Positions 1-64,000 of a stretch of 64,000 nt of DNA are shown one piece after another. The position numbers and the translations under genes were made by a program. How positions within the stretch are numbered: position 1 is the first letter of the stretch; every line of letters begins with the position of its first letter. The DNA is from a virus. The stretch spans positions 31,729-95,728 of the IMG/VR virus record IMGVR_UViG_3300047678_000160, one strand, 5' to 3'. Under the pieces are notes generated by a model. It was not told the origin of the DNA, did not search any database, and saw only the letters and a program-made list of their open reading frames with translations.

Positions 1-2
1 AC

Positions 3-2354
3 GCATTAAAGTTTACACCTTGGGGATTGAAGCCAGTCTCTCCTTACATTGAGAAGGAGTTAAAGACTAGAGCGGCATCTTACGGTATGTCAATTCCTCC
101 TGGCGGAGAATATGATTCCTCCAAAGCAAACGGACCAAAAACAGCTTGGATTCGTGTGTGTTCAAATGCCGTTGTTCCAAAGGATAGAAGCAAGATGTTT
201 TCTACCAACAGAACAAGCAATGTTGATTGTTTTCAGGGATTTGTTTTGGATGTCGTCGATGGATTTAAAGACACATACGGACTTGGAGATGGCAAAGAAA
301 CCATTCTCGGAAGAACTCCCGATGGTAAGGGGAAACACGTTCTGTATAATGGTGAGGGTTCTACATTCCCTCACAGACCAAGTCCGGGTGTAACATCTAT
401 AGAAGGTGAATTTTACGGTGCTGGCGCGGGATTCAATGGACTTTGTAGAAAAGTAACTATTCATTGGAGAGCAAACTCTCTCGACCAATTGAATTATCTT
501 TTACCATATTTCTTGAGTCCACAAGTGTCTGTCGTAATTGAATGGGGTTGGAACCATTATAATGAGCCCGGCTCACTCATTGATTTAACAGATTTGGGCG
601 TTTGTGCTGATTCGGAAAAGGGTATTGAGGGTAGCGGTCTAAGAGGATTGTTTACCAACAGTCAGTTAATCTATAAAAGAATCGAAAAATCTCAAGGAAA
701 TTACGATTGTCACATTGGTAAAATATTTGATTATTCAATCACGTTGAATTCTCAGGGTGGGTTTGATTGCACGACCGTTGTTGTTAATGCTGCCTTTTTG
801 GCCGAAGGAATGTCTACGTTAAACCAAACTATCAAATCTTCATCTACTGGAAAATTGTTAATGAATTTTAATGAGTTCATTGGAAAAGAATTCAACAACA
901 TTGGAAGAGCGTCAAAGAACATCACTGACCCTGAATTAAAAGCCATCTTGAGTCATCCTGAAATGGTGTTTTCGACTCGCCCTTATATTAAAAAGGGTGA
1001 TGATGTTGAAGATGGAACTTGGATTCGCATGGAACTCTTGGTAATGATTTTGAACAAATATTTTTCAATAACTTTACCATCCGAAGGAGATTCAAAAACT
1101 AAGATATTGGAACTCGACATTAAAGATGTTAAAATTTGTGCTCACCCATTTTTAAAATCCACCGATAGAGCTGTATTGGTTCCAAACGTGTTTGCTCCAA
1201 AGATATTTTCATTTGGAACTCAAGACCAAGCGACGAACAAGGGAACCACGATAGGAGAAGTTAAGTCTACTTTAGAAGGATTGGGAACACCATCCACAGT
1301 AAATACGGAATATCCAGATTTACTGTCCAAATTATCAAAAGAAGCTAAGCTTGGCCAATCCCAACTATCGTTGAGATTCGATGACTTGAATAAGATTATC
1401 AATCATCACGTTGGGAATGCCGACCACGCGTTTCCTCAATTACGTTCGGAAACGGATTGTGGAAAAGCTGGTTATTGGGGTTATTTAAAAGATTTGTATG
1501 TCTCGGTTAACTTGGTAAAAGAAGTAGTTGAATCCAATGATAATGCAGTTAAGATAATTGAAACCATTTTGAACAGAATGTCATCAGCGTGTGCCAACAT
1601 CTGGAAGTTCAGAATTGCTCCATTTGATACCGCACAAAATAACAAAATTACTGTTCACGATGAGAATTATTTTCAATTCAATACTTCTAAAGCTGCTGAT
1701 ACTCTGCCGGTGTTCAAAATTGGGTCAGTTCAATCTGCCCACTTTACAGAGATTGGAATGAACATTCAGATGAAACAAGAAATGGCTGCGCAGTCTATTC
1801 TTGGTCAGTCTGCTCACAACTACCGTTCTCCAAAAAACTCGAAGCCAGGAGAAACAGATACAAGTGTTGATGTTCAAAGTAGCTTATTTTTATACACTGA
1901 TAGAATGTTTGATACTGGCCACATCGCTACTACACAACCTTCCAACAACGATATTGAATCAGAAAATAAAGAGGCCACATACAATCGTGGTTCTGTAAAG
2001 GACTTTTTAACGGTTAAGGAAAAAGGTATAACATATTTCTTGACAGAAAAAGACCCCGAATTGATGAAGTCTCTCGTCAAAACAAAGGTTTCTAGTGGAG
2101 TTGGTTCTACAGAAGCGACCTATCTTACTTCCCCAATTATGCCAGGAACAGAAATCACTCTTTCCACACAAGGTATCGGTGGATTTAGATTCTTGGATAT
2201 GTTCACCCTCGAAGGAGTTCCTGAACCATATTCTCGCCGCCGAGCCGTATGGCAAATCGAATCGGTAAAAGGAATTGTAGAAAACAATTCGTGGAAGACG
2301 GTAATAACAGCCAAAGTCAGACCAATAACAATATTGGAGGATGTTAATCAATGA
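3..2354 (+). CDS. Large virion structural protein, probably baseplate/tail (5' partial)
   Basis: The frame is open from the window edge, so the N-terminus is missing; the TTG at 27 is preceded by coding-like sequence in the same frame and is probably not the start. About 780 residues are visible. No enzyme motif is seen. The protein is rich in Gly, Asn and aromatic residues with beta-like segments, including one with the core VVIEWGWNHY near residue 175, as in large baseplate or tail proteins of T4-like phages. The stop overlaps the next start by 4 bases, indicating coupled translation with another unknown small protein. The structural role is inferred from length, composition and position; no specific T4 homologue is claimed. 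Confidence 0.5.
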   Translation, partial: ALKFTPWGLKPVSPYIEKELKTRAASYGMSIPPGGEYDSSKANGPKTAWIRVCSNAVVPKDRSKMFSTNRTSNVDCFQGFVLDVVDGFKDTYGLGDGKETILGRTPDGKGKHVLYNGEGSTFPHRPSPGVTSIEGEFYGAGAGFNGLCRKVTIHWRANSLDQLNYLLPYFLSPQVSVVIEWGWNHYNEPGSLIDLTDLGVCADSEKGIEGSGLRGLFTNSQLIYKRIEKSQGNYDCHIGKIFDYSITLNSQGGFDCTTVVVNAAFLAEGMSTLNQTIKSSSTGKLLMNFNEFIGKEFNNIGRASKNITDPELKAILSHPEMVFSTRPYIKKGDDVEDGTWIRMELLVMILNKYFSITLPSEGDSKTKILELDIKDVKICAHPFLKSTDRAVLVPNVFAPKIFSFGTQDQATNKGTTIGEVKSTLEGLGTPSTVNTEYPDLLSKLSKEAKLGQSQLSLRFDDLNKIINHHVGNADHAFPQLRSETDCGKAGYWGYLKDLYVSVNLVKEVVESNDNAVKIIETILNRMSSACANIWKFRIAPFDTAQNNKITVHDENYFQFNTSKAADTLPVFKIGSVQSAHFTEIGMNIQMKQEMAAQSILGQSAHNYRSPKNSKPGETDTSVDVQSSLFLYTDRMFDTGHIATTQPSNNDIESENKEATYNRGSVKDFLTVKEKGITYFLTEKDPELMKSLVKTKVSSGVGSTEATYLTSPIMPGTEITLSTQGIGGFRFLDMFTLEGVPEPYSRRRAVWQIESVKGIVENNSWKTVITAKVRPITILEDVNQ

Positions 2355-2740
2355 TTACAAACAACAATTTAATCAAAGAATATGGTCAATTCAATATTTC
2401 TCTGAATAGAAATTCAGTGCCTCCTGTTTTTAAGCCGGCTCCGGTTGATGAAGATTACAAAAAAGGATATATCGAAAGATATTTCATTGTTAAACATAGC
2501 GACAAGTCCGGCCATGAGATTGACCCAAGCGCTTCTGAGGATGTGGATACATTTATTTATTCCATTGTTAAAATTGTTTGGAGAATCAAAGGTAAAAAAC
2601 ACTTTACTAAAGTTGGAACGGTGATTGAAGATTACGGAGTATCGGAACAAAATCTTAGTCAAATAAACAATGTAAAAATTGATACAGGAATTTCACTTTC
2701 CCCGTTTTTGAAAAATCCACTAGAATTCTGGAAAAGTTAA
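2351..2740 (+). CDS. Hypothetical protein coupled to the structural gene
   Basis: 129 residues, starting inside the ATGA overlap with the upstream structural gene. There is no signal peptide, membrane segment or motif I recognise. The coupled start and shared strand suggest a virion-assembly role, but nothing in the sequence proves it. A TTGACA promoter begins 4 bases after its stop, so it is the last gene of its transcription unit. Confidence 0.6.
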   Translation: MITNNNLIKEYGQFNISLNRNSVPPVFKPAPVDEDYKKGYIERYFIVKHSDKSGHEIDPSASEDVDTFIYSIVKIVWRIKGKKHFTKVGTVIEDYGVSEQNLSQINNVKIDTGISLSPFLKNPLEFWKS

Positions 2741-2744
2741 GAAG

Positions 2745-2772
2745 TTGACAACGAATCTATGAGTGTTATAGT
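2745..2772 (+). promoter_or_regulatory. Sigma70-like promoter for the polA-like gene
   Basis: TTGACA at 2745-2750, a 16-base spacer, then TATAGT at 2767-2772. The predicted transcription start falls within 1-3 bases of the ATG at 2781, so the mRNA would be leaderless or nearly so. Confidence 0.7.
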
Positions 2773-2780
2773 CTCATGGT

Positions 2781-4154
2781 ATGGTTATTGTCGAAAATCA
2801 ATCGGATTTCAACGAATTCTTATCTAAGTTACGCATTGATAACTGCGTTATAGATGTTGTTCTTTCGGATACAAGAAAGCACGCGTTAAATAATAAACCG
2901 TCACTTATTATCACCATTTTTCCAAAGCAGGGCGACCTGTGGATAGTTCCAATCTCTCATAATGAAGGAGTTACGATTCCAGAAGCATTGGTTAAAGTGA
3001 AAGAAAGTCTGAAAATGAGTCTTGGTAAAAAGTGCGTTTTTGACAAGAAAATGATGGTTGAGACTTTTGGCGGAGATGTTGGTTTTGTAGATTTAAATAT
3101 TATCAAATATTTGGATACAGGCTCTTATGAGGCATTGGATGAAGTGACCAATAACGCTCAAAATTTCGTTACAATAAATTTTAAAAGATTGAGTGAATTG
3201 AATCGAGCCGTTCCAATTTACAAACATTGTGAGATATTTCTTCAAAAATATTCACGATTTGTTATTCCTCCCAATGATGGTTCATTGGATTCAAGTTTTG
3301 AATTCATAAACAATGTTGCTCTAGCAAGATTTTCCGAACTGGAAGCGATTGGCATGGCCGTCGATGAAGAAAAATTCTTGCTTCAATTCGGTGAAGAACA
3401 ACAATCCAACATAAAAAATGGGCTGGTGTTTACTCAATACAATTTATTTACTTCCACCGGACGCCCAAGTAATCGATTTGGTGGAATCAACTTCGCAGCT
3501 TTGAACAAGAAAGATGGTTCTCGAACTCCATTTGTTTCACGTTATGGTGATGACGGTATGCTTATAATGGTCGATTATAGTGCCTTTCACCCGCGCCTCA
3601 TTTCAAATCTAATTAATTATGATTTGGCATTGGATACGAATCCATACGAATATTTAGCTCGTTATTTCTTCAAAACAAACACTCCTAACAAAGAAGAAAT
3701 TGCTTTGTCCAAGGGATACACTTTTCAACAGTTATACGGAACCATTCAAAAGCAATACGCTCACATTCCATATTATAAAAAGGTTCAAGAATACATTGAC
3801 CACCGATGGCGTTATTTTGAAGAGAATGGGTTCGTTGAAACGCCTGTTTATTTTAGAAAAATCAAAAGATGTCACATTGATGACCCGAGCCCAAACAAGC
3901 TTTTCAACTACATTTTACAGGCCTATGAAACGGAAGTTGGTGTATTAGCTTTAGGAAGGATTCTAGACCATTTAAAGAGTCGCTTGACTCAACCAGTTCT
4001 CTATACCTACGACAGTCTTTTATTCGATGCACATCGTTCAGATGGTCAGGAAACCATACGCCAAATTAGAGATATTATGATTGATAATCAGTTTCCGGTG
4101 AAGATTTTTGCTGGAAAAGATTATAACGATATGCGGAAGATAGAAATCGACTGA
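2781..4154 (+). CDS. Compact family A (PolA-type) DNA polymerase
   Basis: 457 residues. The palm and fingers of a family A polymerase are readable in order: a TSTGRPSNR segment before motif A, motif A VDYSAFHPRL with Asp265, an O-helix with the exact K311-x3-F315-x3-Y319-G320 spacing of Pol I/Taq, the GFVET-type element, a motif near residues 375-395 resembling the PolA NFxxQG helix, and motif C as YDS with Asp411 replacing the usual HDE. The first 150 residues take the place of an exonuclease domain but lack a clear DxE, so proofreading is probably lost; there is no 5' nuclease domain. The phage also encodes a complete family B replicase, so this second polymerase probably acts in repair or gap filling. 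It lies among structural genes under its own promoter. Confidence 0.85.
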   Translation: MVIVENQSDFNEFLSKLRIDNCVIDVVLSDTRKHALNNKPSLIITIFPKQGDLWIVPISHNEGVTIPEALVKVKESLKMSLGKKCVFDKKMMVETFGGDVGFVDLNIIKYLDTGSYEALDEVTNNAQNFVTINFKRLSELNRAVPIYKHCEIFLQKYSRFVIPPNDGSLDSSFEFINNVALARFSELEAIGMAVDEEKFLLQFGEEQQSNIKNGLVFTQYNLFTSTGRPSNRFGGINFAALNKKDGSRTPFVSRYGDDGMLIMVDYSAFHPRLISNLINYDLALDTNPYEYLARYFFKTNTPNKEEIALSKGYTFQQLYGTIQKQYAHIPYYKKVQEYIDHRWRYFEENGFVETPVYFRKIKRCHIDDPSPNKLFNYILQAYETEVGVLALGRILDHLKSRLTQPVLYTYDSLLFDAHRSDGQETIRQIRDIMIDNQFPVKIFAGKDYNDMRKIEID

Positions 4155-4211
4155 TATTTATAGTCAAGGATATTCCTATACAGTTTTTGTATATATGACT
4201 ATTTATTATCA

Positions 4212-5402
4212 ATGTTAATCGATTCTAGCAAAATTTTTCTTGAGTGGGCAATGCATTCCGAAGACGGTCTTGCCCTTGGAATTACACCCGAAAATATTTC
4301 CGTGTTAAAGAGAGTGTTGAAGGAGCATGGTGCCGATGACCAGATGGCAAACGATTTTGTCAGCGATGTCATCAACAACGGAGAATTCACGGAAGCTAAG
4401 AAAGAGCCAGCTCAACGTGATTTGACAGACATGTTTGTGAACATGGAAGTTGTAAAGGGATTGAAAAAAGTCTATATTGACCCACTGAAATCTGTTCTCG
4501 AAAAGCATCCAGAATTTGCCGCTCTTTACGATAAGGCTCCTTCTCTTGAACAAGCTGTCTCTCTTTACAACAACCCTCAATATTCTAAAGCAGTTGAGGA
4601 TATTAACAAGGGAATCGCTGACAGAACCCTTGGGCCAGGAGAAGTTGCTTTGGTGTTTTTGACCAAAGGATGTAAGTCTGGAGGACAGAAGACCGGCGAC
4701 TTGATTCTATCCAATGGAAAGGTTGTTGATGTTAAAGCGTGGGATTCCACAAAAACATTGAGAATTGAATACAATTCCATCAAAAATTTTAAAGGATTGA
4801 AGTTTCAAAAGGCCCTAACAGAATTAGCAACATTTATCAGAACAGAGAAAGAATCTGTTGATATTTTACTTTCGTTGATTAACGACGATACATTCGGGGT
4901 CCGCCCAGCGACTGCTAGAGAAAAGGGTTATACCACCAGCTTCTTAAATGAACTCAATACAGAAGAAATGGGTTCGTCTGTTTTCAATGGACTTGAATTG
5001 ATTGGAAAAAGATTGAAGAAGATTCCAGCAAATAAAGTATCTGACTTTGTTGAGTTGAATGTAAATGGAGAAAAAATGTTGGTATCGGTAAAGAATGGTA
5101 AGGAGCTATTGGCTCAGTTGAAAAGAAGCCCTTCGGAACAACGTTACAACCTAACATTGGCACCGATTGACGATAAAGCTTCTCAAATCATTATTCCAAT
5201 GTTGAAGAAATTACAATATTTTGCCGAAGAAATTTCTCTCAAAACAATCAACGAAGAAATTTTAAACAGTCTTCACTACGATGGTATCGTGGTGGTCGAT
5301 TCTTTTGGAAAGAACGCACTTTTAATTCCAAAAGACAAAATGAAGAATCATTTAAAATTCACTCGCTTGTCAAAGGGCGTAAAACTTGAGGTTATATTAT
5401 GA
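4212..5402 (+). CDS. Unknown protein with short N-terminal L-x-E leader; possible internal/virion protein
   Basis: 396 residues. The N-terminus begins with a short helix ending IFLE (residues 8-11), followed by a segment (about 25-60) that resembles the start of the next gene: both end in a V-x-x-V-x-N-x pattern after a short acidic helix. The rest is a mixed alpha/beta protein with no motif I recognise. The start codon follows an AT-rich leader with a TATTTAT element and no Shine-Dalgarno sequence. It overlaps the next gene by 4 bases. The shared leader could be a capsid-targeting signal cut by a prohead protease; this is inference. Confidence 0.6.
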   Translation: MLIDSSKIFLEWAMHSEDGLALGITPENISVLKRVLKEHGADDQMANDFVSDVINNGEFTEAKKEPAQRDLTDMFVNMEVVKGLKKVYIDPLKSVLEKHPEFAALYDKAPSLEQAVSLYNNPQYSKAVEDINKGIADRTLGPGEVALVFLTKGCKSGGQKTGDLILSNGKVVDVKAWDSTKTLRIEYNSIKNFKGLKFQKALTELATFIRTEKESVDILLSLINDDTFGVRPATAREKGYTTSFLNELNTEEMGSSVFNGLELIGKRLKKIPANKVSDFVELNVNGEKMLVSVKNGKELLAQLKRSPSEQRYNLTLAPIDDKASQIIIPMLKKLQYFAEEISLKTINEEILNSLHYDGIVVVDSFGKNALLIPKDKMKNHLKFTRLSKGVKLEVIL

Positions 5403-6289
5403 GTCACATAAACGATTTTATCAAAAACATTCTACTTGAATCAGCATTGGATAACCGTATCGAAAACGGTATTCTTGAAGTAAACAACCCAGAACACTTG
5501 ATGGTGTTGGCTGACCATCTCTTTGAACATGGACTCACTGAGGAATTCGTCACTGAGGTAGTGAATAATTTAACCCTCCGCGATGGTAAATATCCAGATA
5601 GACAAGCTTACAACAAAAATGGATGGTTGGTAACATTTCCATCTCCAGATTACAGAAATGCTGCTATCAAGAAAGGAACTCACTATACATCTGACCCTAC
5701 ACATGGTAAGGGCGGAATGCATCTTTACTATAAGAGTAAGGGAAAGCAAGCTCGACAAGCTCAACAAGCTGCCTCTCAAGTTCAGCCAGGCCAACAGCCA
5801 CCAGCTCAACCTGGTCAACCAGCGCCCGCTGCGGAGCCAGCCCCAGTAGCTCCAATATCGCCAGCGCCTCAAGCAGAAACTCCCCCAGCTGCGACTCCAG
5901 CACCTCAGGAAGCTCCTTCGGCTCAATCTCAAAAAGCTCCAGATTCTTCTGGAGAAAAATCTTCTCTCCCTGCAGCGGGTGATGAAAAAGCTCCACCGAC
6001 CCCATCTGCCGCGGCGGATGGTGAGACTCCAAAAGCCTCAGATGGTTCCGCCCAATCAGTTACACCGCCTACCCAAACGCCAGCACCTGCTACAGGCCCT
6101 TCTATAGTTGAATTGAGTAAGAAATTTGCCGCATCAAAGAATTGGCAATCCACTCCTTATGGAGATTGGAACGGAACAACAGGCGAAAAGGTCGCTGTTT
6201 CTGGTTACGATGGCCAGGTTGTTCCTGTAAATCATCCGGACAGAGAATCTCTTGCCGGTTTCATCGAGCGTAATAAGCCTCAAGCATAA
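5399..6289 (+). CDS. Virion-associated protein with Pro/Ala/Gln-rich linker
   Basis: 296 residues in three parts: an N-terminal helical module with the leader ILLE at residues 11-14, related in pattern to the upstream protein; a low-complexity linker of about 115 residues (roughly 115-230) made almost only of Pro, Ala, Gln, Ser and Lys; and a compact C-terminal segment of about 60 residues. Such architecture is common in packaged or decoration proteins. The linker explains the antisense open frames in this stretch. Translationally coupled to both neighbours. Function unknown. Confidence 0.6.
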   Translation: MSHINDFIKNILLESALDNRIENGILEVNNPEHLMVLADHLFEHGLTEEFVTEVVNNLTLRDGKYPDRQAYNKNGWLVTFPSPDYRNAAIKKGTHYTSDPTHGKGGMHLYYKSKGKQARQAQQAASQVQPGQQPPAQPGQPAPAAEPAPVAPISPAPQAETPPAATPAPQEAPSAQSQKAPDSSGEKSSLPAAGDEKAPPTPSAAADGETPKASDGSAQSVTPPTQTPAPATGPSIVELSKKFAASKNWQSTPYGDWNGTTGEKVAVSGYDGQVVPVNHPDRESLAGFIERNKPQA

Positions 6290-6681
6290 TGGAGGCTTAT
6301 TCTCAACTACTCTGCACATTTTCTACCCTGGAAAATTATTCCAAGGATATTGATTCTATTGCGCAATCGTATAAGATTTTCAATAATTCCGTATTTGTTT
6401 TACAAAACGTAGAAGATAGAGCCGAAGTTTTTCTCACCTACAATGTGGAAAAACAATCCAATCTGAGGCACTTTAAAACTATTTCAGTTCATCGTAAGAA
6501 AGATTACAACGTAATTTATTCCATCAACGCATTGAATAAATTGATAGCAAGCGAAGCCGGAGAAGCTGGTGCGAATCGCCAAGTAGATTGGACGAAGTAT
6601 AAGAACAGTATTATCATAAGTTGTGAGGAAGAATTGAAGATTATCCACACAAAATTGTTGACAATTTATCGCCTAAAATAA
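6289..6681 (+). CDS. Hypothetical protein
   Basis: 130 residues, no recognisable motif. The start overlaps the previous stop by one base (TAATG). Its own stop codon lies inside the hairpin at 6668-6687, which probably ends this transcript before gene 32. I cannot assign a function. Confidence 0.6.
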   Translation: MEAYSQLLCTFSTLENYSKDIDSIAQSYKIFNNSVFVLQNVEDRAEVFLTYNVEKQSNLRHFKTISVHRKKDYNVIYSINALNKLIASEAGEAGANRQVDWTKYKNSIIISCEEELKIIHTKLLTIYRLK

Positions 6682-6690
6682 GGCGATTTC
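6668..6690 (+). terminator. Hairpin at the end of the first gene block
   Basis: Stem ATCGCCT (6668-6674) pairs with AGGCGAT (6681-6687), loop AAAATA, followed by a short TTTC. It overlaps the stop codon of the upstream gene. The weak T tract makes it a poor or partial terminator. Confidence 0.5.
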
Positions 6691-6711
6691 TGAGCTGAAA
6701 TGATACTTATT

Positions 6712-6785
6712 TGTGTGCGGTTAATGCACACATTTAACGATTGATAACTTATTACAGATTGACAAATGCGCGTTAACCACACACA
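6712..6785. promoter_or_regulatory. Inverted repeat around the gene 32 promoter region
   Basis: A 16-base left arm (6712-6727) is the reverse complement of the right arm (6770-6785) with two mismatches. Between them lies TTGACA at 6759-6764; the matching -10 (CACAAT at 6782-6787) is weak. The element precedes the ssDNA-binding protein gene by about 70 bases. T4 gene 32 mRNA is autoregulated by a leader structure, so a regulatory role is plausible but unproven. Confidence 0.5.
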
Positions 6786-6856
6786 ATACACAAATTCTAA
6801 TTGAACTATGTTCACTTAGTAAATTAACCAATAACAAATAAACAAAAGATAAAATT

Positions 6857-7687
6857 ATGGCACTAGATATGTCGAAAGTAAAGAGTCGCCTTGAGGCACT
6901 CAAGACCACAAATGGAAAGTCAGCCCACTTGTGGAAACCAACGGGAAAGAGCGTAATTCGCATTGTCCCTTATAAGCATAACCCAGAGAATCCGTTCATC
7001 GAACTTCTCTTTCACTACGGAGTAAACAACAAGACTTATCTAAGTCCTTCCTCCTTCAACCGTCCGGACCCAATCGTTGAGTTCGCTAACAAGTTGAAGA
7101 AGAGTGGCGACAAAGAGAGCTGGAAAGAAGGTCGCAAGCTTGAACCAAAGATGCGCACTTACGTTCCTATCCTTGTTCGTGGTGAGGAAGACCAAGGTGT
7201 TAAGTTTTGGGGTATGGGTAAGACGGTGTATCAAGAAATTCTTGCTATCATCGCTGACCCTGATTACGGTGATATTACCGACCCAAAGACGGGACGCGAC
7301 ATTCTTGTCGAGTTCAAGACAGCTGAAGAGACGGGAAAGAGCTTCCCTGAGACTTCTATTCGTGTAAAGCCAAATCAGACTCCTGCATTTGACGTTACCA
7401 ACAAGTCTGTTTTGGATAAGTTCAAGGACCAAAAGAACATTTTGGACTTGTTCCCTGAACTGAGCTACGATGAATTGGCTAAGGTCATGGACGCATGGCT
7501 CAACGCTCCTGAGAGCGAGGAAGCCCCTGTTGCTGGAGTTGAAACTCCTGCCGTTGACGACGACGCTGAAGTAGAGGCTCCTAAGGCCGCTGTTAAGAGC
7601 CCTGTCGCAGCATCTGGTAAGAAAGTCTCCGCTACAACTACAGACGTAGCAAAGGACTTTGACGACTTGTTCTCGGACAAGAAGTAA
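6857..7687 (+). CDS. 32: Single-stranded DNA-binding protein, gp32-like
   Basis: 276 residues, close to T4 gp32 (301). The N-terminus has the basic, Lys/Arg-rich segment expected for cooperative binding, followed by an OB-like core containing the VPYK and LSPSSFNRPDP segments typical of gp32 relatives. The zinc-binding Cys/His set of T4 gp32 is absent: there is no Cys in the core. The C-terminus is an acidic, Ala/Val-rich tail ending DFDDLFS, the conserved protein-interaction tip. It should coat ssDNA at forks and recruit recombination proteins, consistent with uvsX next door. The leader is A-rich with no Shine-Dalgarno; codon use is richer in C-ending codons than its neighbours. Confidence 0.93.
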   Translation: MALDMSKVKSRLEALKTTNGKSAHLWKPTGKSVIRIVPYKHNPENPFIELLFHYGVNNKTYLSPSSFNRPDPIVEFANKLKKSGDKESWKEGRKLEPKMRTYVPILVRGEEDQGVKFWGMGKTVYQEILAIIADPDYGDITDPKTGRDILVEFKTAEETGKSFPETSIRVKPNQTPAFDVTNKSVLDKFKDQKNILDLFPELSYDELAKVMDAWLNAPESEEAPVAGVETPAVDDDAEVEAPKAAVKSPVAASGKKVSATTTDVAKDFDDLFSDKK

Positions 7688-7690
7688 TTT

Positions 7691-7751
7691 GGGTTAGTAA
7701 CCCTTTAACCGGCGAGCGGGCGCTGAATAGCAGCGCCCGCTTACCTAACCC
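7691..7751 (+). other. Long nested hairpin between gene 32 and uvsX
   Basis: The inner stem is 11 perfect base pairs (7715-7725 with 7731-7741) and G/C-rich, with loop AATAG. An outer stem pairs 7691-7700 with 7741-7751 with one bulged C. No T tract follows, so it is not a simple terminator; an RNA-processing, stability or attenuation element is more likely. Confidence 0.6.
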
Positions 7752-7760
7752 TATACAATC

Positions 7761-8996
7761 ATGGCAGAGAAAAAGAAAAGAATTGAGCATGAAGTTGCTC
7801 CAGTTGGCGACGATTTGGCCAACAGTTTAGCAGAAACGCTAAACGCAAATAATAAAGACAATGGCAAGGTTGCGTTCTTCCTTAGTGATTCGGAAGACCC
7901 TTCAAAGATTACCGATTGGATTTCCACCGGTGAACATCAACTTGACATTGCTATTTCAAATCGTCCTAATGGTGGTTTGCCCGCTGGGCGTATCACTGAG
8001 CTAACCGGCTTGGAAGCATCGGGAAAGAGTTTGGTGGCCGCTCACTTGTTAGCAGACACACAGAAGAAGGGTGGAGTTGCTGTATTCATTGATACTGAAT
8101 ACGCTGTTTCGCCTGAGTTTCTCACTGCAATCGGTGTAGATGTTAGTAAGATGCTTTACATCAACGTTAATACCGTTGAAGATATTTTCGATAATATCGA
8201 AGCTATCGTTGCAAAAGTTCGTCAGTCTAATAAAAATCGTCTCGTTACGATTGTTGTGGATTCGATGGCTGCAGCAAGCACTAAGAAAGAAATGGCATCA
8301 GACCACGGTGCTGATGGATACGCTACCGGAAAAGCCATTGCTATCAGTAAGGCAATGCGTAAAATCACTGAACTTGTTGCTCGTCAGAGAATTTGTTTGG
8401 TGTTCACAAATCAACTTCGTCAGAAGATTGGTTTCGTTGGATTCGGCGACCCTTGGACGACAAGTGGTGGTAAGGCTCTCGCCTTCCACGCTTCCGTTCG
8501 TATTCGTCTAAAATCCACGGGAGGCATCAAGGTCGGTGACACGCCAATTGGTATCAAGACCAAGGCTGTTGTCATTAAGAATCGTATGGGCCCACCGCTT
8601 CGCGGCTGTGAGTTCAATATTTTCTTCGACCGCGGTATTGATAGTTACGGAAGCTGGCTCGAGACACTTATCGAGAATAAGGTCGTAACCAATGCTAAAA
8701 AAGTTAAAGAAGACAAGACAGCCAAGAAAACCAAGAAGCAGTTGGAAGAAGATGTGGAAACCGATAAAAAGGCCAAGTCTCTTCAAATTCTATTGCCGAA
8801 GGGAGAAGGCGTCGAACCAGAACAAGTGTTGTTTGAGAAGAAAGACTTCCCAACCTTGTTGAATTCGCGTGAGGATGTAAGGGAATATCTTTACAATCAG
8901 CTCTGCGAAGTGTGCATCATGAAATACAAGTCTCCGAATTCAACACTCGAAGATGATGTAGAGGTAGATGCTGGTCAGGAAGGTCTCGACGAATAA
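7761..8996 (+). CDS. uvsX: UvsX/RecA-family recombinase
   Basis: 411 residues, near T4 UvsX (391). The Walker A motif GLEASGKS spans about residues 83-90, the VVDSMAA Walker B-type strand is near 160, and the FTNQLRQKIG and TSGGKALAF segments of the RecA core follow. A Lys/Glu-rich C-terminal extension of about 100 residues replaces the usual tail and probably carries the acidic regulatory tail. It forms filaments on gp32-coated ssDNA for recombination-dependent replication. The leader has no Shine-Dalgarno; the gene follows the structured element at 7691-7751. Confidence 0.95.
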   Translation: MAEKKKRIEHEVAPVGDDLANSLAETLNANNKDNGKVAFFLSDSEDPSKITDWISTGEHQLDIAISNRPNGGLPAGRITELTGLEASGKSLVAAHLLADTQKKGGVAVFIDTEYAVSPEFLTAIGVDVSKMLYINVNTVEDIFDNIEAIVAKVRQSNKNRLVTIVVDSMAAASTKKEMASDHGADGYATGKAIAISKAMRKITELVARQRICLVFTNQLRQKIGFVGFGDPWTTSGGKALAFHASVRIRLKSTGGIKVGDTPIGIKTKAVVIKNRMGPPLRGCEFNIFFDRGIDSYGSWLETLIENKVVTNAKKVKEDKTAKKTKKQLEEDVETDKKAKSLQILLPKGEGVEPEQVLFEKKDFPTLLNSREDVREYLYNQLCEVCIMKYKSPNSTLEDDVEVDAGQEGLDE

Positions 8997-9004
8997 ATCA
9001 TTGT

Positions 9005-9036
9005 TGTGTGAAGTGAAATACCTTCACACAGCTTTT
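9005..9036 (+). terminator. Hairpin with short T tract after uvsX
   Basis: TGTGTGAAG (9005-9013) pairs with CTTCACACA (9022-9030) over 9 bp, followed by GCTTTTAT. It lies directly after the uvsX stop codon and before the next start at 9041. Confidence 0.6.
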
Positions 9037-9040
9037 ATAC

Positions 9041-9163
9041 ATGAATATAAAAACAGCAATTCAAGCGGCGAAGTTAGTTAGAAGATATTGCCAACATTGC
9101 GCTTATAAACAAAACAAATCACTCTACCAAGCGTATTGTGAAAAACACGGAATGAAAGTATGA
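9041..9163 (+). CDS. 40-residue putative zinc-finger protein
   Basis: A short reading frame not obvious by length. It has C17-x2-C20 and C33-x2-H36, the spacing of a small zinc knuckle, and a basic helix before it. The start follows TTTTATAC directly. Its stop overlaps the ATG of the exonuclease gene (ATGA), supporting real, coupled translation. Function unknown. Confidence 0.6.
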   Translation: MNIKTAIQAAKLVRRYCQHCAYKQNKSLYQAYCEKHGMKV

Positions 9164-10221
9164 ACAAAGCACTTTACACTTCCATCTTCTCTCAAATTAA
9201 GAAAGAACACGATGAAGCTGGTCCAGTTTTGGCAAAGACAAGAGATAGCGACGTTTTAATTGTTGACGGAACCAACAATTTTATCAGAGTTTGGTCAGTT
9301 GTTCCTACTTTAACCGACAATGGAGAACATTGTGGAGGTATTTCGGGTTTTCTAACCACAGTGGGCCACGCTGTCAAGCTATTGAAGCCAACAAGAGTTA
9401 TCATCGTATTTGATGGTAAAGGTGGGAGTGCTAGACGCAGAAAGTTATATCCAGACTATAAGAACAAAAGCGCTGTTACAATGCGAATCAACAGGGCTTA
9501 TGAAGAGATGAGTAATCCAGAAGATGAAAGAAAAGCGATGATGCACCAAATGGCAACACTCGCAAATGACTTTTTAACATGTCTGCCTGTGACAGTGATG
9601 GCTGTAGATAACATCGAGGCTGATGATGCTATTGCTTATCTAGCTACTACAGTATTCAACAAGCCAGAAAATCGTGTCACTATTATGAGTGCAGATAGAG
9701 ACTTTCTTCAACTTGTGAACGATAGAGTTACAGTGTGGAGTCCTATCAAGAAGAAAGTATATAGCACAATGGATGTTGTGAATCAATACACCATTCATCC
9801 CACGAATTTCGTCTATTATAGAATGTTGGAGGGGGATACCTCAGATAACATCCCAGGTATTTATGGAATTAAATTGAAGACCGCTATCAAGAGATTTCCG
9901 ATGCTCACCGAATCAACAGAAACAAGTGTCGAAAAGATTCTCGAATTCGCTAAAGACAAAATCAATGAATCAAAGGTTTATGCAACGGTTGTGAATAACT
10001 CTGACGTTGTTGTAAGAAATCATATGTTGATGCAGTTAAAGAATCCTGATTTTTCTCCTTCTCTTCAAATGCAAATTTCAGACGCATCGGAAAAGGTAAA
10101 TGATTTCAACAAATTTCATTTTATTCAAAAGTTAACTCAACATGGCATGCACAGTGCAATTCCAAATTATCACCTGTGGCTACAGGAAGTTTTCTATCCT
10201 CTTTCTTGTTATACCAAATAA
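9160..10221 (+). CDS. rnh: RNase H / 5'-3' exonuclease, flap-endonuclease family
   Basis: 353 residues, near T4 RNase H (305). Acidic metal ligands of the FEN/5'-nuclease family are visible in order: VDGTNN near residue 33, VFDGK near 85, DNIEADDAI near 152, SADRDF near 175, and GDTSDNIPGI (the helix-hairpin-helix/metal site) near 226-235. It should remove RNA primers and flaps during lagging-strand synthesis. It sits between uvsX and the helicase gene and is coupled to the 40-residue gene upstream. Confidence 0.92.
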   Translation: MNKALYTSIFSQIKKEHDEAGPVLAKTRDSDVLIVDGTNNFIRVWSVVPTLTDNGEHCGGISGFLTTVGHAVKLLKPTRVIIVFDGKGGSARRRKLYPDYKNKSAVTMRINRAYEEMSNPEDERKAMMHQMATLANDFLTCLPVTVMAVDNIEADDAIAYLATTVFNKPENRVTIMSADRDFLQLVNDRVTVWSPIKKKVYSTMDVVNQYTIHPTNFVYYRMLEGDTSDNIPGIYGIKLKTAIKRFPMLTESTETSVEKILEFAKDKINESKVYATVVNNSDVVVRNHMLMQLKNPDFSPSLQMQISDASEKVNDFNKFHFIQKLTQHGMHSAIPNYHLWLQEVFYPLSCYTK

Positions 10222-10277
10222 CACTAATTATCAATTGACCTATAGACAAATTAACCTAAGATAAACACTTATCAATT

Positions 10278-11684
10278 ATGGCACCAGTAATCATAGACAA
10301 CCTACATAAGTTTGGACTTGAGTTCCAATCTAAAATCATAGCAGGCATTTTAAGCGACCAAACATTTCTCGAAAGAATTTTGGATATTGTGGAAATTGCT
10401 GCGTTTGAAAACGAAGCTCATCAGTGGATTCTTAAAGAAACAATTTCTTATTATCACGAATACAAAGCTGTTCCTACAATGCAAGTATTCAAGATTCGTA
10501 TTGACACCATTCACAATGAAATGTTGAAGCAAATGGTTATCGAAAGTCTTCGTTCAGTTTTTCTAAGATTGACTGACGCTGACCTTGATTTTGTTCGTGA
10601 ACAGTTTCTTGAATTTTGTAAGAACCAAAAGCTCAAGGGAGCCATCTATGATTCAGTTGACCTTATTAAATCAGGTGAATATGAACGTGTAAAACAACTT
10701 GTGGACGAAGCCATGAAGGCTGGTATGGAGAGGAATCTTGGCCACAACTATCATATTGAAATTGAGAAGCGTATGAGTGAAATGTCACGTAAGACTATTA
10801 CAACCGGCTGGGATGTTGTTGATTCTCTTATTGACGGAGGCCTTGGGCCGGGAGAACTTGGAGTCATTGTGGCTCCAGCGGGTATTGGTAAATCTTGGTT
10901 ACTGGCAAGCCTCGGTGCCTCAGCAATGAAAGCAAAGAAGAACGTTATTCATTACACTCTAGAATTAAATGAAAACTACGTTGGTCTTCGTTATGATTGT
11001 TGTTTTACGGGAATTCAATTCCAAGATATTAAGAATCACGTTGAAGACGTTAAAACAAAACTCGAAACAATTCCTGGCAAATTGTTCGTTAAATATTTTC
11101 CAATCAAGACGGTCAGCGCTCAATCCTTAAAGTTCCACTTTGAGAGAGTCGCAATGTTGGAAGGAGTTCGTCCAGATGTTATTGTTGTGGACTATGCTGA
11201 CATTCTTCGTCCAATTGAGAAAGATAAGAACAGTAACAGCTACTCAGAAGCAGGTGGTATCTATGAAGAACTTCGTATGGTCGCCGGCGAATTGGGTGTT
11301 CCTCTGTGGACAGCCTCACAAACCAATCGTGGTGGAGCAAATGAAGATGTAGTTCAAGCTCATAACATTGCCGATTCTTATAGAAAGATTATGACCGCTG
11401 ATTTTGTTATGTCTGTATCGCGTAATATGCAAGACAAAGCAAATAACACCGCTCGTATGCACATTATCAAAAACCGTTTTGGTCCTGATGGTATCACTTT
11501 ATATTCCAAGATGGATGCTGGTAACGGAGATATACGTATATTCGATGAGAAGTCCGCTGAATCAGCAAATATCAAATCTATTATGGATGAGAGTGATGAA
11601 GAGGAAAATGATGTCAAGAAACAACTTAGCTCAAAATGGCGCGGTTATCGCAGCGATGCTGTTGGAAATAATAGCGGAAATTAA
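10278..11684 (+). CDS. 41: Replicative DNA helicase, gp41/DnaB-like
   Basis: 468 residues, matching T4 gp41 (475). An N-terminal helical domain is followed by a RecA-type motor: Walker A APAGIGKS at 199-206, a VVDYAD Walker B strand near residue 308, and the SQTNRG sensor motif and an arginine-finger region (KNRFGPDG) further on. It unwinds the fork 5'-3' and loads primase. No separate gp61-type primase gene is visible in the window. The A-rich leader lacks a Shine-Dalgarno sequence. Confidence 0.93.
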   Translation: MAPVIIDNLHKFGLEFQSKIIAGILSDQTFLERILDIVEIAAFENEAHQWILKETISYYHEYKAVPTMQVFKIRIDTIHNEMLKQMVIESLRSVFLRLTDADLDFVREQFLEFCKNQKLKGAIYDSVDLIKSGEYERVKQLVDEAMKAGMERNLGHNYHIEIEKRMSEMSRKTITTGWDVVDSLIDGGLGPGELGVIVAPAGIGKSWLLASLGASAMKAKKNVIHYTLELNENYVGLRYDCCFTGIQFQDIKNHVEDVKTKLETIPGKLFVKYFPIKTVSAQSLKFHFERVAMLEGVRPDVIVVDYADILRPIEKDKNSNSYSEAGGIYEELRMVAGELGVPLWTASQTNRGGANEDVVQAHNIADSYRKIMTADFVMSVSRNMQDKANNTARMHIIKNRFGPDGITLYSKMDAGNGDIRIFDEKSAESANIKSIMDESDEEENDVKKQLSSKWRGYRSDAVGNNSGN

Positions 11685-11791
11685 TATTTTCAAAACTACT
11701 TATGGCTAGCGGAATGTATGTGGAAATATTTTTTAATCACTACTTATCCTCCCAGCCGATTAATCGTTAATCTTAAAAATTTATAAAAGAC

Positions 11792-14029
11792 ATGATACAA
11801 TATAAGACACTTGAAGAGGGAATGCCAACAGCAGTTGCAGAACGAACAATTTTACGAAAGGTTTCGGAAATTTCTCGCGAAACTTGGGAAGATGTTTCAA
11901 AGCGTGTAGCGCTTGGAAACGCTTTACTTTGTCCAAAAAGTGAAAACGTAGAAAAAGAACGCGGACTGCTAGAAGAGAAGATTGGAAAAGGTATCATTCT
12001 TATGAGTGGTCGTCACCTGCAACATGGTGATAAAGACCAACCAAAAAGAAATATGGAGGTTTTTACAAACTGTGCTACCAGCCCAACAAGTTTCTTATTG
12101 TTCTATCTTCTATTGAATGGTTCTGGAGTAGGACGTGCTTATGACAATGACCTTGTTTTGGTAAATTGGGATTATGCTCCCAATTTAAGATGTGTTTTAT
12201 CAGACACCCATCCAGATTTTGATTGGTCACGCCACGAATCAATCCGTGATGCCAAGCACAAATATGGAACTGGTAGAAATGTCATGTGGCACGAAGTTGA
12301 AGACAGCCGTGAAGGTTGGGCAAAAGCTTTGGAACTATGGGAAAATGCTGCATTTGAAAAGATTCACAATGATAAACTTCTTGTATTAGATTTCTCAAAG
12401 ATTCGTCCAAAGGGTTCTCCAATCGGCGGGATGCAAAGTCGTCCAGCTAGCGGCCCAAGAGAACTAATGGATGCATTTGAAAAGAGTGCAAAGTTAAAGG
12501 GTGCGGGTTTGCTTCCTTGGCAACAAGCCATATACGTTGACCATTATTTTGCAGAATGTGTGTTGGTCGGTGGCGCTCGTAGAGCAGCTCGTATGGCAAC
12601 TAAGTCTTGGAGAGACAAAAACGTTCTCGACTTCGTTACAATTAAACGACCATTGGAACTTTTGGGAAAGACGCCAGAAGAAATTTTGGAAATCAAAGAA
12701 AAGTCCAATCCACAAGGATTCTTATGGTCTTCAAATAATTCAGTAACGGTTGATGCCGATTTCTGGGCATATGTAAATGATAAAAAGAATGATAACAAGG
12801 AACTAAAAGACCACGCTAAGAAAGTCTTTGAGGCCGTGTGTCAAGCATCTTACTTCGATGGAACTGGAGAGCCAGGCCTCATTAACGTTGACCGTTTGGT
12901 TCAAAAGGATGATGGATACAAAGAACTTCTTGCTGGAACATATGTTGGTAGCAAGAAGTTCCAAGTCAATGAGGATACTCAGTTATATCTGGCAAAAATT
13001 GCTAGAAAGGCCCGTAACAAACAATATACTCAAATCACAAATCCTTGTGGTGAGATTTCTTTGACCACCGTTGGTGGATTCTGTGTCATCGCTGACATTG
13101 TTCCGTTCCACGCTGATACCCTCGACGAAGCGGAAGACGGTTTTCGAATCGCTACTCGTGCTCTCATTAGAGTTAATTTGATGGACTCCATCTACAATAA
13201 GGAAGTTAAGAGAACAAATCGTATTGGTGTTGGTATGACGGGTGTTCACGAATTTGCTTGGAAATTCTTTAAACTTGGATTTAGAGATTTGTTGGACGAA
13301 CAGAAGTCTAAAAATTTCTGGTTAACACTGGCCCGATTCAACCGCGCTGTTCATGATGAGGCTGTAAAATATTCCAAAGAGCTTGGTGTTTCGGTTCCTC
13401 ACACAATGACCACTCAAAAGCCAAGTGGAACCATTTCTAAATTGTTCCTATTGACGGAAGGATGGCATTTACCATCAATGAGAGAGTTTTTACGCTGGGT
13501 TCAATTCAGAACGGATGACCCTCTTGTAAAGGATTATCAAAAGAGAGGATACCCAATCAGAGAATTGAAAACCTATTCAGGAACAACCATTGTAGGATTT
13601 CCGACTTCTCCAACTATAACTCGTCTCGGTATGGGAAACAAACTTGTTACGGCCGCTGAAGCAACTCCGGAAGAACAGTATCAGTGGCTCATGCTTGGTG
13701 AAAAGTATTGGATTCATGGAACAGATGACAAGGGAAAACTGGTTTCTGAACAATATGGAAATCAAATCAGCTATACCTTGAAATATACTCCGAAAGATGT
13801 GTCTTACGAAAATTTCCGAAGCATGATGAAGCAATATCAATCCCAGATTGCATGTTGCTCGGTTATGCCACAGACAAGCACAACGGCATATGAATATCAA
13901 CCAGAACAGCCAGTTACACATACAGAGTATGATGAAATCGTTTCTAAAATAACCAAAACAAAAGAAGACGTTGATTTTGCTCACGTTGATTGTGCGGCTG
14001 GAGCTTGTCCAATTGATTTCAAAAAATAA
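11792..14029 (+). CDS. nrdJ: Adenosylcobalamin-dependent ribonucleoside-triphosphate reductase (class II)
   Basis: 745 residues, the length of monomeric RTPR (739 in Lactobacillus). Active-site signatures are present: Cys94 in TNCATSP, Cys419 in NPCGEI with its catalytic Glu two residues on, and the C-terminal redox pair Cys734/Cys739 in CAAGACP. There is no separate small subunit and no oxygen or iron requirement; the radical is made from adenosylcobalamin, so the phage depends on host B12. It reduces NTPs to dNTPs for phage replication. It lies directly after the helicase gene. No cobalamin riboswitch is visible in the 107-base leader. Confidence 0.95.
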   Translation: MIQYKTLEEGMPTAVAERTILRKVSEISRETWEDVSKRVALGNALLCPKSENVEKERGLLEEKIGKGIILMSGRHLQHGDKDQPKRNMEVFTNCATSPTSFLLFYLLLNGSGVGRAYDNDLVLVNWDYAPNLRCVLSDTHPDFDWSRHESIRDAKHKYGTGRNVMWHEVEDSREGWAKALELWENAAFEKIHNDKLLVLDFSKIRPKGSPIGGMQSRPASGPRELMDAFEKSAKLKGAGLLPWQQAIYVDHYFAECVLVGGARRAARMATKSWRDKNVLDFVTIKRPLELLGKTPEEILEIKEKSNPQGFLWSSNNSVTVDADFWAYVNDKKNDNKELKDHAKKVFEAVCQASYFDGTGEPGLINVDRLVQKDDGYKELLAGTYVGSKKFQVNEDTQLYLAKIARKARNKQYTQITNPCGEISLTTVGGFCVIADIVPFHADTLDEAEDGFRIATRALIRVNLMDSIYNKEVKRTNRIGVGMTGVHEFAWKFFKLGFRDLLDEQKSKNFWLTLARFNRAVHDEAVKYSKELGVSVPHTMTTQKPSGTISKLFLLTEGWHLPSMREFLRWVQFRTDDPLVKDYQKRGYPIRELKTYSGTTIVGFPTSPTITRLGMGNKLVTAAEATPEEQYQWLMLGEKYWIHGTDDKGKLVSEQYGNQISYTLKYTPKDVSYENFRSMMKQYQSQIACCSVMPQTSTTAYEYQPEQPVTHTEYDEIVSKITKTKEDVDFAHVDCAAGACPIDFKK

Positions 14030-14199
14030 TGGTCAGAATTGTTAAACCAAAGTTTACAATCGAAGAGATTGACTCCCTAATAAGAGTCAATCTTTCTCTT
14101 TTACAAGACCTTGATGAATGGGAACATATACAGTCGAATAAAAGAAGTATTGACGCCTTACTTGAAGATAGATTTTATTTAATGAATGAAGGAACATAA
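14029..14199 (+). CDS. 56-residue hypothetical protein
   Basis: Short frame starting in the TAATG overlap with the reductase stop. It is helical and charged, with no recognisable motif. It overlaps the next small gene by 14 bases. The tight packing and coding-like composition support it. Confidence 0.5.
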   Translation: MVRIVKPKFTIEEIDSLIRVNLSLLQDLDEWEHIQSNKRSIDALLEDRFYLMNEGT

Positions 14200-14365
14200 A
14201 GCCACACATTGTATCTGTTTCCACAAGTCTTTTGAGGAAATAAAACAAATTGCCAAAGACCGTAGGCTTACAAATACAAAGCAAGTTGTCTTGGCAACTA
14301 AGTGTGGCACTAAATGCAAAATGTGCCTTCCTTATATCCGTAGGATGATGAATTGTGGTATTTGA
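14186..14365 (+). CDS. Bfd-like [2Fe-2S] small protein
   Basis: 59 residues with the cysteine pattern of BFD-type 2Fe-2S domains: C9-x-C11, then C44-x2-C47 preceded by the K-C-G-T-K-C turn. Length and spacing match bacterioferritin-associated ferredoxin and the NirB/NasB BFD modules. The family carries one cluster and usually passes electrons or releases iron. Next to a reductase it may supply electrons or sense redox state; this is inference. It is too short to stand out by length, but the motif is specific. Confidence 0.75.
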   Translation: MKEHKATHCICFHKSFEEIKQIAKDRRLTNTKQVVLATKCGTKCKMCLPYIRRMMNCGI

Positions 14366-14507
14366 ACTTATAAAACTAGACCATCTCGACGTTTATGGTT
14401 ATTATGACCAGGACGGCAATCGCTATGTTTTTTTAAGTGAACGTGAGATGCGAGCATTTCTCGACAAAAGTATATTGACATTTTTGTTAACCTGTCGTAA
14501 TCTATGA
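14355..14507 (+). CDS. 50-residue hypothetical protein, GTG start
   Basis: Starts at a GTG overlapping the end of the Bfd-like gene. The sequence has a coding-like pattern (SEREMRAFLDKS helix). The promoter for the next gene lies inside its 3' end. No motif recognised; it could be spurious. Confidence 0.4.
   Translation: MVFELIKLDHLDVYGYYDQDGNRYVFLSEREMRAFLDKSILTFLLTCRNL
14475..14503 (+). promoter_or_regulatory. Sigma70-like promoter for the Mom-like gene
   Basis: TTGACA at 14475-14480, a 17-base spacer, TAATCT at 14498-14503. The predicted start of transcription is about 3 bases before the ATG at 14513, giving a leaderless message. Confidence 0.7.
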
Positions 14508-14512
14508 GTTGA

Positions 14513-15313
14513 ATGAGCGATTCTTTCATAGACACATCCAAAATCTCTCTTAGAGAAATTAACCAACACATTGCCAAAGACATTATAGTGAGAAATCATT
14601 ATAGTCATAAATGGAGCTTGTGTTCAGTAGCATTGGGTGTCTTTTACAAGAACGGTGTAGATAAAGACAGTTTCTTCGACAACGATGATGAAAAGCTCAT
14701 CGGTTGTATAATCTACGGAAATCCGGTCGGTCGCTCCGCTGCAGCCTCAATCTCTGAGACATTGAAGATTGATGAAGTGTATGAATTGGTTCGCCTTTGG
14801 ATTGCTGATATTCCAAATGGAAAGAACATGGAAAGTTATTGCATTTCTCAATCGTTTCATTGGTTGAGAAAGAATAAGCCAAAAATCAAGGCTTTATTGA
14901 GTTATGCTGACAATGAGGCCGGTCACACGGGCATTATCTATCAAAGCACCAATTGGCTCTATCAAGGAAATTCTCAGTTAGCGTTGATGCCAAACTACAG
15001 CCTTTCGTTGACTGGGCCAGAAGAAGGGTATCAATGGATTCACAGTAGAACCGTTTCAGAACGTTGGGGGAGCCATAATGTTGAACATTTGAAAAAAACC
15101 ATTGGTAAAACATTTTGGTTAAAGAAAGAGTCTTCAAAACATCGCTATATCTATGTTCTATCCAAGGGTAAAGAACGTCAGAAAATTTTAGATAATCTCA
15201 AACACAAAACATTTCCTTATCCAAAAGAAGATGTTCACGCAGACGAAATACGCGAGGTGTTTGTTAATCCAGAAGACTATACACCAAACTCAACCAATTC
15301 ATTTTTTGTATGA
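14513..15313 (+). CDS. Mom-like DNA adenine modification enzyme (GNAT fold)
   Basis: 266 residues. The layout follows phage Mu Mom: an early IVRNHYSHKW segment (compare the HHYSGK of Mom), a GVFYKN strand, a GCIIYG strand, the YELVRLWI segment in the place of ELNRMAF, and SYADNEAGHTGIIYQSTNW in the place of the SFADATQCGDGTIYRAAGF segment. Mom converts adenine to N6-methylcarbamoyl-adenine and blocks restriction enzymes. About 70 extra C-terminal residues are specific to this protein. It has its own promoter and is coupled to the methyltransferase downstream. The family call rests on remembered motif order, not a search. Confidence 0.7.
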   Translation: MSDSFIDTSKISLREINQHIAKDIIVRNHYSHKWSLCSVALGVFYKNGVDKDSFFDNDDEKLIGCIIYGNPVGRSAAASISETLKIDEVYELVRLWIADIPNGKNMESYCISQSFHWLRKNKPKIKALLSYADNEAGHTGIIYQSTNWLYQGNSQLALMPNYSLSLTGPEEGYQWIHSRTVSERWGSHNVEHLKKTIGKTFWLKKESSKHRYIYVLSKGKERQKILDNLKHKTFPYPKEDVHADEIREVFVNPEDYTPNSTNSFFV

Positions 15314-15900
15314 ACCACTTTTTCGATGTAGGCGCTAATATAGGTCAAACTTTTGACAAGTATCTTTTAAAAACCAACGAATATGACGGACACAAGATAT
15401 GGTGCTTTGAACCGTCTCCAAGAAATATGGGTGCTCTGGTCGAAAATGCCAAGAAAGTAACCGGCTGGCCGCATGGCGAAATTCACAATTTTGAAGTAGT
15501 TGTTTGTCCTTATGGTCTTTGGGATAAGGCGGGAAGCTTCTTTTTTTATGAAAAAAAGGATGCACTAGACCCACAAGGAAGAGAAAATGGTGAAGGAGAT
15601 TCGTTTATTGAGTCATTTTTAACCAACAACTCAGCAGGGTATAGAATCAACGCTGTAACCGTTTCTGCTTCAGCCTTTATCTTGGCTAACACTTTGCCAG
15701 AAGATTCAATTACAATCAAGCTAGATTGTGAGGGCGGTGAGTTTGGTATCCTCGAAGATTTACTCAAATCACCGGAGGCTTTGAAGAGGGTCAAAAAGTT
15801 TATTGTGGAATGGCATACAACCAATGAATTCTATAAAAAAGAGGCATTGGTCAGTGAATATTTGAAGTTGGGCTACACATTGGAAGATTGGCCGTTTTAA
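15310..15900 (+). CDS. FkbM-family SAM-dependent methyltransferase
   Basis: 196 residues. The SAM-binding motif FFDVGANIGQT opens the protein, followed by the WCFEPSP strand and the KLDCEGGEFGIL motif typical of FkbM methyltransferases. Substrate unknown: the family methylates sugars and small molecules, so a glycan or a modified base precursor is possible. It overlaps the Mom-like gene by 4 bases, suggesting the two act in one pathway. Confidence 0.85.
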   Translation: MNHFFDVGANIGQTFDKYLLKTNEYDGHKIWCFEPSPRNMGALVENAKKVTGWPHGEIHNFEVVVCPYGLWDKAGSFFFYEKKDALDPQGRENGEGDSFIESFLTNNSAGYRINAVTVSASAFILANTLPEDSITIKLDCEGGEFGILEDLLKSPEALKRVKKFIVEWHTTNEFYKKEALVSEYLKLGYTLEDWPF

Positions 15901-15925
15901 TTGACGTTTTCTGCTACTTTGAACT

Positions 15926-15955
15926 ATTTATATACAACCCAACCCGTATATAAAT
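15926..15955. promoter_or_regulatory. Perfect 10-bp inverted repeat before 15959
   Basis: ATTTATATAC (15926-15935) is the exact reverse complement of GTATATAAAT (15946-15955), with a 10-base C-rich spacer made of two AACCC copies. It contains TATAAATA, the T4 late-promoter -10 sequence, 2 bases before the ATG. A TTGACG lies at 15901. It could be an operator, late promoter or leader hairpin. Confidence 0.55.
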
Positions 15956-15958
15956 AAT

Positions 15959-16801
15959 ATGAACCGTGACCAGCTAAAATCTCGTATCAAAGAGTTAGTC
16001 TTAAAAGAAGTTTCCAGAAACAAAGCGTCCGTCATCACCGAAGCTGATGGTAAGAGACAGGCTTTGAAAGAGGTCATTCGTAAGCTCGTTCTTCAGGAAA
16101 TTACACGTAATGAGTTCGGAACTCCTGACGTTTCCACTGATGACGAAGGTGTTAAAGTCATTGAAAAAGTATTGGGTAAAGGGGCCGATGCTAAGAAGGT
16201 TGCCGGTTCTTCTAAAACCATTGGAGTTACCCCATCTCACACCGTTGAGCTATACAAACAAAGTAACGGTTGTTATGATGTTATTTCCGTAACAAATGGT
16301 GAAGACCGCAAGATTGCCAAGAATTTAAAATTGGAAGATGTTGGAGAGTTCTTGAAGAAGCACGCTGCTGATTCGGAGAAGACATATCAACAGAAGGCTT
16401 ATGACAAATCCAAAAAAGGATTTGGAATTGAAAAGAAAGAAGATAAGAAGAAAGACGAATCTGATAAGATGGAAGATGTCAAAGAAAAGACCCAAACCGA
16501 TATTTCTGACAAGACAGATGTTAAGGCTGAAGAGAAGGGTGAAAAAGATTTGGCTCCGGTTGATGATGATTTGTCAGCACAAATGGGTGGAGAACTTGTT
16601 GACAAGATTGAAAGAATCATGGACAAGGTGTTGAAGAGTAAGACCAAGGCAGAAACAAAAACCGCTTATTTGAAGACAGACAAAGACATGGAAAGCACTG
16701 ATAAGTTGGCTGTGAAGTTAGACGGAACAAACGCTATTAAAGGTGCTAAGTCTAAAGAGAAGATTACTCCAAAAGTTAAGGCAGTAGATTCAAAGAAGTG
16801 A
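15959..16801 (+). CDS. Lys/Glu-rich protein with duplicated N-terminal L-x-x-E helix; scaffold/internal-protein-like
   Basis: 280 residues, highly charged, no Cys-rich or enzymatic motif. The first 50 residues contain a tandem repeat of a 13-residue helix: IKELVLKEVSRN and IRKLVLQEITRN. Such leaders are frequent on hypothetical proteins of large phages and resemble the (L/I)-x-E cleavage signals of T4 prohead proteins. The remainder is a long Lys/Asp/Glu-rich, mostly disordered chain. Coupled to the next gene by a TGA/GTG overlap. A scaffold or packaged internal protein is a reasonable guess only. Confidence 0.55.
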   Translation: MNRDQLKSRIKELVLKEVSRNKASVITEADGKRQALKEVIRKLVLQEITRNEFGTPDVSTDDEGVKVIEKVLGKGADAKKVAGSSKTIGVTPSHTVELYKQSNGCYDVISVTNGEDRKIAKNLKLEDVGEFLKKHAADSEKTYQQKAYDKSKKGFGIEKKEDKKKDESDKMEDVKEKTQTDISDKTDVKAEEKGEKDLAPVDDDLSAQMGGELVDKIERIMDKVLKSKTKAETKTAYLKTDKDMESTDKLAVKLDGTNAIKGAKSKEKITPKVKAVDSKK

Positions 16802-17193
16802 AAAAATCGGAGCTAAAGTCTCTTATTTTGGAAGTGGTTTCAGAAATATACGGAAATCAGAAGCTCGATGATATTGATATTATCAAGGGTGAGACAATCA
16901 TTTCGGTCAATCCCAAAGAATATTCTAACGAAGTTTACTTGAATTGTGCAAGTGGAAATGTCTACGAGGTATTCGCCTACCCAGACGATAACGCAACGGC
17001 GGAAATTTCAGTAGTGAATTTGGATAAAATAATTGGAAAGCCCATCGTTTTTGCTCAACACTCCGACAAAGATTCTTATGGCGTTACTTTGATAATGAAA
17101 GCGGGTGACGGCAGCATTGGTGAAATTTTGATTAGTTGTGACCATAACGGATATTACGGATTTGAGTATGGTGTTACCAAAAGAGGTTCGTAG
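16798..17193 (+). CDS. Hypothetical protein with LILE leader; ends in TAG
   Basis: 131 residues from a GTG start overlapping the previous stop. The N-terminus (MKKSELKSLILEVVSE) is another copy of the L-x-x-E leader helix. The rest is a beta-rich domain I do not recognise. Its stop is TAG, one of only two intact genes in the window to use it, and it lies just upstream of the amber-suppressor tRNA. Confidence 0.55.
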   Translation: MKKSELKSLILEVVSEIYGNQKLDDIDIIKGETIISVNPKEYSNEVYLNCASGNVYEVFAYPDDNATAEISVVNLDKIIGKPIVFAQHSDKDSYGVTLIMKAGDGSIGEILISCDHNGYYGFEYGVTKRGS

Positions 17194-17208
17194 ACCGCAA
17201 GAAAATTC

Positions 17209-17237
17209 TTGACATTTGATAAAAAAGACTACATCGT
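17209..17237 (+). promoter_or_regulatory. Possible promoter upstream of the suppressor tRNA
   Basis: TTGACATTTGATA at 17209 shares the extended TTGACATTTKATA block found at 20972, 24005 and 28460. The -10 at 17-base spacing is poor (CATCGT). It would start transcription just before the tRNA at 17258. Confidence 0.4.
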
Positions 17238-17257
17238 TGGTCTATTAAATCAATTTC

Positions 17258-17331
17258 GCGTTTGTAGCTCAATGGCTGAGCAGTCGTCTCTAAAACGATG
17301 GATGTGGGTTCGAGTCCCATCTGACGCACCA
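17258..17331 (+). tRNA. Amber-suppressor tRNA (anticodon CTA)
   Basis: Clover leaf: acceptor GCGTTTG with CTGACGC (one mismatch), D stem GCTC/GAGC, anticodon stem GTCGT/ACGAT around the 7-base loop CTCTAAA, T stem GTGGG/CCCAT, encoded CCA. U33 precedes anticodon CTA at 17290-17292, which reads UAG. The alternative AAA anticodon breaks the stem. It stands alone, 42 kb from the main tRNA array. The amino acid cannot be told from sequence alone. Confidence 0.85.
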
Positions 17332-17338
17332 CTTTCTA

Positions 17339-17536
17339 ATGAAGCATAAAGCAACAATCTCAATCGCCACTCCGGAGACGGACGCCTTACTCTCCAAAGA
17401 GTATGGGGAAAAAGGACATGAGGCGAAGCTTGCTGGTAAGACAAGGGAAGATTGCCCTTATTCCGGCGGCAAGGTAAGAGATTGGTGGTTAGAAGGTTTT
17501 GATGGTATTTCTATGAACACAAATACAAATAGTTAG
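17339..17536 (+). CDS. Ribosome modulation factor (RMF/CrpP)-like small protein
   Basis: 65 residues. The core, G-x2-A-x3-G-x5-CPY followed 12 residues later by WLEGFDG, matches the RMF/CrpP family signature (G..A...G....CPY......WL.GW). RMF dimerises and silences ribosomes in stationary phase; phage and plasmid relatives are known, but their roles are not settled. It starts 8 bases after the suppressor tRNA and ends in TAG. Could modulate host ribosomes during infection (inference). Confidence 0.65.
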   Translation: MKHKATISIATPETDALLSKEYGEKGHEAKLAGKTREDCPYSGGKVRDWWLEGFDGISMNTNTNS

Positions 17537-17584
17537 GTTCCAGATACATAGGCTAAGGTAGATACTACCCTTAGACGTGTTATA

Positions 17585-17608
17585 GTTGAAAATATTTTCA
17601 ACTTTTTT
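17585..17608 (+). terminator. Rho-independent terminator
   Basis: An 18-base perfect palindrome, GTTGAAAATATTTTCAAC (17585-17602), followed by TTTTTT. It ends the RMF-like transcript before the homing endonuclease region. Confidence 0.85.
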
Positions 17609-17641
17609 GCGTTTTCTATTTTCTATTCTATACTCATTGGT

Positions 17642-17797
17642 ATGGGAAGAAAATCACTAAATAAGACACACGAACAAATACTTGAAGAAAATCGTATTCG
17701 TTCTGCAAAATATTATTTGCTTCATAAAGAAGAAATAAACAAAAAGACAATGGATAGGTATAACAAGAGAAAGAAGTTGTCTCTTGAAAATCGCTGA
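17642..17797 (+). CDS. 51-residue basic protein, homing-endonuclease-associated
   Basis: Short, Lys/Arg-rich protein starting after TATACTCATTGGT. It resembles the N-terminal basic segment common on phage HNH endonucleases (repeated Y-x-K and N-K-K motifs), but carries no catalytic part. It abuts the GIY-YIG pseudogene and is probably part of the same mobile insertion. Confidence 0.45.
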   Translation: MGRKSLNKTHEQILEENRIRSAKYYLLHKEEINKKTMDRYNKRKKLSLENR

Positions 17798-17799
17798 TA

Positions 17800-18499
17800 T
17801 GAATGTGTATTACGCATATCTCTTGAAGCGGCCCGACGGAACTCCGTTTTATGTTGGAAAAGGAAAAGGTAGAAGATGTTATGCACACCCAAAACCTTGG
17901 CATCTAAAAAAGGATGAAAACAGATATAAAGTTCATATCATAGAAAAAATCCGTCGTGAGGGCCAAGAACCTATCATTGAAATACTACAAAATAATCTAT
18001 CTGAGGAAGACGCTTTTGTGCTTGAAATCCAACAAATAAAACTTTATGGAAGAACTATAAATGGCGGATTGTTATGCAATATGTCCGTCGGCGGTGAGGG
18101 ACAATCCGGATTTCACCACAGCGAAGAAACTAAAAGAAAACTTGCTATTATAAGCAAAGAAAATAATGGATTTGTCGGAAAGAAACACAACGAAGAAACT
18201 CTAAAATAATAGGTGATGTAAATAGAGGAAAAGTTCTTGACGATGGGTGGAGAAAGAAACTTAGTGATGCCACTAAAGGCAGACCTAAGAGTGAGGAGCA
18301 TAAGCTAAAAATAAAAAGCGCCCATCTAAATAGAGAAATACCAACGGAACAAAGACAGAGAATGGTAGATATGAATAAATCAAGAATCGGAAAATCTCTG
18401 AGCAAGGAGCACGGAGAGAAACTCAGCAAGGCTACAAAGGGCGTTTCAAGAGGACCGATGAAGCCAGAAACTAAAGAAAAATACGACTTGCCAGAATAA
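17800..18499 (+). pseudogene. GIY-YIG homing endonuclease, frameshifted
   Basis: The N-terminus reads YYAYLLKRPDGTPFYVGKGKG, the GIY-YIG core, with a downstream Arg-rich helix and catalytic Glu region (DAFVLEIQQIKLYG), followed by NUMOD3-type DNA-binding repeats (SEETKRK). Translation stops at 18209, but the NUMOD repeats continue in another frame to a TAA at 18497. One extra A in the AAAA run at 18203-18206 would restore a single protein of about 233 residues. The gene lies between the RMF-like gene and the peptidyl-tRNA hydrolase gene. Confidence 0.8.
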
Positions 18500-18512
18500 A
18501 AACATACAAAAT

Positions 18513-18890
18513 ATGAACACAGAAAAAATGTAGGACACTACACTAAGAATATACACGCTTTTACGCACTGACCTAAATATGGGATGTGGTAAAAGTTGTA
18601 GTCAGGCGGGCCACGCTGCCCTCGGAACATTTTTACAGGCCCCAAAGGATTTACAAGACGCCTACCACAAAGACGGAATTGGAACGAAGGTATGCTTAGC
18701 ATGCCCCAATCTATCACAGCTTCAAACGGCATACGAAACTGCCGTTTCATTGGGTTTACCAGCCGATTACATCGTTGATTCGGGCTGCCCCGATTTCTTT
18801 GGTGGTCAACCCACTCCCACAGCCGTTGGCATTGGTCCTATTACGCGTGCTCAGGCCAAGTTCTTAAAGAAGTTTCAACTCCTCAAGTAA
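18513..18890 (+). CDS. pth2: Peptidyl-tRNA hydrolase type 2 with in-frame TAG
   Basis: The Pth2 fold is clear: LLRTDLNMGCGK, the QAGHA helix (catalytic His), a central strand with VCLACPN, IVDSG, and the GIGP loop before the C-terminal helix. The conserved first beta-strand (LRIYTLLRTDLN) lies upstream of the first ATG without an upstream stop (18579). Reading back in frame reaches ATG at 18513 and 18528 with a single TAG at 18531-18533. So the complete enzyme (125 residues) needs UAG to be read as sense, by the CUA tRNA 1.2 kb upstream; otherwise only a shortened protein from 18579 is made. Pth2 releases peptides from peptidyl-tRNA, useful when translation aborts. Confidence 0.8.
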
Positions 18891-18891
18891 T

Positions 18892-19341
18892 ATGCAAACT
18901 ATAGTAGAACTAACCCAAATCGTGAACGAAGGTGAGAGTGCCCAAGATTCACTCAATTCAATCGCGGAGTCAATCTACGATTTTTATATGGCTGAGATTG
19001 AGCGTCAAAAGAAGGAATTGGAAATACAATATCCTTGGTTTGACGAACAGATTTCAGAACTGGAGCGTTGTAATTCTGGCTTTCATAAGTATCGATTCTC
19101 CGGAAACGACCTTATGCTCATTGGTCGGGATTACTTCCGAGGTGAAACCAACACAGAATATGATTCGCTTCCTATTGGCGTCTTTATTGACGACCAAGAT
19201 AAGCGTCATCAATTAATCAAGGATTTTGTCTCTTCTAAGTTCAATGCAATTCACGCACGAATGAAGAAGAAACAAGAACAAGAAAATGAACAAGAGCGTC
19301 AGCAATATGAGGCTCTCAAAGAAAAGTTTGAAACAAAATGA
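18892..19341 (+). CDS. Hypothetical protein with C-terminal coiled coil
   Basis: 149 residues; N-terminal helical part, central aromatic segment and a Gln/Glu/Lys-rich C-terminal coiled coil ending in RQQ-x-EALK-x-K. The same tail closes the next protein. Starts 2 bases after pth2 and overlaps the next gene by 4. Function unknown. Confidence 0.6.
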   Translation: MQTIVELTQIVNEGESAQDSLNSIAESIYDFYMAEIERQKKELEIQYPWFDEQISELERCNSGFHKYRFSGNDLMLIGRDYFRGETNTEYDSLPIGVFIDDQDKRHQLIKDFVSSKFNAIHARMKKKQEQENEQERQQYEALKEKFETK

Positions 19342-19820
19342 ACTATACACTCATACTATACAAGTCAGATGGATGCAACACCTGTCGGGGTTGTGTCATG
19401 GAACAGTGGGGAAGTGATTTCTCACTTGATATGAACGTCAGCGAAGACGAAGCTATTGAAAGAATTTCCAATGCTTTTACTTCTCCATCTGAAGGCGGCT
19501 CTTACGAAGCAAATCTAATTTCTGTCCGTAATAGCGAGCAAGTCAAGCATCAGTTTGACCAATACAGTAGCTCAAGTTGGAAACAAGAAGTTGGTGGAGT
19601 TTCCACTTGGGGAACTGGAGATTATTGGGAAGACATTGATGAAAAAGAAGGAAAGAGACTCAACGACCTTATCAGAAAAAAGGTCAATGAAATCACAGAA
19701 AACAAACGTCTAGCCGAAGAAAAGGCCAAGACAGAACAGAAAGATAAAGAAGCAAAAGCGAAAGAAACTTATGAGCGCCAACAACTGGAAGCTCTCAAAC
19801 AAAAATACGAAATCAAATAA
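19338..19820 (+). CDS. Hypothetical protein sharing its tail with 18892-19341
   Basis: 160 residues. The N-terminus has C-x2-C-x2-C (SDGCNTCRGC), suggesting a metal or thiol site, a mixed central region, and a coiled-coil tail RQQLEALKQKYEIK that nearly repeats the tail of the upstream protein. The shared tail points to a common partner or to duplication. Function unknown. Confidence 0.6.
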   Translation: MNYTLILYKSDGCNTCRGCVMEQWGSDFSLDMNVSEDEAIERISNAFTSPSEGGSYEANLISVRNSEQVKHQFDQYSSSSWKQEVGGVSTWGTGDYWEDIDEKEGKRLNDLIRKKVNEITENKRLAEEKAKTEQKDKEAKAKETYERQQLEALKQKYEIK

Positions 19821-19824
19821 AGTT

Positions 19825-20259
19825 ATGAAAAACCTGGTATACAAAAACTACAATACATTCAACGAAGAGTTACTAAAGCTTGCGGAGACGCATTCTAAGG
19901 CTCTCACGTTTATCACTCGGGATGAGTATCTTATCTGGGTCAAACAATGGAAGGAGGACTATAAGACTGTCCTTCAGCTCCACACCATTGAGAAATTCAC
20001 CCGTCGTCGAGACCGTTCTACTCTTCAAGAGAAGATTGACCGCTTTCAGAAGATTTTGGACAAAATTCCGAATCTTTCCGATGAGCAGAAGGCTCGTATC
20101 GAAGTTCTCAAGAAGGAATTTTTATCCCTTTGGGGTTTGAATTCCTACACATACTGCTCACATTATCTTCTCTGGCACATGTATGTTGTCAGAAAGGCCG
20201 GGAAGATTCGTGCCGGGCAGCAACGTGAACTAAGAATCAATCCGCCGATTACGGCTTAA
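19825..20259 (+). CDS. Hypothetical protein
   Basis: 144 residues from the ATG at 19825; the longer frame from 19771 overlaps the previous gene and is not preferred. Helical, Arg/Lys/Glu-rich with a possible coiled coil near 65-105. A bidirectional-looking terminator follows. No motif recognised. Confidence 0.6.
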   Translation: MKNLVYKNYNTFNEELLKLAETHSKALTFITRDEYLIWVKQWKEDYKTVLQLHTIEKFTRRRDRSTLQEKIDRFQKILDKIPNLSDEQKARIEVLKKEFLSLWGLNSYTYCSHYLLWHMYVVRKAGKIRAGQQRELRINPPITA

Positions 20260-20263
20260 TCAT

Positions 20264-20293
20264 AAACCCCACATTAACAGTGTGGGGTTTTTC
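20264..20293. terminator. Bidirectional terminator between converging genes
   Basis: AAACCCCACA (20264-20273) pairs with TGTGGGGTTT (20281-20290), loop TTAACAG, then a T tract. It ends the plus-strand unit and could also end the minus-strand gene whose stop is at 20295. Confidence 0.85.
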
Positions 20294-20294
20294 T

Positions 20295-20776
20295 TTAGAA
20301 TCTGACCCTGTAATAATCGTCCCAAACAGTTTTGGTCAATCCAAAATCAACTAGAACCAGCTTTGGAAGACCGTCTCTCAAAACTTCTCCATAGGTGGAT
20401 ACTCTACCCATGTCTCCAACCGGAGGAAAGTCATAATCGGCTATAAGGGAAGTCAAATCAATAACAAACTCATTATTTTCAATATCAGAGAGTGGAGTAT
20501 TTTCCATAGACCAGGGCAAAGAAATTCGACTTGTTTTTCGTTCTCTGTATCTTAGATATGCTTCTAATCCTGTATGTGATATTCCGGCTAGTTCTTTAAA
20601 TCTCTTTGGCCCGATTTTTTTGCCAATTCCATTTCTACCCAAAAATCGTTTCTATCGGTGTCGAAAACTCGAGCTACAATATCATAATTTTGAATGTAAG
20701 CTTCCGCTTCTACAGAATTCTGTGCCAAACCTTTTTTATTCTTTGCAATCTTGATTACTTTTTGGTTATCAATCAT
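20295..20776 (-). pseudogene. Conserved phage protein with kinase-like C-terminal motif, frameshifted
   Basis: Two minus-strand frames, 20776-20588 and 20642-20295, read as one protein if one extra A is added to the A7 run (T7 on plus at 20615-20621): ...EMELAKK joined to IGPKRFKELAGIS.... The joined product of about 160 residues ends with LVLVDFGLT, a phrase like the DFG strand of kinase-fold proteins, and resembles a small protein seen in many T4-like phages. Activity unknown. Either decayed, made by -1 slippage on A AAA AAA, or a base-calling error. Confidence 0.6.
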
Positions 20777-20910
20777 GAATACCGTTCGGCCGCTCCCTGC
20801 TGCAATTTTTGAAGTCTTTCCGCTGCATAACGATACTTTCCTGCGAATGAGATTATTTTCTGAAATTCATCTTTGATAAAATTAGTCGGATAATCTTCTT
20901 TCAAATTCAT
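20773..20910 (-). CDS. 45-residue hypothetical protein, minus strand
   Basis: Starts at the ATG at 20910 on the minus strand and ends overlapping the next start by 4 bases. Helical and charged. The overlap and the shared direction make it the first gene of a two-gene minus-strand operon divergent from the AAA+ gene at 20989. No motif. Confidence 0.55.
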   Translation of the reverse strand: MNLKEDYPTNFIKDEFQKIISFAGKYRYAAERLQKLQQGAAERYS

Positions 20911-20971
20911 AAAAAACTCTTTGTAATTAGACACTTGTATAAGTAGTTATTGATAGAAATAAACTAACCAC

Positions 20972-20989
20972 TTGACATTTTATAGATAA
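20972..20989 (+). promoter_or_regulatory. TTGACATTTTATA element before the AAA+ gene
   Basis: Shares the extended block TTGACATTTTATA with 24005 (and TTGACATTTGATA with 17209 and 28460). If it is a -35, transcription would start near the second in-frame ATG at 21007 rather than at 20989. Confidence 0.45.
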
Positions 20990-21954
20990 TGAGTAGCGTT
21001 GAAAATATGAGTAAACCCAAGCGTTTGTTATCTGATTACAAAGATGTTGCGGAAGCGGTCAAGAATTGTTATTCTTACAAGCCGGACAAGCTTATCGTCA
21101 GTGAATTGAAGTGGAAGTATATGATACGTAGTGCTTTACGAGGCAAAAACATTCTTCTTCTTGGGCCAACTGGTGCTGGTAAGACGCTTATGGCTCAATC
21201 TTCTGTCGAAGCTCTTTCCAAAGAAGACAAGTATTTTTACATCAACATGGGTGCTACCCAAGACCCGAGAGCCGCTTTGATTGGCAACACTCATTTTAAA
21301 AAGACGGATGGAACATTTTTTGACGAAAGCCCGTTTGTTCGTGCTATTAGAACTCCGGGAACCATTGTTCTTCTTGACGAAATTTCCCGCGGACATCCCG
21401 ATGCTTGGAATATTTTGATTACGGTTTTGGATGAACTTCAACGTTATCTTCGCTTAGACGAAAAAGAAGGAAGTGAAACTGTTAAAGTGGCGGAGGGTGT
21501 CACTTTCATTGCTACGGCAAACATTGGTAATGAATACACCGCTACTCGTGTCATGGATAGAGCCTTACTTGACCGTTTTCAGGTCAAAATTGAAGTTGAT
21601 ACTCTGACAAAAGACCAAGAAGTAGTTCTTCTTAAATCGAGATTTCCCACCATTGACGACAACGTTCTTTCTTCGATTGCCAATATCGCAGCCGATTCTC
21701 GTAAATTGGAAACCGACACCAAGTTAACCAAATCGATTTCTACCAGAGCAACAGTAGAAATGGCCGGATTGAGTGTGGATGGATTTACCCTCCATGAGAT
21801 TGTCTCCGCGGTTATCTATCCGGATTATTCTCCGGATGGTGGAGTTGACAGTGAACGAACCATGATGAAGCAATTGGTTCAAAAATACGTTCCAAATAAT
21901 AACAATTCTCCGTTGTTTGGTTCTTCCAGCAACAATAAGCAACCTCCTTTCTAA
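20989..21954 (+). CDS. MoxR/CobS-like AAA+ ATPase
   Basis: 321 residues. Walker A GPTGAGKT at about 59-66, Walker B IVLLDEI near residue 126, sensor TANIGNEY and an arginine-finger region ALLDRF. This is the MoxR/CobS class, which usually pairs with a VWA-domain protein; such a gene follows at once (TAATG overlap). Partner choice suggests chaperone or chelatase-like remodelling. A second in-frame ATG at 21007 fits the promoter spacing better. CobS-like genes are known in cyanophages. Confidence 0.85.
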   Translation: MSSVENMSKPKRLLSDYKDVAEAVKNCYSYKPDKLIVSELKWKYMIRSALRGKNILLLGPTGAGKTLMAQSSVEALSKEDKYFYINMGATQDPRAALIGNTHFKKTDGTFFDESPFVRAIRTPGTIVLLDEISRGHPDAWNILITVLDELQRYLRLDEKEGSETVKVAEGVTFIATANIGNEYTATRVMDRALLDRFQVKIEVDTLTKDQEVVLLKSRFPTIDDNVLSSIANIAADSRKLETDTKLTKSISTRATVEMAGLSVDGFTLHEIVSAVIYPDYSPDGGVDSERTMMKQLVQKYVPNNNNSPLFGSSSNNKQPPF

Positions 21955-23996
21955 TGAAGAAAGACCTAGCAGAGCATTCAAAGTTTTGGCTTGGAGAAGG
22001 CTTTGACGAAGCAAATATTAACCAGATGGATTTATACCGTCTGGCTTCCTTCCGTCGCTCTATTTCAAACTTCGTAACAATTTTAACCGGAGAAACTATT
22101 CCGGTAAAATTCACCGAAAAGGCCGACTCATTTACCGATGGTAAGACGGTTCACATTGGCGGAGAAATCACCAAAGGTCAATTTGACTCCACAGTTGGTT
22201 TGGCTCTCCATGAAGGTTCGCATGTTATCAAATCAGATTTCGATTTGGTTAAAAATCTTTGGGGAACCATTCCAAATAGACTTTATGCGGCGGGGAAGGA
22301 TAAACTATCTAAGAATAGTATTGCCAACTTGACAAAGGTGATGCATAACTATGTCGAAGACAAGTATATTGATGCGTGGGCTTTCAAAGCAGCTCCCGGC
22401 TATAGAGGATATTATCGTGCGCTGTATGACAAATATTTCAATGATGATAAGATTACTCTCGCACTTCTTTCCAAATCATATAGGAAGAAGACGCTAAAGA
22501 ATTATAGCTTTAGAGTTATTAACATTACCAATCCTAACTCTCCATTGGATGCTCTTCCGGGATTAAGAAAAATTCACGAGCTCCTCAATTTGGACAACAT
22601 TCTTCGTTTAGAGACTCCACCGGAAAGACTGGAGCTTGCCTATGATATTGTAGAAATCATATTGACAGAGGTTCTTAAAGAAGAAGAGAAGCCGAAAACC
22701 AAGAAAGGTCAAAACCAAGAAGCTCAATCCAGCGGAGACGATTGTGGAGAACAGTCTGGAGAAAAAAACGAGCAACCATCCGACGAGCAGCCTGAGACTG
22801 GCGATTCAAAGGAAGAATCAAAAGAAGAACCGAACATAGATGATGTTCTCGGAGGTTCTACTGGAGACGAGGATGAAAAATCCGAGCCTACTTCCGTTGA
22901 TGGTGAAGCTGAGGAGCCCACTGAGGAATTATCAGAAAAACAGATTGAGCAGATTGAAAAGGCCATCGAACAACAAGAAAATTTTACTAATCGTGAGTTA
23001 AAGAAGTCTGGCTTAAGCGAAGCTCTCATTAAGAGGTTGGATGTTATTGAAAAGAGCTCGACTCAGATTGTGGAAGTTGGCGGAGAAGAGGGAGTGCCTA
23101 AAGTTGAGTGCGTTCTCGTCAATAAGATGGATAAGTCTATCATGGAAGACGAATCCTTTCCATTCTGCTCCAAGTTATCGGTCAGTAAGAATCTACATCA
23201 AGATGCAGTTGTAGCTGGCGTGGCTCTTGGAACACTTTTAGGCAGGCGCCTACAGATTCGTAACGATTCCAAAACCACCAAGTTTTCAAGATTGCCGAGA
23301 GGTAAAATAGAAAAGAGACTCTTGGCGGAACTTGGATACGGGTCTTCTCAAATCTTTTACCAATCTTCCGTTGACCAATATAAGAAAGCTCACGTGCATA
23401 TATCAGTTGATGCTTCTGGGTCTATGGCACGCAAATGGAAAAAGACATTAACCACAGTAGTTGCTCTGGCCAAAGCCGCTTCTATGGTTAGAAACTTGGG
23501 TGTTACCATTACCTTTAGAGCCGGCTCGGGTGTTTTATCTACCACTCCATACATTGTGGTTGCTTACGATTCTCGCCACGACTCATTTTCAAAGGTCACT
23601 CAATTGTTTCCGGCGCTTATTCCAGATGGGTCAACTCCAGAGGGATTGACTTTTCAAGCAATTCTCGGATTGATTCCCAAGTCCGGGCCTGACTTTGATA
23701 GTTTCTTTGTAAATCTATCCGATGGTGTTCCTGAATTTAGTGAGGGGTATCATGGAGCAACTGCTCAAAACCATACCAAGTTGCAGGTTGAAAAAATGCG
23801 TGCTGCGGGAATAACCGTGATAAGTTATTTCTTAGAAGCTGTTGAAGATAAACGAGATATAAAACTCACAGAATTTCGTGGGAACAGTATGATTGCTTTC
23901 AAAAAAATGTATGGAAGAGACGCCTTATTCATTGATGTTGATAACGTTAAGGAGATAGCTCATTCCATGAATAAAAAGTTTCTTGAGAAGAATTAA
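21954..23996 (+). CDS. CobT-like VWA protein with HExxH motif, partner of the AAA+ ATPase
   Basis: 680 residues in three parts: an alpha-helical N-terminal domain with HEGSH (His86, Glu87, His90; metallopeptidase-like HExxH), a long acidic Glu/Ser/Asp linker (about 245-330), and a C-terminal von Willebrand A domain with the MIDAS motif DASGS at 486-490. The order of helical domain, acidic linker and VWA matches CobT of aerobic cobaltochelatase; the HExxH recalls phage VWA/peptidase proteins next to MoxR. Both are possible. It starts at the stop of its ATPase partner. The presence of a B12-dependent reductase makes the chelatase idea worth testing. Confidence 0.75.
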   Translation: MKKDLAEHSKFWLGEGFDEANINQMDLYRLASFRRSISNFVTILTGETIPVKFTEKADSFTDGKTVHIGGEITKGQFDSTVGLALHEGSHVIKSDFDLVKNLWGTIPNRLYAAGKDKLSKNSIANLTKVMHNYVEDKYIDAWAFKAAPGYRGYYRALYDKYFNDDKITLALLSKSYRKKTLKNYSFRVINITNPNSPLDALPGLRKIHELLNLDNILRLETPPERLELAYDIVEIILTEVLKEEEKPKTKKGQNQEAQSSGDDCGEQSGEKNEQPSDEQPETGDSKEESKEEPNIDDVLGGSTGDEDEKSEPTSVDGEAEEPTEELSEKQIEQIEKAIEQQENFTNRELKKSGLSEALIKRLDVIEKSSTQIVEVGGEEGVPKVECVLVNKMDKSIMEDESFPFCSKLSVSKNLHQDAVVAGVALGTLLGRRLQIRNDSKTTKFSRLPRGKIEKRLLAELGYGSSQIFYQSSVDQYKKAHVHISVDASGSMARKWKKTLTTVVALAKAASMVRNLGVTITFRAGSGVLSTTPYIVVAYDSRHDSFSKVTQLFPALIPDGSTPEGLTFQAILGLIPKSGPDFDSFFVNLSDGVPEFSEGYHGATAQNHTKLQVEKMRAAGITVISYFLEAVEDKRDIKLTEFRGNSMIAFKKMYGRDALFIDVDNVKEIAHSMNKKFLEKN

Positions 23997-24004
23997 AATA
24001 AGGT

Positions 24005-24028
24005 TTGACATTTTATAAACAAAATATA
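24005..24028 (+). promoter_or_regulatory. Promoter region of rIIA
   Basis: TTGACATTTTATA at 24005 with TATACT at 24025, only 14 bases between; alternatively ACTCTC at 17 bases. The -35 block is shared with 20972. The ATG is at 24054. Confidence 0.45.
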
Positions 24029-24053
24029 CTCTCATATTTGAAACTAATAACTT

Positions 24054-26252
24054 ATGATTATCGCAGATACTGTCTCGTCTCCGGTGGCCACCAACGTTGG
24101 TGCGGCTCCGTCCAAGTTCAAGATTAAAGCGAGTGCGAAGGCGTTCAAGATTTTGAGCGGCTTCTACTCTGACCCCGTTCTCGCTATTCCGCGTGAATTG
24201 GGCGCCAACGCGTGGGACAGCCACGTATCGGCTGGCAAGACTGACAAAATGTTTGAGGTTCATGCTCCGAACACGCTTGAGCCGTGGTTTTCAATTCGTG
24301 ACTTTGGCACTGGCCTCTCTGCTGAGGCGATTGACCAAATTTACACGACCTACTTTGAGAGCACAAAGACCGGCGACAATGATTCCGATGGCTGTATGGG
24401 TCTTGGTTCCAAGACCCCTTTCAATTATACCGAGAATTTTTCGGTGACTTCGTGGTTCAATGGTAAGAAGTTTGTTTACAACTGCTTCATTGATGAGAGG
24501 GGCTCTCCGAATATTCTTCCCTTTGGTGTGGAAAATTCGACCGAACCGAATGGTGTGGAAGTAAAATTTGCGGTCAAATCGGCCGATATTTCGACCTTCG
24601 TTGACAAGATTCGTCAGGCTTACGCTCCGTTCCGCTACAAGCCGACCATCACTGGCGCTACCATCACGTATCCTACTATCAAGTATACCTTTAAGGGCAC
24701 TGATTGGGCGATTCGTGAGTATGAGAATGGATACAGTTACGGTGCCAAGTCGTTTGCCTTCATGGGCAACTATTCGTATCCTATCAACGTCGATGCTCTG
24801 TTTAGCTCCGATGCTCGTTACAACAACGACAAGGTTTACACCAAGGTTTCGCATATTCTCCAATACGCTTCCACTGAGCTTTATTTCAACATCGGCGACC
24901 TTGAGGTTGCTCCTAACAAGGAACAGCTTCAATACGACGCTGATGAAAAGACTCAAAAGGCCATCATCGCGGCTGCTGTAAAGGCTTATGACGAACTACT
25001 TGAGCTCGTTCAGAAGTCCATTGACAAGCCGACCTCGATTTGGAATGCGATGGAGCTTTACGCCAAGTATAACAGCTACGACAGCAAGTATTACAACTTC
25101 AATCGTATCATCGGCTCTATTCCGATTCGCTATAACAAGAAAGACATTTCCTCCAAGGATGTTCGTTCTGATGATGTTCATGAGGAATCTGGTTTGAACA
25201 AGGGCGTGGTCACTGACCCGCGTGATTCAAGGAAGCAATTTGCTGACAAATACGGTCATTTTGCTGTGGAGCAGTATGAGTATCGCCTCAGCAATGGTCA
25301 ACTCCGCAAGCGTTACACAAACACCTATACCGCTGGTGGCCCGTCTGGTTCTCTGTTTTTCTATACGAACGACACCAAGTTCCGCCGCGCCCGCGTCCGC
25401 CATTATCTGACGACCAACTACTCTGGAAAGAACTTTCCGACGATTCACATCATCTTCGACCATTCCAAGAAGGGTGAAGTTTTTGAGGCTCATCGTAAGT
25501 ATCTTGGTTTGGATAATGCTCAAGTGTTGCACATTGAGTCACTTCCGAAACCTCCTCGCACTCCTCGCAATCCTTCGACGGCGAAGACCGACGAAATTCC
25601 TGAGTTTATTCTCGACAGCAACTATTGGTCGCGTAATTCTTTCACCGCTGAGGCGAAGGGCACATATTATTACATCGACTTCATTTATTCCGCTGCCTAT
25701 TACAAGACCAATCAAATTGGATTTGATACTGTCTCTGGAATTCTTTCCTATGGTGTGAAAGAGAAGATTCTGTCCAAGACCAAGACTCGTATTTTTGGTA
25801 TCAACAAGCGTAACGCTTATATGCTCAAGACCGGAACGTGGATTAACGTCCTCGACCTCGTTCTTGACCACGCCAAAAAGAACAAGGAATCTCTTGAACA
25901 TCAGCTCTACCTCCAAGATACGTATCAGCCGCTGTGTCAGAGCCATAACAATCTTCGTTATAAAATTCAACGTTCCAGCTTTACCACAAAGCTCGACAAT
26001 AAGGACACGAAGAAGCTGTTTGAATCCTTTGACAACGCCTTTGCCACGCAGAACACTGATTCTGTGTTGGTTGGGGTGGCTCGTTTCATGGGTTTGAAGG
26101 GTAAGAAGCTCTCCACCTTTGACGACAGCCTTCTGGATACTGTCAAGACCATTCAGACGAAATACATGGGTCTTTTCGACATGGTTGACACTTATTCCAT
26201 TGATACGACGAAATTTGCAAAGATTGTGAATTTCATTGATAAAAACAGTTGA
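24054..26252 (+). CDS. rIIA: rIIA-like GHKL ATPase
   Basis: 732 residues, matching T4 rIIA (725). The GHKL ATP site is visible: RELGANAWDS (N box), IRDFGTGL (G1) and MGLGSKTPFN (G2). In T4, rIIA with rIIB allows growth on lambda lysogens (rex exclusion) and affects lysis inhibition; they are membrane-associated and abundant. The rIIB-like gene follows. Codon use is clearly richer in G/C-ending codons than the rest of the window, which produces long open antisense frames with no sign of being genes. Confidence 0.88.
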   Translation: MIIADTVSSPVATNVGAAPSKFKIKASAKAFKILSGFYSDPVLAIPRELGANAWDSHVSAGKTDKMFEVHAPNTLEPWFSIRDFGTGLSAEAIDQIYTTYFESTKTGDNDSDGCMGLGSKTPFNYTENFSVTSWFNGKKFVYNCFIDERGSPNILPFGVENSTEPNGVEVKFAVKSADISTFVDKIRQAYAPFRYKPTITGATITYPTIKYTFKGTDWAIREYENGYSYGAKSFAFMGNYSYPINVDALFSSDARYNNDKVYTKVSHILQYASTELYFNIGDLEVAPNKEQLQYDADEKTQKAIIAAAVKAYDELLELVQKSIDKPTSIWNAMELYAKYNSYDSKYYNFNRIIGSIPIRYNKKDISSKDVRSDDVHEESGLNKGVVTDPRDSRKQFADKYGHFAVEQYEYRLSNGQLRKRYTNTYTAGGPSGSLFFYTNDTKFRRARVRHYLTTNYSGKNFPTIHIIFDHSKKGEVFEAHRKYLGLDNAQVLHIESLPKPPRTPRNPSTAKTDEIPEFILDSNYWSRNSFTAEAKGTYYYIDFIYSAAYYKTNQIGFDTVSGILSYGVKEKILSKTKTRIFGINKRNAYMLKTGTWINVLDLVLDHAKKNKESLEHQLYLQDTYQPLCQSHNNLRYKIQRSSFTTKLDNKDTKKLFESFDNAFATQNTDSVLVGVARFMGLKGKKLSTFDDSLLDTVKTIQTKYMGLFDMVDTYSIDTTKFAKIVNFIDKNS

Positions 26253-26277
26253 CATAATTTGTTAAGTCACATACTAT
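26249..26277 (+). promoter_or_regulatory. Sigma70-like promoter for rIIB
   Basis: TTGACA at 26249-26254 (overlapping the rIIA stop), a 17-base spacer, TACTAT at 26272-26277, with the ATG at 26301. rIIB can therefore be transcribed on its own. Confidence 0.7.
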
Positions 26278-26300
26278 AAGAACAGTTAAAAAATAACTAT

Positions 26301-27503
26301 ATGAGCAAAACCACCCAATACGTTCCCCATGTCATCAAGGCAAAAGGAAGCATCACCATGTATCTCAACGGTGAGAGCATGACAGTTGAAATCGACCATC
26401 CCAATTATTCTAAGATTGTGGATGCACTCAAGTCTGGCACCTACGACAAACTCGACCAACTGGTCAACATTTCTCGCGCTGTGACCAGCTATGGACAAGG
26501 CAAGATTGACGTTAAGAACGGAGAAGTTTTTTACGCCGGCAAGCCGCTTCACAGCACTCTCACAAATCGCATTCTCGCTATGATGAATGAGGGCTTCCAA
26601 GTGAAGCACATGCTTCTCTTCTTGGAGAATCTCATGTCCAATCCTTCATTCCGCGCAGTGAATGAGACTTACACGTTCCTTGAGAACCACGGTCTTCCTA
26701 TCACTGAGGATGGTTGTTTCCTCGCCTACAAGGCGGTTCGCAACAACTACACCGATATGCGCACGGGCACTTTCGACAACCATGTTGGCAAGTCGCCTTC
26801 GATGCCTCGCAATCAAGTCGATGAAGACTATGAGCAGGACTGCTCCAGCGGTCTGCACGTTGGTTCTCTTGGCTATGTCATTGACTTCGGACATTTTTCA
26901 AAGGGTGCCGCTGTTAGTGAGGATGGTAATCGTTTGCTCATCGTCAAGGTCAATCCTCGTGACGTTGTGAGCGTTCCTAAATACGCTTCCCACACCAAGA
27001 TGCGTGTCGCAACCTATACGGTTGTGGACGAAATCAAGGACATTGTTAAGGAGCTCGATAAGGTGGTTTATACCTCCGATGCGAAGGTGCTCGCTCCTGA
27101 CCGTAAGGATGATGATTTCACCGCGTCCCAAAAGCCAGAAGTGGTTGATGCTGATGTGGAGAATGAATTTTATCTCCAAGGTTTTGACGCCGGCGACAAC
27201 GATAATATCAATGGTGACGAATATGGTTACTCCCGCGACTATGACCGTAAGGGAAATTATCTCAAGGGTTACAACGATGGCTACAACAGCCGTGACGCAT
27301 CGATTCCGTTTCCAGACGACCACAGCGATTGCGCTGGGTGTGAAACGGCGGTAAGTGACGCTGACCGTGAATACGCCGATGGTCTTTCTCTCGGTGAGGA
27401 TGACTTCAACAATGGCTTCGAATACCAAGAGAATCTCAGCGCTTACGCGTCTGAAAGTTTTAAGGATGGCTACCGTGACGGTTTTAACGGCGTCGTCCAA
27501 TAA
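26301..27503 (+). CDS. rIIB: rIIB-like protein
   Basis: 400 residues. The central part has the rIIB hallmark region: FLENLMSNPS, LPITEDGCFLAYK, and CSSGLHVGSLGY. The C-terminal 120 residues add a series of G-x-D/Y-rich repeats (FDAGDND, YSRDYDRKGNY, YNDGYNSRD, YRDGFNG) not found in the short T4 protein (312). Works with rIIA. It shares the G/C-ending codon bias with rIIA, so the pair forms one compositional block. Confidence 0.88.
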   Translation: MSKTTQYVPHVIKAKGSITMYLNGESMTVEIDHPNYSKIVDALKSGTYDKLDQLVNISRAVTSYGQGKIDVKNGEVFYAGKPLHSTLTNRILAMMNEGFQVKHMLLFLENLMSNPSFRAVNETYTFLENHGLPITEDGCFLAYKAVRNNYTDMRTGTFDNHVGKSPSMPRNQVDEDYEQDCSSGLHVGSLGYVIDFGHFSKGAAVSEDGNRLLIVKVNPRDVVSVPKYASHTKMRVATYTVVDEIKDIVKELDKVVYTSDAKVLAPDRKDDDFTASQKPEVVDADVENEFYLQGFDAGDNDNINGDEYGYSRDYDRKGNYLKGYNDGYNSRDASIPFPDDHSDCAGCETAVSDADREYADGLSLGEDDFNNGFEYQENLSAYASESFKDGYRDGFNGVVQ

Positions 27504-27526
27504 CAAATAACAAATAAAAACAAATT

Positions 27527-27892
27527 ATGGCAACTAAACGTAATAATACATTAATTGACTGGCCAGCAACCGGTCACTTCACAATTGAAGACCTTCAACA
27601 GAAGTATCCTTCGATGGTCAACATCACCCTTCGTTTTCGTGTAAAGAAAGCTCTCGACGCAAATGAAATCACCGCAATTGGTAAAATCAAGCCGGCTATT
27701 GGCCGACCAAAGCTTGTCTTTGTCAAGGGCCTTGCAACAAAGGAAGCTATTGAAACCGCTCTCAAGAGCGGTGTTCTCCCCCTCGAAAACAAGTCCGTTG
27801 TCTCTACCGCTGACGTTAAGACAGAAAAGAAGGTTGCTAAGACCTCACCGGCTCCTACGGTTGACGCAAAGCCAATCCACGCAACAGTCTAA
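27527..27892 (+). CDS. Small basic, winged-helix-like protein
   Basis: 121 residues. The first 65 look like a small helix-turn-helix domain (FTIEDLQQKYP, then LRFRVKKAL) with a GRPKLVF basic strand; the tail is Lys/Ala/Pro-rich and disordered. Probably DNA-binding. The A-rich leader has no Shine-Dalgarno. A strong terminator follows, so the rIIB transcript ends here. Confidence 0.6.
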   Translation: MATKRNNTLIDWPATGHFTIEDLQQKYPSMVNITLRFRVKKALDANEITAIGKIKPAIGRPKLVFVKGLATKEAIETALKSGVLPLENKSVVSTADVKTEKKVAKTSPAPTVDAKPIHATV

Positions 27893-27916
27893 TCAAGATT
27901 GATGCTTTTCATAAGG

Positions 27917-27946
27917 GCCGGTGATAAATAATATCACCGGCTTTTA
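27917..27946 (+). terminator. Rho-independent terminator
   Basis: GCCGGTGATA (27917-27926) pairs perfectly with TATCACCGGC (27932-27941), loop AATAA, followed by TTTTAT. Ten base pairs, six G/C. Confidence 0.9.
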
Positions 27947-27957
27947 TATTTATAGAC

Positions 27958-28254
27958 ATGAGGCCACCGCCATATCCAAAGAAAATCGAGTTTACCGAAA
28001 GACTTTTCTTTCATTATAAGCTCGATGCCAGCACGTATTCTTTGTTTGATTCTTCCATGAGCACACCTATTGCTTATGGGCCAATAAATTTTGTGGCGGC
28101 GACCATCAAAAATCTTCCTGCCAAATCAACAATTTTTTATTTTGAATTGGACAACAGAGAAGGATGGAAGATGAAAAAGGTTTACAAACCAAGCGCAGAA
28201 ACTGCTCAAACAGCGGATGCCAAAAATAAAGTGGAGAAGAAGAAAGATGAATGA
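27958..28254 (+). CDS. Hypothetical protein
   Basis: 98 residues, no motif recognised; Lys/Glu-rich C-terminus. The ATG stands 4 bases after TATATTTATAG and 16 bases after the terminator hairpin, with no Shine-Dalgarno and almost no space for a leader, suggesting initiation on a leaderless message. It overlaps the next gene by 8 bases. Confidence 0.55.
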   Translation: MRPPPYPKKIEFTERLFFHYKLDASTYSLFDSSMSTPIAYGPINFVAATIKNLPAKSTIFYFELDNREGWKMKKVYKPSAETAQTADAKNKVEKKKDE

Positions 28255-28456
28255 AATTGAAATTTCCTTAGCAGTTTCAGCAGAAATGGACTCAATGGGA
28301 GAAATTTTCAACGATAGAGAAATCGTTGACATGAAGAATGAATCTGACGGAGAACAGATGCTCATTTATGGAATTGCTGACGATGGCGTAATCATTCCAT
28401 TTTTTAAAACCATGAGCAAGGTAAACTCTGACAATGACTTACCAAGTATTGTTTGA
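28247..28456 (+). CDS. Hypothetical acidic protein
   Basis: 69 residues from the ATG at 28247, overlapping the previous stop. Acidic, probably alpha/beta; no motif. The following promoter (28460) begins just past its stop codon. Confidence 0.5.
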   Translation: MNEIEISLAVSAEMDSMGEIFNDREIVDMKNESDGEQMLIYGIADDGVIIPFFKTMSKVNSDNDLPSIV

Positions 28457-28459
28457 GTA

Positions 28460-28488
28460 TTGACATTTGATAGTTTTATCTATTTGAT
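28460..28488 (+). promoter_or_regulatory. Sigma70-like promoter
   Basis: TTGACA at 28460-28465, a 17-base spacer, TTTGAT at 28483-28488. The ATG at 28496 lies where transcription should begin. The -35 has the TTGACATTTGATA extension. Confidence 0.6.
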
Positions 28489-28495
28489 AGTCTAT

Positions 28496-28723
28496 ATGTT
28501 AAAGGAATTCCTTACGGTTTTTTACGCTTGGTCTGGAGCTGTTCAATGTGTTTTTGTTCTTGTTATAGCGATGTTTCTGACAGCTATTGTAAACAAGATT
28601 TTAGACATTTTCAATTCAGTCTTTGCGAGCCTCCCAATTTTATTTCACGGATGGCCGAAAAATTCAAGCCCAGAAGTAGATGATGATGACGAAGACAAAA
28701 AAGAAATTGAAACCCAACTCTAA
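28496..28723 (+). CDS. Small membrane protein
   Basis: 75 residues from the ATG at 28496; the TTG at 28460 is the -35 box and not a start. One long hydrophobic segment (about residues 10-40: VQCVFVLVIAMFLTAIV) followed by a short loop and an acidic tail. Likely an inner-membrane protein; holin, superinfection-exclusion or rII-type accessory roles are all open. Confidence 0.55.
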   Translation: MLKEFLTVFYAWSGAVQCVFVLVIAMFLTAIVNKILDIFNSVFASLPILFHGWPKNSSPEVDDDDEDKKEIETQL

Positions 28724-28727
28724 GAAA

Positions 28728-29918
28728 ATGAGCAAATCTGCTGATGTTTTTTTTGAAACTTCTACCTTCGATTACGAAGCAGAGAAGCAAGCGTTCAAAG
28801 ACCACATGGACAAGTTGAAAGACATGTCTGTGGAAGAAAGCGTATTTTACAAAAAGTGGATGGAAATCAAAAATTACCGCGACTTCATGCCGAAGTCCGA
28901 AGAAGTAAAGGCCAAAATTTGGCGTCCATCGGATATTAACAACAAAGAACAGACGCTTCAAGAAATTCGTGATTTGAAGCCACGCATTTTCTATGTTGAA
29001 CCAACCAATAAGACACACATGGCAGACTGGCTCATGATTCGTGTATTCTGTCACACGATGGCGTATGAACAAACGCCTGGCCGTTTTATTCGATTCCTCG
29101 TCATTGACGATAATTCTCAAAAATATCTTGGAGCAGTATCCATTAGTAATGACGTAATGGCATTGACCTGCCGAGACAATTACATTGGTTGGACAAGCGA
29201 AAATCGCATCAAGGACAAGAGATTGATTCACTCAGCTATCGGTAGCTGTATCATGGGAACTCAACCATTTGGATATAATTTCCTCGGCGGAAAGCTGGTT
29301 GCTTCTTTGATTCTTTCTCAATATGTCCGCGACACTTGGAAGCGTGTTGTTGGAAAAACTCTTGTTGGTATGACCACTACGAGCCTTTATGGCCCAAATT
29401 CCATGTATTGTGGTATTCCTTACTGGCATGGTTGTGGTTGTTCCGCCGGAAAAATTTCCATCAAGCCTGACGATTCTCATTATGAGACTTGGCATAAGTA
29501 TATTAAAGAAAATCGTGCCGATGAATATGAGCGCAAGACGGTCAAGAAAGATTCGGCAAATGGCCCGGTGACCGGAGTAAAGCAAAGAATTTTGGAAATT
29601 ATCTTCCGTGAATTGGGTATCTCAGCGTCCAAATATAACCACGGATTTGAACGAGGCGTCTATTATGCTCCATTTTACGACAATACCAAGGATTTCCTAT
29701 GTAATCGTCTAACGGACGAAGCACAGTTGAAGCTATCCAAGCGATTTGAGAAGGATTCGACAGGTATCATCGAATGGTGGAGAGAAAAGGCATTGAAGCG
29801 TTATTCCAAACTTCACGATGAAGGTCGCATCAAGGGTGATATTCTTTATTATAACAAAATGATTGATATGTCTTACACCAAGGCAAAAAAAGAATTCTTT
29901 GGTGAAGTTGGTCGATAA
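28728..29918 (+). CDS. DUF4338 (DruA-like) protein
   Basis: 396 residues from the ATG at 28728. The core follows the DUF4338 pattern: RFLVIDD, YLGAVSIS, RDNYIGWT, GTQPFGYNFLGGKL, a SQYVRDTW helix and GMTTTSLYG. DUF4338 is the domain of DruA in the Druantia anti-phage system, but stand-alone copies are common in phages. Its reaction is unknown. No other Druantia gene is next to it, so a defence role is not implied; it may be an inter-phage competition or counter-defence protein. Confidence 0.7.
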   Translation: MSKSADVFFETSTFDYEAEKQAFKDHMDKLKDMSVEESVFYKKWMEIKNYRDFMPKSEEVKAKIWRPSDINNKEQTLQEIRDLKPRIFYVEPTNKTHMADWLMIRVFCHTMAYEQTPGRFIRFLVIDDNSQKYLGAVSISNDVMALTCRDNYIGWTSENRIKDKRLIHSAIGSCIMGTQPFGYNFLGGKLVASLILSQYVRDTWKRVVGKTLVGMTTTSLYGPNSMYCGIPYWHGCGCSAGKISIKPDDSHYETWHKYIKENRADEYERKTVKKDSANGPVTGVKQRILEIIFRELGISASKYNHGFERGVYYAPFYDNTKDFLCNRLTDEAQLKLSKRFEKDSTGIIEWWREKALKRYSKLHDEGRIKGDILYYNKMIDMSYTKAKKEFFGEVGR

Positions 29919-29931
29919 ATATACTTTTTAT

Positions 29932-30063
29932 ATGAATAAATACAAATGCACAAATTGCGGGCGAGAAGAGTCGTCTTATTCTGCTCCATTGAGCTGTTTT
30001 GGTTGTAACAAGAGCTCGTTTTCGGAGCAAAGTGACATTGGAACCATTGGGTTTCGGTATTGA
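29932..30063 (+). CDS. 43-residue zinc-ribbon protein
   Basis: C6-x2-C9 and C22-x2-C25 form a small zinc ribbon; the remainder is polar. The start follows TTTTTATATG with no Shine-Dalgarno. Nucleic acid or protein binding is likely, target unknown. Confidence 0.55.
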   Translation: MNKYKCTNCGREESSYSAPLSCFGCNKSSFSEQSDIGTIGFRY

Positions 30064-30154
30064 CCCTACCTGCGGAAGCATCGAGCCTTCAATTAAGCTT
30101 GGCAATGGATTGGGACTCGGATTCGACGGTCATATTACATTCAATCTATTTTGA
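30032..30154 (+). CDS. Possible 40-residue glycine-rich protein, GTG start
   Basis: Overlaps the end of the zinc-ribbon gene. The sequence has a repeated G-x-G/N-G pattern (GNGLGLGFDGHITF) like short beta-repeat tails on phage structural proteins. No other evidence; it may be spurious. Confidence 0.35.
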   Translation: MTLEPLGFGIDPTCGSIEPSIKLGNGLGLGFDGHITFNLF

Positions 30155-30182
30155 TAACGCCTGTTGACCTATATTTATAGGA

Positions 30183-30455
30183 ATGGACGTATTTTATGTT
30201 TCTTATCCTGTAAGTGGTTCACCAGAAGGGTTGATAACTGCCAATGCTGGCGCTTTATTTTTGGCTGCTGGAAGTTATAACAAAATTAATTATAGTGGAA
30301 CTGGTTCTTGGATTGACATAACATATAAAGCACGTAGAATTCCAAGTAGCCGTGAAATTCCAAACGAATTTGGCGGAACCTATATCTACACAAAAACAAC
30401 AAACGGAACAAACACAGGTTGGAAATTTTTGACCTCAGGCAGTTTCTTTTTCTAA
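30183..30455 (+). CDS. Hypothetical small protein
   Basis: 90 residues, Ser/Thr/Gly/Tyr-rich and beta-like, as in tail-fibre or capsid-decoration pieces. The ATG follows TATATTTATAGGA. The stop overlaps the kinase start by one base (TAATG). Confidence 0.5.
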   Translation: MDVFYVSYPVSGSPEGLITANAGALFLAAGSYNKINYSGTGSWIDITYKARRIPSSREIPNEFGGTYIYTKTTNGTNTGWKFLTSGSFFF

Positions 30456-30901
30456 TGCAACCAGAATTATTCATCATGGTCGGTATCAGTGGTTCAGGCA
30501 AAAGCACATTTGCTAATGGACTGAAAACATCCAAGAGTGCTACCATTGTTAGCACTGACGATATTCGTGAGGAATTGTTTGGTGATGCCGGCGTCCAAGC
30601 GGACGGTGGAAGAGTGTTTGGAATTGCTCGTAAGAGAGTTCACGATTTATTAGCTCAGGGAAAGAACGCGGTTATTGATGCGACCAGTTTGAACGCTAAA
30701 GACCGCCGCACTTGGGTTGAGATTGGAAAGGCAAACAACGCTAAAATTACGGCGTATGTTGTGAATCCATCTATTGAAAAGGCGAAATTACAAAATCAAA
30801 AGAGAACTAGAAAAGTTCCGGATTTCGTCATTGACCGCCAGTTTGCTAAATTTAAAATGCCTTCAGCTTCGGAAGGCATTGACGTAGTTGTTTCTGTCTA
30901 A
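30455..30901 (+). CDS. Polynucleotide kinase-type P-loop kinase
   Basis: 148 residues from the ATG at 30455. P-loop GISGSGKS at 10-17, then STDDIRE (substrate-site Asp), VIDATSLN Walker B-like strand and a lid with KRTRKVP. This matches the kinase half of T4 PseT; the phosphatase half is missing. It phosphorylates 5'-OH ends of RNA or DNA. With the RNA ligase encoded at 44702/46475 it would complete a break-healing pathway. Confidence 0.8.
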   Translation: MQPELFIMVGISGSGKSTFANGLKTSKSATIVSTDDIREELFGDAGVQADGGRVFGIARKRVHDLLAQGKNAVIDATSLNAKDRRTWVEIGKANNAKITAYVVNPSIEKAKLQNQKRTRKVPDFVIDRQFAKFKMPSASEGIDVVVSV

Positions 30902-30913
30902 TCTTATTATAGG

Positions 30914-30942
30914 TTGACAGCGTGGTTGAGTTGGCATATCCT
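30914..30942 (+). promoter_or_regulatory. Sigma70-like promoter for the glycosyltransferase
   Basis: TTGACA at 30914-30919, a 17-base spacer, TATCCT at 30937-30942; the ATG is at 30953. The preceding block TAATCTTATTATA is repeated before 35057. Confidence 0.65.
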
Positions 30943-30952
30943 ATAGAGGATT

Positions 30953-32308
30953 ATGAATGTATTCGATTTTTCGGAAGAGAAAGATTCTACCAAGGCATAC
31001 CCATACAAAGTATTGGTCTATCCAAATATAACATGGGCCAAGGACTTGAATAAAGATAGCTATGTAGTTGTTATAAACAACATCATAACCAACCTAGAAA
31101 AAGTTAGAAAGGATATTCACTGGACTCTTTTGCTGCCAGAGAAACTTCCAATGTTCAATAGAGACAACATTGAACAGATAATTTATTCTCTCCCAACGTA
31201 TCCAAATCAGATGCGTGCGCACTTTAACACAGATGAATTTCTGAAAGCAATTGACTGGAAGAATACCGATTTTGATTTGGTTTATAGCCACTTGCCAGAA
31301 CACACTCTCCAAATCAAAAACGTATTATACAATACGACCAATTTGAAACCCAACTTCATCGGTTACAGTCATTGGACGGAATTTCCAGAAGTGACGGGTT
31401 ATCCAATGACCTTACGCTCTCACAATCTTCTTGGATTGATGGAAATGGATGTTTGTGGTATCAATACCGAAGCACAAAAACAGCTTCTATTGAAACATAG
31501 CACAGAATTCAGTAAAGGCTCAGTTGAGAGAATCGACAAGGTTGTGGTTCCTCAATATCTCGGATGGGAAGTTCCCGATTACCAAGAATTATCTCGAAAG
31601 GGAAAAACGATTGTGTTCAACCATCGTCCAAATGAATATAAGAGTTATCCTTGGTTTTTGGCTCAAATGGATAAATTATGGGCCGAGCGACAAGACTTTA
31701 GAGTTTGGGTTCCTCTTGCGGAAACTCCTGATAGAGAATACATCGATGTTGGGCTAAATAAAACACGTTACGAATACTTGAGTCATTTGAGTTCATGCAC
31801 CGTTGGTGTTTGTGGAAGACAGAAGTATGCAGGTTGGAGTGTCAGTGCTACAGACGGAATGAGTGTTGGAGTTCCTTATGTTTTTGCTGACGAAGATTAT
31901 TATCGTGAACTGGCTGGAAAGGCCGGGCTTTATTACAAGGATGATGAAGGATTTTTGATGTGTGTAAAAACCATATTGGACAATCCCCATTTGAGATTGA
32001 AGTATTCGGAAGAATCTCTCGACAAATTCAAAGCATCAATGTGGGACAGCGCTATCAAACCTTTTAACGAAATGTTCCAAGATGCATTCGACAAACTTCC
32101 CAAACTTTCAGAAAAAACCGAAAGTTATCAAAAAATTGTTGACTATATTAAGTTGAACAAGAGTGTATCAAAGAAAGATATTCTTGAATACATGGGTTGG
32201 GGAGTCAGAATCGCTTTTACTTCATATCGTAACATGCTTCGTAATGAAGAGGGTATCATCTTTACCAAGAATCGATACGAATACCGTGTTGACACCGTGG
32301 CCAGTTAA
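30953..32308 (+). CDS. GT-B glycosyltransferase with C-terminal helical (winged-helix-like) domain
   Basis: 451 residues. Two Rossmann halves are visible. The C-terminal half has the NHRPNEYKSYPWFL and later SVSATDGMSVGVPYVFADEDYYRE segments, the latter being the donor-sugar loop of GT4-type enzymes. A C-terminal piece of about 60 residues (after residue 385) looks like a small helix-turn-helix domain, unusual for a glycan enzyme and suggestive of DNA as acceptor. T4-like phages glucosylate hydroxymethylcytosine; no hydroxymethylase is seen here. Own promoter; near the PolB gene. Confidence 0.7.
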   Translation: MNVFDFSEEKDSTKAYPYKVLVYPNITWAKDLNKDSYVVVINNIITNLEKVRKDIHWTLLLPEKLPMFNRDNIEQIIYSLPTYPNQMRAHFNTDEFLKAIDWKNTDFDLVYSHLPEHTLQIKNVLYNTTNLKPNFIGYSHWTEFPEVTGYPMTLRSHNLLGLMEMDVCGINTEAQKQLLLKHSTEFSKGSVERIDKVVVPQYLGWEVPDYQELSRKGKTIVFNHRPNEYKSYPWFLAQMDKLWAERQDFRVWVPLAETPDREYIDVGLNKTRYEYLSHLSSCTVGVCGRQKYAGWSVSATDGMSVGVPYVFADEDYYRELAGKAGLYYKDDEGFLMCVKTILDNPHLRLKYSEESLDKFKASMWDSAIKPFNEMFQDAFDKLPKLSEKTESYQKIVDYIKLNKSVSKKDILEYMGWGVRIAFTSYRNMLRNEEGIIFTKNRYEYRVDTVAS

Positions 32309-32321
32309 TAATCATCATAAC

Positions 32322-32531
32322 ATGAAGAATACGAAAAAGATTTACATTGTCTTTAATCATCAAGGCACATTACTGTCTGCTTTCACTGCCAAAGAAAAAA
32401 TGTTTGAATACATTCGCCGCCATAAATTTGACCAAATTCAAATCAAAGTAGCGACAGCTAATTCTTGGAATGAAACCGAAGGCATTGTTGATGATTCAAA
32501 GTATCTTATCAACCAAGCATATTTCGGTTAA
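32322..32531 (+). CDS. Small hypothetical protein
   Basis: 69 residues from the ATG at 32322. A short alpha/beta protein with the core YIVFNHQGTLLSAFTAKEK; similar small proteins sit before polymerases in some T4-like phages, but I do not recognise a function. It ends 2 bases before the polymerase start. Confidence 0.55.
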   Translation: MKNTKKIYIVFNHQGTLLSAFTAKEKMFEYIRRHKFDQIQIKVATANSWNETEGIVDDSKYLINQAYFG

Positions 32532-32533
32532 TT

Positions 32534-35044
32534 ATGTATCAAGCGGTATTCTACGATAGAAAGGCATCTGTGGTTCATCTTTGGGATGACAAAAACGGTT
32601 ATGCCAACTTCAAATACGTTCCTTACGCTTTCAGAAAGAAGATTGGGGGAAAATATCGCTCAATTTACGGTGATGAATTAGAAAAAATTACAGGCTTCCA
32701 TCCAGCAACCGGAGGATTGTTTGAATCGGATGTTCCGGTTGATACTCGCGTTCTCGTTGATGCTTACTCTCACAGCGATGAAGTCAGCACTGGTCACCGA
32801 GTAGCGGTATTGGACATAGAGGTTAATTCAGTGGGGGGCTATCCCAACATGGCTACTTTCAATCAGCCCGTGACCGCTGTTGCTGTTTATGACAGTGAAC
32901 ATAAGCATTATTATTGTTATGTTCTCGACGAAGATGGAGTGATTGAGGATTCCGTCGCGGAGTTTCAAACAATCAAAGCATTTAAAACAGAAGAAGAACT
33001 GTTATTGGCATATTTGGATTTGTGGGAAAAAATCAATCCCACCATTGCTACAGGTTGGAATATCGATGGATTCGACTTTACATATCTCTACGGACGCTTG
33101 GAACGAGTGTTTGATGAAAAGACTGCCTGTAGGTTGTCTCCAATTGGCATTGCTTATTTCAATAAGTTTAAGAATAAGATGACCATTGCTGGTATCAACT
33201 GTCTCGACTATCTTCTTCTCTATAAACGTTATTCTCAAAAGAGCCTCCCAAATTTTCGACTTGATACTGTTGGTATGGAGGAATTGAAGCAGGGTAAGAT
33301 TTCTTATCAAGGCAGTCTTGATGATTTGAAGAAAAATGACCCTAAAAAGTTCATTGAATATAACATTCATGATATTAGGCTTATCGTTTTATTGGATGAA
33401 CATTTGAAGTTCATTGACCTTGCAATGTCTATTTGCCACGTTTGTCACGTTGGTTACGAAGAATTCCACGTTAGTAGCAAGTTCCTCGAAGGAGCTATGT
33501 TAACCTATCTACGTAGAGAAAAACTCGTGGCTCCAAACAAAGTATTTGAGGAAAGTGACGACTCACTTTTTGGTGATGATGACGATGACGACGACAAGTT
33601 TGAAGGAGCTTACGTCAAAGACGTTATTCCAGGTCGCTATGAATGGGTATGCAGCGCCGATATTAATTCTCTATATCCGTCAGTTATTATGACATTAAAC
33701 GTGTCGCCAGAAACCAAAATTTGTAAAATTGATGGATGGGACACTGATGCATTCGTTCGTAAAACGATGACAGAAGTTTTATTTACTGGAGAGAAATATC
33801 CAATCGAAGAATTCAACAAACTGATTGTGGATAACAATCTTTCGGTCAGCGCAAATGGTGTTATCTATGACCAAAATAAAGTTGGTTGTATTCCAGAAAT
33901 TTTGAAAAAGTGGTTCAACGAACGTGTTGAATTCAAAGATAAAATGAAAGAGTGTTCCGAAAAAGGTGATAAAGAGGGAACTATATTTTGGAAGCGTCGT
34001 CAGCAAGTTCAAAAGATTCTACTAAACTCGTTGTATGGAGTTGTTGGTATGAAAGGTTGGAGATTCTATGACATGGACAATGCGGAGGCTATTACCTTGA
34101 CCGGCCAAAGCATCATTAAAACTTCTGAAAAATTTGTTAATAGCCATTTAAACCAACGATGTAAAACGAAGGATGTGGATTATATTGTCGCTATTGACAC
34201 AGATTCACTTTATATCAACTATGCTCCTTTGGTTGCGTTTGAAAAAGTATCCGACCCGAAGGCTTTTTGTATCAAAACAATTGGTGACACAGCAGATTCC
34301 TTAAACAAACTGTATGAAGTAATGGTGGTTCGTATGTTCAATTCTTCGTTGAACCGAATTAAAATTGCGGCAGACGTTGTTTCCAGTTCCGCTTTGTGGA
34401 CAGCAAAGAAGCGTTACGCCATGTTAAAGGTATATGACATGGAGTTGAAAAAGGACATTGATAAGCTTGAAGTAAAAGGAATCGACGTAGTTCGCTCGAG
34501 TTATCCAAAAAAGTTTCGTGAATTCATGAGCTCAGTCCTTATGGATATTCTTAGAGGAACTAATAAAAAAGACCTCGACAAGAAGGTTCTTGCTTTCAAA
34601 TCTGAGATTAAGGGCTTTAAATTGTCAGACGTTGCCAAGAATACAAGTGTAAAGTTCTCTGCTAAGAAGGACAAATCTACTTACAATCCAAAGGGTCGTA
34701 GTCCATTTAACTTTATATCAAAAACGCCTGCTCAAGCAAAAGCTGCTCTTGCATATAACGACATGCTCAAGAAGTATGAGCTAAAAGAAACCGAGCCTAT
34801 TCTTGATGGTAGTAAGGTGAAGTGGGTTTATCTATATGACAATCCATTTGGGTTGGATGGATTGGCCTTCAAGGACGATGGAACCGACCCGAAAATGATT
34901 CAAGACTTCTTAAACAAATATGTTGACTGTAACAAGATTTGGGATAAGGAGCTACACAAAAAGCTCGAAGACTTCTACGCAGCATGTAAGTGGGATATTT
35001 ATAGCGTAGATGGTGAGAAGATAAATGAGTTTTTTAGCTTCTAA
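32534..35044 (+). CDS. 43: Family B DNA polymerase, gp43-like replicase
   Basis: 836 residues (T4 gp43: 898). Exonuclease motif I LDIEVN (Asp94, Glu96) and the Exo II segment GWNIDGFDFTYLYG are intact, so proofreading is retained. Polymerase motif A is DINSLYPS (Asp376), motif B KILLNSLYG (Lys494) and motif C DTDS (Asp555, Asp557). A run of Asp residues (about 337-350) forms a surface loop. It copies the phage genome with the clamp at 35342 and the loader at 36460. It is the main replicase; a family A enzyme is also encoded at 2781. Confidence 0.97.
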   Translation: MYQAVFYDRKASVVHLWDDKNGYANFKYVPYAFRKKIGGKYRSIYGDELEKITGFHPATGGLFESDVPVDTRVLVDAYSHSDEVSTGHRVAVLDIEVNSVGGYPNMATFNQPVTAVAVYDSEHKHYYCYVLDEDGVIEDSVAEFQTIKAFKTEEELLLAYLDLWEKINPTIATGWNIDGFDFTYLYGRLERVFDEKTACRLSPIGIAYFNKFKNKMTIAGINCLDYLLLYKRYSQKSLPNFRLDTVGMEELKQGKISYQGSLDDLKKNDPKKFIEYNIHDIRLIVLLDEHLKFIDLAMSICHVCHVGYEEFHVSSKFLEGAMLTYLRREKLVAPNKVFEESDDSLFGDDDDDDDKFEGAYVKDVIPGRYEWVCSADINSLYPSVIMTLNVSPETKICKIDGWDTDAFVRKTMTEVLFTGEKYPIEEFNKLIVDNNLSVSANGVIYDQNKVGCIPEILKKWFNERVEFKDKMKECSEKGDKEGTIFWKRRQQVQKILLNSLYGVVGMKGWRFYDMDNAEAITLTGQSIIKTSEKFVNSHLNQRCKTKDVDYIVAIDTDSLYINYAPLVAFEKVSDPKAFCIKTIGDTADSLNKLYEVMVVRMFNSSLNRIKIAADVVSSSALWTAKKRYAMLKVYDMELKKDIDKLEVKGIDVVRSSYPKKFREFMSSVLMDILRGTNKKDLDKKVLAFKSEIKGFKLSDVAKNTSVKFSAKKDKSTYNPKGRSPFNFISKTPAQAKAALAYNDMLKKYELKETEPILDGSKVKWVYLYDNPFGLDGLAFKDDGTDPKMIQDFLNKYVDCNKIWDKELHKKLEDFYAACKWDIYSVDGEKINEFFSF

Positions 35045-35056
35045 TCTTATTATATG

Positions 35057-35085
35057 TTGACCATTGGACTAAAATAATCCACACT
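35057..35085 (+). promoter_or_regulatory. Promoter-like element before the clamp operon
   Basis: TTGACC at 35057-35062, preceded by TAATCTTATTATA as at 30901-30913. The -10 at 17 bases is poor. The ATG at 35093 is 36 bases from the -35, as in other leaderless-type starts here. Confidence 0.45.
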
Positions 35086-35092
35086 TGTCTTT

Positions 35093-35338
35093 ATGAAAGT
35101 ATTACAGCGCAAGATTTCCAAGATTATCGATGATAATAAGGGATTGGTTTTTAAGAAAGAGAAGATTGTAAAGCAATTAAACTCAGCCATCGCTTCAATC
35201 AAATCTATCAAAGAGTCGTCTATCGAACTCACAAACATTGACAAAGATGGTCAATTCACTATATTCGTCGGATATAGCACAAGCAAGAAGCCAGAATACA
35301 CCATTCTCACTTGCGAAGTATTTACTCCAAAAAATTAA
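35093..35338 (+). CDS. Small hypothetical protein
   Basis: 81 residues, Lys-rich helical N-terminus followed by a beta hairpin. No motif. It is the first gene of the clamp operon, ending 3 bases before the clamp gene. Confidence 0.55.
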   Translation: MKVLQRKISKIIDDNKGLVFKKEKIVKQLNSAIASIKSIKESSIELTNIDKDGQFTIFVGYSTSKKPEYTILTCEVFTPKN

Positions 35339-35341
35339 CAC

Positions 35342-36073
35342 ATGAACAAATCCACATTATTAAACTATATTGAAAAATACAATCTCAACGGCGTTGTTGA
35401 GAGCGTAAAGTTTACCGTCAAAGACAAGGTATTGAAGACCGCTTTTATCACAGAAGATAAAAACATGGCCGGTAACGTAACCGCAAACGTCTTTGATTTT
35501 GAGGATTGTGAATTTGGTATCCTTGAAACGGTAAAGTTCAAAAACTTCCTCAAGGTTCTCGAAGATGAAATTGAACTTACCTTGAACAAGACTGATGATA
35601 AGCCTACCAGCTTGACCATTTCAGATAAGAATATGGAAGTCACTTTCATGTTGTCTGACCTATCGGTTATTCCTACGGCCCCGAAGGTCAAGGAAGTAAA
35701 AGACTTTGATGTGGAAATTCCTGTCGATTCCGACTTTGTTTCACGATTTGTCAAGGCGAAGAACGCTTTGTTTGATGTTGACAGCTTCACGTTGTTGATG
35801 AATAAGAAGGGTGATAAACTCGAAATGGTCATCGGATTTGCAAGTATCAACAGCAATCGCATCAAGTTGGAATTGGCTCCTACCAAGGGCAAGGACAAGC
35901 TCGACAAGCCGATTAGCTTCAATGCTAATTACTTCAAGGACATTCTTACAAAGAATACCGATTGCACAGGCGCTATCTTTAAGGTAGCAGCAGCTGGTAT
36001 CGCTCAGATGGATTTCAAGAACAAAGAGTTCGCCTCCACCTACTTCCTCATTCAGAAACAGATTGAGAATTAA
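35342..36073 (+). CDS. 45: Sliding clamp, gp45-like
   Basis: 243 residues (T4 gp45: 228). No catalytic site; the chain has the two-domain pattern of T4-type clamps, with basic inner-face helices (FLKVLEDEIEL, SRFVKAKN) and repeated edge strands. Position between the polymerase and clamp-loader genes supports the call. Trimeric ring expected; it tethers the polymerase and, in T4, activates late transcription. Confidence 0.85.
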   Translation: MNKSTLLNYIEKYNLNGVVESVKFTVKDKVLKTAFITEDKNMAGNVTANVFDFEDCEFGILETVKFKNFLKVLEDEIELTLNKTDDKPTSLTISDKNMEVTFMLSDLSVIPTAPKVKEVKDFDVEIPVDSDFVSRFVKAKNALFDVDSFTLLMNKKGDKLEMVIGFASINSNRIKLELAPTKGKDKLDKPISFNANYFKDILTKNTDCTGAIFKVAAAGIAQMDFKNKEFASTYFLIQKQIEN

Positions 36074-36074
36074 T

Positions 36075-36458
36075 ATGGATGTTCCAGGTTTAATTGTTGA
36101 TACGGTTAAATCTCTCTTATCAATTAAGATAAATGAGAGGTTTGAACTTAACATTCTGTCTTCGAATACTGCATGGACAAAAAGGCAGACCGAGCGCATT
36201 GATAAAAACACTTTCTCCAAGGTTACGTCAAAAACAAAGCCAGAAGATGTTTATGATTCTTACGTTTCTGTTCCTGTTAAGTTTTCAGCTGGTAAACAGG
36301 GAAAGAATGTTAGGTATCTAATTTTATGGAAACTTGCATTTTTGTGGGTTGACCATCATGAAGTATTCTTCACACTTGACAAAGAGTTTGTAAATAAAGT
36401 ATTGTCGTATCCGTCAACTTACAAAGTGACCTCACACACAATTCCAGAAAAAGATTAA
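36075..36458 (+). CDS. Hypothetical protein between clamp and clamp loader
   Basis: 127 residues from the ATG at 36075; an upstream TTG at 36063 overlaps the clamp gene. Mixed alpha/beta, no motif I recognise. A T4 gp62-type small loader subunit would be expected near here, but I cannot show that this is it. Confidence 0.55.
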   Translation: MDVPGLIVDTVKSLLSIKINERFELNILSSNTAWTKRQTERIDKNTFSKVTSKTKPEDVYDSYVSVPVKFSAGKQGKNVRYLILWKLAFLWVDHHEVFFTLDKEFVNKVLSYPSTYKVTSHTIPEKD

Positions 36459-36459
36459 T

Positions 36460-37413
36460 ATGAATTTTCTTGAAGAAGAAACAGTCGATACAAAACCAGC
36501 TCAATTGGCTCACACCATTTGGGCGGAGCGTTATCGCCCAAATAAACTGTCCGATTATGTCGGTAATACGGTTTTAAAATCGAAGGTAGAACAATTCATC
36601 AAGACCAATGATATTCCACACTTACTTTTTTACGGTAAAGCTGGAACGGGTAAGACGACACTCGCTAAGTTGATTACCAAATCAATCAAGTGTGACGTTC
36701 TTTATCTAAATGCTTCTGACGAAAGAGGTATTGATACTATCCGTGATAAGGTCAGGAGCTTCGCCTCTACTCTTGGATTTAACTCCCTAAAGGTTGTTAT
36801 TTTGGATGAAGCTGATTATTTGACCAATGAAGCTCAAGCTGCTCTCAGAAACTTGATGGAAGCGTTCAGTGCATCCACAAGATTCATTCTGACATGTAAT
36901 TTTCATGAGAGAATTTCTACTCCGATTGTATCGCGTTGTCAGGCTTTTGAAATTGTTCCCCCAACTAAGAAGGATGTAGCAGTCTGTTTAATCAACATTC
37001 TTACCAAAGAAAAGATTGAATTTTCTAAGGAAGACATTGTTTTGATTGTAAACAGTCATTACCCGGACATTCGTTCCTGCATTCAAACTTCACAGCGTGG
37101 CTCAGTTGATGGAAAGCTAACCTTAGATAAGAATGATGTTATTGAAGGAGATTTGAAGACAAAGATTGTCGAAGAATTAAAATCTCCAAATACTGCCTAT
37201 TCAAACATTCGTCAGATGTTGGCGGACAGTTCTATCAGAAACTTCGCAGACTTTTACAGTGTTCTATACGAAAAAGTTGATGATTATTCCAATGGTGCTA
37301 CCGTTGGTGTCATCACGACCCTTGCCGACCATCAATTCATGGACACTTCCGTTGTTGATAAAGAAATCAACTTCATGGCAGCAATCGTAAAAATCCTCAA
37401 CATTATCAAATAA
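36460..37413 (+). CDS. 44: Clamp loader ATPase, gp44/RFC-like
   Basis: 317 residues (T4 gp44: 319). RFC boxes are in order: WAERYRPNKLSDYVG, Walker A GKAGTGKT (59-66), Walker B VVILDEADYL, sensor ILTCNF and the SRC box IVSRCQAF. It opens and loads the gp45 clamp with ATP. Start 1 base after the previous stop. Confidence 0.95.
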   Translation: MNFLEEETVDTKPAQLAHTIWAERYRPNKLSDYVGNTVLKSKVEQFIKTNDIPHLLFYGKAGTGKTTLAKLITKSIKCDVLYLNASDERGIDTIRDKVRSFASTLGFNSLKVVILDEADYLTNEAQAALRNLMEAFSASTRFILTCNFHERISTPIVSRCQAFEIVPPTKKDVAVCLINILTKEKIEFSKEDIVLIVNSHYPDIRSCIQTSQRGSVDGKLTLDKNDVIEGDLKTKIVEELKSPNTAYSNIRQMLADSSIRNFADFYSVLYEKVDDYSNGATVGVITTLADHQFMDTSVVDKEINFMAAIVKILNIIK

Positions 37414-37414
37414 C

Positions 37415-37801
37415 ATGCCAGCAAGATATTCCGCAATAGTATTGGACGAAGCTTCCCACAAGAAGCTTGTTGATTGGGCAATTGAAAAATTTCCTACTAT
37501 CAAAAGAGAAAAATATGAAGTGATTGCTCACCACATGACTATCACAATGGGAGAACTCCCTAGTTATCTTCAATCTGATAAGGGAACTGTTCAATCCATT
37601 GAGGTAAGTGGATATGGTAATACCGATAAGGTATTTGCTGTTAGAGTGTCTGGTTACTACACAAAGAACAAGGTTCCTCACATTACCCTTGCCGTCAATC
37701 GTGCCAAGGGTGGAAAGCCTGTTCAAAGTAATGAAATCAAGAATTGGCAACCCCTCGATAAGCCTTTCAATTTGAAAGGCGTTGTCACTGAGGTCGAGTG
37801 A
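37415..37801 (+). CDS. 2H phosphoesterase (LigT-like)
   Basis: 128 residues with two H-x-T motifs, HMT at 40-42 and HIT at 89-91, each in the expected hydrophobic strand (VIAHHMTITMG, VPHITLAVN). This is the 2H phosphoesterase signature. The family opens 2',3'-cyclic phosphates in RNA repair or cleaves cyclic nucleotides; T4 Acb1 (anti-CBASS) is a member with wider spacing. The short spacing here resembles the cyclic phosphodiesterase domain of tRNA ligases. Which substrate is used cannot be told. Overlaps the next gene by 4 bases. Confidence 0.75.
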   Translation: MPARYSAIVLDEASHKKLVDWAIEKFPTIKREKYEVIAHHMTITMGELPSYLQSDKGTVQSIEVSGYGNTDKVFAVRVSGYYTKNKVPHITLAVNRAKGGKPVQSNEIKNWQPLDKPFNLKGVVTEVE

Positions 37802-38028
37802 AAATTGTAGAAGCAATATTCAGCTCAGACGGAACATATGTCAGATTAGAGACTGGCAAAGAGAAGTTTTATGCTTCTAAGGGAAAATTTTACGATTGTT
37901 GTCCAGTAAATTGCTTTGCTAAAGTAGTTTCATCAACCTTATCAAAAGAAATTCAGTCAGCGGTCGATAAAGGTGGATACAATCAAGTTTCAGAAGTCAA
38001 AAAATTTATAAAGGATTCAGCAAAATGA
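37798..38028 (+). CDS. Hypothetical protein, GTG start
   Basis: 76 residues in the GTGA overlap with the 2H gene. Contains a C-C-x3-C cluster (YDCCPVNCF), possibly a metal site. No further clue. Confidence 0.5.
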   Translation: MKIVEAIFSSDGTYVRLETGKEKFYASKGKFYDCCPVNCFAKVVSSTLSKEIQSAVDKGGYNQVSEVKKFIKDSAK

Positions 38029-38192
38029 AAAATGTCAAAGACAAATTAAAATCGTTGGTCAATCACATGGAATCAAATAGACAGACAGGACATACAACTG
38101 CTGTCATTTATGGAGCAAAACATGTTGATTCTGTTTGGTTGTCCACGATAGAAGCATGGGGGATTATTTGGGAAAATCGAATGGACCACTAA
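38025..38192 (+). CDS. 55-residue hypothetical protein
   Basis: Starts in the ATGA overlap with the upstream gene, which supports real translation. The core TAVIYGAKHVDSVWLST is strand-helix-like. It overlaps the next gene by 37 bases. No function known. Confidence 0.45.
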   Translation: MKNVKDKLKSLVNHMESNRQTGHTTAVIYGAKHVDSVWLSTIEAWGIIWENRMDH

Positions 38193-38503
38193 ATCCTCAT
38201 GGAGAATTTGTGTTAGAAACCCGCGATATGACTAAGCCAATAGAAGCTGTAACAATTCATGAATTGGATGCCTTGTTGGGTGTTCACAAACCAATTATAT
38301 TTGACAATTGCGCCCTCCACGTTCTATTCAGTGAAGCAATCAAAAAAATTGATGAGGTTGAGAAGGAGAATGAGTCTTTGGAAAACATCAACACATTGAT
38401 TAACAGAGATAATGATAAACTCATTGCTGAAAAGGTAAAACTTAACTATGAGATTTACGAATTGAAGAAGAAACTTGAAGCGGTTAAGAAAGCTATTGCG
38501 TGA
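38156..38503 (+). CDS. Hypothetical protein with C-terminal coiled coil
   Basis: 115 residues from the ATG at 38156; a TTG at 38135 is possible but less likely. The last 60 residues form a Lys/Glu coiled coil. The following gene starts in its GTGA overlap. Confidence 0.5.
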   Translation: MGDYLGKSNGPLNPHGEFVLETRDMTKPIEAVTIHELDALLGVHKPIIFDNCALHVLFSEAIKKIDEVEKENESLENINTLINRDNDKLIAEKVKLNYEIYELKKKLEAVKKAIA

Positions 38504-38733
38504 AAATCTTTGTCATACTGATTCTATGTCTATTGATTTTAACACCTAAAGAATTTCTTCTTTATTTCAATAGATGGGTTAGGCCGAAATGGTCTTTCAA
38601 ATCAGTTTGCTTTCCTCCGGTCAACACAACATTCCCAATTCTTAATGTAGGCGATTTCGTTGGTGTTCAACCAATGACAAAATCGGCCGATAGTATTTTC
38701 TACATGGATTTCAAACACAATGAGCCTAAATGA
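38500..38733 (+). CDS. Small membrane-anchored protein, GTG start
   Basis: 77 residues; the N-terminus is a signal-anchor (MKIFVILILCLLILTPKEF), the rest polar. Probably inserted in the inner membrane or exported. Overlaps the next gene by 14 bases. Confidence 0.5.
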   Translation: MKIFVILILCLLILTPKEFLLYFNRWVRPKWSFKSVCFPPVNTTFPILNVGDFVGVQPMTKSADSIFYMDFKHNEPK

Positions 38734-38953
38734 CTTTAATTTTCCAATGATAGAACTTGTGTTCCCTGCTGGACAAGTAATTGGATTTCAAAAGACGACA
38801 TATCGTGACTCTGTTATAGGCATTGATTTTTCACCAAAAGAAATAGGGTTGTGGATATTTTGTTTTACATATCGATGCACTTGGTATGGGAGCAATGTAA
38901 TAGGCCAAAATGCTATTAGAATTAACAATGAAACTATTTGGAGAGTAAAATGA
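38720..38953 (+). CDS. Hypothetical protein
   Basis: 77 residues, beta-rich with aromatic residues (LWIFCFTYRCTWYG). No motif. It overlaps its neighbours on both sides by short stretches. Confidence 0.45.
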   Translation: MSLNDFNFPMIELVFPAGQVIGFQKTTYRDSVIGIDFSPKEIGLWIFCFTYRCTWYGSNVIGQNAIRINNETIWRVK

Positions 38954-39294
38954 TTAGAATTGTAAACAAATACAGACACGAACCGACCCCCAATGACGTT
39001 TATATTGGTCGGGGCTCTCCATTTGGTAATCCATACGCTTTTAAGCCAGGAACCAAAGCAGAATTCATTGTAGCCACAAGAGAAGAGGCAATAGAAAAAT
39101 ATAGAGAACACTTTCACAGGAAACGAATGAACGATGTGTTTATGTATGAGATGCTACAGATAATGTTTGCTGCTCATGTCCGTGGAGAAGATATTAATTT
39201 AGTTTGTTATTGCTCACCAGCTCCTTGTCATGGACAAGTTATTAAAGAATATCTCGACGAAAGATTATCCATTATAGATAAAAATCTTGAGTAA
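38950..39294 (+). CDS. DUF4326 protein
   Basis: 114 residues from the ATG at 38950. The family signature is clear: YIGRGSPFGNPY near the N-terminus and LVCYCSPAPCHG near residue 95, with His and Cys pairs that could bind metal. DUF4326 is widespread in phages; its reaction is unknown, though the fold is often linked to nucleotide metabolism. Confidence 0.8.
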   Translation: MIRIVNKYRHEPTPNDVYIGRGSPFGNPYAFKPGTKAEFIVATREEAIEKYREHFHRKRMNDVFMYEMLQIMFAAHVRGEDINLVCYCSPAPCHGQVIKEYLDERLSIIDKNLE

Positions 39295-39853
39295 TGAAAA
39301 AAGGTATTTGCGGATTAAAATGCAATATCACTGGAAAATGGTATATTGGCCAAAGCGTAAATATAGAAAGTGCTTGGAACAAAAGATATAAAACTCTTCA
39401 CTGCAAGAAGTAGACAAAAATATACAATGCTCTACTGAAGTATGGGTTTGATAATTTCGACAAAATTATATTGGAAGAGTGTGATGAAGACCAAATTAAC
39501 GATAGGGAAATATATTGGATAAAAATATATAATTCGGTAAAAGATGGATACAATATTCGACCCGGCGGAGGAGGCTTTACGGAAAATCAACGAAAAAATT
39601 TATCTATAGCTAATACTGGCCAAGTATGTTCTCCAGAACAAAGAGAAAAAATATCTAAATCTTGGATAAAACGTAGACTGGTTGGAGTATCGGATGAAAC
39701 TAAAAAACGCATGTCTTTGTCAAAACTAGACAGAAAATTGCAATTGCATGTAGTGGAAAAAAACATTCTATAGAAACTAAGCACAAAATGTCAGAATCAA
39801 GGAAGAGTTATTTTAAAAGAAAAAAATTGACAAAAATAGAATCTAACATATAG
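39294..39853 (+). pseudogene. GIY-YIG homing endonuclease with in-frame TAG and a frameshift
   Basis: Reads KWYIGQSVNIESAWNKR, then TAG at 39411-39413, then in the same frame KIYNALLKYGFDNF and the ILEECDE/REIYWIKIYN region typical of GIY-YIG enzymes, then NUMOD3 repeats. After the AAAA run at 39722-39725 the repeat continues in another frame (SGKKHSIETKHKMSESRKS); one extra A would restore it. The first start overlaps the DUF4326 stop. Either dead, or partly readable through amber suppression. Confidence 0.75.
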
Positions 39854-39854
39854 T
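39827..39854 (+). promoter_or_regulatory. Sigma70-like promoter (first of two)
   Basis: TTGACA at 39827-39832, a 16-base spacer, TATAGT at 39849-39854: the same spacing and -10 as the promoter at 2745. Confidence 0.65.
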
Positions 39855-39860
39855 TATCGA

Positions 39861-39888
39861 TTGACAGTCCTCATTGTGAGGCTAGACA
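39861..39888 (+). promoter_or_regulatory. Sigma70-like promoter (second of two)
   Basis: TTGACA at 39861-39866, a 16-base spacer, TAGACA at 39883-39888, 20 bases before the ATG at 39908. The spacer has an inverted CCTCA...TGAGG. Confidence 0.6.
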
Positions 39889-39907
39889 ACTAAACAAAAG
39901 GTTTGAT

Positions 39908-40969
39908 ATGTATAAAAATAATATTGATGTGCGCGTCCTTGTAAATGGGCGTTCAGTCAGGGAATACTCCCACAAAGGAATGACTCTTATTGAGTCTCGA
40001 CACGGCACCAACTACACGGTGAAGGTCAAAAATGATAACGGCTATAGAGTAATGGCTGTATTATCAATCGATGGTTTGGATATTCTAACTGGAAAACCAG
40101 CTGAAGATTCAAAAAAAGGTTACATTGTTGACGCATATAGCTCAACCGAAATCAAGGGGTATAGACTCAGCGACACTGATTCTGCTGCGTTTGTATTCAC
40201 AAGTAAGGGTAAATCTTATGTCTCTAAGACCGCCGGCGAAGCTCGTAACACGGGCGTAATTGGTGTCAGAATTTTTAGAGAAAAAGAAGAGCCTGTAAAG
40301 GTTGTTGAAAGGATTGTCGAAAAGACAAAATACGTTGACCGTCCTTATCCGGTTTGGACAAGTCCATATAATCCGTGGAACCCATATTATTGTGGAACGC
40401 CACATGTCCAATACGGAAGTATTCTATGCGATTCATCGAGTCATATTGGTTCCGTGACCACTGAAAATCATGCGGGAGCTCTAACAGTTACCTCCAATGC
40501 GGTTGGTAACGTTACATTGAACAATTCGGATGGAACATCTTTCGCTGTAGCTGCTAATAACGTGTCTTTGACCTCAGCGCAGGCTGGTGTGAAGGGTGCG
40601 GCAGCTTCTGGGCAATATTTTCCTTCCCTCACAGAAAACGAATCGTCTAGGGGTATTTCCGCTAGGTCGTATAAATCATATACAAAGCCGGCTAAACTAT
40701 CAGCAGCGAAGAATGATTTTGACTCTCCTATTACTCAAGATTCGTTTGATACAGGAACATCATTTGGAAAGAAGCAGGTGGACAAGGTAAAGAAGGAATA
40801 CTTCAATCTCGGTCCAGTTATTTCCGAAATTGTGTTTTATTACGCAACAAGACAGGCTCTCGAAAATATGGGTGTTGATTTTGATGAGACACCGGCGGTA
40901 GCAGATGTATTACCTTCTGCTTTCGGTGAATCAAAATATTGCCTCCCTCCTAAAGATTGGAGAGGCTAA
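39908..40969 (+). CDS. Conserved phage protein of unknown function
   Basis: 353 residues. The first 130 form a beta-rich domain (VLVNGRSVREYSHKGMTLIESR, YRVMAVLSIDGLDILTGK, VGVIGVRIF) that I recall as recurrent in large phages and some bacteria, without a known role. A Pro/Tyr/Trp-rich linker (about 140-165) and a Ser/Asn-rich C-terminal half follow. Two tandem promoters precede it, so it is probably well expressed. A capsid-surface or secreted role is possible. Confidence 0.6.
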   Translation: MYKNNIDVRVLVNGRSVREYSHKGMTLIESRHGTNYTVKVKNDNGYRVMAVLSIDGLDILTGKPAEDSKKGYIVDAYSSTEIKGYRLSDTDSAAFVFTSKGKSYVSKTAGEARNTGVIGVRIFREKEEPVKVVERIVEKTKYVDRPYPVWTSPYNPWNPYYCGTPHVQYGSILCDSSSHIGSVTTENHAGALTVTSNAVGNVTLNNSDGTSFAVAANNVSLTSAQAGVKGAAASGQYFPSLTENESSRGISARSYKSYTKPAKLSAAKNDFDSPITQDSFDTGTSFGKKQVDKVKKEYFNLGPVISEIVFYYATRQALENMGVDFDETPAVADVLPSAFGESKYCLPPKDWRG

Positions 40970-40998
40970 AACATTAACAAATCAACAACTATAAAATC

Positions 40999-41688
40999 AT
41001 GAAAAAAATTATTCACACACTATTCATTCTCGACAAAAGCACCAGCATGTCGGGATACACAAAACGCACCATCGAAAGCATCAACGCCAATTTAGCTATT
41101 CTAAGAAAGGAAGCAGCTGAAAATGGAATAGATATTTTCAATACATTACTGTCATTCAGTGCCAACAATAACAATTGGGGACTCCTCAACGCTGCACAAA
41201 ACAGCGATGACTTCAATTTCATTCGCATTGGAAAGAATGTCAATGATATTGCTGACATTACAGATGCTGAGTATATTCCTCAAGGTGGAACTCCTTTATT
41301 GGACGCCATCGGCAAGGGAATTGAAAAGCTCAAGGAAACTCTTGGCGATGAACTTGGTAAGGATAACGTAACTGTTGTCGTAACCATCTTTACCGATGGA
41401 GAGGAAAATTCTTCGAGACAGTTTTCAAAGGCTGATATTAAGAAGATGATTGAACACTTCTCTTCTGACAATAAATGGACGTTTACCTTCGTTGGTTGTG
41501 GAAGTATCGACAATGTTACCGCTACCTCTGCTAACCTTGGTATTGCAGCGATGAATACCATCGCTTTCGCTGATACTGCTAAGGGTCGTGACGATTCTTA
41601 TGCAACTCTTGCCACCTACTATACGTCAACAGCACGTAGTGTTTCTCGTGGTGAGAAGATTAAGGGATTGGCTGAAGTTACGAAGTGA
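40999..41688 (+). CDS. VWA-domain (TerY-like) protein
   Basis: 229 residues: a single von Willebrand A domain. MIDAS residues are seen as ILDKSTSMSG (about 11-20), the GGTPLLDAIG threonine loop near 96 and VTIFTDGEEN near 128. TerY-type proteins bind metal-dependent partners. The leader is A-rich; a strong terminator follows. The partner in this phage is unknown. Confidence 0.8.
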   Translation: MKKIIHTLFILDKSTSMSGYTKRTIESINANLAILRKEAAENGIDIFNTLLSFSANNNNWGLLNAAQNSDDFNFIRIGKNVNDIADITDAEYIPQGGTPLLDAIGKGIEKLKETLGDELGKDNVTVVVTIFTDGEENSSRQFSKADIKKMIEHFSSDNKWTFTFVGCGSIDNVTATSANLGIAAMNTIAFADTAKGRDDSYATLATYYTSTARSVSRGEKIKGLAEVTK

Positions 41689-41713
41689 TAAAATAACATC
41701 GAATCACTATAAT

Positions 41714-41740
41714 AAGGCATCCGAAAGGGTGCCTTTTTTG
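41714..41740 (+). terminator. Rho-independent terminator
   Basis: AAGGCATCC pairs with GGGTGCCTT (one G-T pair) across a GAAA tetraloop, followed by TTTTTT. Confidence 0.9.
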
Positions 41741-41760
41741 TTTTGGTCATATATATTGGT

Positions 41761-42366
41761 ATGAACAACAACTTTCTTGAGAAGATTAAAGATGACCCAG
41801 ATTTTGCCCAACTTTTTGCGAAGAAGGCTGTGGAAATTAGACAGACAAAAGCCAACTTAGTTGAAGCTGCTAGAAACTATCAAGACAAGTATAGTGAGGA
41901 GATAGAACAAGGCACCATCAAACATGCTTTGAAATTGACAGAAGGTAGAAACAAAGGACTGAAAGATGATGAGATTTTTAGAGACAATCAGCTATTCATC
42001 CCAACTAAACAAACACCGATTCTGAACTATCTATACTTCCTATTGAGAGAAACCAAATTTGAAGACTTAGAAATTGATGTATTGAGACTTCCGGCGGATG
42101 TTCGTAAAGACCTACAATTACTGAAAGAAGAGTATGAACAGAAATACGGCGCCGCAGTTCATGAAAAAATGAAGGAAGCTCCATTACCAAACATGGTAAG
42201 TTACATCTATAAAAACATTGGCGATGAAACATTCGCTACAATTAAGAAGCTGAAGACTTTATCTCAGTCTAGCAATGAAGCAGAAGCATTCTCAGCATAT
42301 AGAAAGTGTTTGGATATGTGCAAAAAATATAATTTGGAGTTCGACAAAATTCCGTTAAATAATTGA
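41761..42366 (+). CDS. Hypothetical helical protein
   Basis: 201 residues from the ATG at 41761, preceded by CATATATATTGGT and no Shine-Dalgarno. Mostly helical, charged, no motif recognised. It converges with the large minus-strand gene. Confidence 0.6.
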   Translation: MNNNFLEKIKDDPDFAQLFAKKAVEIRQTKANLVEAARNYQDKYSEEIEQGTIKHALKLTEGRNKGLKDDEIFRDNQLFIPTKQTPILNYLYFLLRETKFEDLEIDVLRLPADVRKDLQLLKEEYEQKYGAAVHEKMKEAPLPNMVSYIYKNIGDETFATIKKLKTLSQSSNEAEAFSAYRKCLDMCKKYNLEFDKIPLNN

Positions 42367-42378
42367 TTAGACTTGACA

Positions 42379-42403
42379 GGACCTCAAATCGGCAATAAGG
42401 TCC
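42379..42403. terminator. Possible hairpin between converging genes
   Basis: GGACCT (42379-42384) pairs with AGGTCC (42398-42403). No T tract follows on either strand. A TTGACA overlaps at 42373 but points into the converging gene. Confidence 0.35.
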
Positions 42404-42475
42404 AACCGTAATCAATTCAGTAAGAACTGTATTATTCGCTTCGCTGAATCAAACATTCGTAATCTACGAAGTCTT

Positions 42476-44071
42476 TTAAGTAGCTTGTGAAACAGCTGGA
42501 GAGTATTGAAGAACCCACTTCAACGCTTTGGTCAAGGTATCTTTACGGCCAGCTCCTTGGATAGATTGAACTGGTTTCTTAGTGGATACAGTTACATCGT
42601 AAACATCTACGCTGTTATCATTCTTTAAAGCTACCTTTATTTTAGTCCATCTCTCAGAAGCCATTGCTGCTTTTTGTTGAGCTTTGGCTTCAACATCGTT
42701 CTTAGGTGGTAGATAATATACTTTCGTGTAAGCATCTTTGTTCTGAATGGTATCTACAACATCTTGCTTATCTTTAAACTTGAATCTTGGACCAGAAGAT
42801 AGAATCTTGATTGTATTGATTACAGCGTTTGCGTTGGGGTCTAGGGCTAAGATTCCTTCAGCTGCTTCTTGAGCATAATCCATAACATCTTCAAATTTAG
42901 CAAACTTTGCTGCTGGTTCTTTATAACGAATACGAATGTTCACCCAAGCCAGAGCTTGAAGCTGATAAGACGTTAGGCCCATCTTACCTCCGACTTCATG
43001 CATAATTTTTACAAGATTCTGACGGACTTCATCATCGCCAAACAGTTGCATAATGGCTACGTTAACTACAGCATCTTTGTTCTTTTGAAGTAAGGCTGCT
43101 CTTCTCTTAGCAACATCATCAACCTTACCTTGTTTTACAGATGTGTTATCGGTCACATGTTGAATCCAAGCTGAAACGTCTTCTGAAACCATCTTTTCAA
43201 GAGGTTTATCAAAAAACACACGAATCATCCAACGGTCAACTGTAGCTGGGTCTATCTTATCGTTCCATTTGAAACCAGGAAAAATGAGATTCATGAAGAA
43301 AGAATTAATCTTGGTCCCACCAATTTTCAGCTTACCATTCTTCAAGTCTTCGAACAGCTCATTCCTAGAAACCTTTCCATCGTGAGCTATGTAGTATTTA
43401 ACAAACAGATTGAAATTAGGAATCTTTGCATTGGACACTGTAATTTCGCTGAATACATCATCTTGTCCCTTTCTTGCTCCAGCGTCAACAGTTCCACCCT
43501 TGTAATCCTTCTTTGGAGCCAACAACTCAGCATATTTCGAACCTTTACCTTCATATGACTTCAAATAAGCCAACGTAGCGTTGTTCGTGTTGTCTTTGAC
43601 ATGTGTAGATAGGTTCAACAACATCTCTTTGCCGTTTGGTAAACCCAAGTCATGACTTACAGCTGTATAAAGCTTTGCTGCTTCAAGAATGTTTTGGTCG
43701 AGGGCTGTATTGGCTGAACAATAGGCACAGGCAGCCAAAAATAAACATGCCTCGTTTTCAGGCATACTTTTAAAAATCAATTTGTTAAAATTATCATACC
43801 AATAGGCGTAAGTATCGAATTTCTTTTTTACTTCCGGAGGAGCTTCGAGATATTGTTTGACTTCATCCTCAAGATTCTGCATCTCCAAAGTAATCGGAAT
43901 CTGTAGGTCAACTTTCTTATCACCGACCTTAAATGGAATTCTGACCGTGAAGGTGTCCTTTGATTGAAATTCATCGCCGGTCAACTGATTATAAAATTCA
44001 GGACCAGACATGGCTTCCAAAAGCTCTTGATAATCGGATTCGGTGAGATTTAAGAGGTTGGATAATTTCAT
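42476..44071 (-). CDS. Large conserved phage protein, minus strand, L-x-E leader
   Basis: 531 residues. The N-terminus (YQELLEAMS near residue 14) has the same L-x-E pattern as the other leader-bearing proteins. Later segments such as TVDRWMIRVFF and SYQLQALAWVNIRIRY are found in conserved unknown proteins of T4-like phages. No active-site motif is evident. It is the only large minus-strand gene in the window, so it has its own regulation; upstream on the minus strand is TATATTTATTG. Possibly packaged with the virion. Confidence 0.55.
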   Translation of the reverse strand: MKLSNLLNLTESDYQELLEAMSGPEFYNQLTGDEFQSKDTFTVRIPFKVGDKKVDLQIPITLEMQNLEDEVKQYLEAPPEVKKKFDTYAYWYDNFNKLIFKSMPENEACLFLAACAYCSANTALDQNILEAAKLYTAVSHDLGLPNGKEMLLNLSTHVKDNTNNATLAYLKSYEGKGSKYAELLAPKKDYKGGTVDAGARKGQDDVFSEITVSNAKIPNFNLFVKYYIAHDGKVSRNELFEDLKNGKLKIGGTKINSFFMNLIFPGFKWNDKIDPATVDRWMIRVFFDKPLEKMVSEDVSAWIQHVTDNTSVKQGKVDDVAKRRAALLQKNKDAVVNVAIMQLFGDDEVRQNLVKIMHEVGGKMGLTSYQLQALAWVNIRIRYKEPAAKFAKFEDVMDYAQEAAEGILALDPNANAVINTIKILSSGPRFKFKDKQDVVDTIQNKDAYTKVYYLPPKNDVEAKAQQKAAMASERWTKIKVALKNDNSVDVYDVTVSTKKPVQSIQGAGRKDTLTKALKWVLQYSPAVSQAT

Positions 44072-44187
44072 AAATGGTTATAGACAATAAATATAAGAAT
44101 GAGAAACGAATATGAAAGTGAATTTCAATTTATAAATATTTTTCTAAAAAAATGTCGTTTTATTGAATTTCATCTATATTTATTGAT

Positions 44188-44763
44188 ATGAATATCTGTT
44201 GTGATTGTGGTCTTCCGGTTTCCAGAAAAGGAACTTTACGTTGTATGAGTTGTGCCTCAAAGAACAGACCAAGAAGAGTGACAGATGAAGAAAAACAAAC
44301 AAGGGCACTAGAAATAAAAAAATACAAGGCGGAACTTTATCAAAAAAACAAGGAGAAAATATCACAAAGAAGAAAAGCCCACAGAGAAAAAATGAAGAAA
44401 GAAAATCCAGAACTTGTTAGATTGAAAGACTTTGGATATTTTTTGCGGTGGAAATATGGAATGGAAATATCTGATTACGAAGGTCTTATAAAAAAACAAG
44501 GAGGATGTTGCGCCATTTGTGGTCATAAACCTATCGACGGAGCAAAAAAAGAGAATAAATTGTATATAGACCACAATCATAAGACACAGAGAGTCAGAGG
44601 GTTGTTGTGTATGAATTGTAATTCAGCAATTGGTCATCTGAATGACGACTTGACAATAATAAAAAGTGCTTTAGAGTATCTGGAGATAAATCATAAAATA
44701 GATGAGAAAACTAGCCTCCATACAGAAAATACTGGATATTCGCCCAATCCCCGGAGCGGATAA
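44188..44763 (+). CDS. HNH (endonuclease VII-like) homing endonuclease
   Basis: 191 residues. N-terminal C-x2-C pairs, a basic helical linker, then C-x2-C...DHNHKTQRVRGLLC-x2-CN, the endonuclease VII-type HNH core with its zinc cysteines. It sits just before the split RNA ligase gene and overlaps its start by about 60 bases. A free-standing homing endonuclease next to an intein-bearing gene; it may promote spread of the region. Composition is more AT-rich than its neighbours. Confidence 0.8.
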   Translation: MNICCDCGLPVSRKGTLRCMSCASKNRPRRVTDEEKQTRALEIKKYKAELYQKNKEKISQRRKAHREKMKKENPELVRLKDFGYFLRWKYGMEISDYEGLIKKQGGCCAICGHKPIDGAKKENKLYIDHNHKTQRVRGLLCMNCNSAIGHLNDDLTIIKSALEYLEINHKIDEKTSLHTENTGYSPNPRSG

Positions 44764-45430
44764 AATTGTGGTTGTCAAGGTTTTAGGGTGGGAATGTGTT
44801 GCTCTAAAAGATGAATTTTCTGTTGGAGATGATTGTGTTTATTTTGAGTTGGATAGTATTCTCCCGATTGCCGACTGGAACGCTCACCTTCGTAAAGGTA
44901 GCGACGCTCATAAACCATTGAGAGTGCGGACTATCCGCCTTCGTGGCCAACTTTCTCAGGGTCTTGCCCTTCCTATGAGCCTTCTTCCTGAAGGCCAATA
45001 TGAACTTGGTCAAGACGTTACAGAACTCGTTGGAGTCAAGAAATGGGAACCTTACATTCCACCGGAAATGACCGGCAAGGTCAAAGGAACTCGCCCACAT
45101 TTCATTCCAAAAACGGATGAACCACGTTGTTTGGATGGTGATACTCTGGTGATAACCGAAGATGGCAAAAAAAGAATAAGTGATATTTGTAGAGAGCAAT
45201 ATCAAGGAAAGGCTCTCAGCCTCAATGAAATGACCGGAGAGCTAGAATACAAAAATATAACAAATCATATTGTTTCAAGAGCAAATGACGATTGGTATGA
45301 GATTGAAATAGAGGGTGTCCATAAGTTGATATGCACCGGAAACCACTTGATTTACATTCCTGAATTAATGTCATATCGCCGTGCAGACCAACTATCAATT
45401 GAAAATAATGTGTTATATACAAAAAACTGA
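44702..45430 (+). CDS. RNA ligase, N-terminal extein plus N-half of a split intein
   Basis: 243 codons. Residues 1-142 form the N-terminal OB-like domain and the start of the ligase domain of a DRB0094-type RNA ligase (ending FIPKTDEPR). From Cys at 45128 the sequence changes to an intein N-half: block A CLDGDTLVITEDG, block B HKLICTGNHLIY (T-x-x-H), ending after 100 residues at the TGA. The C-half and the rest of the ligase are encoded at 46475-47203. Protein trans-splicing would give a 344-residue ligase, the size of the Deinococcus enzyme. It seals RNA nicks. Confidence 0.88.
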   Translation: MRKLASIQKILDIRPIPGADKIVVVKVLGWECVALKDEFSVGDDCVYFELDSILPIADWNAHLRKGSDAHKPLRVRTIRLRGQLSQGLALPMSLLPEGQYELGQDVTELVGVKKWEPYIPPEMTGKVKGTRPHFIPKTDEPRCLDGDTLVITEDGKKRISDICREQYQGKALSLNEMTGELEYKNITNHIVSRANDDWYEIEIEGVHKLICTGNHLIYIPELMSYRRADQLSIENNVLYTKN

Positions 45431-45459
45431 TGGTTTTTGTCTTATGTATAGTTATATAC

Positions 45460-46509
45460 ATGAACAAAAAATGCAAAAAGTGCGAACAACATAAAAATAA
45501 CCCACGAATATTAAGGATACACTGGGGAACCATCCACCGCAATAGTTATAAAAATTATGAAACTTTCTATGGAGATTACATCCAGTTAGCTAGAGGAATA
45601 ACAGAAGAAAATATAAAAAATATAGTAGAAGAATATTCTCTCGGAGTGTCAAGGCCGGACCTACAAAAAAAATGGGGGTTTGATGTAACTGAAATTTTGA
45701 AATCTAAAAGTATAAAAATAAGAACTATATCCGACTCACGGAAAACAGAAAATTACAAAACTAAACATAGAAACACAACGTTGAAGAATTGGGGAGTAGA
45801 AAATATATCACAATCGGACGTTGTAAAAGAAAAAAAGAAGAAAACATTTATAAAACATTTTGGATATAAGAATAATTTTTGTAACGAAGAGATATTGAGA
45901 AAAGCAAAAATTATCCAACGAGAAAATTTTACACAAAACAGAGAAGAAATAATTAAAAGACAAAAAGACGGAATGATAAAAAATTGGGGCGTTGATAATG
46001 TATCAAAGCATCCAATCATATCTAAAAAAATATCCGAAACACATAAAATCCTAAATGCAAATAAAACAATAGAAGAAAAAAGAAAACAAACATTCGCATG
46101 TAGAAACGCTCTATTACAAACTCAATATACTGCACGTTCAAATTTAGAAAGAAGAATAGAAGAAATTATAAAAATACTCTCATATAAAATAAAATTTAAC
46201 AAAATAGTATGTCGAAAAAATGTAGATATATTATTGACAGAGATAAAAGTTATAATAGAAATACAAGGAACATACTTTCACGCCGACCCAAGAAAATACA
46301 AACCGACAGATTATTTTAAGCAATTTAACTGCACCGCTGGGGATATATGGAAAAAGGATAATAATAAGAAAATTCTATTTGAAAACAATGGATATAAAGT
46401 ATATCATCTCTGGGAAAAAGAAATCAACGAAATGTCAGATGGTCAAATAATAGAATTTATCATAAAAATTTACAATGAAAACAGTTACGGGAAAAATAAC
46501 ATCAATTAA
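45460..46509 (+). CDS. Vsr-like homing endonuclease inside the split intein
   Basis: 349 residues from the ATG at 45460 (an ATG at 45430 is also possible). The N-terminus has C-x2-C; the middle carries repeats around NWGVENIS and NWGVDNVS; the C-terminus has a PD-(D/E)xK/Vsr-type core with DILL, VIIEIQGTYFHADP and VYHLWEKEI. Free-standing Vsr-like endonucleases between halves of split inteins were described in fractured phage genes. The gene is extremely A-rich, unlike its neighbours, pointing to recent transfer. It overlaps the next start by 35 bases. Confidence 0.85.
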   Translation: MNKKCKKCEQHKNNPRILRIHWGTIHRNSYKNYETFYGDYIQLARGITEENIKNIVEEYSLGVSRPDLQKKWGFDVTEILKSKSIKIRTISDSRKTENYKTKHRNTTLKNWGVENISQSDVVKEKKKKTFIKHFGYKNNFCNEEILRKAKIIQRENFTQNREEIIKRQKDGMIKNWGVDNVSKHPIISKKISETHKILNANKTIEEKRKQTFACRNALLQTQYTARSNLERRIEEIIKILSYKIKFNKIVCRKNVDILLTEIKVIIEIQGTYFHADPRKYKPTDYFKQFNCTAGDIWKKDNNKKILFENNGYKVYHLWEKEINEMSDGQIIEFIIKIYNENSYGKNNIN

Positions 46510-47203
46510 AAAATTAAATGTAAAATCAAAAAGATATGATATATCTGTTGAAGATAATCATAATTTTTTTGCCAATAACGTTTTGGTTCATAATTGCCAA
46601 TCTAATCCAGATGCGCTGACGGAGTTGCTTGCGCTTGATACTGAGGTTGTCGGGACGATGAAAATGGACGGAACAAGCATTTCTTGCTACATCAAGGATG
46701 GAGCTTTTGGCGTGACTTCCCGTAACATGGAACTCATTGAAACTGAGGACAATGCCTATTGGAAAATCGTCCGTGAGTGCGACATTGAGGGTAAGATGCG
46801 TTCTTTCTTCTCTTGCAACATTTTCGGCGGTGACTACGTGATTCAGGGTGAGTTATGTGGTCCCGGCATCCAAGGCAACAAAATGGGTCTGGATAAACTG
46901 ACTCTGTTTTGGTATAACGTCTATCACGTTGGTATGGGTGATTATATGTCACACAAGATTCTGCGTGACTTCACTCTATCGACTGGCCTAAACATGGTCG
47001 AAGTAGTTTTTCAAGGAAAATTGCCTCAAAACACTACAATCAATAGCCTACTTGAGATTGCGGACAGACTCGATTACAAAAACGGCCTTCCAGCCGAAGG
47101 AATTGTTTGGCGTCCTGTAATGGAACAACGGAGTGAAACTCTTGGTTCTCGTATGAGCTTCAAGACAATCTCAAACCGTTTTCTTGAGCTCTATAAAGAA
47201 TAA
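46475..47203 (+). CDS. C-half of split intein plus RNA ligase C-terminal extein
   Basis: The first 40 residues are an intein C-half with block F (YDISVEDNHNFF) and block G ending VLVHN before Cys at 46595. The remaining 202 residues are the catalytic part of the RNA ligase: TMKMDG with the nucleotidylated lysine (codon 46661-46663), GDYVIQGELCGPGIQ motif and EGIVWRP near the end. Joined with the first half at PR/CQSN it gives an unbroken ligase. Acts in RNA or tRNA repair. Confidence 0.88.
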   Translation: MKTVTGKITSIKKLNVKSKRYDISVEDNHNFFANNVLVHNCQSNPDALTELLALDTEVVGTMKMDGTSISCYIKDGAFGVTSRNMELIETEDNAYWKIVRECDIEGKMRSFFSCNIFGGDYVIQGELCGPGIQGNKMGLDKLTLFWYNVYHVGMGDYMSHKILRDFTLSTGLNMVEVVFQGKLPQNTTINSLLEIADRLDYKNGLPAEGIVWRPVMEQRSETLGSRMSFKTISNRFLELYKE

Positions 47204-47204
47204 C

Positions 47205-47690
47205 ATGAGCAACCACAGCAACCCCCGATTCAACGTCACTGGCCAAGAAGAAGATGGTCTAGCGGCTACACTAGCGCTTTGGGGAACCATCAACCTCAGT
47301 AGCTATCAGATTGCAAAAGTAAAGAGTCCTTTGGATTTCAAGGGATACCGACTTGACCCATATCTCGGCATGGTTCTTTTTCAATATGAAATAGAAAACA
47401 CCAAGATGATTCCTTTTCCTTTTGACGAAGGAAAATATCCTGAGCGTCTTGCTTCATTCTTTTACAACTATCTCAAAAGTGATAAATCGAAAGTGTCTAT
47501 TCCTGAGAAGCCGGTCGGATTGTTAGATTACTACGCTGACTTTCGTGCGGATTTCCCACTGGATGTAGATGAAGACCACGACGGCCATAACGAACGTGGT
47601 TGGAGAGTTTCAACGGGTCGCTGGGGCCATGTTCTAAACTACGATGAAGCCATCTTCATCCGCCCAATTCATATTTGGTATGGAAAATAA
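47205..47690 (+). CDS. Hypothetical protein
   Basis: 161 residues from the ATG at 47205, directly after the ligase stop. Aromatic-rich, mixed fold, no motif. Starts a long run of closely spaced genes. Confidence 0.55.
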   Translation: MSNHSNPRFNVTGQEEDGLAATLALWGTINLSSYQIAKVKSPLDFKGYRLDPYLGMVLFQYEIENTKMIPFPFDEGKYPERLASFFYNYLKSDKSKVSIPEKPVGLLDYYADFRADFPLDVDEDHDGHNERGWRVSTGRWGHVLNYDEAIFIRPIHIWYGK

Positions 47691-47693
47691 CCT

Positions 47694-48053
47694 ATGAGCA
47701 CCTTTTTAATTTGCACCGAAGTTTTCAATAAACGTGGGGGAGAACATGGAAGATATTTCCGTTTTCCCCTCGATGCACATAATGGAGATTTTGATGTTAA
47801 ATCACGAACAGCTTTTAATGCATTTTTCAACAATCCCAAAAAACAGAGGAATTGGACACCTAGTAGAGAAATTTTATATCACGTTCAAGACTATTCTGAT
47901 TATCTTCTCAGTCAAGAAAGTTGGAAAAAATCTCCGACCAGAATCAAATGTAAAATTGAATACGAAGAGCCAAAACTAATTGAACTCAGTTCTATTTTTG
48001 AGTTATTTGAGGCCATTGGATTTAACAACAAAACGAAAAAATATAACACCTAA
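47694..48053 (+). CDS. Hypothetical protein
   Basis: 119 residues; alpha/beta, aromatic-rich, no motif recognised. Close spacing on both sides suggests an operon. Confidence 0.55.
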   Translation: MSTFLICTEVFNKRGGEHGRYFRFPLDAHNGDFDVKSRTAFNAFFNNPKKQRNWTPSREILYHVQDYSDYLLSQESWKKSPTRIKCKIEYEEPKLIELSSIFELFEAIGFNNKTKKYNT

Positions 48054-48058
48054 TTATT

Positions 48059-49099
48059 ATGGGCTGCTGGAACGAAACATGTGCAATCAGTCGGATGTCA
48101 ATATCCGCCGGCGAAGCTGTTCGCTTTCTCCCTATCGTCATGAATCCGTATCACGTAGAGACGGTTAAGGGATTGAAATTGCCCAAGGGAGTTTCTACCA
48201 CCACCATTACCGGCAAATCCGGCTGCTATATCAGCGACCTATGGGCACCATTGTGCTATCCGATTCGTGGAGAATACAATGATTACGGAACCATTGAGAA
48301 TATTCCTGAAAAAACAGACAAGGACAAGGCTGAATTGGCTCAATTTGTGGATGCCTTTAAAGAGCATTGTCTTCCCATTGAACTTGGGGAGAACGAATAT
48401 CATGACGTTGCAGTGAAGAAATTCTCCGTTGATGAAATTTTAGGGGCTCTTCAAGAAGGCCGCTGTTTCAAGCTGTATCAAAGTTCTCTGCCGGGCTACG
48501 CTGACCGACTACTTCCTATTGCGTGGATGATGATTAAGGAATCTGTCTGGCAATCACTGTTGAAAATTGACATTAAAAAATCAAAAGAAGTTTGGCACAC
48601 AAAGGGTGAGAAAGACCGTTATTCTCTCAAAGGAATTCGTGAGGGACTTTTGGAGTCATTTGAAAGAATCAACAAGAGAAACAAAGTAGACAAGCTCTTG
48701 GAGAAGAAAGAAAATCTTGAAGGAGACGAATTAAGAAAAGCAGCCTCCGAAATATTAGAACTGATGAAGGATTCTCATTCTTTCATGAACATGACTCGCT
48801 CACGAACATGGCACAATTCTCCAATTACTGAGCCGGTCATCAATGAAAATTTGATTGATGTTGTCACCGAAATGGAATACGTTTACGGCATGATGAGCAT
48901 TTTAAGAATCAATTTCGCTCCAACCACAGGCTCAGGAAGTCAATGTAATAACTACGCTCTTTGGAGTCTTGTCAATTCAAGTTGGAAAAAACTTGTGTCC
49001 AAAGACTTAAAAGAAGAAAGAGAAGAGACTAAAAAATCAAATGCTGAGTATAAAGAATTTTTAAAAAAAGAAGCAGAAAAGAAAAAGAAGAAAGTATGA
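48059..49099 (+). CDS. Conserved phage protein, MGCWN family
   Basis: 346 residues. The N-terminus MGCWNETCAISRMSI, with paired cysteines, is a recurrent opening in large phages and suggests a metal or structural site; the rest is helical with a Lys/Glu coiled coil at the end. I know no function. Overlaps the phosphoesterase start by 4 bases. Confidence 0.6.
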   Translation: MGCWNETCAISRMSISAGEAVRFLPIVMNPYHVETVKGLKLPKGVSTTTITGKSGCYISDLWAPLCYPIRGEYNDYGTIENIPEKTDKDKAELAQFVDAFKEHCLPIELGENEYHDVAVKKFSVDEILGALQEGRCFKLYQSSLPGYADRLLPIAWMMIKESVWQSLLKIDIKKSKEVWHTKGEKDRYSLKGIREGLLESFERINKRNKVDKLLEKKENLEGDELRKAASEILELMKDSHSFMNMTRSRTWHNSPITEPVINENLIDVVTEMEYVYGMMSILRINFAPTTGSGSQCNNYALWSLVNSSWKKLVSKDLKEEREETKKSNAEYKEFLKKEAEKKKKKV

Positions 49100-49809
49100 G
49101 TAAGTTAAAATTAGATTCAAAGAAACAACGAATTTGGTTTGTTTCCGACCTACATTATGGTCACGGAAAGCCGTTTATTATTGACCCGCGCGGCTACAAA
49201 ACCCTCAAAGAAGCGATGGAAGACACTTTCCATAAGTGGAAACAATACATCGCTCCTACTGATATTGTCATCAATCTCGGTGACCAAATCGTAGGCGCAG
49301 GTCAAAACACCAGACAGTATGTTTTCGATTTACTGTCTCTCCCTTGTGCTCACCAATATTTCATTTGGGGAAATCACAATGCCGGTATGAGCGACATTTA
49401 CACAGAATCCATGAAGGACGCTGGCCACGACGCCAACGAATACAATATCTATCCTTGGACACTGAGCAATTATCCGTTCACCTTCTTGGGTGATTATGCT
49501 GAAATCATCATTGACCATCAGCATGTGGTGTTGTCTCACTATCCAATTGCTTCGTGGAACCATGTCAGCAAAGGTGCTTATATGCTTCATGGTCACTGTC
49601 ACGGAAACTTGAAAGATGATAAAACCCTCAAGCGACTTGACATTGGTTGGGACTGGAAAAATCGTCCAGTCGAATGGACAGAAATCGTCCGAGAATTGGA
49701 AGGTCGAAAGGGTGTTCCGGTTGACCATCATGGCACCGCTAAGTTCATTCTCAACGAAAAGTCTGGAAACAGCTTCTTTGAAGACCACAAAGATAGAAAA
49801 GATACATGA
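49096..49809 (+). CDS. Calcineurin-like metallophosphoesterase
   Basis: 237 residues. Metal-binding motifs in order: SDLHYGH, NLGDQ, WGNHN, LSHYPI and HGHCHG. Two-metal phosphoesterase; the substrate (cyclic nucleotide, RNA end or protein phosphate) is unknown. Phage enzymes of this type often act in nucleotide or RNA metabolism. Coupled to both neighbours by 4-base overlaps. Confidence 0.88.
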   Translation: MSKLKLDSKKQRIWFVSDLHYGHGKPFIIDPRGYKTLKEAMEDTFHKWKQYIAPTDIVINLGDQIVGAGQNTRQYVFDLLSLPCAHQYFIWGNHNAGMSDIYTESMKDAGHDANEYNIYPWTLSNYPFTFLGDYAEIIIDHQHVVLSHYPIASWNHVSKGAYMLHGHCHGNLKDDKTLKRLDIGWDWKNRPVEWTEIVRELEGRKGVPVDHHGTAKFILNEKSGNSFFEDHKDRKDT

Positions 49810-50063
49810 AAAAACAATTAATCGTCACCGGGCTTTCCTTAAAACAAGGAAGGCCTGTTGTGTGCTATAATGCATCGAAGGAGCCTTCTACTTGGGGAAC
49901 AATTTCTGAATATGGAAGTTCATCAAGCACCGTAGCATATGGCGACCACGCTCCAATTTGGGGCAGTAATTTTTGGGCCAACGAATTCCTCGTTGGATTC
50001 AACTCAATCGAAGAGGCAATGAAAGTCGTAAGAGACTTTGAAGATAGTCAACCAAACAGATGA
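49806..50063 (+). CDS. Hypothetical protein
   Basis: 85 residues, Gly/Ser/Trp-rich beta-like segment, no motif. Ends 1 base before the ATG of the captured receptor fragment. Confidence 0.5.
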   Translation: MKKQLIVTGLSLKQGRPVVCYNASKEPSTWGTISEYGSSSSTVAYGDHAPIWGSNFWANEFLVGFNSIEEAMKVVRDFEDSQPNR

Positions 50064-50064
50064 C

Positions 50065-50430
50065 ATGAAATATATCAAATACCTAATCATCAGCTTGCTG
50101 TTTTCAGCCGCTTTGTCAGCACAAACAATTACGCTTGATAAATTCGTTGTAACATCTTCACCAACTGGAGAACTGACGTTCAGCGGAGAAATCGGAAAAT
50201 CAGCGTTTTCTGATAATGGCACAATCCTCAATACACCCCGAAGTGTTAGCTCAATTGACAATTCTATTCTGACCCAATTCAACTTGAAGTCCATTGGACA
50301 AGTGATGAACTTTGTGTCAGGCGTTCAAACCGTTGGTTCATTTGGACAATTTGCTTCCGTAAACGTCAGAGGAGATTTGGCTGAAAGCTTAAATTGGATA
50401 CCTGTAAAGATAGATATGATTTGGTCATAA
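50065..50430 (+). pseudogene. N-terminal fragment of a TonB-dependent receptor (signal peptide plus plug start)
   Basis: 121 residues from the ATG at 50065. Signal peptide of about 19 residues (MKYIKYLIISLLFSAALSA), then TLDKFVVTSSPT and a plug-type segment: TPRSVSSID, QVMNFVSGVQTVG and SVNVRGDLAE. This is the start of an outer-membrane receptor; a full one has 600 or more residues. The reading frame leaves receptor sequence near 50380 and soon stops. I associate the LDKFVVT style with Verrucomicrobiota. A phage has no use for a full receptor; an exported plug could block the receptor, but a chance capture is as likely. Confidence 0.75.
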
Positions 50431-50624
50431 TCTGTGCGGACGATATTCCGTTTGTTCAAGATGGAACGCGACTTACGGACGAAGATAGAAGAAAAACTCA
50501 AGTCCAGATAATTACGGAGCTAACCAAACGAAAGATTGGATGTATCATCGTATCAGGTTCCGTCGAAGAAAGAGTTTCTCAGGTCAAGGACATAATTCTT
50601 GACAAGTTTGGAATAGAGGTATAA
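50394..50624 (+). pseudogene. C-terminal fragment of a NadR-like kinase
   Basis: The last 70 residues of an NadR-type ATPase: YDLVIICADDIPFVQDGTR, then the EDRRK region and SGSVEERV C-terminal helix. The P-loop half is missing. In front of it lies the receptor fragment in another frame, so the N-terminal half of nadR was replaced by foreign DNA. No good start codon precedes it; the TTG at 50394 is inferred. NadR phosphorylates nicotinamide riboside, so this is a lost NAD-salvage gene. Confidence 0.7.
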
Positions 50625-50634
50625 ATTATAGTCC

Positions 50635-50892
50635 ATGATTAGATTATCTGGACAAGCAGTCGCTGAAGACTGCAAGAATACTTCATTTGCTGGCGACGAA
50701 AATCACTTGGTCGCTGGTATTGGATTGAAAGATATTATGGTCATACACACCAAATCGGCTACAATCGTGGCTCCGATTAATCGTCCTCAACTAATCAAAC
50801 AATTCATAGCAAAAAATTTAGTAAACAGATTGAGTAAAGATGAAATAGACTTAATCATTCGAGGCATAAACTCCAACGCTATCGATATATGA
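50635..50892 (+). CDS. Fragment resembling the C-terminal end of mannose-1-phosphate guanylyltransferase
   Basis: 85 residues. The phrase HLVAGIGLKDIMVIHTKSAT resembles the late strand of ManC-type nucleotidyltransferases (HLVA.IGLEDLVVV.T.DA), but the nucleotide-binding N-terminus is absent. It may be a decayed host gene or a small phage family that kept this domain. It lies in the same cluster of gene fragments as the receptor and NadR pieces. Confidence 0.5.
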   Translation: MIRLSGQAVAEDCKNTSFAGDENHLVAGIGLKDIMVIHTKSATIVAPINRPQLIKQFIAKNLVNRLSKDEIDLIIRGINSNAIDI

Positions 50893-51122
50893 CAGACCAA
50901 GAATACACTTATACCGGAAAGGAATTATTTTCTCGCGGATTTAAAGTCCAAATGACCAAAAACAGCGGCGCTACCCACAAGTATCTGGTGACAAGAACAG
51001 ATGCTCTTCCGTGGCCAGAAAAAATCAACATGATTAATTTTTGTGACCACGGCCCAGGCAATTTTGGTGGTAAGGTAACATACGTTGGCGACATTGCCTA
51101 TGTAGACGTTTACGTTGACTAA
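50889..51122 (+). CDS. Hypothetical protein
   Basis: 77 residues in an ATGA overlap with the upstream gene. Small alpha/beta, no motif recognised. Confidence 0.5.
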   Translation: MTDQEYTYTGKELFSRGFKVQMTKNSGATHKYLVTRTDALPWPEKINMINFCDHGPGNFGGKVTYVGDIAYVDVYVD

Positions 51123-51125
51123 TTT

Positions 51126-51872
51126 ATGGGCATAAGAATAAACGTTACATTAGGATACGGCTTTCGGTATTCCAAATACGATAAAGACCCGCGCATAAAT
51201 TGGAGTGTATTGGAAATGAATGGTGAGGAAATCTTGAAAAAGATGCAAGCCCTTGCCAAAAAACACAAGAAAGACCCAGAAAAAATTGGATACGCCAAAT
51301 GGCATATAGAAGATTTTGAAAACTATGTCTCTGGAAAGATGTATGGAAAAAAGGGAGAAAAGATAACTCGATTGGATGCACATGATTTCATTTCTTATGA
51401 CATGTATGCTACAGAGGGAGAAAATGGAATCGGGCCCTTTGTGATTACAAATCCGGAAATGGGAGATTGGCATCGCTATGACAACATTATCGACTATTAC
51501 AGCTATCCTTCGATGACAACAACTGTCAAACCAATTCTCGATGGCGCCGGACAACCGGCACAAATTTATCCATACTGTGCATTTGTCCACAGAAAAACAG
51601 GCGTCAAAGGAAAAGAGTCAGTCAATCAAAGTGACCGCTGGAGCATAACCAACATGTATTTTGATAAGAAATACAAGAAGACTAGAGGTAAGGATTGGAA
51701 ATGGAAAGTCTTCAAAAAAAATTTTGGAGTATCTAACATAGTTGAATGGCAACGAGATATAGTTCCTCAACCTCCTTACATCATATACTTGTTTTGCGAA
51801 GCGACAAATTTCTTTAAAAATCCCTTGACTTTGTATAGATTGAAACCAATGATTATCAGTTATTGGTGTTAA
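51126..51872 (+). CDS. Conserved-looking hypothetical protein
   Basis: 248 residues, aromatic- and Lys-rich, mixed fold; no motif recognised. The start context has no Shine-Dalgarno. It precedes the nucleotidyltransferase gene by 4 bases. Confidence 0.55.
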   Translation: MGIRINVTLGYGFRYSKYDKDPRINWSVLEMNGEEILKKMQALAKKHKKDPEKIGYAKWHIEDFENYVSGKMYGKKGEKITRLDAHDFISYDMYATEGENGIGPFVITNPEMGDWHRYDNIIDYYSYPSMTTTVKPILDGAGQPAQIYPYCAFVHRKTGVKGKESVNQSDRWSITNMYFDKKYKKTRGKDWKWKVFKKNFGVSNIVEWQRDIVPQPPYIIYLFCEATNFFKNPLTLYRLKPMIISYWC

Positions 51873-51876
51873 AAAT

Positions 51877-52596
51877 ATGAAAATGTTATGCAAAACGCTC
51901 GGCGGAAGTCGGGCCTACGGACTTGAAACTCCGGAGTCAGATACAGATTACCGTGGGGTGTTTATCAACACAGACCCAGCGGTGATTCTCGGTCTTTCAC
52001 GCCATGACGTTGTTCAAAAACAAGAAACCGATGATGTTGTTTATTTTGAGGTTAGAAAATTCTTCGAGCTTCTAAAGAATGGTAACACCGGCGCTCTTGA
52101 AATCCTTTTCAATAGGAAAGAACAATTTCTTGAGCTTGACCCTGCCTTTGAAATGGTCTATGAAAATCGCTTTAAGTTTGTCGATACCGACAAAATGTTT
52201 AAGTGCCTTCGTGGATATATGCAAGGTGAACTTCGCCTCGCCAACGGTGAGCGCACGGGCCAACTTGGTGGAAAAAGAAAGACTCAACTTGAAAAGTATG
52301 GATTTAGCCCAAAAAACTTCGTCCAACTATTCAGACTAGCATGGGCCGGAGAGACTCTCTTCCAAGAGGGTTATTTCCCAGTCAATGTTAAAGAAGCTTC
52401 TCCTGAAATGCATGAGAAACTTATCCATCTAAAGACAAACCCAGCTCTATACACAAAAGAGCAACTTAATGCTGAATATGTTAAGGCCGAAGCGTCTCTA
52501 GTTGTTGCTTATGAAACACGCAAACATCAGTTCGCGTTTGATGAGGCTCTGGCTAACGACATTCTTCGTAAGCTATACCTACCCTACCTAAAGTGA
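51877..52596 (+). CDS. Pol beta-superfamily nucleotidyltransferase (RlaP/YcgL-like)
   Basis: 239 residues. The N-terminus GSRAYGLETPESDTDYRGVF is the nucleotidyltransferase G-S...D-x-D motif (metal Asp pair), followed by the PheS-like helical domain typical of RlaP-type proteins. The family is predicted to act in RNA repair, adding nucleotides or acting on RNA ends. It fits the surrounding repair genes. A downstream in-frame ATG (51883) could also be the start. Confidence 0.82.
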   Translation: MKMLCKTLGGSRAYGLETPESDTDYRGVFINTDPAVILGLSRHDVVQKQETDDVVYFEVRKFFELLKNGNTGALEILFNRKEQFLELDPAFEMVYENRFKFVDTDKMFKCLRGYMQGELRLANGERTGQLGGKRKTQLEKYGFSPKNFVQLFRLAWAGETLFQEGYFPVNVKEASPEMHEKLIHLKTNPALYTKEQLNAEYVKAEASLVVAYETRKHQFAFDEALANDILRKLYLPYLK

Positions 52597-53138
52597 AGAC
52601 AAGAAAAGAACTTCCACAACTTTTCAACTCCCTCAACCTTCTCGGTGAGGGAGTTGAAGTTGGTGTGCATCGCGGTGGATTCTCCGCAGCTATCCTATCC
52701 GTTTGGAAAGGTAAGAAGCTTCATGCCGTTGACCCGTGGCTCCATCAGGGAGTCAAAATGGACATTTCTGACGAAAGCCAAGAAATCCATGATGAAAATT
52801 TGAGGGTGACAAAAGAAACACTGTCAAAATTCAAAGGAAGATTTGCTATTGTCCGAGATTTTTCCATTAGTGCTTCAAACCGATTCTTAGATGGTTCCCT
52901 CGATTTTGTTTATCTTGATGCTAGACACGACTATCGTTCTATTTGGAGCGATTTGGAAGTTTGGTATCCAAAGGTAAGAAAAGGTGGAATCATTTCTGGT
53001 CATGATTACAAAAATTCATGCGTCAGAAAGAATCTCGTTGAAGTAAAAAGAGCAGTCGATAACTTCTTCCTAATTGTGGGCGGAAAGATTGAGACTACAA
53101 CCGAAGATAATCTTCCTTCTTGGCATGTCATTAAGTAA
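52593..53138 (+). CDS. Class I SAM methyltransferase
   Basis: 181 residues, GTG start in overlap with the upstream gene. SAM motif VEVGVHRGGFS, acidic strand end HAVDPW, and the LDFVYLDARHDY motif near residue 108 place it in the Methyltransf_24 type. Substrate unknown; small molecules, sugars or RNA caps are possible. Confidence 0.8.
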   Translation: MKTRKELPQLFNSLNLLGEGVEVGVHRGGFSAAILSVWKGKKLHAVDPWLHQGVKMDISDESQEIHDENLRVTKETLSKFKGRFAIVRDFSISASNRFLDGSLDFVYLDARHDYRSIWSDLEVWYPKVRKGGIISGHDYKNSCVRKNLVEVKRAVDNFFLIVGGKIETTTEDNLPSWHVIK

Positions 53139-53436
53139 AAAGAAAATCAGACAAGAATGGAGATTGTCGGTGTTTGAGCGAGACTTCTTTCAGTGTAAGA
53201 AGTGCAACCCAAAAGCTAGAAAAAAGCCGATGGTGATTGTCTATGCCGAAATAGATGCTCATCACATCGTTGACCGTAACGAAATTCCGGATGGAGGGTA
53301 TGTCCTGTCCAACGGCATTACGTTATGCCATCCATGTCATTTAAAAGCGGAACAATATCACATCTCAGGCGGAGCTAATTGGAACGCTGGGTATCATCCA
53401 GACGACCTATCAAAGCTGGTATGTCAGCGATGGTAA
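53125..53436 (+). CDS. HNH endonuclease
   Basis: 103 residues from the ATG at 53125, overlapping the methyltransferase end. C-x2-C (FQCKKC), HHIVD with the catalytic His, NGITLCHPCH with the second zinc pair. It is a small HNH nuclease, either a homing enzyme or a packaging-type nuclease; no flanking intron or intein is seen. Confidence 0.8.
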   Translation: MSLSKKKIRQEWRLSVFERDFFQCKKCNPKARKKPMVIVYAEIDAHHIVDRNEIPDGGYVLSNGITLCHPCHLKAEQYHISGGANWNAGYHPDDLSKLVCQRW

Positions 53437-53852
53437 GAATTGTAAAGAGCCTCAACGTCATTGGCATAAAACCACTTTGGGATTTTATAGTGTTGGGCGT
53501 GAACGCCGCAAGTCCATCTTAATGCGACATTATGAGCGGTTATAGGCAGTCTTTCTTTGGTCAAAGCGTCCACTATGCTTCGAAGATATAGGTCGGCCAC
53601 TCTCTCTACCTCTTTTTGATATGCTTTCTCACTAGCGTGACGAAATGGAACCTTACTGAACATTTCCCAAGTCGATTGTAAAAATTGATACTGAGAGCGT
53701 TCACCAGCACCACCGATACTTCGATAATTTTGGTGAGTTTCTCTTGCCGAAATCGCTCGTTTTATGTTGTTCCAATTCAACGAGTTATCCATACCAAAAC
53801 CCGCTGAAGTCATTAATAGTAAAAGACTTATAAACGCGATTTTGAAGCGCAT
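53424..53852 (-). CDS. Exported lysozyme/transglycosylase-like protein, minus strand
   Basis: 142 residues from the ATG at 53852 (53861 also possible). An N-terminal signal peptide (IAFISLLLLMTSAGFG) is followed by a goose-lysozyme-like SLT region: ISARET (catalytic Glu candidate), GGAGERSQYQF and a QSTWEMF helix. It is exported to the periplasm, where it would cut peptidoglycan; a lysis or superinfection function is possible. It is a lone minus-strand gene, perhaps picked up from a host. Confidence 0.65.
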   Translation of the reverse strand: MRFKIAFISLLLLMTSAGFGMDNSLNWNNIKRAISARETHQNYRSIGGAGERSQYQFLQSTWEMFSKVPFRHASEKAYQKEVERVADLYLRSIVDALTKERLPITAHNVALRWTCGVHAQHYKIPKWFYANDVEALYNSYHR

Positions 53853-53888
53853 AGAACGCATAAATATCATACCGAACGTCATTTAAGT

Positions 53889-53916
53889 TTGACTTTTATT
53901 AACGCTCATGTAGAGT
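53889..53916 (+). promoter_or_regulatory. Sigma70-like promoter
   Basis: TTGACT at 53889-53894, a 16-base spacer, TAGAGT at 53911-53916. The ATG is at 53929, after TATATAC. Confidence 0.6.
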
Positions 53917-53928
53917 GGAAGTATATAC

Positions 53929-54405
53929 ATGAAGAAGAAGTTGTCAAAATTAAAAAAGCGCCCAAATTTCGGGCCTCCTTCTTGGAAGAAGGACAATTCG
54001 TTAGCGAATTTGAAGAAATATTATCCGAACGCAAAACCAAAAATGCTCAAGCAGTTCCTAACAGAGAACAGTAAGCTTGAAAAATTTTTAGTTAAGAATG
54101 GATGGAAATATTGGGATTCTTGCAATATCTGGGAACATGGATTCACGCTTACTTTTGTTAAAAAGAAAGATGGAACCCAAAAAAGAAACATGTATTTTTC
54201 ATGGTATTGGGATAACCAAGGTGGGGATGAATTTTATTTCGCTGAAATGAGAAATTATTGTGAGCTATACCCCCGCGATGAACTTTCTACACCGGGCCTC
54301 ACCGCAGAAATTCGTTACATTACGGCTCGCCACATCAAAGACATTGCTAAGTTTGAAGATGCTTTATTCCGAGCAGTTGCTTATCAAGCACCCATTCCAG
54401 AATGA
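53929..54405 (+). CDS. Hypothetical protein
   Basis: 158 residues from the ATG at 53929. Basic N-terminus (15 Lys/Arg in the first 40), then an aromatic alpha/beta region. No motif recognised. It starts the repair-gene operon with 4-base overlaps downstream. Confidence 0.55.
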   Translation: MKKKLSKLKKRPNFGPPSWKKDNSLANLKKYYPNAKPKMLKQFLTENSKLEKFLVKNGWKYWDSCNIWEHGFTLTFVKKKDGTQKRNMYFSWYWDNQGGDEFYFAEMRNYCELYPRDELSTPGLTAEIRYITARHIKDIAKFEDALFRAVAYQAPIPE

Positions 54406-55019
54406 AATTAGAAGATACAATTGCTAAGTCTCTTCACGATTACCCATCTTTGTATAAAGATACAACGTGGGAGAAAAGTCGTCTCAAGGTTCTCGACCAT
54501 TTATTTCTTGTAAACGGAAATGGCTACGAATGGTATGATGGTTATCTTGTGGATAAGCACGACAATACTTCTAGCAAGAAAAAACTTCCTAAGTATGGAA
54601 AACAAAAATACACTTGGAGGCCAGATGATAGCTGGTTTTCAACAAAACTCTATCGTGACTATAATTGGTCGCCGGAAATTCTTGAAGTCATCAAGAATGA
54701 CGAAAAATTTAAAGATTTAGCTTTCATTGAAGAAGCTAGTGGATACACCGCAAAACCATACCCGGTTTCTGAGTATTCAGCCATCTGCACCGCCCCAGAT
54801 AACATTCGTCCTGATTGGCTCGCTGGAGCAATCGAAGCAGCTGAATGGGCAAAAAACTTTTACAGTGGCCCGCCAGCGCAGGTCATGACTGCCGGATTCA
54901 TTCAAGAATCTGGTATTTCAGAAAAGTCTGTAAAAAACCACATAGATAAACGATTGGAGTTAACATGCAAAGCACTGACACGGTTAAAGGCTCTCGAGCC
55001 GAAATTGAAGACGACCTGA
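54402..55019 (+). CDS. Hypothetical protein
   Basis: 205 residues, mixed fold, Trp/Tyr-rich centre; the C-terminal part has a helical segment (GAIEAAEWAKNF) without a clear active site. No function recognised. Overlaps the next small gene. Confidence 0.55.
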   Translation: MKLEDTIAKSLHDYPSLYKDTTWEKSRLKVLDHLFLVNGNGYEWYDGYLVDKHDNTSSKKKLPKYGKQKYTWRPDDSWFSTKLYRDYNWSPEILEVIKNDEKFKDLAFIEEASGYTAKPYPVSEYSAICTAPDNIRPDWLAGAIEAAEWAKNFYSGPPAQVMTAGFIQESGISEKSVKNHIDKRLELTCKALTRLKALEPKLKTT

Positions 55020-55141
55020 AACATTGGTCTGAACAGAAGGCGAAGGCTGTCAAAGATAAAAATCAAGACAGAATCAATGTCTGTAATAAACTACTCGACA
55101 AATATCTCGACGAATTGAATTCTCTCCCAAAGGGATTATGA
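54965..55141 (+). CDS. 58-residue helical protein
   Basis: Starts inside the previous gene and overlaps the macro-domain start by 4 bases (ATGA). One charged amphipathic helix pair. The coupled start supports translation. Unknown. Confidence 0.5.
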   Translation: MQSTDTVKGSRAEIEDDLKHWSEQKAKAVKDKNQDRINVCNKLLDKYLDELNSLPKGL

Positions 55142-55632
55142 AAAAGCTAACATACGTCAAAGGAAACCTACTCACTAGACAGGACATTGGTATCATTGGC
55201 CATCAAGCCAATTGTCAAAATACGTTTGGAGGTGGAATCGCTAAGTCAATTCGTGAAATGTTTCCCGAAGCATACGCAGCCGACACGGCTGCCCATAATG
55301 CTGGAATGAATCGCCCGGGTTCGATTAGCGTCAGCCATAGATTTCCTGACGCCGTTAGCTCTATCGGAACCATTTTCAACCTTTATGGACAAAATTTGAA
55401 TGGTAAGGGTAAAAGACAAACAAATTATGAAGCGTTGTTCAACGCTTTGAGCACAATGGCAAAAGAAGTCTGTCACAGCTCAGTCATGACTGGACTGACA
55501 CCAGCCGTTGGGTTTCCTTACTTGATTGGTTGTGGTCTGGGTGGAGGAGATTGGAACATTGTTGAGCGCCTCATTGAGGTTGCTTTTGAACATTATGATG
55601 GTGATGTAATCATTGTTGTATTTGTTAATTAA
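55138..55632 (+). CDS. Macro domain (ADP-ribose-binding/hydrolase) protein
   Basis: 164 residues, one macro domain: GNLLTRQDIGIIGHQAN, the Gly-rich FGGGIAKSI loop, and the ligand loop GFPYLIGCGLGGGDW. Family members remove ADP-ribose from proteins or DNA, or process ADP-ribose 1''-phosphate from tRNA splicing. With a NADAR gene at 58104 it would counter ADP-ribosylating host defences or clean up repair products. Confidence 0.92.
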   Translation: MKKLTYVKGNLLTRQDIGIIGHQANCQNTFGGGIAKSIREMFPEAYAADTAAHNAGMNRPGSISVSHRFPDAVSSIGTIFNLYGQNLNGKGKRQTNYEALFNALSTMAKEVCHSSVMTGLTPAVGFPYLIGCGLGGGDWNIVERLIEVAFEHYDGDVIIVVFVN

Positions 55633-55633
55633 A

Positions 55634-56155
55634 ATGAATCAGAAAAAAATCATATTCTTGGATATTGATGGTGTTTTAAACCATCATCTGTTCTATGTTG
55701 CCGAAAAAGAAGCCGGTAGGATAGGGCAAAGAGATACTGACCCAAAAAGTGTAGAATACCTAAATACTCTATGCAATGAAACGGGAGCAGAAGTTGTTGT
55801 ATCCTCAACATGGAGGCTCGGCCGCACCACGGAACAACTTCAAGAACTTTTGAAAGAAGCTGGATTCACCGGAAAAGTCATTGGTCGAACCGAAGACCTA
55901 CGATATGGTAAAGGTGGAGAATCAATCCTTAGAGGAAATGAGATTCTTCATTGGATTAAAGAAAACACGAAACTCATTGGAGCGGAATATTGGCAATACA
56001 AAAGTTATGTTATTCTCGACGATGATTCTGATATGTTGTATTGGCAGAAGGACAATTTTATTCTCGTTGACCATTATTGCGGCATCACTCCATCCACAAT
56101 TTTTCAAGCTAAGAAAATTTTGGGAGCAAAATTGACCATCGCCGCTATTCCTTAA
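55634..56155 (+). CDS. HAD-family phosphatase of RNA-repair type
   Basis: 173 residues from the ATG at 55634. HAD motif I is FLDIDGVLN (nucleophile Asp10, Asp12), motif II VVSSTWR, and motif IV VILDDDSDM. The short cap and WR motif match the HAD domain found in Swiss-army-knife RNA-repair proteins (PF18143 as I recall). It should remove terminal phosphates, the partner reaction of a kinase and ligase. Confidence 0.85.
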   Translation: MNQKKIIFLDIDGVLNHHLFYVAEKEAGRIGQRDTDPKSVEYLNTLCNETGAEVVVSSTWRLGRTTEQLQELLKEAGFTGKVIGRTEDLRYGKGGESILRGNEILHWIKENTKLIGAEYWQYKSYVILDDDSDMLYWQKDNFILVDHYCGITPSTIFQAKKILGAKLTIAAIP

Positions 56156-56185
56156 CTTTTTATATTTTAGCCAATACCATACCTT

Positions 56186-56569
56186 ATGTTCAACTTATAC
56201 TTAGACGATGTTCGTGTCCCAACCGATTCCTACACAGGAAAATCTGCGGAAGGATGGACTATTGTTCGAAGCTACGATGAATTCGTTAAAATCATAACTG
56301 AGAAGGGATTGCCCTACATAATCAGTTTTGACCACGACCTCGCCGACGAACATGTTTATGATTACATTCTCAACGTAAGACGAGAAGGGACAATCAATTA
56401 CGACAAATACAGAGAGAAAACCGGCCTTAGTTGTGCTAAGTGGTTGGTGGAGTATTGTATGGACAAGAATCTTCCGCTCCCTGGCTACGCTGTTCATAGT
56501 GCCAATCCCATTGGTGCAGAGAACATTAAGTCGTATCTTGAGTCTTATTTAAAAAGTAGAATCGAATAA
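56186..56569 (+). CDS. Cyclic-phosphate-processing receiver (cREC)-like protein
   Basis: 127 residues. LYLDDVRVP opens it, then a central ISFDHDL and the late GYAVHSANPIGAENI motif, which match the receiver-like domain linked to cyclic-phosphate handling in RNA repair. It keeps the acidic residues and the His motif. Comes right after the HAD gene, which supports the shared-pathway view. The leader contains TATATTTTAG. Confidence 0.8.
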   Translation: MFNLYLDDVRVPTDSYTGKSAEGWTIVRSYDEFVKIITEKGLPYIISFDHDLADEHVYDYILNVRREGTINYDKYREKTGLSCAKWLVEYCMDKNLPLPGYAVHSANPIGAENIKSYLESYLKSRIE

Positions 56570-56572
56570 TTT

Positions 56573-56872
56573 ATGAAAATCCCAAAGAGAGTCAAACAAG
56601 TCAGTCGCAAAGAGAGAAAATCTCTCGTCTCGCGTGGCTTGAAACTAAATGAAGAGGCCGGAGAGCTGGCCGCTGAAATTCTCAAGTTCGTTGGTGAGAA
56701 AGGTGCCAAGGGAAAGAGCAAGAAAGAAATCCTCGCCGACCTTCATCTTGAAGCCGTTGACTGTCTTTTGATGGCTATGGACATTCTCGTTCACACAGGC
56801 GCATCTGAGAAGGTAATCAGCCGAATCATGAACAGCCAGCTCAATAAATGGGAAAGGAATTTCAAAAAATGA
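56573..56872 (+). CDS. MazG-like nucleotide pyrophosphohydrolase
   Basis: 99 residues. The EEAGELAAEI helix (E-x2-E metal site) and a later EAVDCLLMAMD helix form the MazG metal centre. Phage MazG proteins hydrolyse nucleotides or alarmones such as dCTP/ppGpp analogues; substrate here unknown. Overlaps the next gene by 4 bases. Confidence 0.82.
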   Translation: MKIPKRVKQVSRKERKSLVSRGLKLNEEAGELAAEILKFVGEKGAKGKSKKEILADLHLEAVDCLLMAMDILVHTGASEKVISRIMNSQLNKWERNFKK

Positions 56873-57165
56873 ACCTAAAAGGCACATACATCCACTGGAA
56901 AAACGAAGAGAAAGTTGATAATAAGTTCATCAAGAACTTTTACACTTCGGACAATCTTCGCTCGACTGTTTCCAAACTGAAATTGTCCAAGAGAGAGTTT
57001 GTAACTCTGTTGAAGGGTTTTACGAGCAAAGAATTGAAGCTCTTTGTTGATGGAAACAACCACCACCAGCTAATGGCTAACACGCCTGAGGATTTACATG
57101 TTCTCATGGACAAGTTTGCCAATGTCACTGGCTTCAAGGGTGCTCGATTCATTGAAATTCTATGA
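56869..57165 (+). CDS. Hypothetical protein
   Basis: 98 residues from the ATG at 56869, in overlap with the MazG-like gene. Alpha/beta with a His-His pair (GNNHHQL) that could be functional. No family recognised. Confidence 0.5.
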   Translation: MNLKGTYIHWKNEEKVDNKFIKNFYTSDNLRSTVSKLKLSKREFVTLLKGFTSKELKLFVDGNNHHQLMANTPEDLHVLMDKFANVTGFKGARFIEIL

Positions 57166-57917
57166 ATCTTTTGGTCTTACCTCCGAATCATACGGCTGAA
57201 GACCAAGGAATCTGGCGTGCAGCCATCCAACGTGGTTGGAAGACCATTCGCTTCAATGATAAAGATGACCCTGAATTGTTAAAGGGTTATGATATGGTTC
57301 GTTATTATGGTAACGTTCTTCATAAGTCTCGCATTGAAAAATTTCTTCCCATAAAGTTTAAAGAAGTTTCTCAAACTCTTCTTGCAGATTTAGACATTTC
57401 TTGGACCGGAAGAAAAATCAAGAGAATTCCGTTTGGAGATTTGGAAACTCCTCTTAAAGAGGATACATTTATCAAGTGCGTTGATATTAAATGGCTTGAG
57501 GCCAGAGTTTATCGCAAAGATGAAAAGCCTTCTAGCCAGTGGCAAGGTATGCAAGACAAAGATTTGATTTACGTTCAAGAACCCATTGTGTTTGTTGATG
57601 AGGTTCGTTGTTTTGTGAAAGGTAGAGACGTGCTGACCATGAGCATGTATAAAAAGAACAAAGTGTTCTATACAGAAAATATTCCAGTTAATCTCGAAAC
57701 GGCTATGTCTGGAATGTGCTGTTCCCATTCTTATTGGCTCACTGAGCCAGAATTTATGAAATTGAACTTGCCTGAGGGAGTTGTTCTCGATTACGGATGC
57801 ACGGAATATGGAATTTGGTATTTTATCGAAGCAAATGAAGCATGGGGGAGTGGATTGTATGACTGTGACCCTAATAAGGCATTTGACGCCATCATTGCAT
57901 CACAAGAAAATTTATGA
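57162..57917 (+). CDS. ATP-grasp enzyme (R2K-clade-like)
   Basis: 251 residues. The C-terminal half has the ATP-grasp signature: YVQEPIVFVDEVRCFVKGRDV with the conserved Arg, and FIEANEAWGSGLYDCDP with the metal-binding Glu/Asn. This resembles the R2K clade predicted with RNA-repair genes and polypeptide or nucleic-acid modification. ATP-dependent ligation of an unknown substrate. Coupled on both sides. Confidence 0.75.
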   Translation: MNLLVLPPNHTAEDQGIWRAAIQRGWKTIRFNDKDDPELLKGYDMVRYYGNVLHKSRIEKFLPIKFKEVSQTLLADLDISWTGRKIKRIPFGDLETPLKEDTFIKCVDIKWLEARVYRKDEKPSSQWQGMQDKDLIYVQEPIVFVDEVRCFVKGRDVLTMSMYKKNKVFYTENIPVNLETAMSGMCCSHSYWLTEPEFMKLNLPEGVVLDYGCTEYGIWYFIEANEAWGSGLYDCDPNKAFDAIIASQENL

Positions 57918-58102
57918 AAAAGAAAAATCAATCTTACTTAGTCAAATTCACCTACGATTATTATTGTCAAGGTTATGAGGACACCCGTGAAACTGTTTTG
58001 GTTCACAACTGTCCTTCTTTCGAAGCTGCTTGTAATAGAATCAGAATTGTAAGCACTTATCTTAACGCTCGTGATTTTGAAAACCTGACCATTGATATTT
58101 GA
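57914..58102 (+). CDS. 62-residue hypothetical protein
   Basis: Starts in the ATGA overlap with the ATP-grasp gene. Tyr-rich, probably a small alpha/beta protein. Unknown. Confidence 0.5.
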   Translation: MKKKNQSYLVKFTYDYYCQGYEDTRETVLVHNCPSFEAACNRIRIVSTYLNARDFENLTIDI

Positions 58103-58103
58103 T

Positions 58104-58589
58104 ATGAAAAAATTTTCTACAATTGATTGGAAGACCATTGCTACACATGATGAAAGCAATGTGAAAGGATTTTTTGGCCCATGCCGTTTTCTTTCCAATT
58201 TTCATTTGTGTAAAATTGAATTTGAAGGTAGATTCTATCCAAGCACAGAAAACGCTTATCAAGCAGCGAAGATTGTTCATGATGAACGTGGATTTTTCAC
58301 TACTTGTAGCCCAAATGAATCAAAAACTCTTTGGAAAAAGCTAACGAAGATAGACTCTTCTTCAATTGAATGGGATGCTCGACGCTTATACGTGATGAAT
58401 CCTCTTGTCATTCAGAAGTTTACTGAGCACGATGATTTGAAACAGCTTTTATTAGACACAGGCGACAGATACCTAGAAGAAACGAACTGGTGGGAGGATT
58501 CATTTTGGGGAGTTGATACGAAGCTAGGTGGAAAAAACCATCTGGGCAAGCTTTTAATGGAAGTGAGGACTTCGCTAAGACAAAAATAA
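58104..58589 (+). CDS. NADAR (YbiA-like) protein
   Basis: 161 residues from the ATG at 58104. The NADAR signature is clear: FFGPCRFLSNF, YPSTENAYQAAK and the late WWEDSFWGVD plus NHLGKLLMEVR. NADAR proteins process ADP-ribosylated guanine and related N-glycosides; some phage copies are reported to undo DNA ADP-ribosylation by DarTG-type defences. With the macro gene nearby, counter-defence is a sound hypothesis. Confidence 0.87.
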   Translation: MKKFSTIDWKTIATHDESNVKGFFGPCRFLSNFHLCKIEFEGRFYPSTENAYQAAKIVHDERGFFTTCSPNESKTLWKKLTKIDSSSIEWDARRLYVMNPLVIQKFTEHDDLKQLLLDTGDRYLEETNWWEDSFWGVDTKLGGKNHLGKLLMEVRTSLRQK

Positions 58590-58715
58590 CATATTATAAG
58601 TCATTAATAACCAATTACTTACAAAAATGTGTGAGAAAAGTAAAAAACTTTATTGACTTTTGATTTTTTTCCCTTCATTGTTCTACTTATAGATAGAACA
58701 AATTCACTTTCAACA

Positions 58716-58835
58716 ATGACCTATACAGTCTCAACCTTTACAGCAAAGCCTATCCACTCCCAATGGAGCGTGTGCGGCATTGCACTTCCATTGGAAGCAC
58801 GTAAAGGTGATAATATGGGAAAGATGGGCCTCTAA
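58716..58835 (+). CDS. 39-residue protein from its own transcription unit
   Basis: ATG at 58716 after a TTGACT (58652) and a CTTATAG leader; a terminator at 58873 follows, so the gene is transcribed alone. The protein (MTYTVSTFTAKPIHSQWS...) has no motif. Such short, separately expressed early proteins often inhibit host functions. It could also be the readable part of a small RNA. Confidence 0.5.
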   Translation: MTYTVSTFTAKPIHSQWSVCGIALPLEARKGDNMGKMGL

Positions 58836-58872
58836 GGCGATTTTAAAAGAGTAAAATCCAAAACCTTAAAGG

Positions 58873-58904
58873 CCCACCGACCATGAAAAGTCAGTGGGTT
58901 TTTT
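58873..58904 (+). terminator. Rho-independent terminator
   Basis: CCCAC...GTGGG closed further by GA/TC, followed by TTTTTTG. Ends the 58716 unit, and precedes the tRNA promoter. Confidence 0.85.
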
Positions 58905-58939
58905 GTTTAACAAATTTTCAAAATAATTCAAGATAAAGA

Positions 58940-58968
58940 TTGACAGTTTATAAATTTTAGTTTAGAGT
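58940..58968 (+). promoter_or_regulatory. Promoter of the tRNA array
   Basis: TTGACA at 58940-58945, a 17-base spacer, TAGAGT at 58963-58968. It is the only good promoter before about 35 tRNA genes. Confidence 0.7.
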
Positions 58969-59284
58969 TCAGTTCCGTTATTTTACAGTTCAAATTTTTT
59001 TAGTGATAGTTGGGGTAAAGACGCACCCAGCCAAGAAAGCGTATTAAAATAGCCACCGAGCATAGAGTCCTATGGAGGATGAATCTACGGCATCGTTTTG
59101 TGGGATTCAATATCAACATATTCAGTGATAGGTTAGTGTTAGTGAGAAATATGTTGTGAGGCCGAAGTGTATAATTATTTTTTAGAATTGGGGAAAGAAG
59201 ACTTCAACAGAGCGTTTACGTTTGAGAATGTTTTTCTTTCCCCTTACTTTGGGTTTGTCAGTTCCGCATAAAAACTGACCTTAT
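58969..59284 (+). ncRNA. Untranslated leader of the tRNA array, possibly a structured RNA
   Basis: 316 bases without a credible reading frame. GGGGAAAGAA near 59190 pairs with TTCTTTCCCC near 59240, and GTCAGTT pairs with AACTGAC near 59258-59280. These stems, right after the array promoter, suggest a processed leader or an independent small RNA. Exact ends unknown. Confidence 0.4.
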
Positions 59285-59368
59285 GGTGTCGTTCCTATAG
59301 CGGCGAATAGCTCTGGCTCTTAACCAGATATACAAACAACGGGGGTTCGAGTCCCTCCGGCACCACCA
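59285..59368 (+). tRNA. tRNA-Lys (CTT)
   Basis: Acceptor GGTGTCG/CGGCACC, anticodon stem TCTGG/CCAGA with loop CTCTTAA, encoded CCA. The D arm resembles the other Lys tRNAs in the array. Confidence 0.85.
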
Positions 59369-59429
59369 CTTTTAGAGAACAGCTGGACGGAGACTCCGTT
59401 AATAAATTAACCAGTGTGGTTCTTGTCAT

Positions 59430-59521
59430 TCCTCGGTAGGCTAATTGGTAAGCCGGCAGGCTGTTAACCTGTGTAAGCTCGTAAGAGTTCGATGGAGGTT
59501 CGAGACCTCCCTGGGGAGCCA
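59430..59521 (+). tRNA. tRNA-Asn (GTT), with long variable region
   Basis: Acceptor TCCTCGG/CTGGGGA, discriminator G, anticodon loop CTGTTAA in stem GCAGG/CCTGT. About 20 bases lie between anticodon and T arm, unusual for Asn. Confidence 0.8.
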
Positions 59522-59529
59522 TTTCAAAT

Positions 59530-59605
59530 GCATCGGTAGCTCAATTGGTAGAGTGTCTGCCTTCCAAGCAGAATGTTGCAGGTTCGACTCCTGTTCGGTG
59601 CTCCA
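59530..59605 (+). tRNA. tRNA-Gly (TCC)
   Basis: Acceptor GCATCGG/TCGGTGC, D arm GTAGCTCAATTGGTAGAG, anticodon loop CTTCCAA in stem TCTGC/GCAGA, encoded CCA. Confidence 0.9.
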
Positions 59606-59618
59606 TTTTTTAGTATTT

Positions 59619-59702
59619 GCTTCGATTCCTGTAGCGGCGAACAGTTCAGACTTTTAATCTGACACACAAACATCGGGGGTTCGAGTCCCTCTCGGAGCAC
59701 CA
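59619..59702 (+). tRNA. tRNA-Lys (TTT)
   Basis: Acceptor GCTTCGA/TCGGAGC, loop CTTTTAA in stem TCAGA/TCTGA. Closely related to the copy at 63816. Confidence 0.85.
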
Positions 59703-59711
59703 ATTTATCAT

Positions 59712-59788
59712 GGAGTTGTAGCTCAACTGTATAGAGCAACTGTCTTCGAAACAGAAGGTTGTGGGTTAGAGTCCCACTTACTCCACCA
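59712..59788 (+). tRNA. tRNA-Arg (TCG)
   Basis: Acceptor GGAGTTG with TTACTCC, loop CTTCGAA between CTGT and ACAG, T arm with TTAGA in place of TTCGA, encoded CCA. Confidence 0.85.
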
Positions 59789-59794
59789 TTTGTC

Positions 59795-59931
59795 GGGGCG
59801 GCTAGCACCCTGAACGTTTGTATAAGATAGTCGCCATTTCATGGCCGCATGTGTTCGTAAGTCTCTCTGAAAAGAGAGAGCCAAACAACCGGTAATACAG
59901 CGAAACGTCTGAGGACAAACGAAGAATTTAC
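59795..59931 (+). ncRNA. Structured spacer in the tRNA array
   Basis: No tRNA fits. GGCGGCTA pairs with TAGTCGCC (8 bp, one G-T), and CTCTCT-GAAA-AGAGAG forms a tetraloop hairpin near 59865-59880. May be a small RNA or processing element. Confidence 0.4.
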
Positions 59932-60006
59932 GCGGAATTCATATACCGGCTATTATGTGAGTTTTCCAAACTTGACAAGGCGGCTCGACCCCGCCATTCC
60001 GCACCA
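59932..60006 (+). tRNA. tRNA, probably Gly (TCC)
   Basis: Acceptor GCGGAAT/ATTCCGC, T stem GGCGG/CCGCC, encoded CCA. Best anticodon fold uses loop TTTCCAA (TCC) with two G-T pairs. The D arm is weak. Confidence 0.6.
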
Positions 60007-60063
60007 ATTTCTGGCCAAGAAGAGGTAACACGGCGTAATTAACCTGTATGACCTCCTGAAACG

Positions 60064-60147
60064 TAATATGTTAGCTGTTCGGCTAGTGGCAGGCCAGCCC
60101 CCCCCTAAAGGGGCGCGCATAGGTTCGATTCCTATACAGATTAACCG
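60064..60147 (+). tRNA. tRNA-like gene with a run of eight C in the anticodon arm
   Basis: T arm ATAGG/CCTAT and a 6/7 acceptor pairing are present; the anticodon arm is GCCCC...GGGGC with an 8-base loop and no clear anticodon; CCG replaces CCA. Probably decayed. Confidence 0.35.
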
Positions 60148-60182
60148 CGACCTACGTTTCTTAAACTTTCTGTTAGTAATTT

Positions 60183-60268
60183 GGTGGCATCGCATAGCGG
60201 CAATTGCGCGGCACTGTAAATGCTGTGGCCTTCGGTCTTCGTTGGTTCGAGTCCAACTGTCACCACCA
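60183..60268 (+). tRNA. tRNA-Tyr (GTA)
   Basis: Acceptor GGTGGCA/TGTCACC, loop CTGTAAA, long variable arm as expected for Tyr, encoded CCA. Confidence 0.9.
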
Positions 60269-60274
60269 ATTTAT

Positions 60275-60351
60275 GGCGTCTTACTCAAGCGGTCCAAGAG
60301 GGTTCTCTGCAAAAGAACTATACGTCGGTTCGAATCCGACAGATGCCTCCA
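60275..60351 (+). tRNA. tRNA-Cys (GCA)
   Basis: Loop CTGCAAA in stem GTTCT/AGAAC, T stem GTCGG/CCGAC, encoded CCA. Confidence 0.9.
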
Positions 60352-60361
60352 TTTTTAATAT

Positions 60362-60436
60362 GCCGTATAAACATACATGGTGATGTGCGAGTCTTGTAAA
60401 CTTGAAAACTCAGTTCGATTCTGAGATATGGCTCCA
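60362..60436 (+). tRNA. tRNA-Thr (TGT)
   Basis: Acceptor GCCGTAT/ATATGGC, loop CTTGTAA, encoded CCA. A second TGT copy lies at 60615. Confidence 0.85.
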
Positions 60437-60448
60437 AACAAATTTTAT

Positions 60449-60522
60449 TGGGATATTGCATAGTGGTAGTGCCTGAGTCTTTGAAACTCGTGGTTATGGT
60501 TCGATTCCATATGTCCCAGCCA
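60449..60522 (+). tRNA. tRNA-Gln (TTG)
   Basis: Acceptor TGGGATA/TGTCCCA, discriminator G, loop CTTTGAA in stem GAGT/ACTC, encoded CCA. Confidence 0.9.
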
Positions 60523-60527
60523 ATTAC

Positions 60528-60603
60528 GGAAGCGTGGCTCGACCGATAAGGCGGCATCTTCATAAGGTGTATCATAAGGGTTTGACTCCCTTCGCTTCCC
60601 CCA
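60528..60603 (+). tRNA. tRNA with CAT anticodon (Met or Ile2)
   Basis: Acceptor GGAAGCG/CGCTTCC, loop TTCATAA, encoded CCA. Whether C34 is modified to read Ile AUA cannot be told. Confidence 0.85.
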
Positions 60604-60614
60604 TTTTTAAGTTT

Positions 60615-60690
60615 GCCCTTGTAGCTCAGCTGGTAGAGCGCGGTATTTGTAATGCCGATGTCGTCGGTTCGAACCCGTCCGAGGGCTCCA
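60615..60690 (+). tRNA. tRNA-Thr (TGT), second copy
   Basis: Acceptor GCCCTTG/CGAGGGC, loop TTTGTAA in stem CGGTA/TGCCG, encoded CCA. The body differs from the copy at 60362. Confidence 0.85.
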
Positions 60691-60704
60691 TTTAAGATTT
60701 TCAT

Positions 60705-60778
60705 CCATTAGAAGTGTTACGGTAGCACACACCGTTTGGGGCGGCGGAGACACAGTTCAATTCTGTGCTAGTGGACCA
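60705..60778 (+). tRNA. tRNA-Pro (TGG)
   Basis: Acceptor CCATTAG/CTAGTGG, loop TTTGGGG flanked by CCG/CGG, encoded CCA. Confidence 0.75.
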
Positions 60779-60784
60779 TTTTAT

Positions 60785-60860
60785 GGCGCGTAAGATTTGC
60801 TGTTGAATTACGTTCTTGGTAAGAACGACCAATGCGGTTAGACTCCGCAACGCGCATCCA
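60785..60860 (+). tRNA. tRNA-Thr (GGT)
   Basis: Loop TTGGTAA in stem CGTTC/GAACG, T stem GCGG/CCGC, encoded CCA; first acceptor pair mismatched. Confidence 0.75.
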
Positions 60861-60929
60861 TTTCAATTTGTTCAAACAGTGTTCAAAGAGGTTCGAAACT
60901 TGGAGAAGCGACTGTGGATTAGTATTCGG

Positions 60930-61001
60930 TGGGTTATAGCTCAGAGGTAGAGCGTCCTCCTAATAAGAGGAAGGTCGGAGGTTCAATCCCTTCTAATCGG
61001 T
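60930..61001 (+). tRNA. tRNA-like gene with AAT anticodon, no CCA
   Basis: D arm GCTCAGAGGTAGAGC and loop CTAATAA in stem TCCTC/GAGGA are good; the acceptor is imperfect and CCA is not encoded. An A34 Ile anticodon is unusual; possibly decayed. Confidence 0.45.
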
Positions 61002-61029
61002 TATTCAGAATATGAGTCCTTAACTTTAC

Positions 61030-61106
61030 GCAGATGTAGTTCAATTGGTAGAATGCTTCGTTGCCAACGAAGAGGTTTGTCGGTTCGAGCCCGACCATCT
61101 GCACCA
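61030..61106 (+). tRNA. tRNA-Gly (GCC)
   Basis: Acceptor GCAGATG/CATCTGC, loop TTGCCAA in stem CTTCG/CGAAG, encoded CCA. Confidence 0.9.
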
Positions 61107-61332
61107 TTTAAATTTTGTTAAAGATGAGAGTTCAAGTCACGTTTTGTTATTGTAGTTGATATGACTACCAAATTACAATAGTCGGTGACACTTAATACAT
61201 GTGCGAAATGCTCATCTGTAATTCCTTTTGAAAAAAGAAGAAATAAATTATGTAATTGACTACAGCAGACATCATAGATTTATCTATGTGTGGGTCGTCA
61301 CTATAACGCCCACTGCACTCTAAAAACTTTAT
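61107..61332 (+). other. 226-base spacer in the tRNA array
   Basis: No tRNA or convincing reading frame. ATTGTA and TACAAT form an inverted repeat near 61150-61185. Nothing else seen. Confidence 0.4.
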
Positions 61333-61404
61333 GGTGTCGGTTTGGGTAAACAGCATCCGTTGAAGGCGGAAGCATCTGGGGTTCGAATCCCCGAGGCACC
61401 ACCA
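61333..61404 (+). tRNA. tRNA-Phe (GAA)
   Basis: Acceptor GGTGTCG with AGGCACC, loop TTGAAGG, T stem GGGG/CCCC, encoded CCA. Confidence 0.85.
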
Positions 61405-61409
61405 CTTAT

Positions 61410-61484
61410 GGTCGAGTAGCACAATGGTAGTGCTCCGTCTTGATAAGGCGTAGGTTGTGGGTTCGAGTCCCACTTCGACCACCA
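61410..61484 (+). tRNA. tRNA-Ile (GAT)
   Basis: Acceptor GGTCGAG/TTCGACC, loop TTGATAA, T stem GTGGG/CCCAC, encoded CCA. Confidence 0.85.
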
Positions 61485-61494
61485 ATTTGAGGGT

Positions 61495-61782
61495 CTTTGC
61501 GACTCCTCAAAAAAGGAGTTCTTTTTCAAAAAGAAAAACACCTGAAGAAATATTTGGTATGTGCTCCGATATTAGAGTAAAAACCACTCTTTTGTGTAGA
61601 GCGCTAATAGAAATAGGAACAGAATACAAATGTGTTAAATGTAACACAGGAAAAACATACAATAATTTACCGATAGTTTTAGAAATTGACCATATAGATG
61701 AAAATTGGAAAACAATAGAAAAGAAAATCTTCAATTTATGTGTCCGAATTGTCATAGTCAAAAAACTAAGGGTTTGAAATAA
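61495..61782 (+). pseudogene. HNH homing endonuclease remnant, frameshifted
   Basis: Reads EYKCVKC, then VLEIDHIDENW with the HNH His-Asp pair; after the AAAA run at 61709-61712 the true C-terminus (ENLQFMCPNCHSQKTKGLK) continues in another frame to TAA at 61780-61782. One extra A would restore it. No clear start; the upstream part merges with a tRNA gene. Lies between tRNA-Ile and tRNA-Leu. Confidence 0.75.
61502..61526 (+). terminator. Terminator-like hairpin after tRNA-Ile
   Basis: ACTCCT (61502-61507) pairs with AGGAGT (61514-61519), loop CAAAAA, followed by TCTTTTT. Confidence 0.6.
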
Positions 61783-61785
61783 TTT

Positions 61786-61869
61786 GGGCATGTGGCGTAA
61801 TGGCAGCCGCGCAAGTCTTAGGAACTTGTTTCGAAAGAAGTGTGGGTTCGAGTCCCCCCGTGCCCACCA
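61786..61869 (+). tRNA. tRNA-Leu (TAG)
   Basis: Acceptor GGGCATG/CGTGCCC, loop CTTAGGA in stem CAAGT/ACTTG, variable arm stem, encoded CCA. Confidence 0.9.
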
Positions 61870-61874
61870 TTTTT

Positions 61875-61960
61875 GGTCGTGTGATGGAATGGCAGACATA
61901 CTTGTTTCAGAAGCAAGCACCTTAACTGGTATGAGGGTTCGAGTCCCTCTGCGACTACCA
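61875..61960 (+). tRNA. tRNA-Leu (CAG)
   Basis: Loop TTCAGAA in stem CTTGT/GCAAG, long variable arm, T stem GAGGG/CCCTC, encoded CCA. Acceptor has several G-T pairs. Confidence 0.85.
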
Positions 61961-62142
61961 TTTTAGAATTTGTATGATGCGTTGAGGTTTTCCCTACTCA
62001 ACACTTAGACGAGAAGCTCGTAAACATCAAATAGGTCAAGGGCGACGGACAAGGGGCAACGCGCTACCTACCTGTCGCTGGAAACGTCGGCTCCCCAATC
62101 GATATTCCACAATGGGGCAAAACGGTTGACTTAACAATTTAT
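61961..62142 (+). ncRNA. Structured 180-base spacer in the tRNA array
   Basis: GCGAC pairs with GTCGC, CCCCA with TGGGG, and GTCAA with TTGAC in nested order between 62036 and 62135. No reading frame or tRNA. Candidate small RNA. Confidence 0.4.
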
Positions 62143-62217
62143 AGCAGAGTAGAGTATGTGGTAACTTATTTGGCTCATAACCAAGCGCAACGGATTCAAA
62201 CGCCGTCTCTGCTACCA
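62143..62217 (+). tRNA. tRNA with CAT anticodon, second (Met/fMet/Ile2)
   Basis: Acceptor AGCAGAG/CTCTGCT, loop CTCATAA in stem TTTGG/CCAAG, encoded CCA. Confidence 0.8.
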
Positions 62218-62221
62218 TTTC

Positions 62222-62305
62222 GGGGGGATAGCTCAGTAGATTAGAGCACCATCAAGTAGCAATACACGATGGAGGTCGAAGGTTTAAATCCTTCTCCCCC
62301 CACCA
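62222..62305 (+). tRNA. tRNA-like gene with a 14-base anticodon loop
   Basis: Acceptor GGGGGGA/TCCCCCC, D stem GCTC/GAGC, T stem GAAGG/CCTTC and CCA are intact. The anticodon stem CCATC/GATGG encloses 14 bases, including a possible GTA-GCAA-TAC mini-hairpin. Confidence 0.55.
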
Positions 62306-62311
62306 TTTTAT

Positions 62312-62387
62312 CGGAGTGTATTGTCAGTGGTAGACGGCCGCCTTTGGAGCGCGGAGGCCGTGGGTTCGAATCCCACCATTCCGACCA
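62312..62387 (+). tRNA. tRNA, probably Pro (TGG), second copy
   Basis: Acceptor CGGAGTG/CATTCCG, T stem GTGGG/CCCAC, encoded CCA. Loop TTTGGAG read with one mismatch in the anticodon stem. Confidence 0.6.
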
Positions 62388-62392
62388 TTTAT

Positions 62393-62470
62393 CGTGATTA
62401 AGCTGAAGAACAACGAAGTGTCTCCTTTGGTGGAGAGGATTACAACGTGGAAGTCGTTGGGTCACTACCA
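62393..62470 (+). tRNA. tRNA-like gene, unclear anticodon
   Basis: Weak acceptor pairing CGTGATT/GGTCACT, stem TCTCC/GGAGA with a 6-base loop, no standard T loop, but ends in CCA. Probably degenerate. Confidence 0.35.
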
Positions 62471-62501
62471 ATTTAACGATTTAGGAGTCATGACCTAAAA
62501 C

Positions 62502-62576
62502 GTCGCATCTGAGCCTGGACGGACGCCTTCACTGAGGGCAATATCGATTAGTTGGTTCAATTCCAACGGTGCGACA
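62502..62576 (+). tRNA. tRNA-like gene without encoded CCA
   Basis: Acceptor GTCGCAT/GTGCGAC and T arm TTGG/CCAA are good; the anticodon arm does not fold normally; AAA follows instead of CCA. Confidence 0.4.
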
Positions 62577-62584
62577 AATTTTAT

Positions 62585-62658
62585 GGGAGTATCATATATG
62601 GGTATTATGCTGCGCTGTCTACGCAATCAAGCGAGTTCGAGTCTCGCTACTCTCGCCA
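62585..62658 (+). tRNA. tRNA-Asp (GTC)
   Basis: Acceptor GGGAGTA/TACTCTC, discriminator G, loop CTGTCTA in stem TGCG/CGCA, encoded CCA. Confidence 0.85.
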
Positions 62659-62663
62659 TTTAT

Positions 62664-62739
62664 GGGAATATAGTGAAATTGGATATAATAGCGCCCCGCG
62701 AAGGCTCAGTTTTGGGTTCGAATCCCAATATTCCCACCA
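62664..62739 (+). tRNA. tRNA-like gene with a disordered anticodon arm
   Basis: Acceptor GGGAATA/TATTCCC, T stem TGGG/CCCA and CCA are perfect; the anticodon arm has no U33 and only AGC/GCT pairing around an 11-base loop. Confidence 0.5.
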
Positions 62740-62743
62740 TTTT

Positions 62744-62818
62744 GCCTTGGTCGTTCAACGGATAGGACCACTGACTTCTAATCAGTTGATGAGAGTTCGA
62801 TTCTCTCCCGGGGCACCA
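62744..62818 (+). tRNA. tRNA-Arg (TCT)
   Basis: Acceptor GCCTTGG/CCGGGGC, loop CTTCTAA in stem ACTGA/TCAGT, T stem GAGAG/CTCTC, encoded CCA. Confidence 0.9.
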
Positions 62819-62822
62819 CTTT

Positions 62823-62907
62823 ATTGATGAATGACAGAAACGAAGGTTCAAATCCTTCTCTCCGACCACCGGGGATGGTTCAATCAGGTAAAACACTTCA
62901 CATCAAT
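62823..62907 (+). tRNA. Two tRNA halves in reversed order (possible permuted tRNA or remnants)
   Basis: A tRNA 3' half (T stem GAAGG/CCTTC, TCTCCG, CCA at 62866-62868) is followed at once by a 5' half (CGGGGA, D-arm-like). CGGGGA and TCTCCG pair over 6 bp, and the outer ends ATTGATG/CATCAAT pair over 7 bp. Confidence 0.35.
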
Positions 62908-62917
62908 TTCAATTTAT

Positions 62918-62993
62918 GGCCCAGTCATTACTAAGGGTAGGTAACGAAGCTTTCAACTTCGGAATCGGAGTTCGACTCTCCGCTGGGCTACCA
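62918..62993 (+). tRNA. tRNA-Glu (TTC)
   Basis: Acceptor GGCCCAG/CTGGGCT, loop CTTTCAA in stem CGAAG/CTTCG, encoded CCA. Confidence 0.9.
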
Positions 62994-63041
62994 TTTGCTA
63001 AGAAAAAAACAGTATAGTCCAAAGATTATTTAGCGTTCTGT

Positions 63042-63055
63042 CACGAAGCTTCGTG
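63042..63055. repeat. 14-base perfect palindrome in tRNA spacer
   Basis: CACGAAGCTTCGTG lies between two Glu tRNAs, with outer GTTC/GAAC also able to pair. Confidence 0.6.
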
Positions 63056-63085
63056 TGTCTACTTGGAACTTAGCATTATTTTTGT

Positions 63086-63160
63086 GGCCTCATAGTATAT
63101 CGGCTAGTATATCTGATTTTCACTCAGAGGAGCCGGGTTCGATTCCCGGTGGGGCTACCA
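63086..63160 (+). tRNA. tRNA-Glu (TTC), second copy
   Basis: Acceptor GGCCTCA/TGGGGCT, loop TTTTCAC in stem TCTGA/TCAGA, T stem CCGGG/CCCGG, encoded CCA. Confidence 0.85.
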
Positions 63161-63272
63161 TTTTGCAAACAGTATTGTTCATTCGAATATTAGTTTGGAC
63201 ACTTGACTGGAAGTGATTTAGTGGGCGGTTGCGAAACTGCATTAGAACACGATTTCATTTCTTTAACTTTAC

Positions 63273-63347
63273 GGCGCTATCGTCTATCGGTTAGGACGAC
63301 TGGTTCTCAACCAGTGGAGCGGGGTTCGATTCCCCGTAGCGCTACCA
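63273..63347 (+). tRNA. tRNA-Glu (CTC)
   Basis: Acceptor GGCGCTA/TAGCGCT, loop TTCTCAA in stem ACTGG/CCAGT, encoded CCA. Confidence 0.9.
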
Positions 63348-63351
63348 TTTC

Positions 63352-63427
63352 GGTTGTGTAGTCTTCGGGGTAAGGCACTTGCTCGACATGCAAGCTCAGG
63401 TGGGTTCGAGTCCCACCACAACCACCA
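63352..63427 (+). tRNA. tRNA-Val (GAC), C33
   Basis: Acceptor GGTTGTG/CACAACC, stem CTTGC/GCAAG with loop TCGACAT, encoded CCA. C instead of U at position 33 is unusual. Confidence 0.7.
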
Positions 63428-63739
63428 AATAGTAATCGCCAGTTCAGATTTTCTTTATCATCCTATCCAAAAGAGTTCGACTTCAACATGATTGAAAAAT
63501 ACGGATGGTATTCAGCAAAAAACAAAGGCGACAATCCAAACGGAGTAAGTCGTGACCACATAATTTCAGTAAGATGGGCATTTGATAACGGCGTGGAGCC
63601 AAAGTGGATAAGCCACCCAGCAAACTGTCAGTTACTCAGACATAATGATAATGTGAGTAAAGGAAAGAAAAAATCAATTTCTCTTCAAGAACTCATAAAT
63701 AAGATTGAAGAATGGGATAAAAAATATTTGGGCTTGTAG
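63428..63739 (+). pseudogene. C-terminal fragment of an HNH homing endonuclease
   Basis: The frame carries FSLSSYPKEFDFNMIEKYGWY, then GVSRDHIISV and HPANCQLL, the tail of a typical phage HNH endonuclease. Coding-like sequence starts before the ATG at 63488 and is cut by the tRNA-Val gene, so the zinc-finger half is missing. It ends in TAG inside the next tRNA. Confidence 0.75.
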
Positions 63740-63804
63740 TGATAATGGCAGCACAGTTGATTTGCATTCAACAGGTAAGGGTTCGATTCCCTTCAGGTCC
63801 ACCA
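63730..63804 (+). tRNA. tRNA-Ala (TGC)
   Basis: Acceptor GGGCTTG/CAGGTCC, loop TTTGCAT in stem GTTGA/TCAAC, encoded CCA. Confidence 0.9.
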
Positions 63805-63815
63805 TTTTAGATTTT

Positions 63816-63901
63816 GCTTCGGTTCCTATAGCGGCGAATAGTTTAGCCTTTTAAGCCGATGTGTAATAACCAACGGGGTTCGAGTCGCTCCCGGAGCACC
63901 A
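63816..63901 (+). tRNA. tRNA-Lys (TTT), second copy
   Basis: Acceptor GCTTCGG/CCGGAGC, D arm nearly identical to 59619, loop CTTTTAA, encoded CCA; anticodon stem has a mismatch. Confidence 0.75.
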
Positions 63902-64000
63902 ATTACAACTGAGGTTGGGTTCAAATGAACAATCCAATCCGGAGAATCCAACTGATTCTCCTTCCGTGAAAGACGGACGCTTACTGATGACGGCATCGGT
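63902..64000 (+). other. End of window, structured
   Basis: GGAGAATC...GATTCTCC forms an 8-bp hairpin near 63940-63962. No tRNA is complete before the window ends. Confidence 0.4.

What the first reader, a model, noticed from the sequence alone, without database searches (positions are those of the whole stretch)
44702..47203. RNA ligase broken by a split intein around a Vsr-like homing endonuclease
The ligase is encoded as two separate genes. The first ends with a 100-residue intein N-half (Cys1, blocks A and B); the second begins with a 40-residue C-half ending HN before Cys. Between them lies an A-rich endonuclease gene. Joining the exteins at PR/CQSN gives a 344-residue ligase with the KMDG nucleotidyl lysine just after the junction. 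The fractured-gene layout is known for helicase, NrdA and IMPDH genes; I do not recall it in an RNA ligase, so the insertion site may be new.
Basis: partly seen in the sequence, partly recalled or inferred. Interest (0 to 1): 0.9.

Follow-up and report, generated by a model that had tools for sequence, protein, structure and literature searches.

The report
Phage RNA ligase split by intein
In this phage an RNA-repair enzyme is encoded as two separate genes that carry the two halves of a self-splicing protein element, with the DNA-cutting gene that probably spreads the element between them; the arrangement is a known kind, but it had not (as far as could be checked) been reported in RNA ligases, where at least eleven other virus sequences turn out to have it too.

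Summary
A DRB0094-type (Rnl5) ATP-dependent RNA ligase is encoded as two ORFs. The first (44702-45430) ends in a 100-residue intein N-half; the second (46475-47203) starts with a 40-residue intein C-half; both pass curated intein cut-offs. A homing-endonuclease ORF of the EDxHD/Vsr type lies between them (AlphaFold model: best PDB match I-Bth0305I). The joined exteins (344 aa) align end to end with intact ligases (up to 57-58% identical); the record holds no second copy. Scans of IMG/VR show this is not unique. The same ligase site is fractured in two other viruses (L099, L104) and holds a continuous LAGLIDADG intein in a third (L098). Related split inteins, mostly with related endonucleases, break T4-Rnl1-type ligases inside KxDG|S (six loci), Rnl5-like ligases at KxHG|T (two) and a further RNA ligase next to its KxDG motif (one). 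Intein-bearing ligases are scattered on the ligase tree, while the endonucleases group by insertion site, as expected for homing. A hairpin covers the endonuclease start. Most likely mechanism: protein trans-splicing rebuilds the ligase; the endonuclease spreads the element. Splicing and homing are inferred, not shown. The layout is the known "fractured gene" type; the host genes and sites appear new.

The parts
44702..45127 (+). N-extein of the RNA ligase: residues 1-142 (PHA02142 OB-fold domain, then up to KTDEPR)
   Evidence: TIGR02306 positions 2-148 and Pfam PHA02142; aligns with Naegleria gruberi RNA ligase chain residues 4-150
45128..45427 (+). Intein N-half (IntN), 100 aa, Cys1 to ...LYTKN, stop TGA 45428-45430; blocks A and B present
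   Evidence: TIGR01445 over cut-off; PF14890 positions 4-90; phmmer to Spl DnaX mini-intein and NrdJ-1 intein
45433..45472 (+). RNA hairpin between IntN and the endonuclease; core ATGTATA-GTTA-TATACAT (45444-45461) includes the first bases of the endonuclease AUG at 45460
   Evidence: RNA folds; mean pairing around the start 0.80, above all 98 control gene starts; similar hairpins near the endonuclease start in related loci
45421..45427 (+). A_AAA_AAC slippery heptamer just before the IntN stop; the -1 frame leads into the endonuclease ORF (probably coincidental)
   Evidence: sequence; the equivalent position in L099 has no such heptamer
45460..46509 (+). EDxHD/Vsr-type homing endonuclease with an N-terminal C-C-H-H motif and DUF7487 repeats; alternative start at 45430
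   Evidence: phrog_3339 homing endonuclease E 5e-13, TIGR00632 vsr E 1e-5 (weak), PF24308; model matches I-Bth0305I 3r3p and Vsr 1cw0; E, D, H, D of the motif invariant in six relatives
46475..46594 (+). Intein C-half (IntC), 40 aa ending VHN; overlaps the endonuclease 3' end by 35 nt
   Evidence: TIGR01443 over cut-off, PF14890 positions 121-155
46595..47203 (+). C-extein of the RNA ligase: Cys143 to Glu344, nucleotidyl lysine K165 of KMDG at 46661-46663
   Evidence: TIGR02306 positions 142-339, PF09414 RNA_ligase E 7e-20
44188..44763 (+). Endonuclease VII-motif (DHHRN-type) putative free-standing homing endonuclease overlapping the ligase start by 62 nt; a second insertion at the same gene
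   Evidence: PF02945 E 3e-20; absent in relatives, where the upstream minus-strand gene lies about 90 bp from the ligase start

Best explanation
A mobile fractured-gene element has inserted directly after the conserved Arg of the KTDExR motif of a phage DRB0094/Rnl5 RNA ligase. The phage makes two proteins: N-extein-IntN and IntC-C-extein. The halves associate, form a Hint fold and trans-splice (class 1: Cys1, Cys+1, terminal Asn), giving a continuous 344-residue ligase that puts Arg142 next to Cys143 and restores the segment leading to the nucleotidyl Lys165. The ORF between them encodes an EDxHD homing endonuclease that most likely cuts empty ligase alleles near this site, so that repair copies the whole IntN-endonuclease-IntC cassette into them. 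A hairpin over the endonuclease start probably keeps its translation low. Shown here: anatomy, splice residues, homology, empty sites, recurrence at the same site. Inferred: association, splicing, cleavage, homing, translational control.
For: Curated intein profiles pass on both halves and the ligase profile is divided between the ORFs with no loss. The joined ligase aligns along its full length with intact ligases. Synteny with relatives shows the empty site. The same codon carries a split intein plus related endonuclease in L099 and L104 and a continuous LAGLIDADG intein in L098. All four intein-bearing ligases have Cys at +1 against 9 of 77 intact ones (Fisher p 4e-4, not corrected for kinship); the nearest intact relatives have Leu there. 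Intein-bearing ligases sit in separate clades (at least 3 changes forced), whereas the endonucleases at this site form one group (84/94). The endonuclease model matches I-Bth0305I. In L126 the endonuclease has decayed to a remnant without an ORF while both intein halves stay open, which suggests selection for splicing.
Against: No experiment. No close relative of the window allows a dN/dS test. The record is 95.7 kb and may be incomplete, so an intact second ligase elsewhere is not excluded. Neither the IntC nor the endonuclease ORF has a clear Shine-Dalgarno sequence; coupled translation is assumed.
Confidence: 0.88

Rival explanations
1. The ligase is a dead or decaying pseudogene: the element has broken it and the halves no longer splice.
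For: Splicing is not demonstrated; no strong ribosome-binding sites are seen before the second and third ORFs.
Against: All splice residues and the ligase motifs are kept, all three frames are open, the window ligase is 57-58% identical to intact ones, and the layout recurs with open frames in other RNA ligases.
Confidence: 0.06
2. The halves act as a two-subunit ligase without splicing, held together by the Hint halves.
For: The break lies after the OB-fold domain and before the KMDG motif, so complementation is conceivable.
Against: The junction is flush with a conserved Arg, and the intein nucleophiles Cys1, Asn and Cys+1 are all kept although close relatives carry Leu at +1; such residues would not be needed.
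Confidence: 0.03
3. A -1 frameshift at A_AAA_AAC (45421-45427) makes N-extein-IntN-endonuclease as one protein, so that the intein works partly in cis.
For: Canonical heptamer in register directly before the stop, the endonuclease lies in the -1 frame, and a stable hairpin follows.
Against: A second, +1 shift would be needed to reach IntC; the heptamer is absent in L099; the region is A-rich; the hairpin is explained by endonuclease control.
Confidence: 0.02
4. RNA-level splicing (group I or II intron) removes the endonuclease ORF and makes a continuous intein-ligase reading frame.
For: [quoted passage not shown]
Against: No Rfam match at E<=1 in 44000-47400; IntN and IntC end and start at the usual split-intein position with their own stop and start.
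Confidence: 0.01

Closest known systems
Fractured genes with split inteins (Dassa et al. 2009, NAR 37:2560; not held here, content from memory), e.g. split DNA polymerase of Aeromonas phage Aes508 and Tenacibaculum phage PTm1
   Same: Conserved phage enzyme broken by a split intein with a free-standing Vsr-like endonuclease gene between the halves; annotated so in Aes508 and PTm1
   Different: Host genes known to me are DNA polymerase, helicase, RNR, IMPDH and similar; here it is an RNA ligase, with different insertion sites
EDxHD homing endonucleases (I-Bth0305I)
   Same: Catalytic domain fold (Foldseek E 2e-4, TM 0.80 by target) and the E, D, H, D residues
   Different: Different N-terminal DNA-binding part; I-Bth0305I sits in a group I intron of recA (from memory)
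AceL NrdHF split class 3 intein (PMC7891396)
   Same: Fractured-gene organisation with an endonuclease ORF between the halves; IntN 98 aa, IntC 48 aa
   Different: Class 3, Ala at position 1, GIY-YIG endonuclease, RNR beta subunit; the window intein has the class 1 residues
DRB0094/Rnl5 RNA ligases (Naegleria gruberi RNA ligase 5cot; Deinococcus DRB0094)
   Same: OB-fold plus nucleotidyltransferase, KxDG motif, same length
   Different: Encoded by one continuous gene, no intein

Membership tests
Split intein (class 1) | N- and C-terminal splicing domains on separate ORFs, each matching curated intein models | tested here: met
   TIGR01445 37.7 bits (cut-off 24.5), TIGR01443 33.6 bits (cut-off 15.6)
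Split intein (class 1) | Cys/Ser at 1, TxxH block B, penultimate His, C-terminal Asn, Cys/Ser/Thr at +1 | tested here: met
   C1, TGNH, H39-N40, C+1 in the sequence; conserved in L099 and L104
Split intein (class 1) | Protein trans-splicing | not testable with these tools
   needs co-expression
Fractured gene | Conserved enzyme gene broken by a split intein with an endonuclease ORF between the halves | tested here: met
EDxHD homing endonuclease | Vsr-like catalytic fold | tested here: met
   AlphaFold model (mean pLDDT 75.6, pTM 0.38; catalytic part mostly 80-91) to 3r3p E 2e-4 and 1cw0 E 4e-4; vsr profile weak, below its cut-off
EDxHD homing endonuclease | Conserved E, D, H, D catalytic residues | tested here: met
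   E230, D256, H274, D300 invariant in six relatives, motif printed; assignment to the named motif is by pattern
EDxHD homing endonuclease | Cleaves the uninterrupted target site and drives homing | not testable with these tools
   indirect only: empty sites and discordant trees
DRB0094/Rnl5 RNA ligase | Match to TIGR02306 over the whole length above cut-off | tested here: inconclusive
   each half alone is below the cut-off (115.7 and 69.6 against 151 bits) because the profile is divided; together they cover 2-339 of 341; the joined protein was not scored
DRB0094/Rnl5 RNA ligase | Nucleotidyltransferase motifs incl. KxDG and full-length alignment to intact members | tested here: met
   alignment A1 and IMG/VR relatives

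The most novel reading that the evidence does not exclude
One lineage of split-intein/EDxHD elements has specialised on phage RNA ligases as a functional class: it has moved between at least four insertion sites in three ligase families, always close to the nucleotidyl lysine, and at one of these sites both a continuous LAGLIDADG intein and split EDxHD versions exist, so the origin of split inteins could be followed at a single codon. The fracture may also make RNA repair dependent on trans-splicing.
Probability: 0.4. Interest if true: 0.72.

Novelty: new member of a known kind. Interest (0 to 1): 0.58.

Why it matters
It adds RNA ligases, enzymes of phage RNA repair, to the genes that mobile split inteins break, and shows that this is recurrent. 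The same site with a continuous intein in one virus and split inteins in others is a natural comparison for how inteins become split. The inteins are also candidates for new trans-splicing tools, and the ligases for new RNA-ligation enzymes.

Tried and rejected
-1 frameshifting (heptamer before the IntN stop): rejected as the main explanation because it does not reach IntC and is absent in L099. RNA intron: no Rfam match. Close relatives of the window endonuclease by single-sequence scan: none; a two-sequence and then a six-sequence profile found 8 and 34 loci. Same-site pattern in bacterial and archaeal genomes: only four chance hits. Named phage isolates: in the searches made I saw no intein in an RNA ligase; the ligases that I aligned (phiA009, SCTP-2, GAP32, pf16, My-WqHQDG and others) are continuous; Streptococcus phage GXN1 looks like a fractured terminase. 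Paper searches for inteins in RNA ligases found nothing, but Dassa et al. 2009 is not in the library.

Full report
What is there. The window is bases 31729-95728 of a 95,728-base virus record. ORF 44702-45430 (242 aa), ORF 45430/45460-46509 and ORF 46475-47203 (242 aa) lie in that order on the + strand. NCBIfam divides the DRB0094 RNA-ligase profile between the first (positions 2-148, E 2e-33) and third ORF (142-339, E 2e-19), places an intein N-terminal domain from residue 143 of the first ORF and an intein C-terminal domain up to residue 41 of the third, both above their cut-offs. Pfam agrees: PHA02142 OB-fold domain and RNA_ligase for the exteins, Intein_splicing positions 4-90 and 121-155 (below its cut-off for each half alone) for the intein. 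PDB relatives are Naegleria gruberi RNA ligase for both exteins and the Spl DnaX mini-intein for both intein halves. The search of the record for the ligase family finds only these two pieces, and only one intein N-half and one C-half.

Junction. Removing the intein joins ...IPKTDEPR|CQSN... The joined 344-aa protein aligns along its whole length with eight phage or virus ligases and with the best IMG/VR matches over residues 2-344 at up to 56% identity. The insertion follows an Arg that is invariant in that alignment and corresponds to chain residue 150 of the Naegleria enzyme; I recall, without having been able to check it, that the corresponding Arg149 is essential there. KMDG with the nucleotidyl lysine K165 lies 22 residues downstream.

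The endonuclease. The middle ORF matches phrog_3339 (homing endonuclease, E 5e-13) and more weakly Vsr. An AlphaFold model from six relatives (mean pLDDT 75.6, pTM 0.38, so only the catalytic domain should be read) has I-Bth0305I, the type member of the EDxHD family, as best PDB match (E 2e-4, TM 0.80 by target), then Vsr. E230, D256, H274 and D300 are invariant in the six.

Recurrence at the same site. A DNA pattern for K-T-D-[EQ]-x-R-C-hydrophobic-x-G-x-T gave two hits in IMG/VR, both real. L099: fractured ligase, IntN, endonuclease 27% identical to ours over 348 aa, IntC overlapping its end. L098: one 761-aa ORF with ligase, intein and LAGLIDADG_2 domain (E 9e-27). A profile of the two endonucleases found L104, a 319-kb contig with a third fractured DRB0094 ligase at the same codon. 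The same pattern found nothing real in 84,980 bacterial and archaeal genomes; a pattern needs exact matches, so this is a lower bound.

Other RNA ligases. The endonuclease profiles and IntN/IntC profiles led to fractured T4-RnlA-type ligases with the intein inside motif I, KxDG|S (L105, L106, L107, L121, L126, and probably L122, whose endonuclease hit lies on the opposite strand and whose N-half is open only in part); TIGR02308 and intein profiles support those tested. DRB0094-like ligases are fractured at KxHG|T (L127, L143; phrog_968 RNA ligase), and another RNA ligase at EKYDGEN|C (L123; phrog_24030 RNA ligase E 2e-60). L126 has only a remnant of the endonuclease with no + strand ORF of 30 aa or more between open intein halves. 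The same scans also returned fractured DnaE, RNR, IMPDH/GMP reductase and terminase genes and the annotated split DNA polymerases of Aes508 and PTm1, which are the known kind. Scans stop at 599 candidate stretches and started from ligase endonucleases, so the counts are lower bounds and the preference for ligases is not an unbiased estimate.

History. On a ligase tree of 87 sequences the window lies in a strongly supported clade (100/96) with 15 intact ligases, and the four intein-bearing ligases at this site are scattered; at least three gains or losses are forced. The endonucleases group by insertion site (three Rnl5 ones together 84/94, four Rnl1 ones 97/99, DnaE ones apart 100/99), and the inteins show the same tendency with weaker support; the place of the L098 intein is unresolved (long branch). 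All four intein-bearing ligases have Cys at +1, against 9 of 77 intact ones (p 4e-4, not corrected for kinship); the close intact relatives have Leu. This fits repeated homing with co-conversion of the flank, or a prior Cys. In syntenic relatives the minus-strand neighbour (42476-44071) lies about 90 bp from the ligase start.

Control element. In six loci tested the RNA around the endonuclease start is more paired than in most of 98 control gene starts (Mann-Whitney p 5e-5; L105 and L106 are related, so the p value is optimistic); the window has the highest value of all. I recall that the 2009 description mentions control elements brought in with the endonuclease; not checked.

Judgement. Anatomy and identity are firm. 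Trans-splicing is very likely from complete splice residues and recurrence; homing is likely. The kind is known; the host gene family and sites appear new within what could be searched.

Noticed in passing
window 44188-44763: Endonuclease VII-motif ORF (CxxC, DHNH, R, CxxC-N in its C-terminal half, as in F-CphI-type homing endonucleases, PMC6083498) overlaps the ligase start by 62 nt and is missing in syntenic relatives; a second mobile endonuclease at the same gene.
   Followed up: partly
L098:6895-7689 (- strand): A GIY-YIG/NUMOD3 endonuclease ORF overlaps the start of the intein-bearing ligase in L098 by 50 nt, mirroring the endonuclease VII-type ORF in the window; the ligase 5' edge may be a hot spot.
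   Followed up: partly
window 17258-17331; also 60071-60146: ARAGORN reports two tRNAs with CTA anticodon (amber suppressor type; the second looks doubtful), and TAG ends only 1 of 52 ORFs of 150 aa or more, against 30 TAA and 21 TGA. TAG is avoided or perhaps recoded in this phage.
   Followed up: partly
window 59285-63804: Dense array of 29 predicted tRNA genes covering most amino acids.
   Followed up: no
L126:4484-4858: Fractured Rnl1-type ligase whose endonuclease has decayed to an ORF-less remnant while both intein halves remain open: a late stage of the homing cycle.
   Followed up: partly
L122:3432-5636: Fractured Rnl1-like ligase with the endonuclease match on the opposite strand and an incomplete N-half frame.
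   Followed up: no
L150 (Streptococcus phage vB_SagM-GXN1) 2283-5244: Terminase gene apparently broken by two sets of intein pieces, with an endonuclease-like stretch inside the 868-aa ORF; almost unannotated record.
   Followed up: no
L131, L132, L135, L137: Fractured DnaE genes in IMG/VR with endonucleases that form a clade apart from the RNA-ligase ones.
   Followed up: partly
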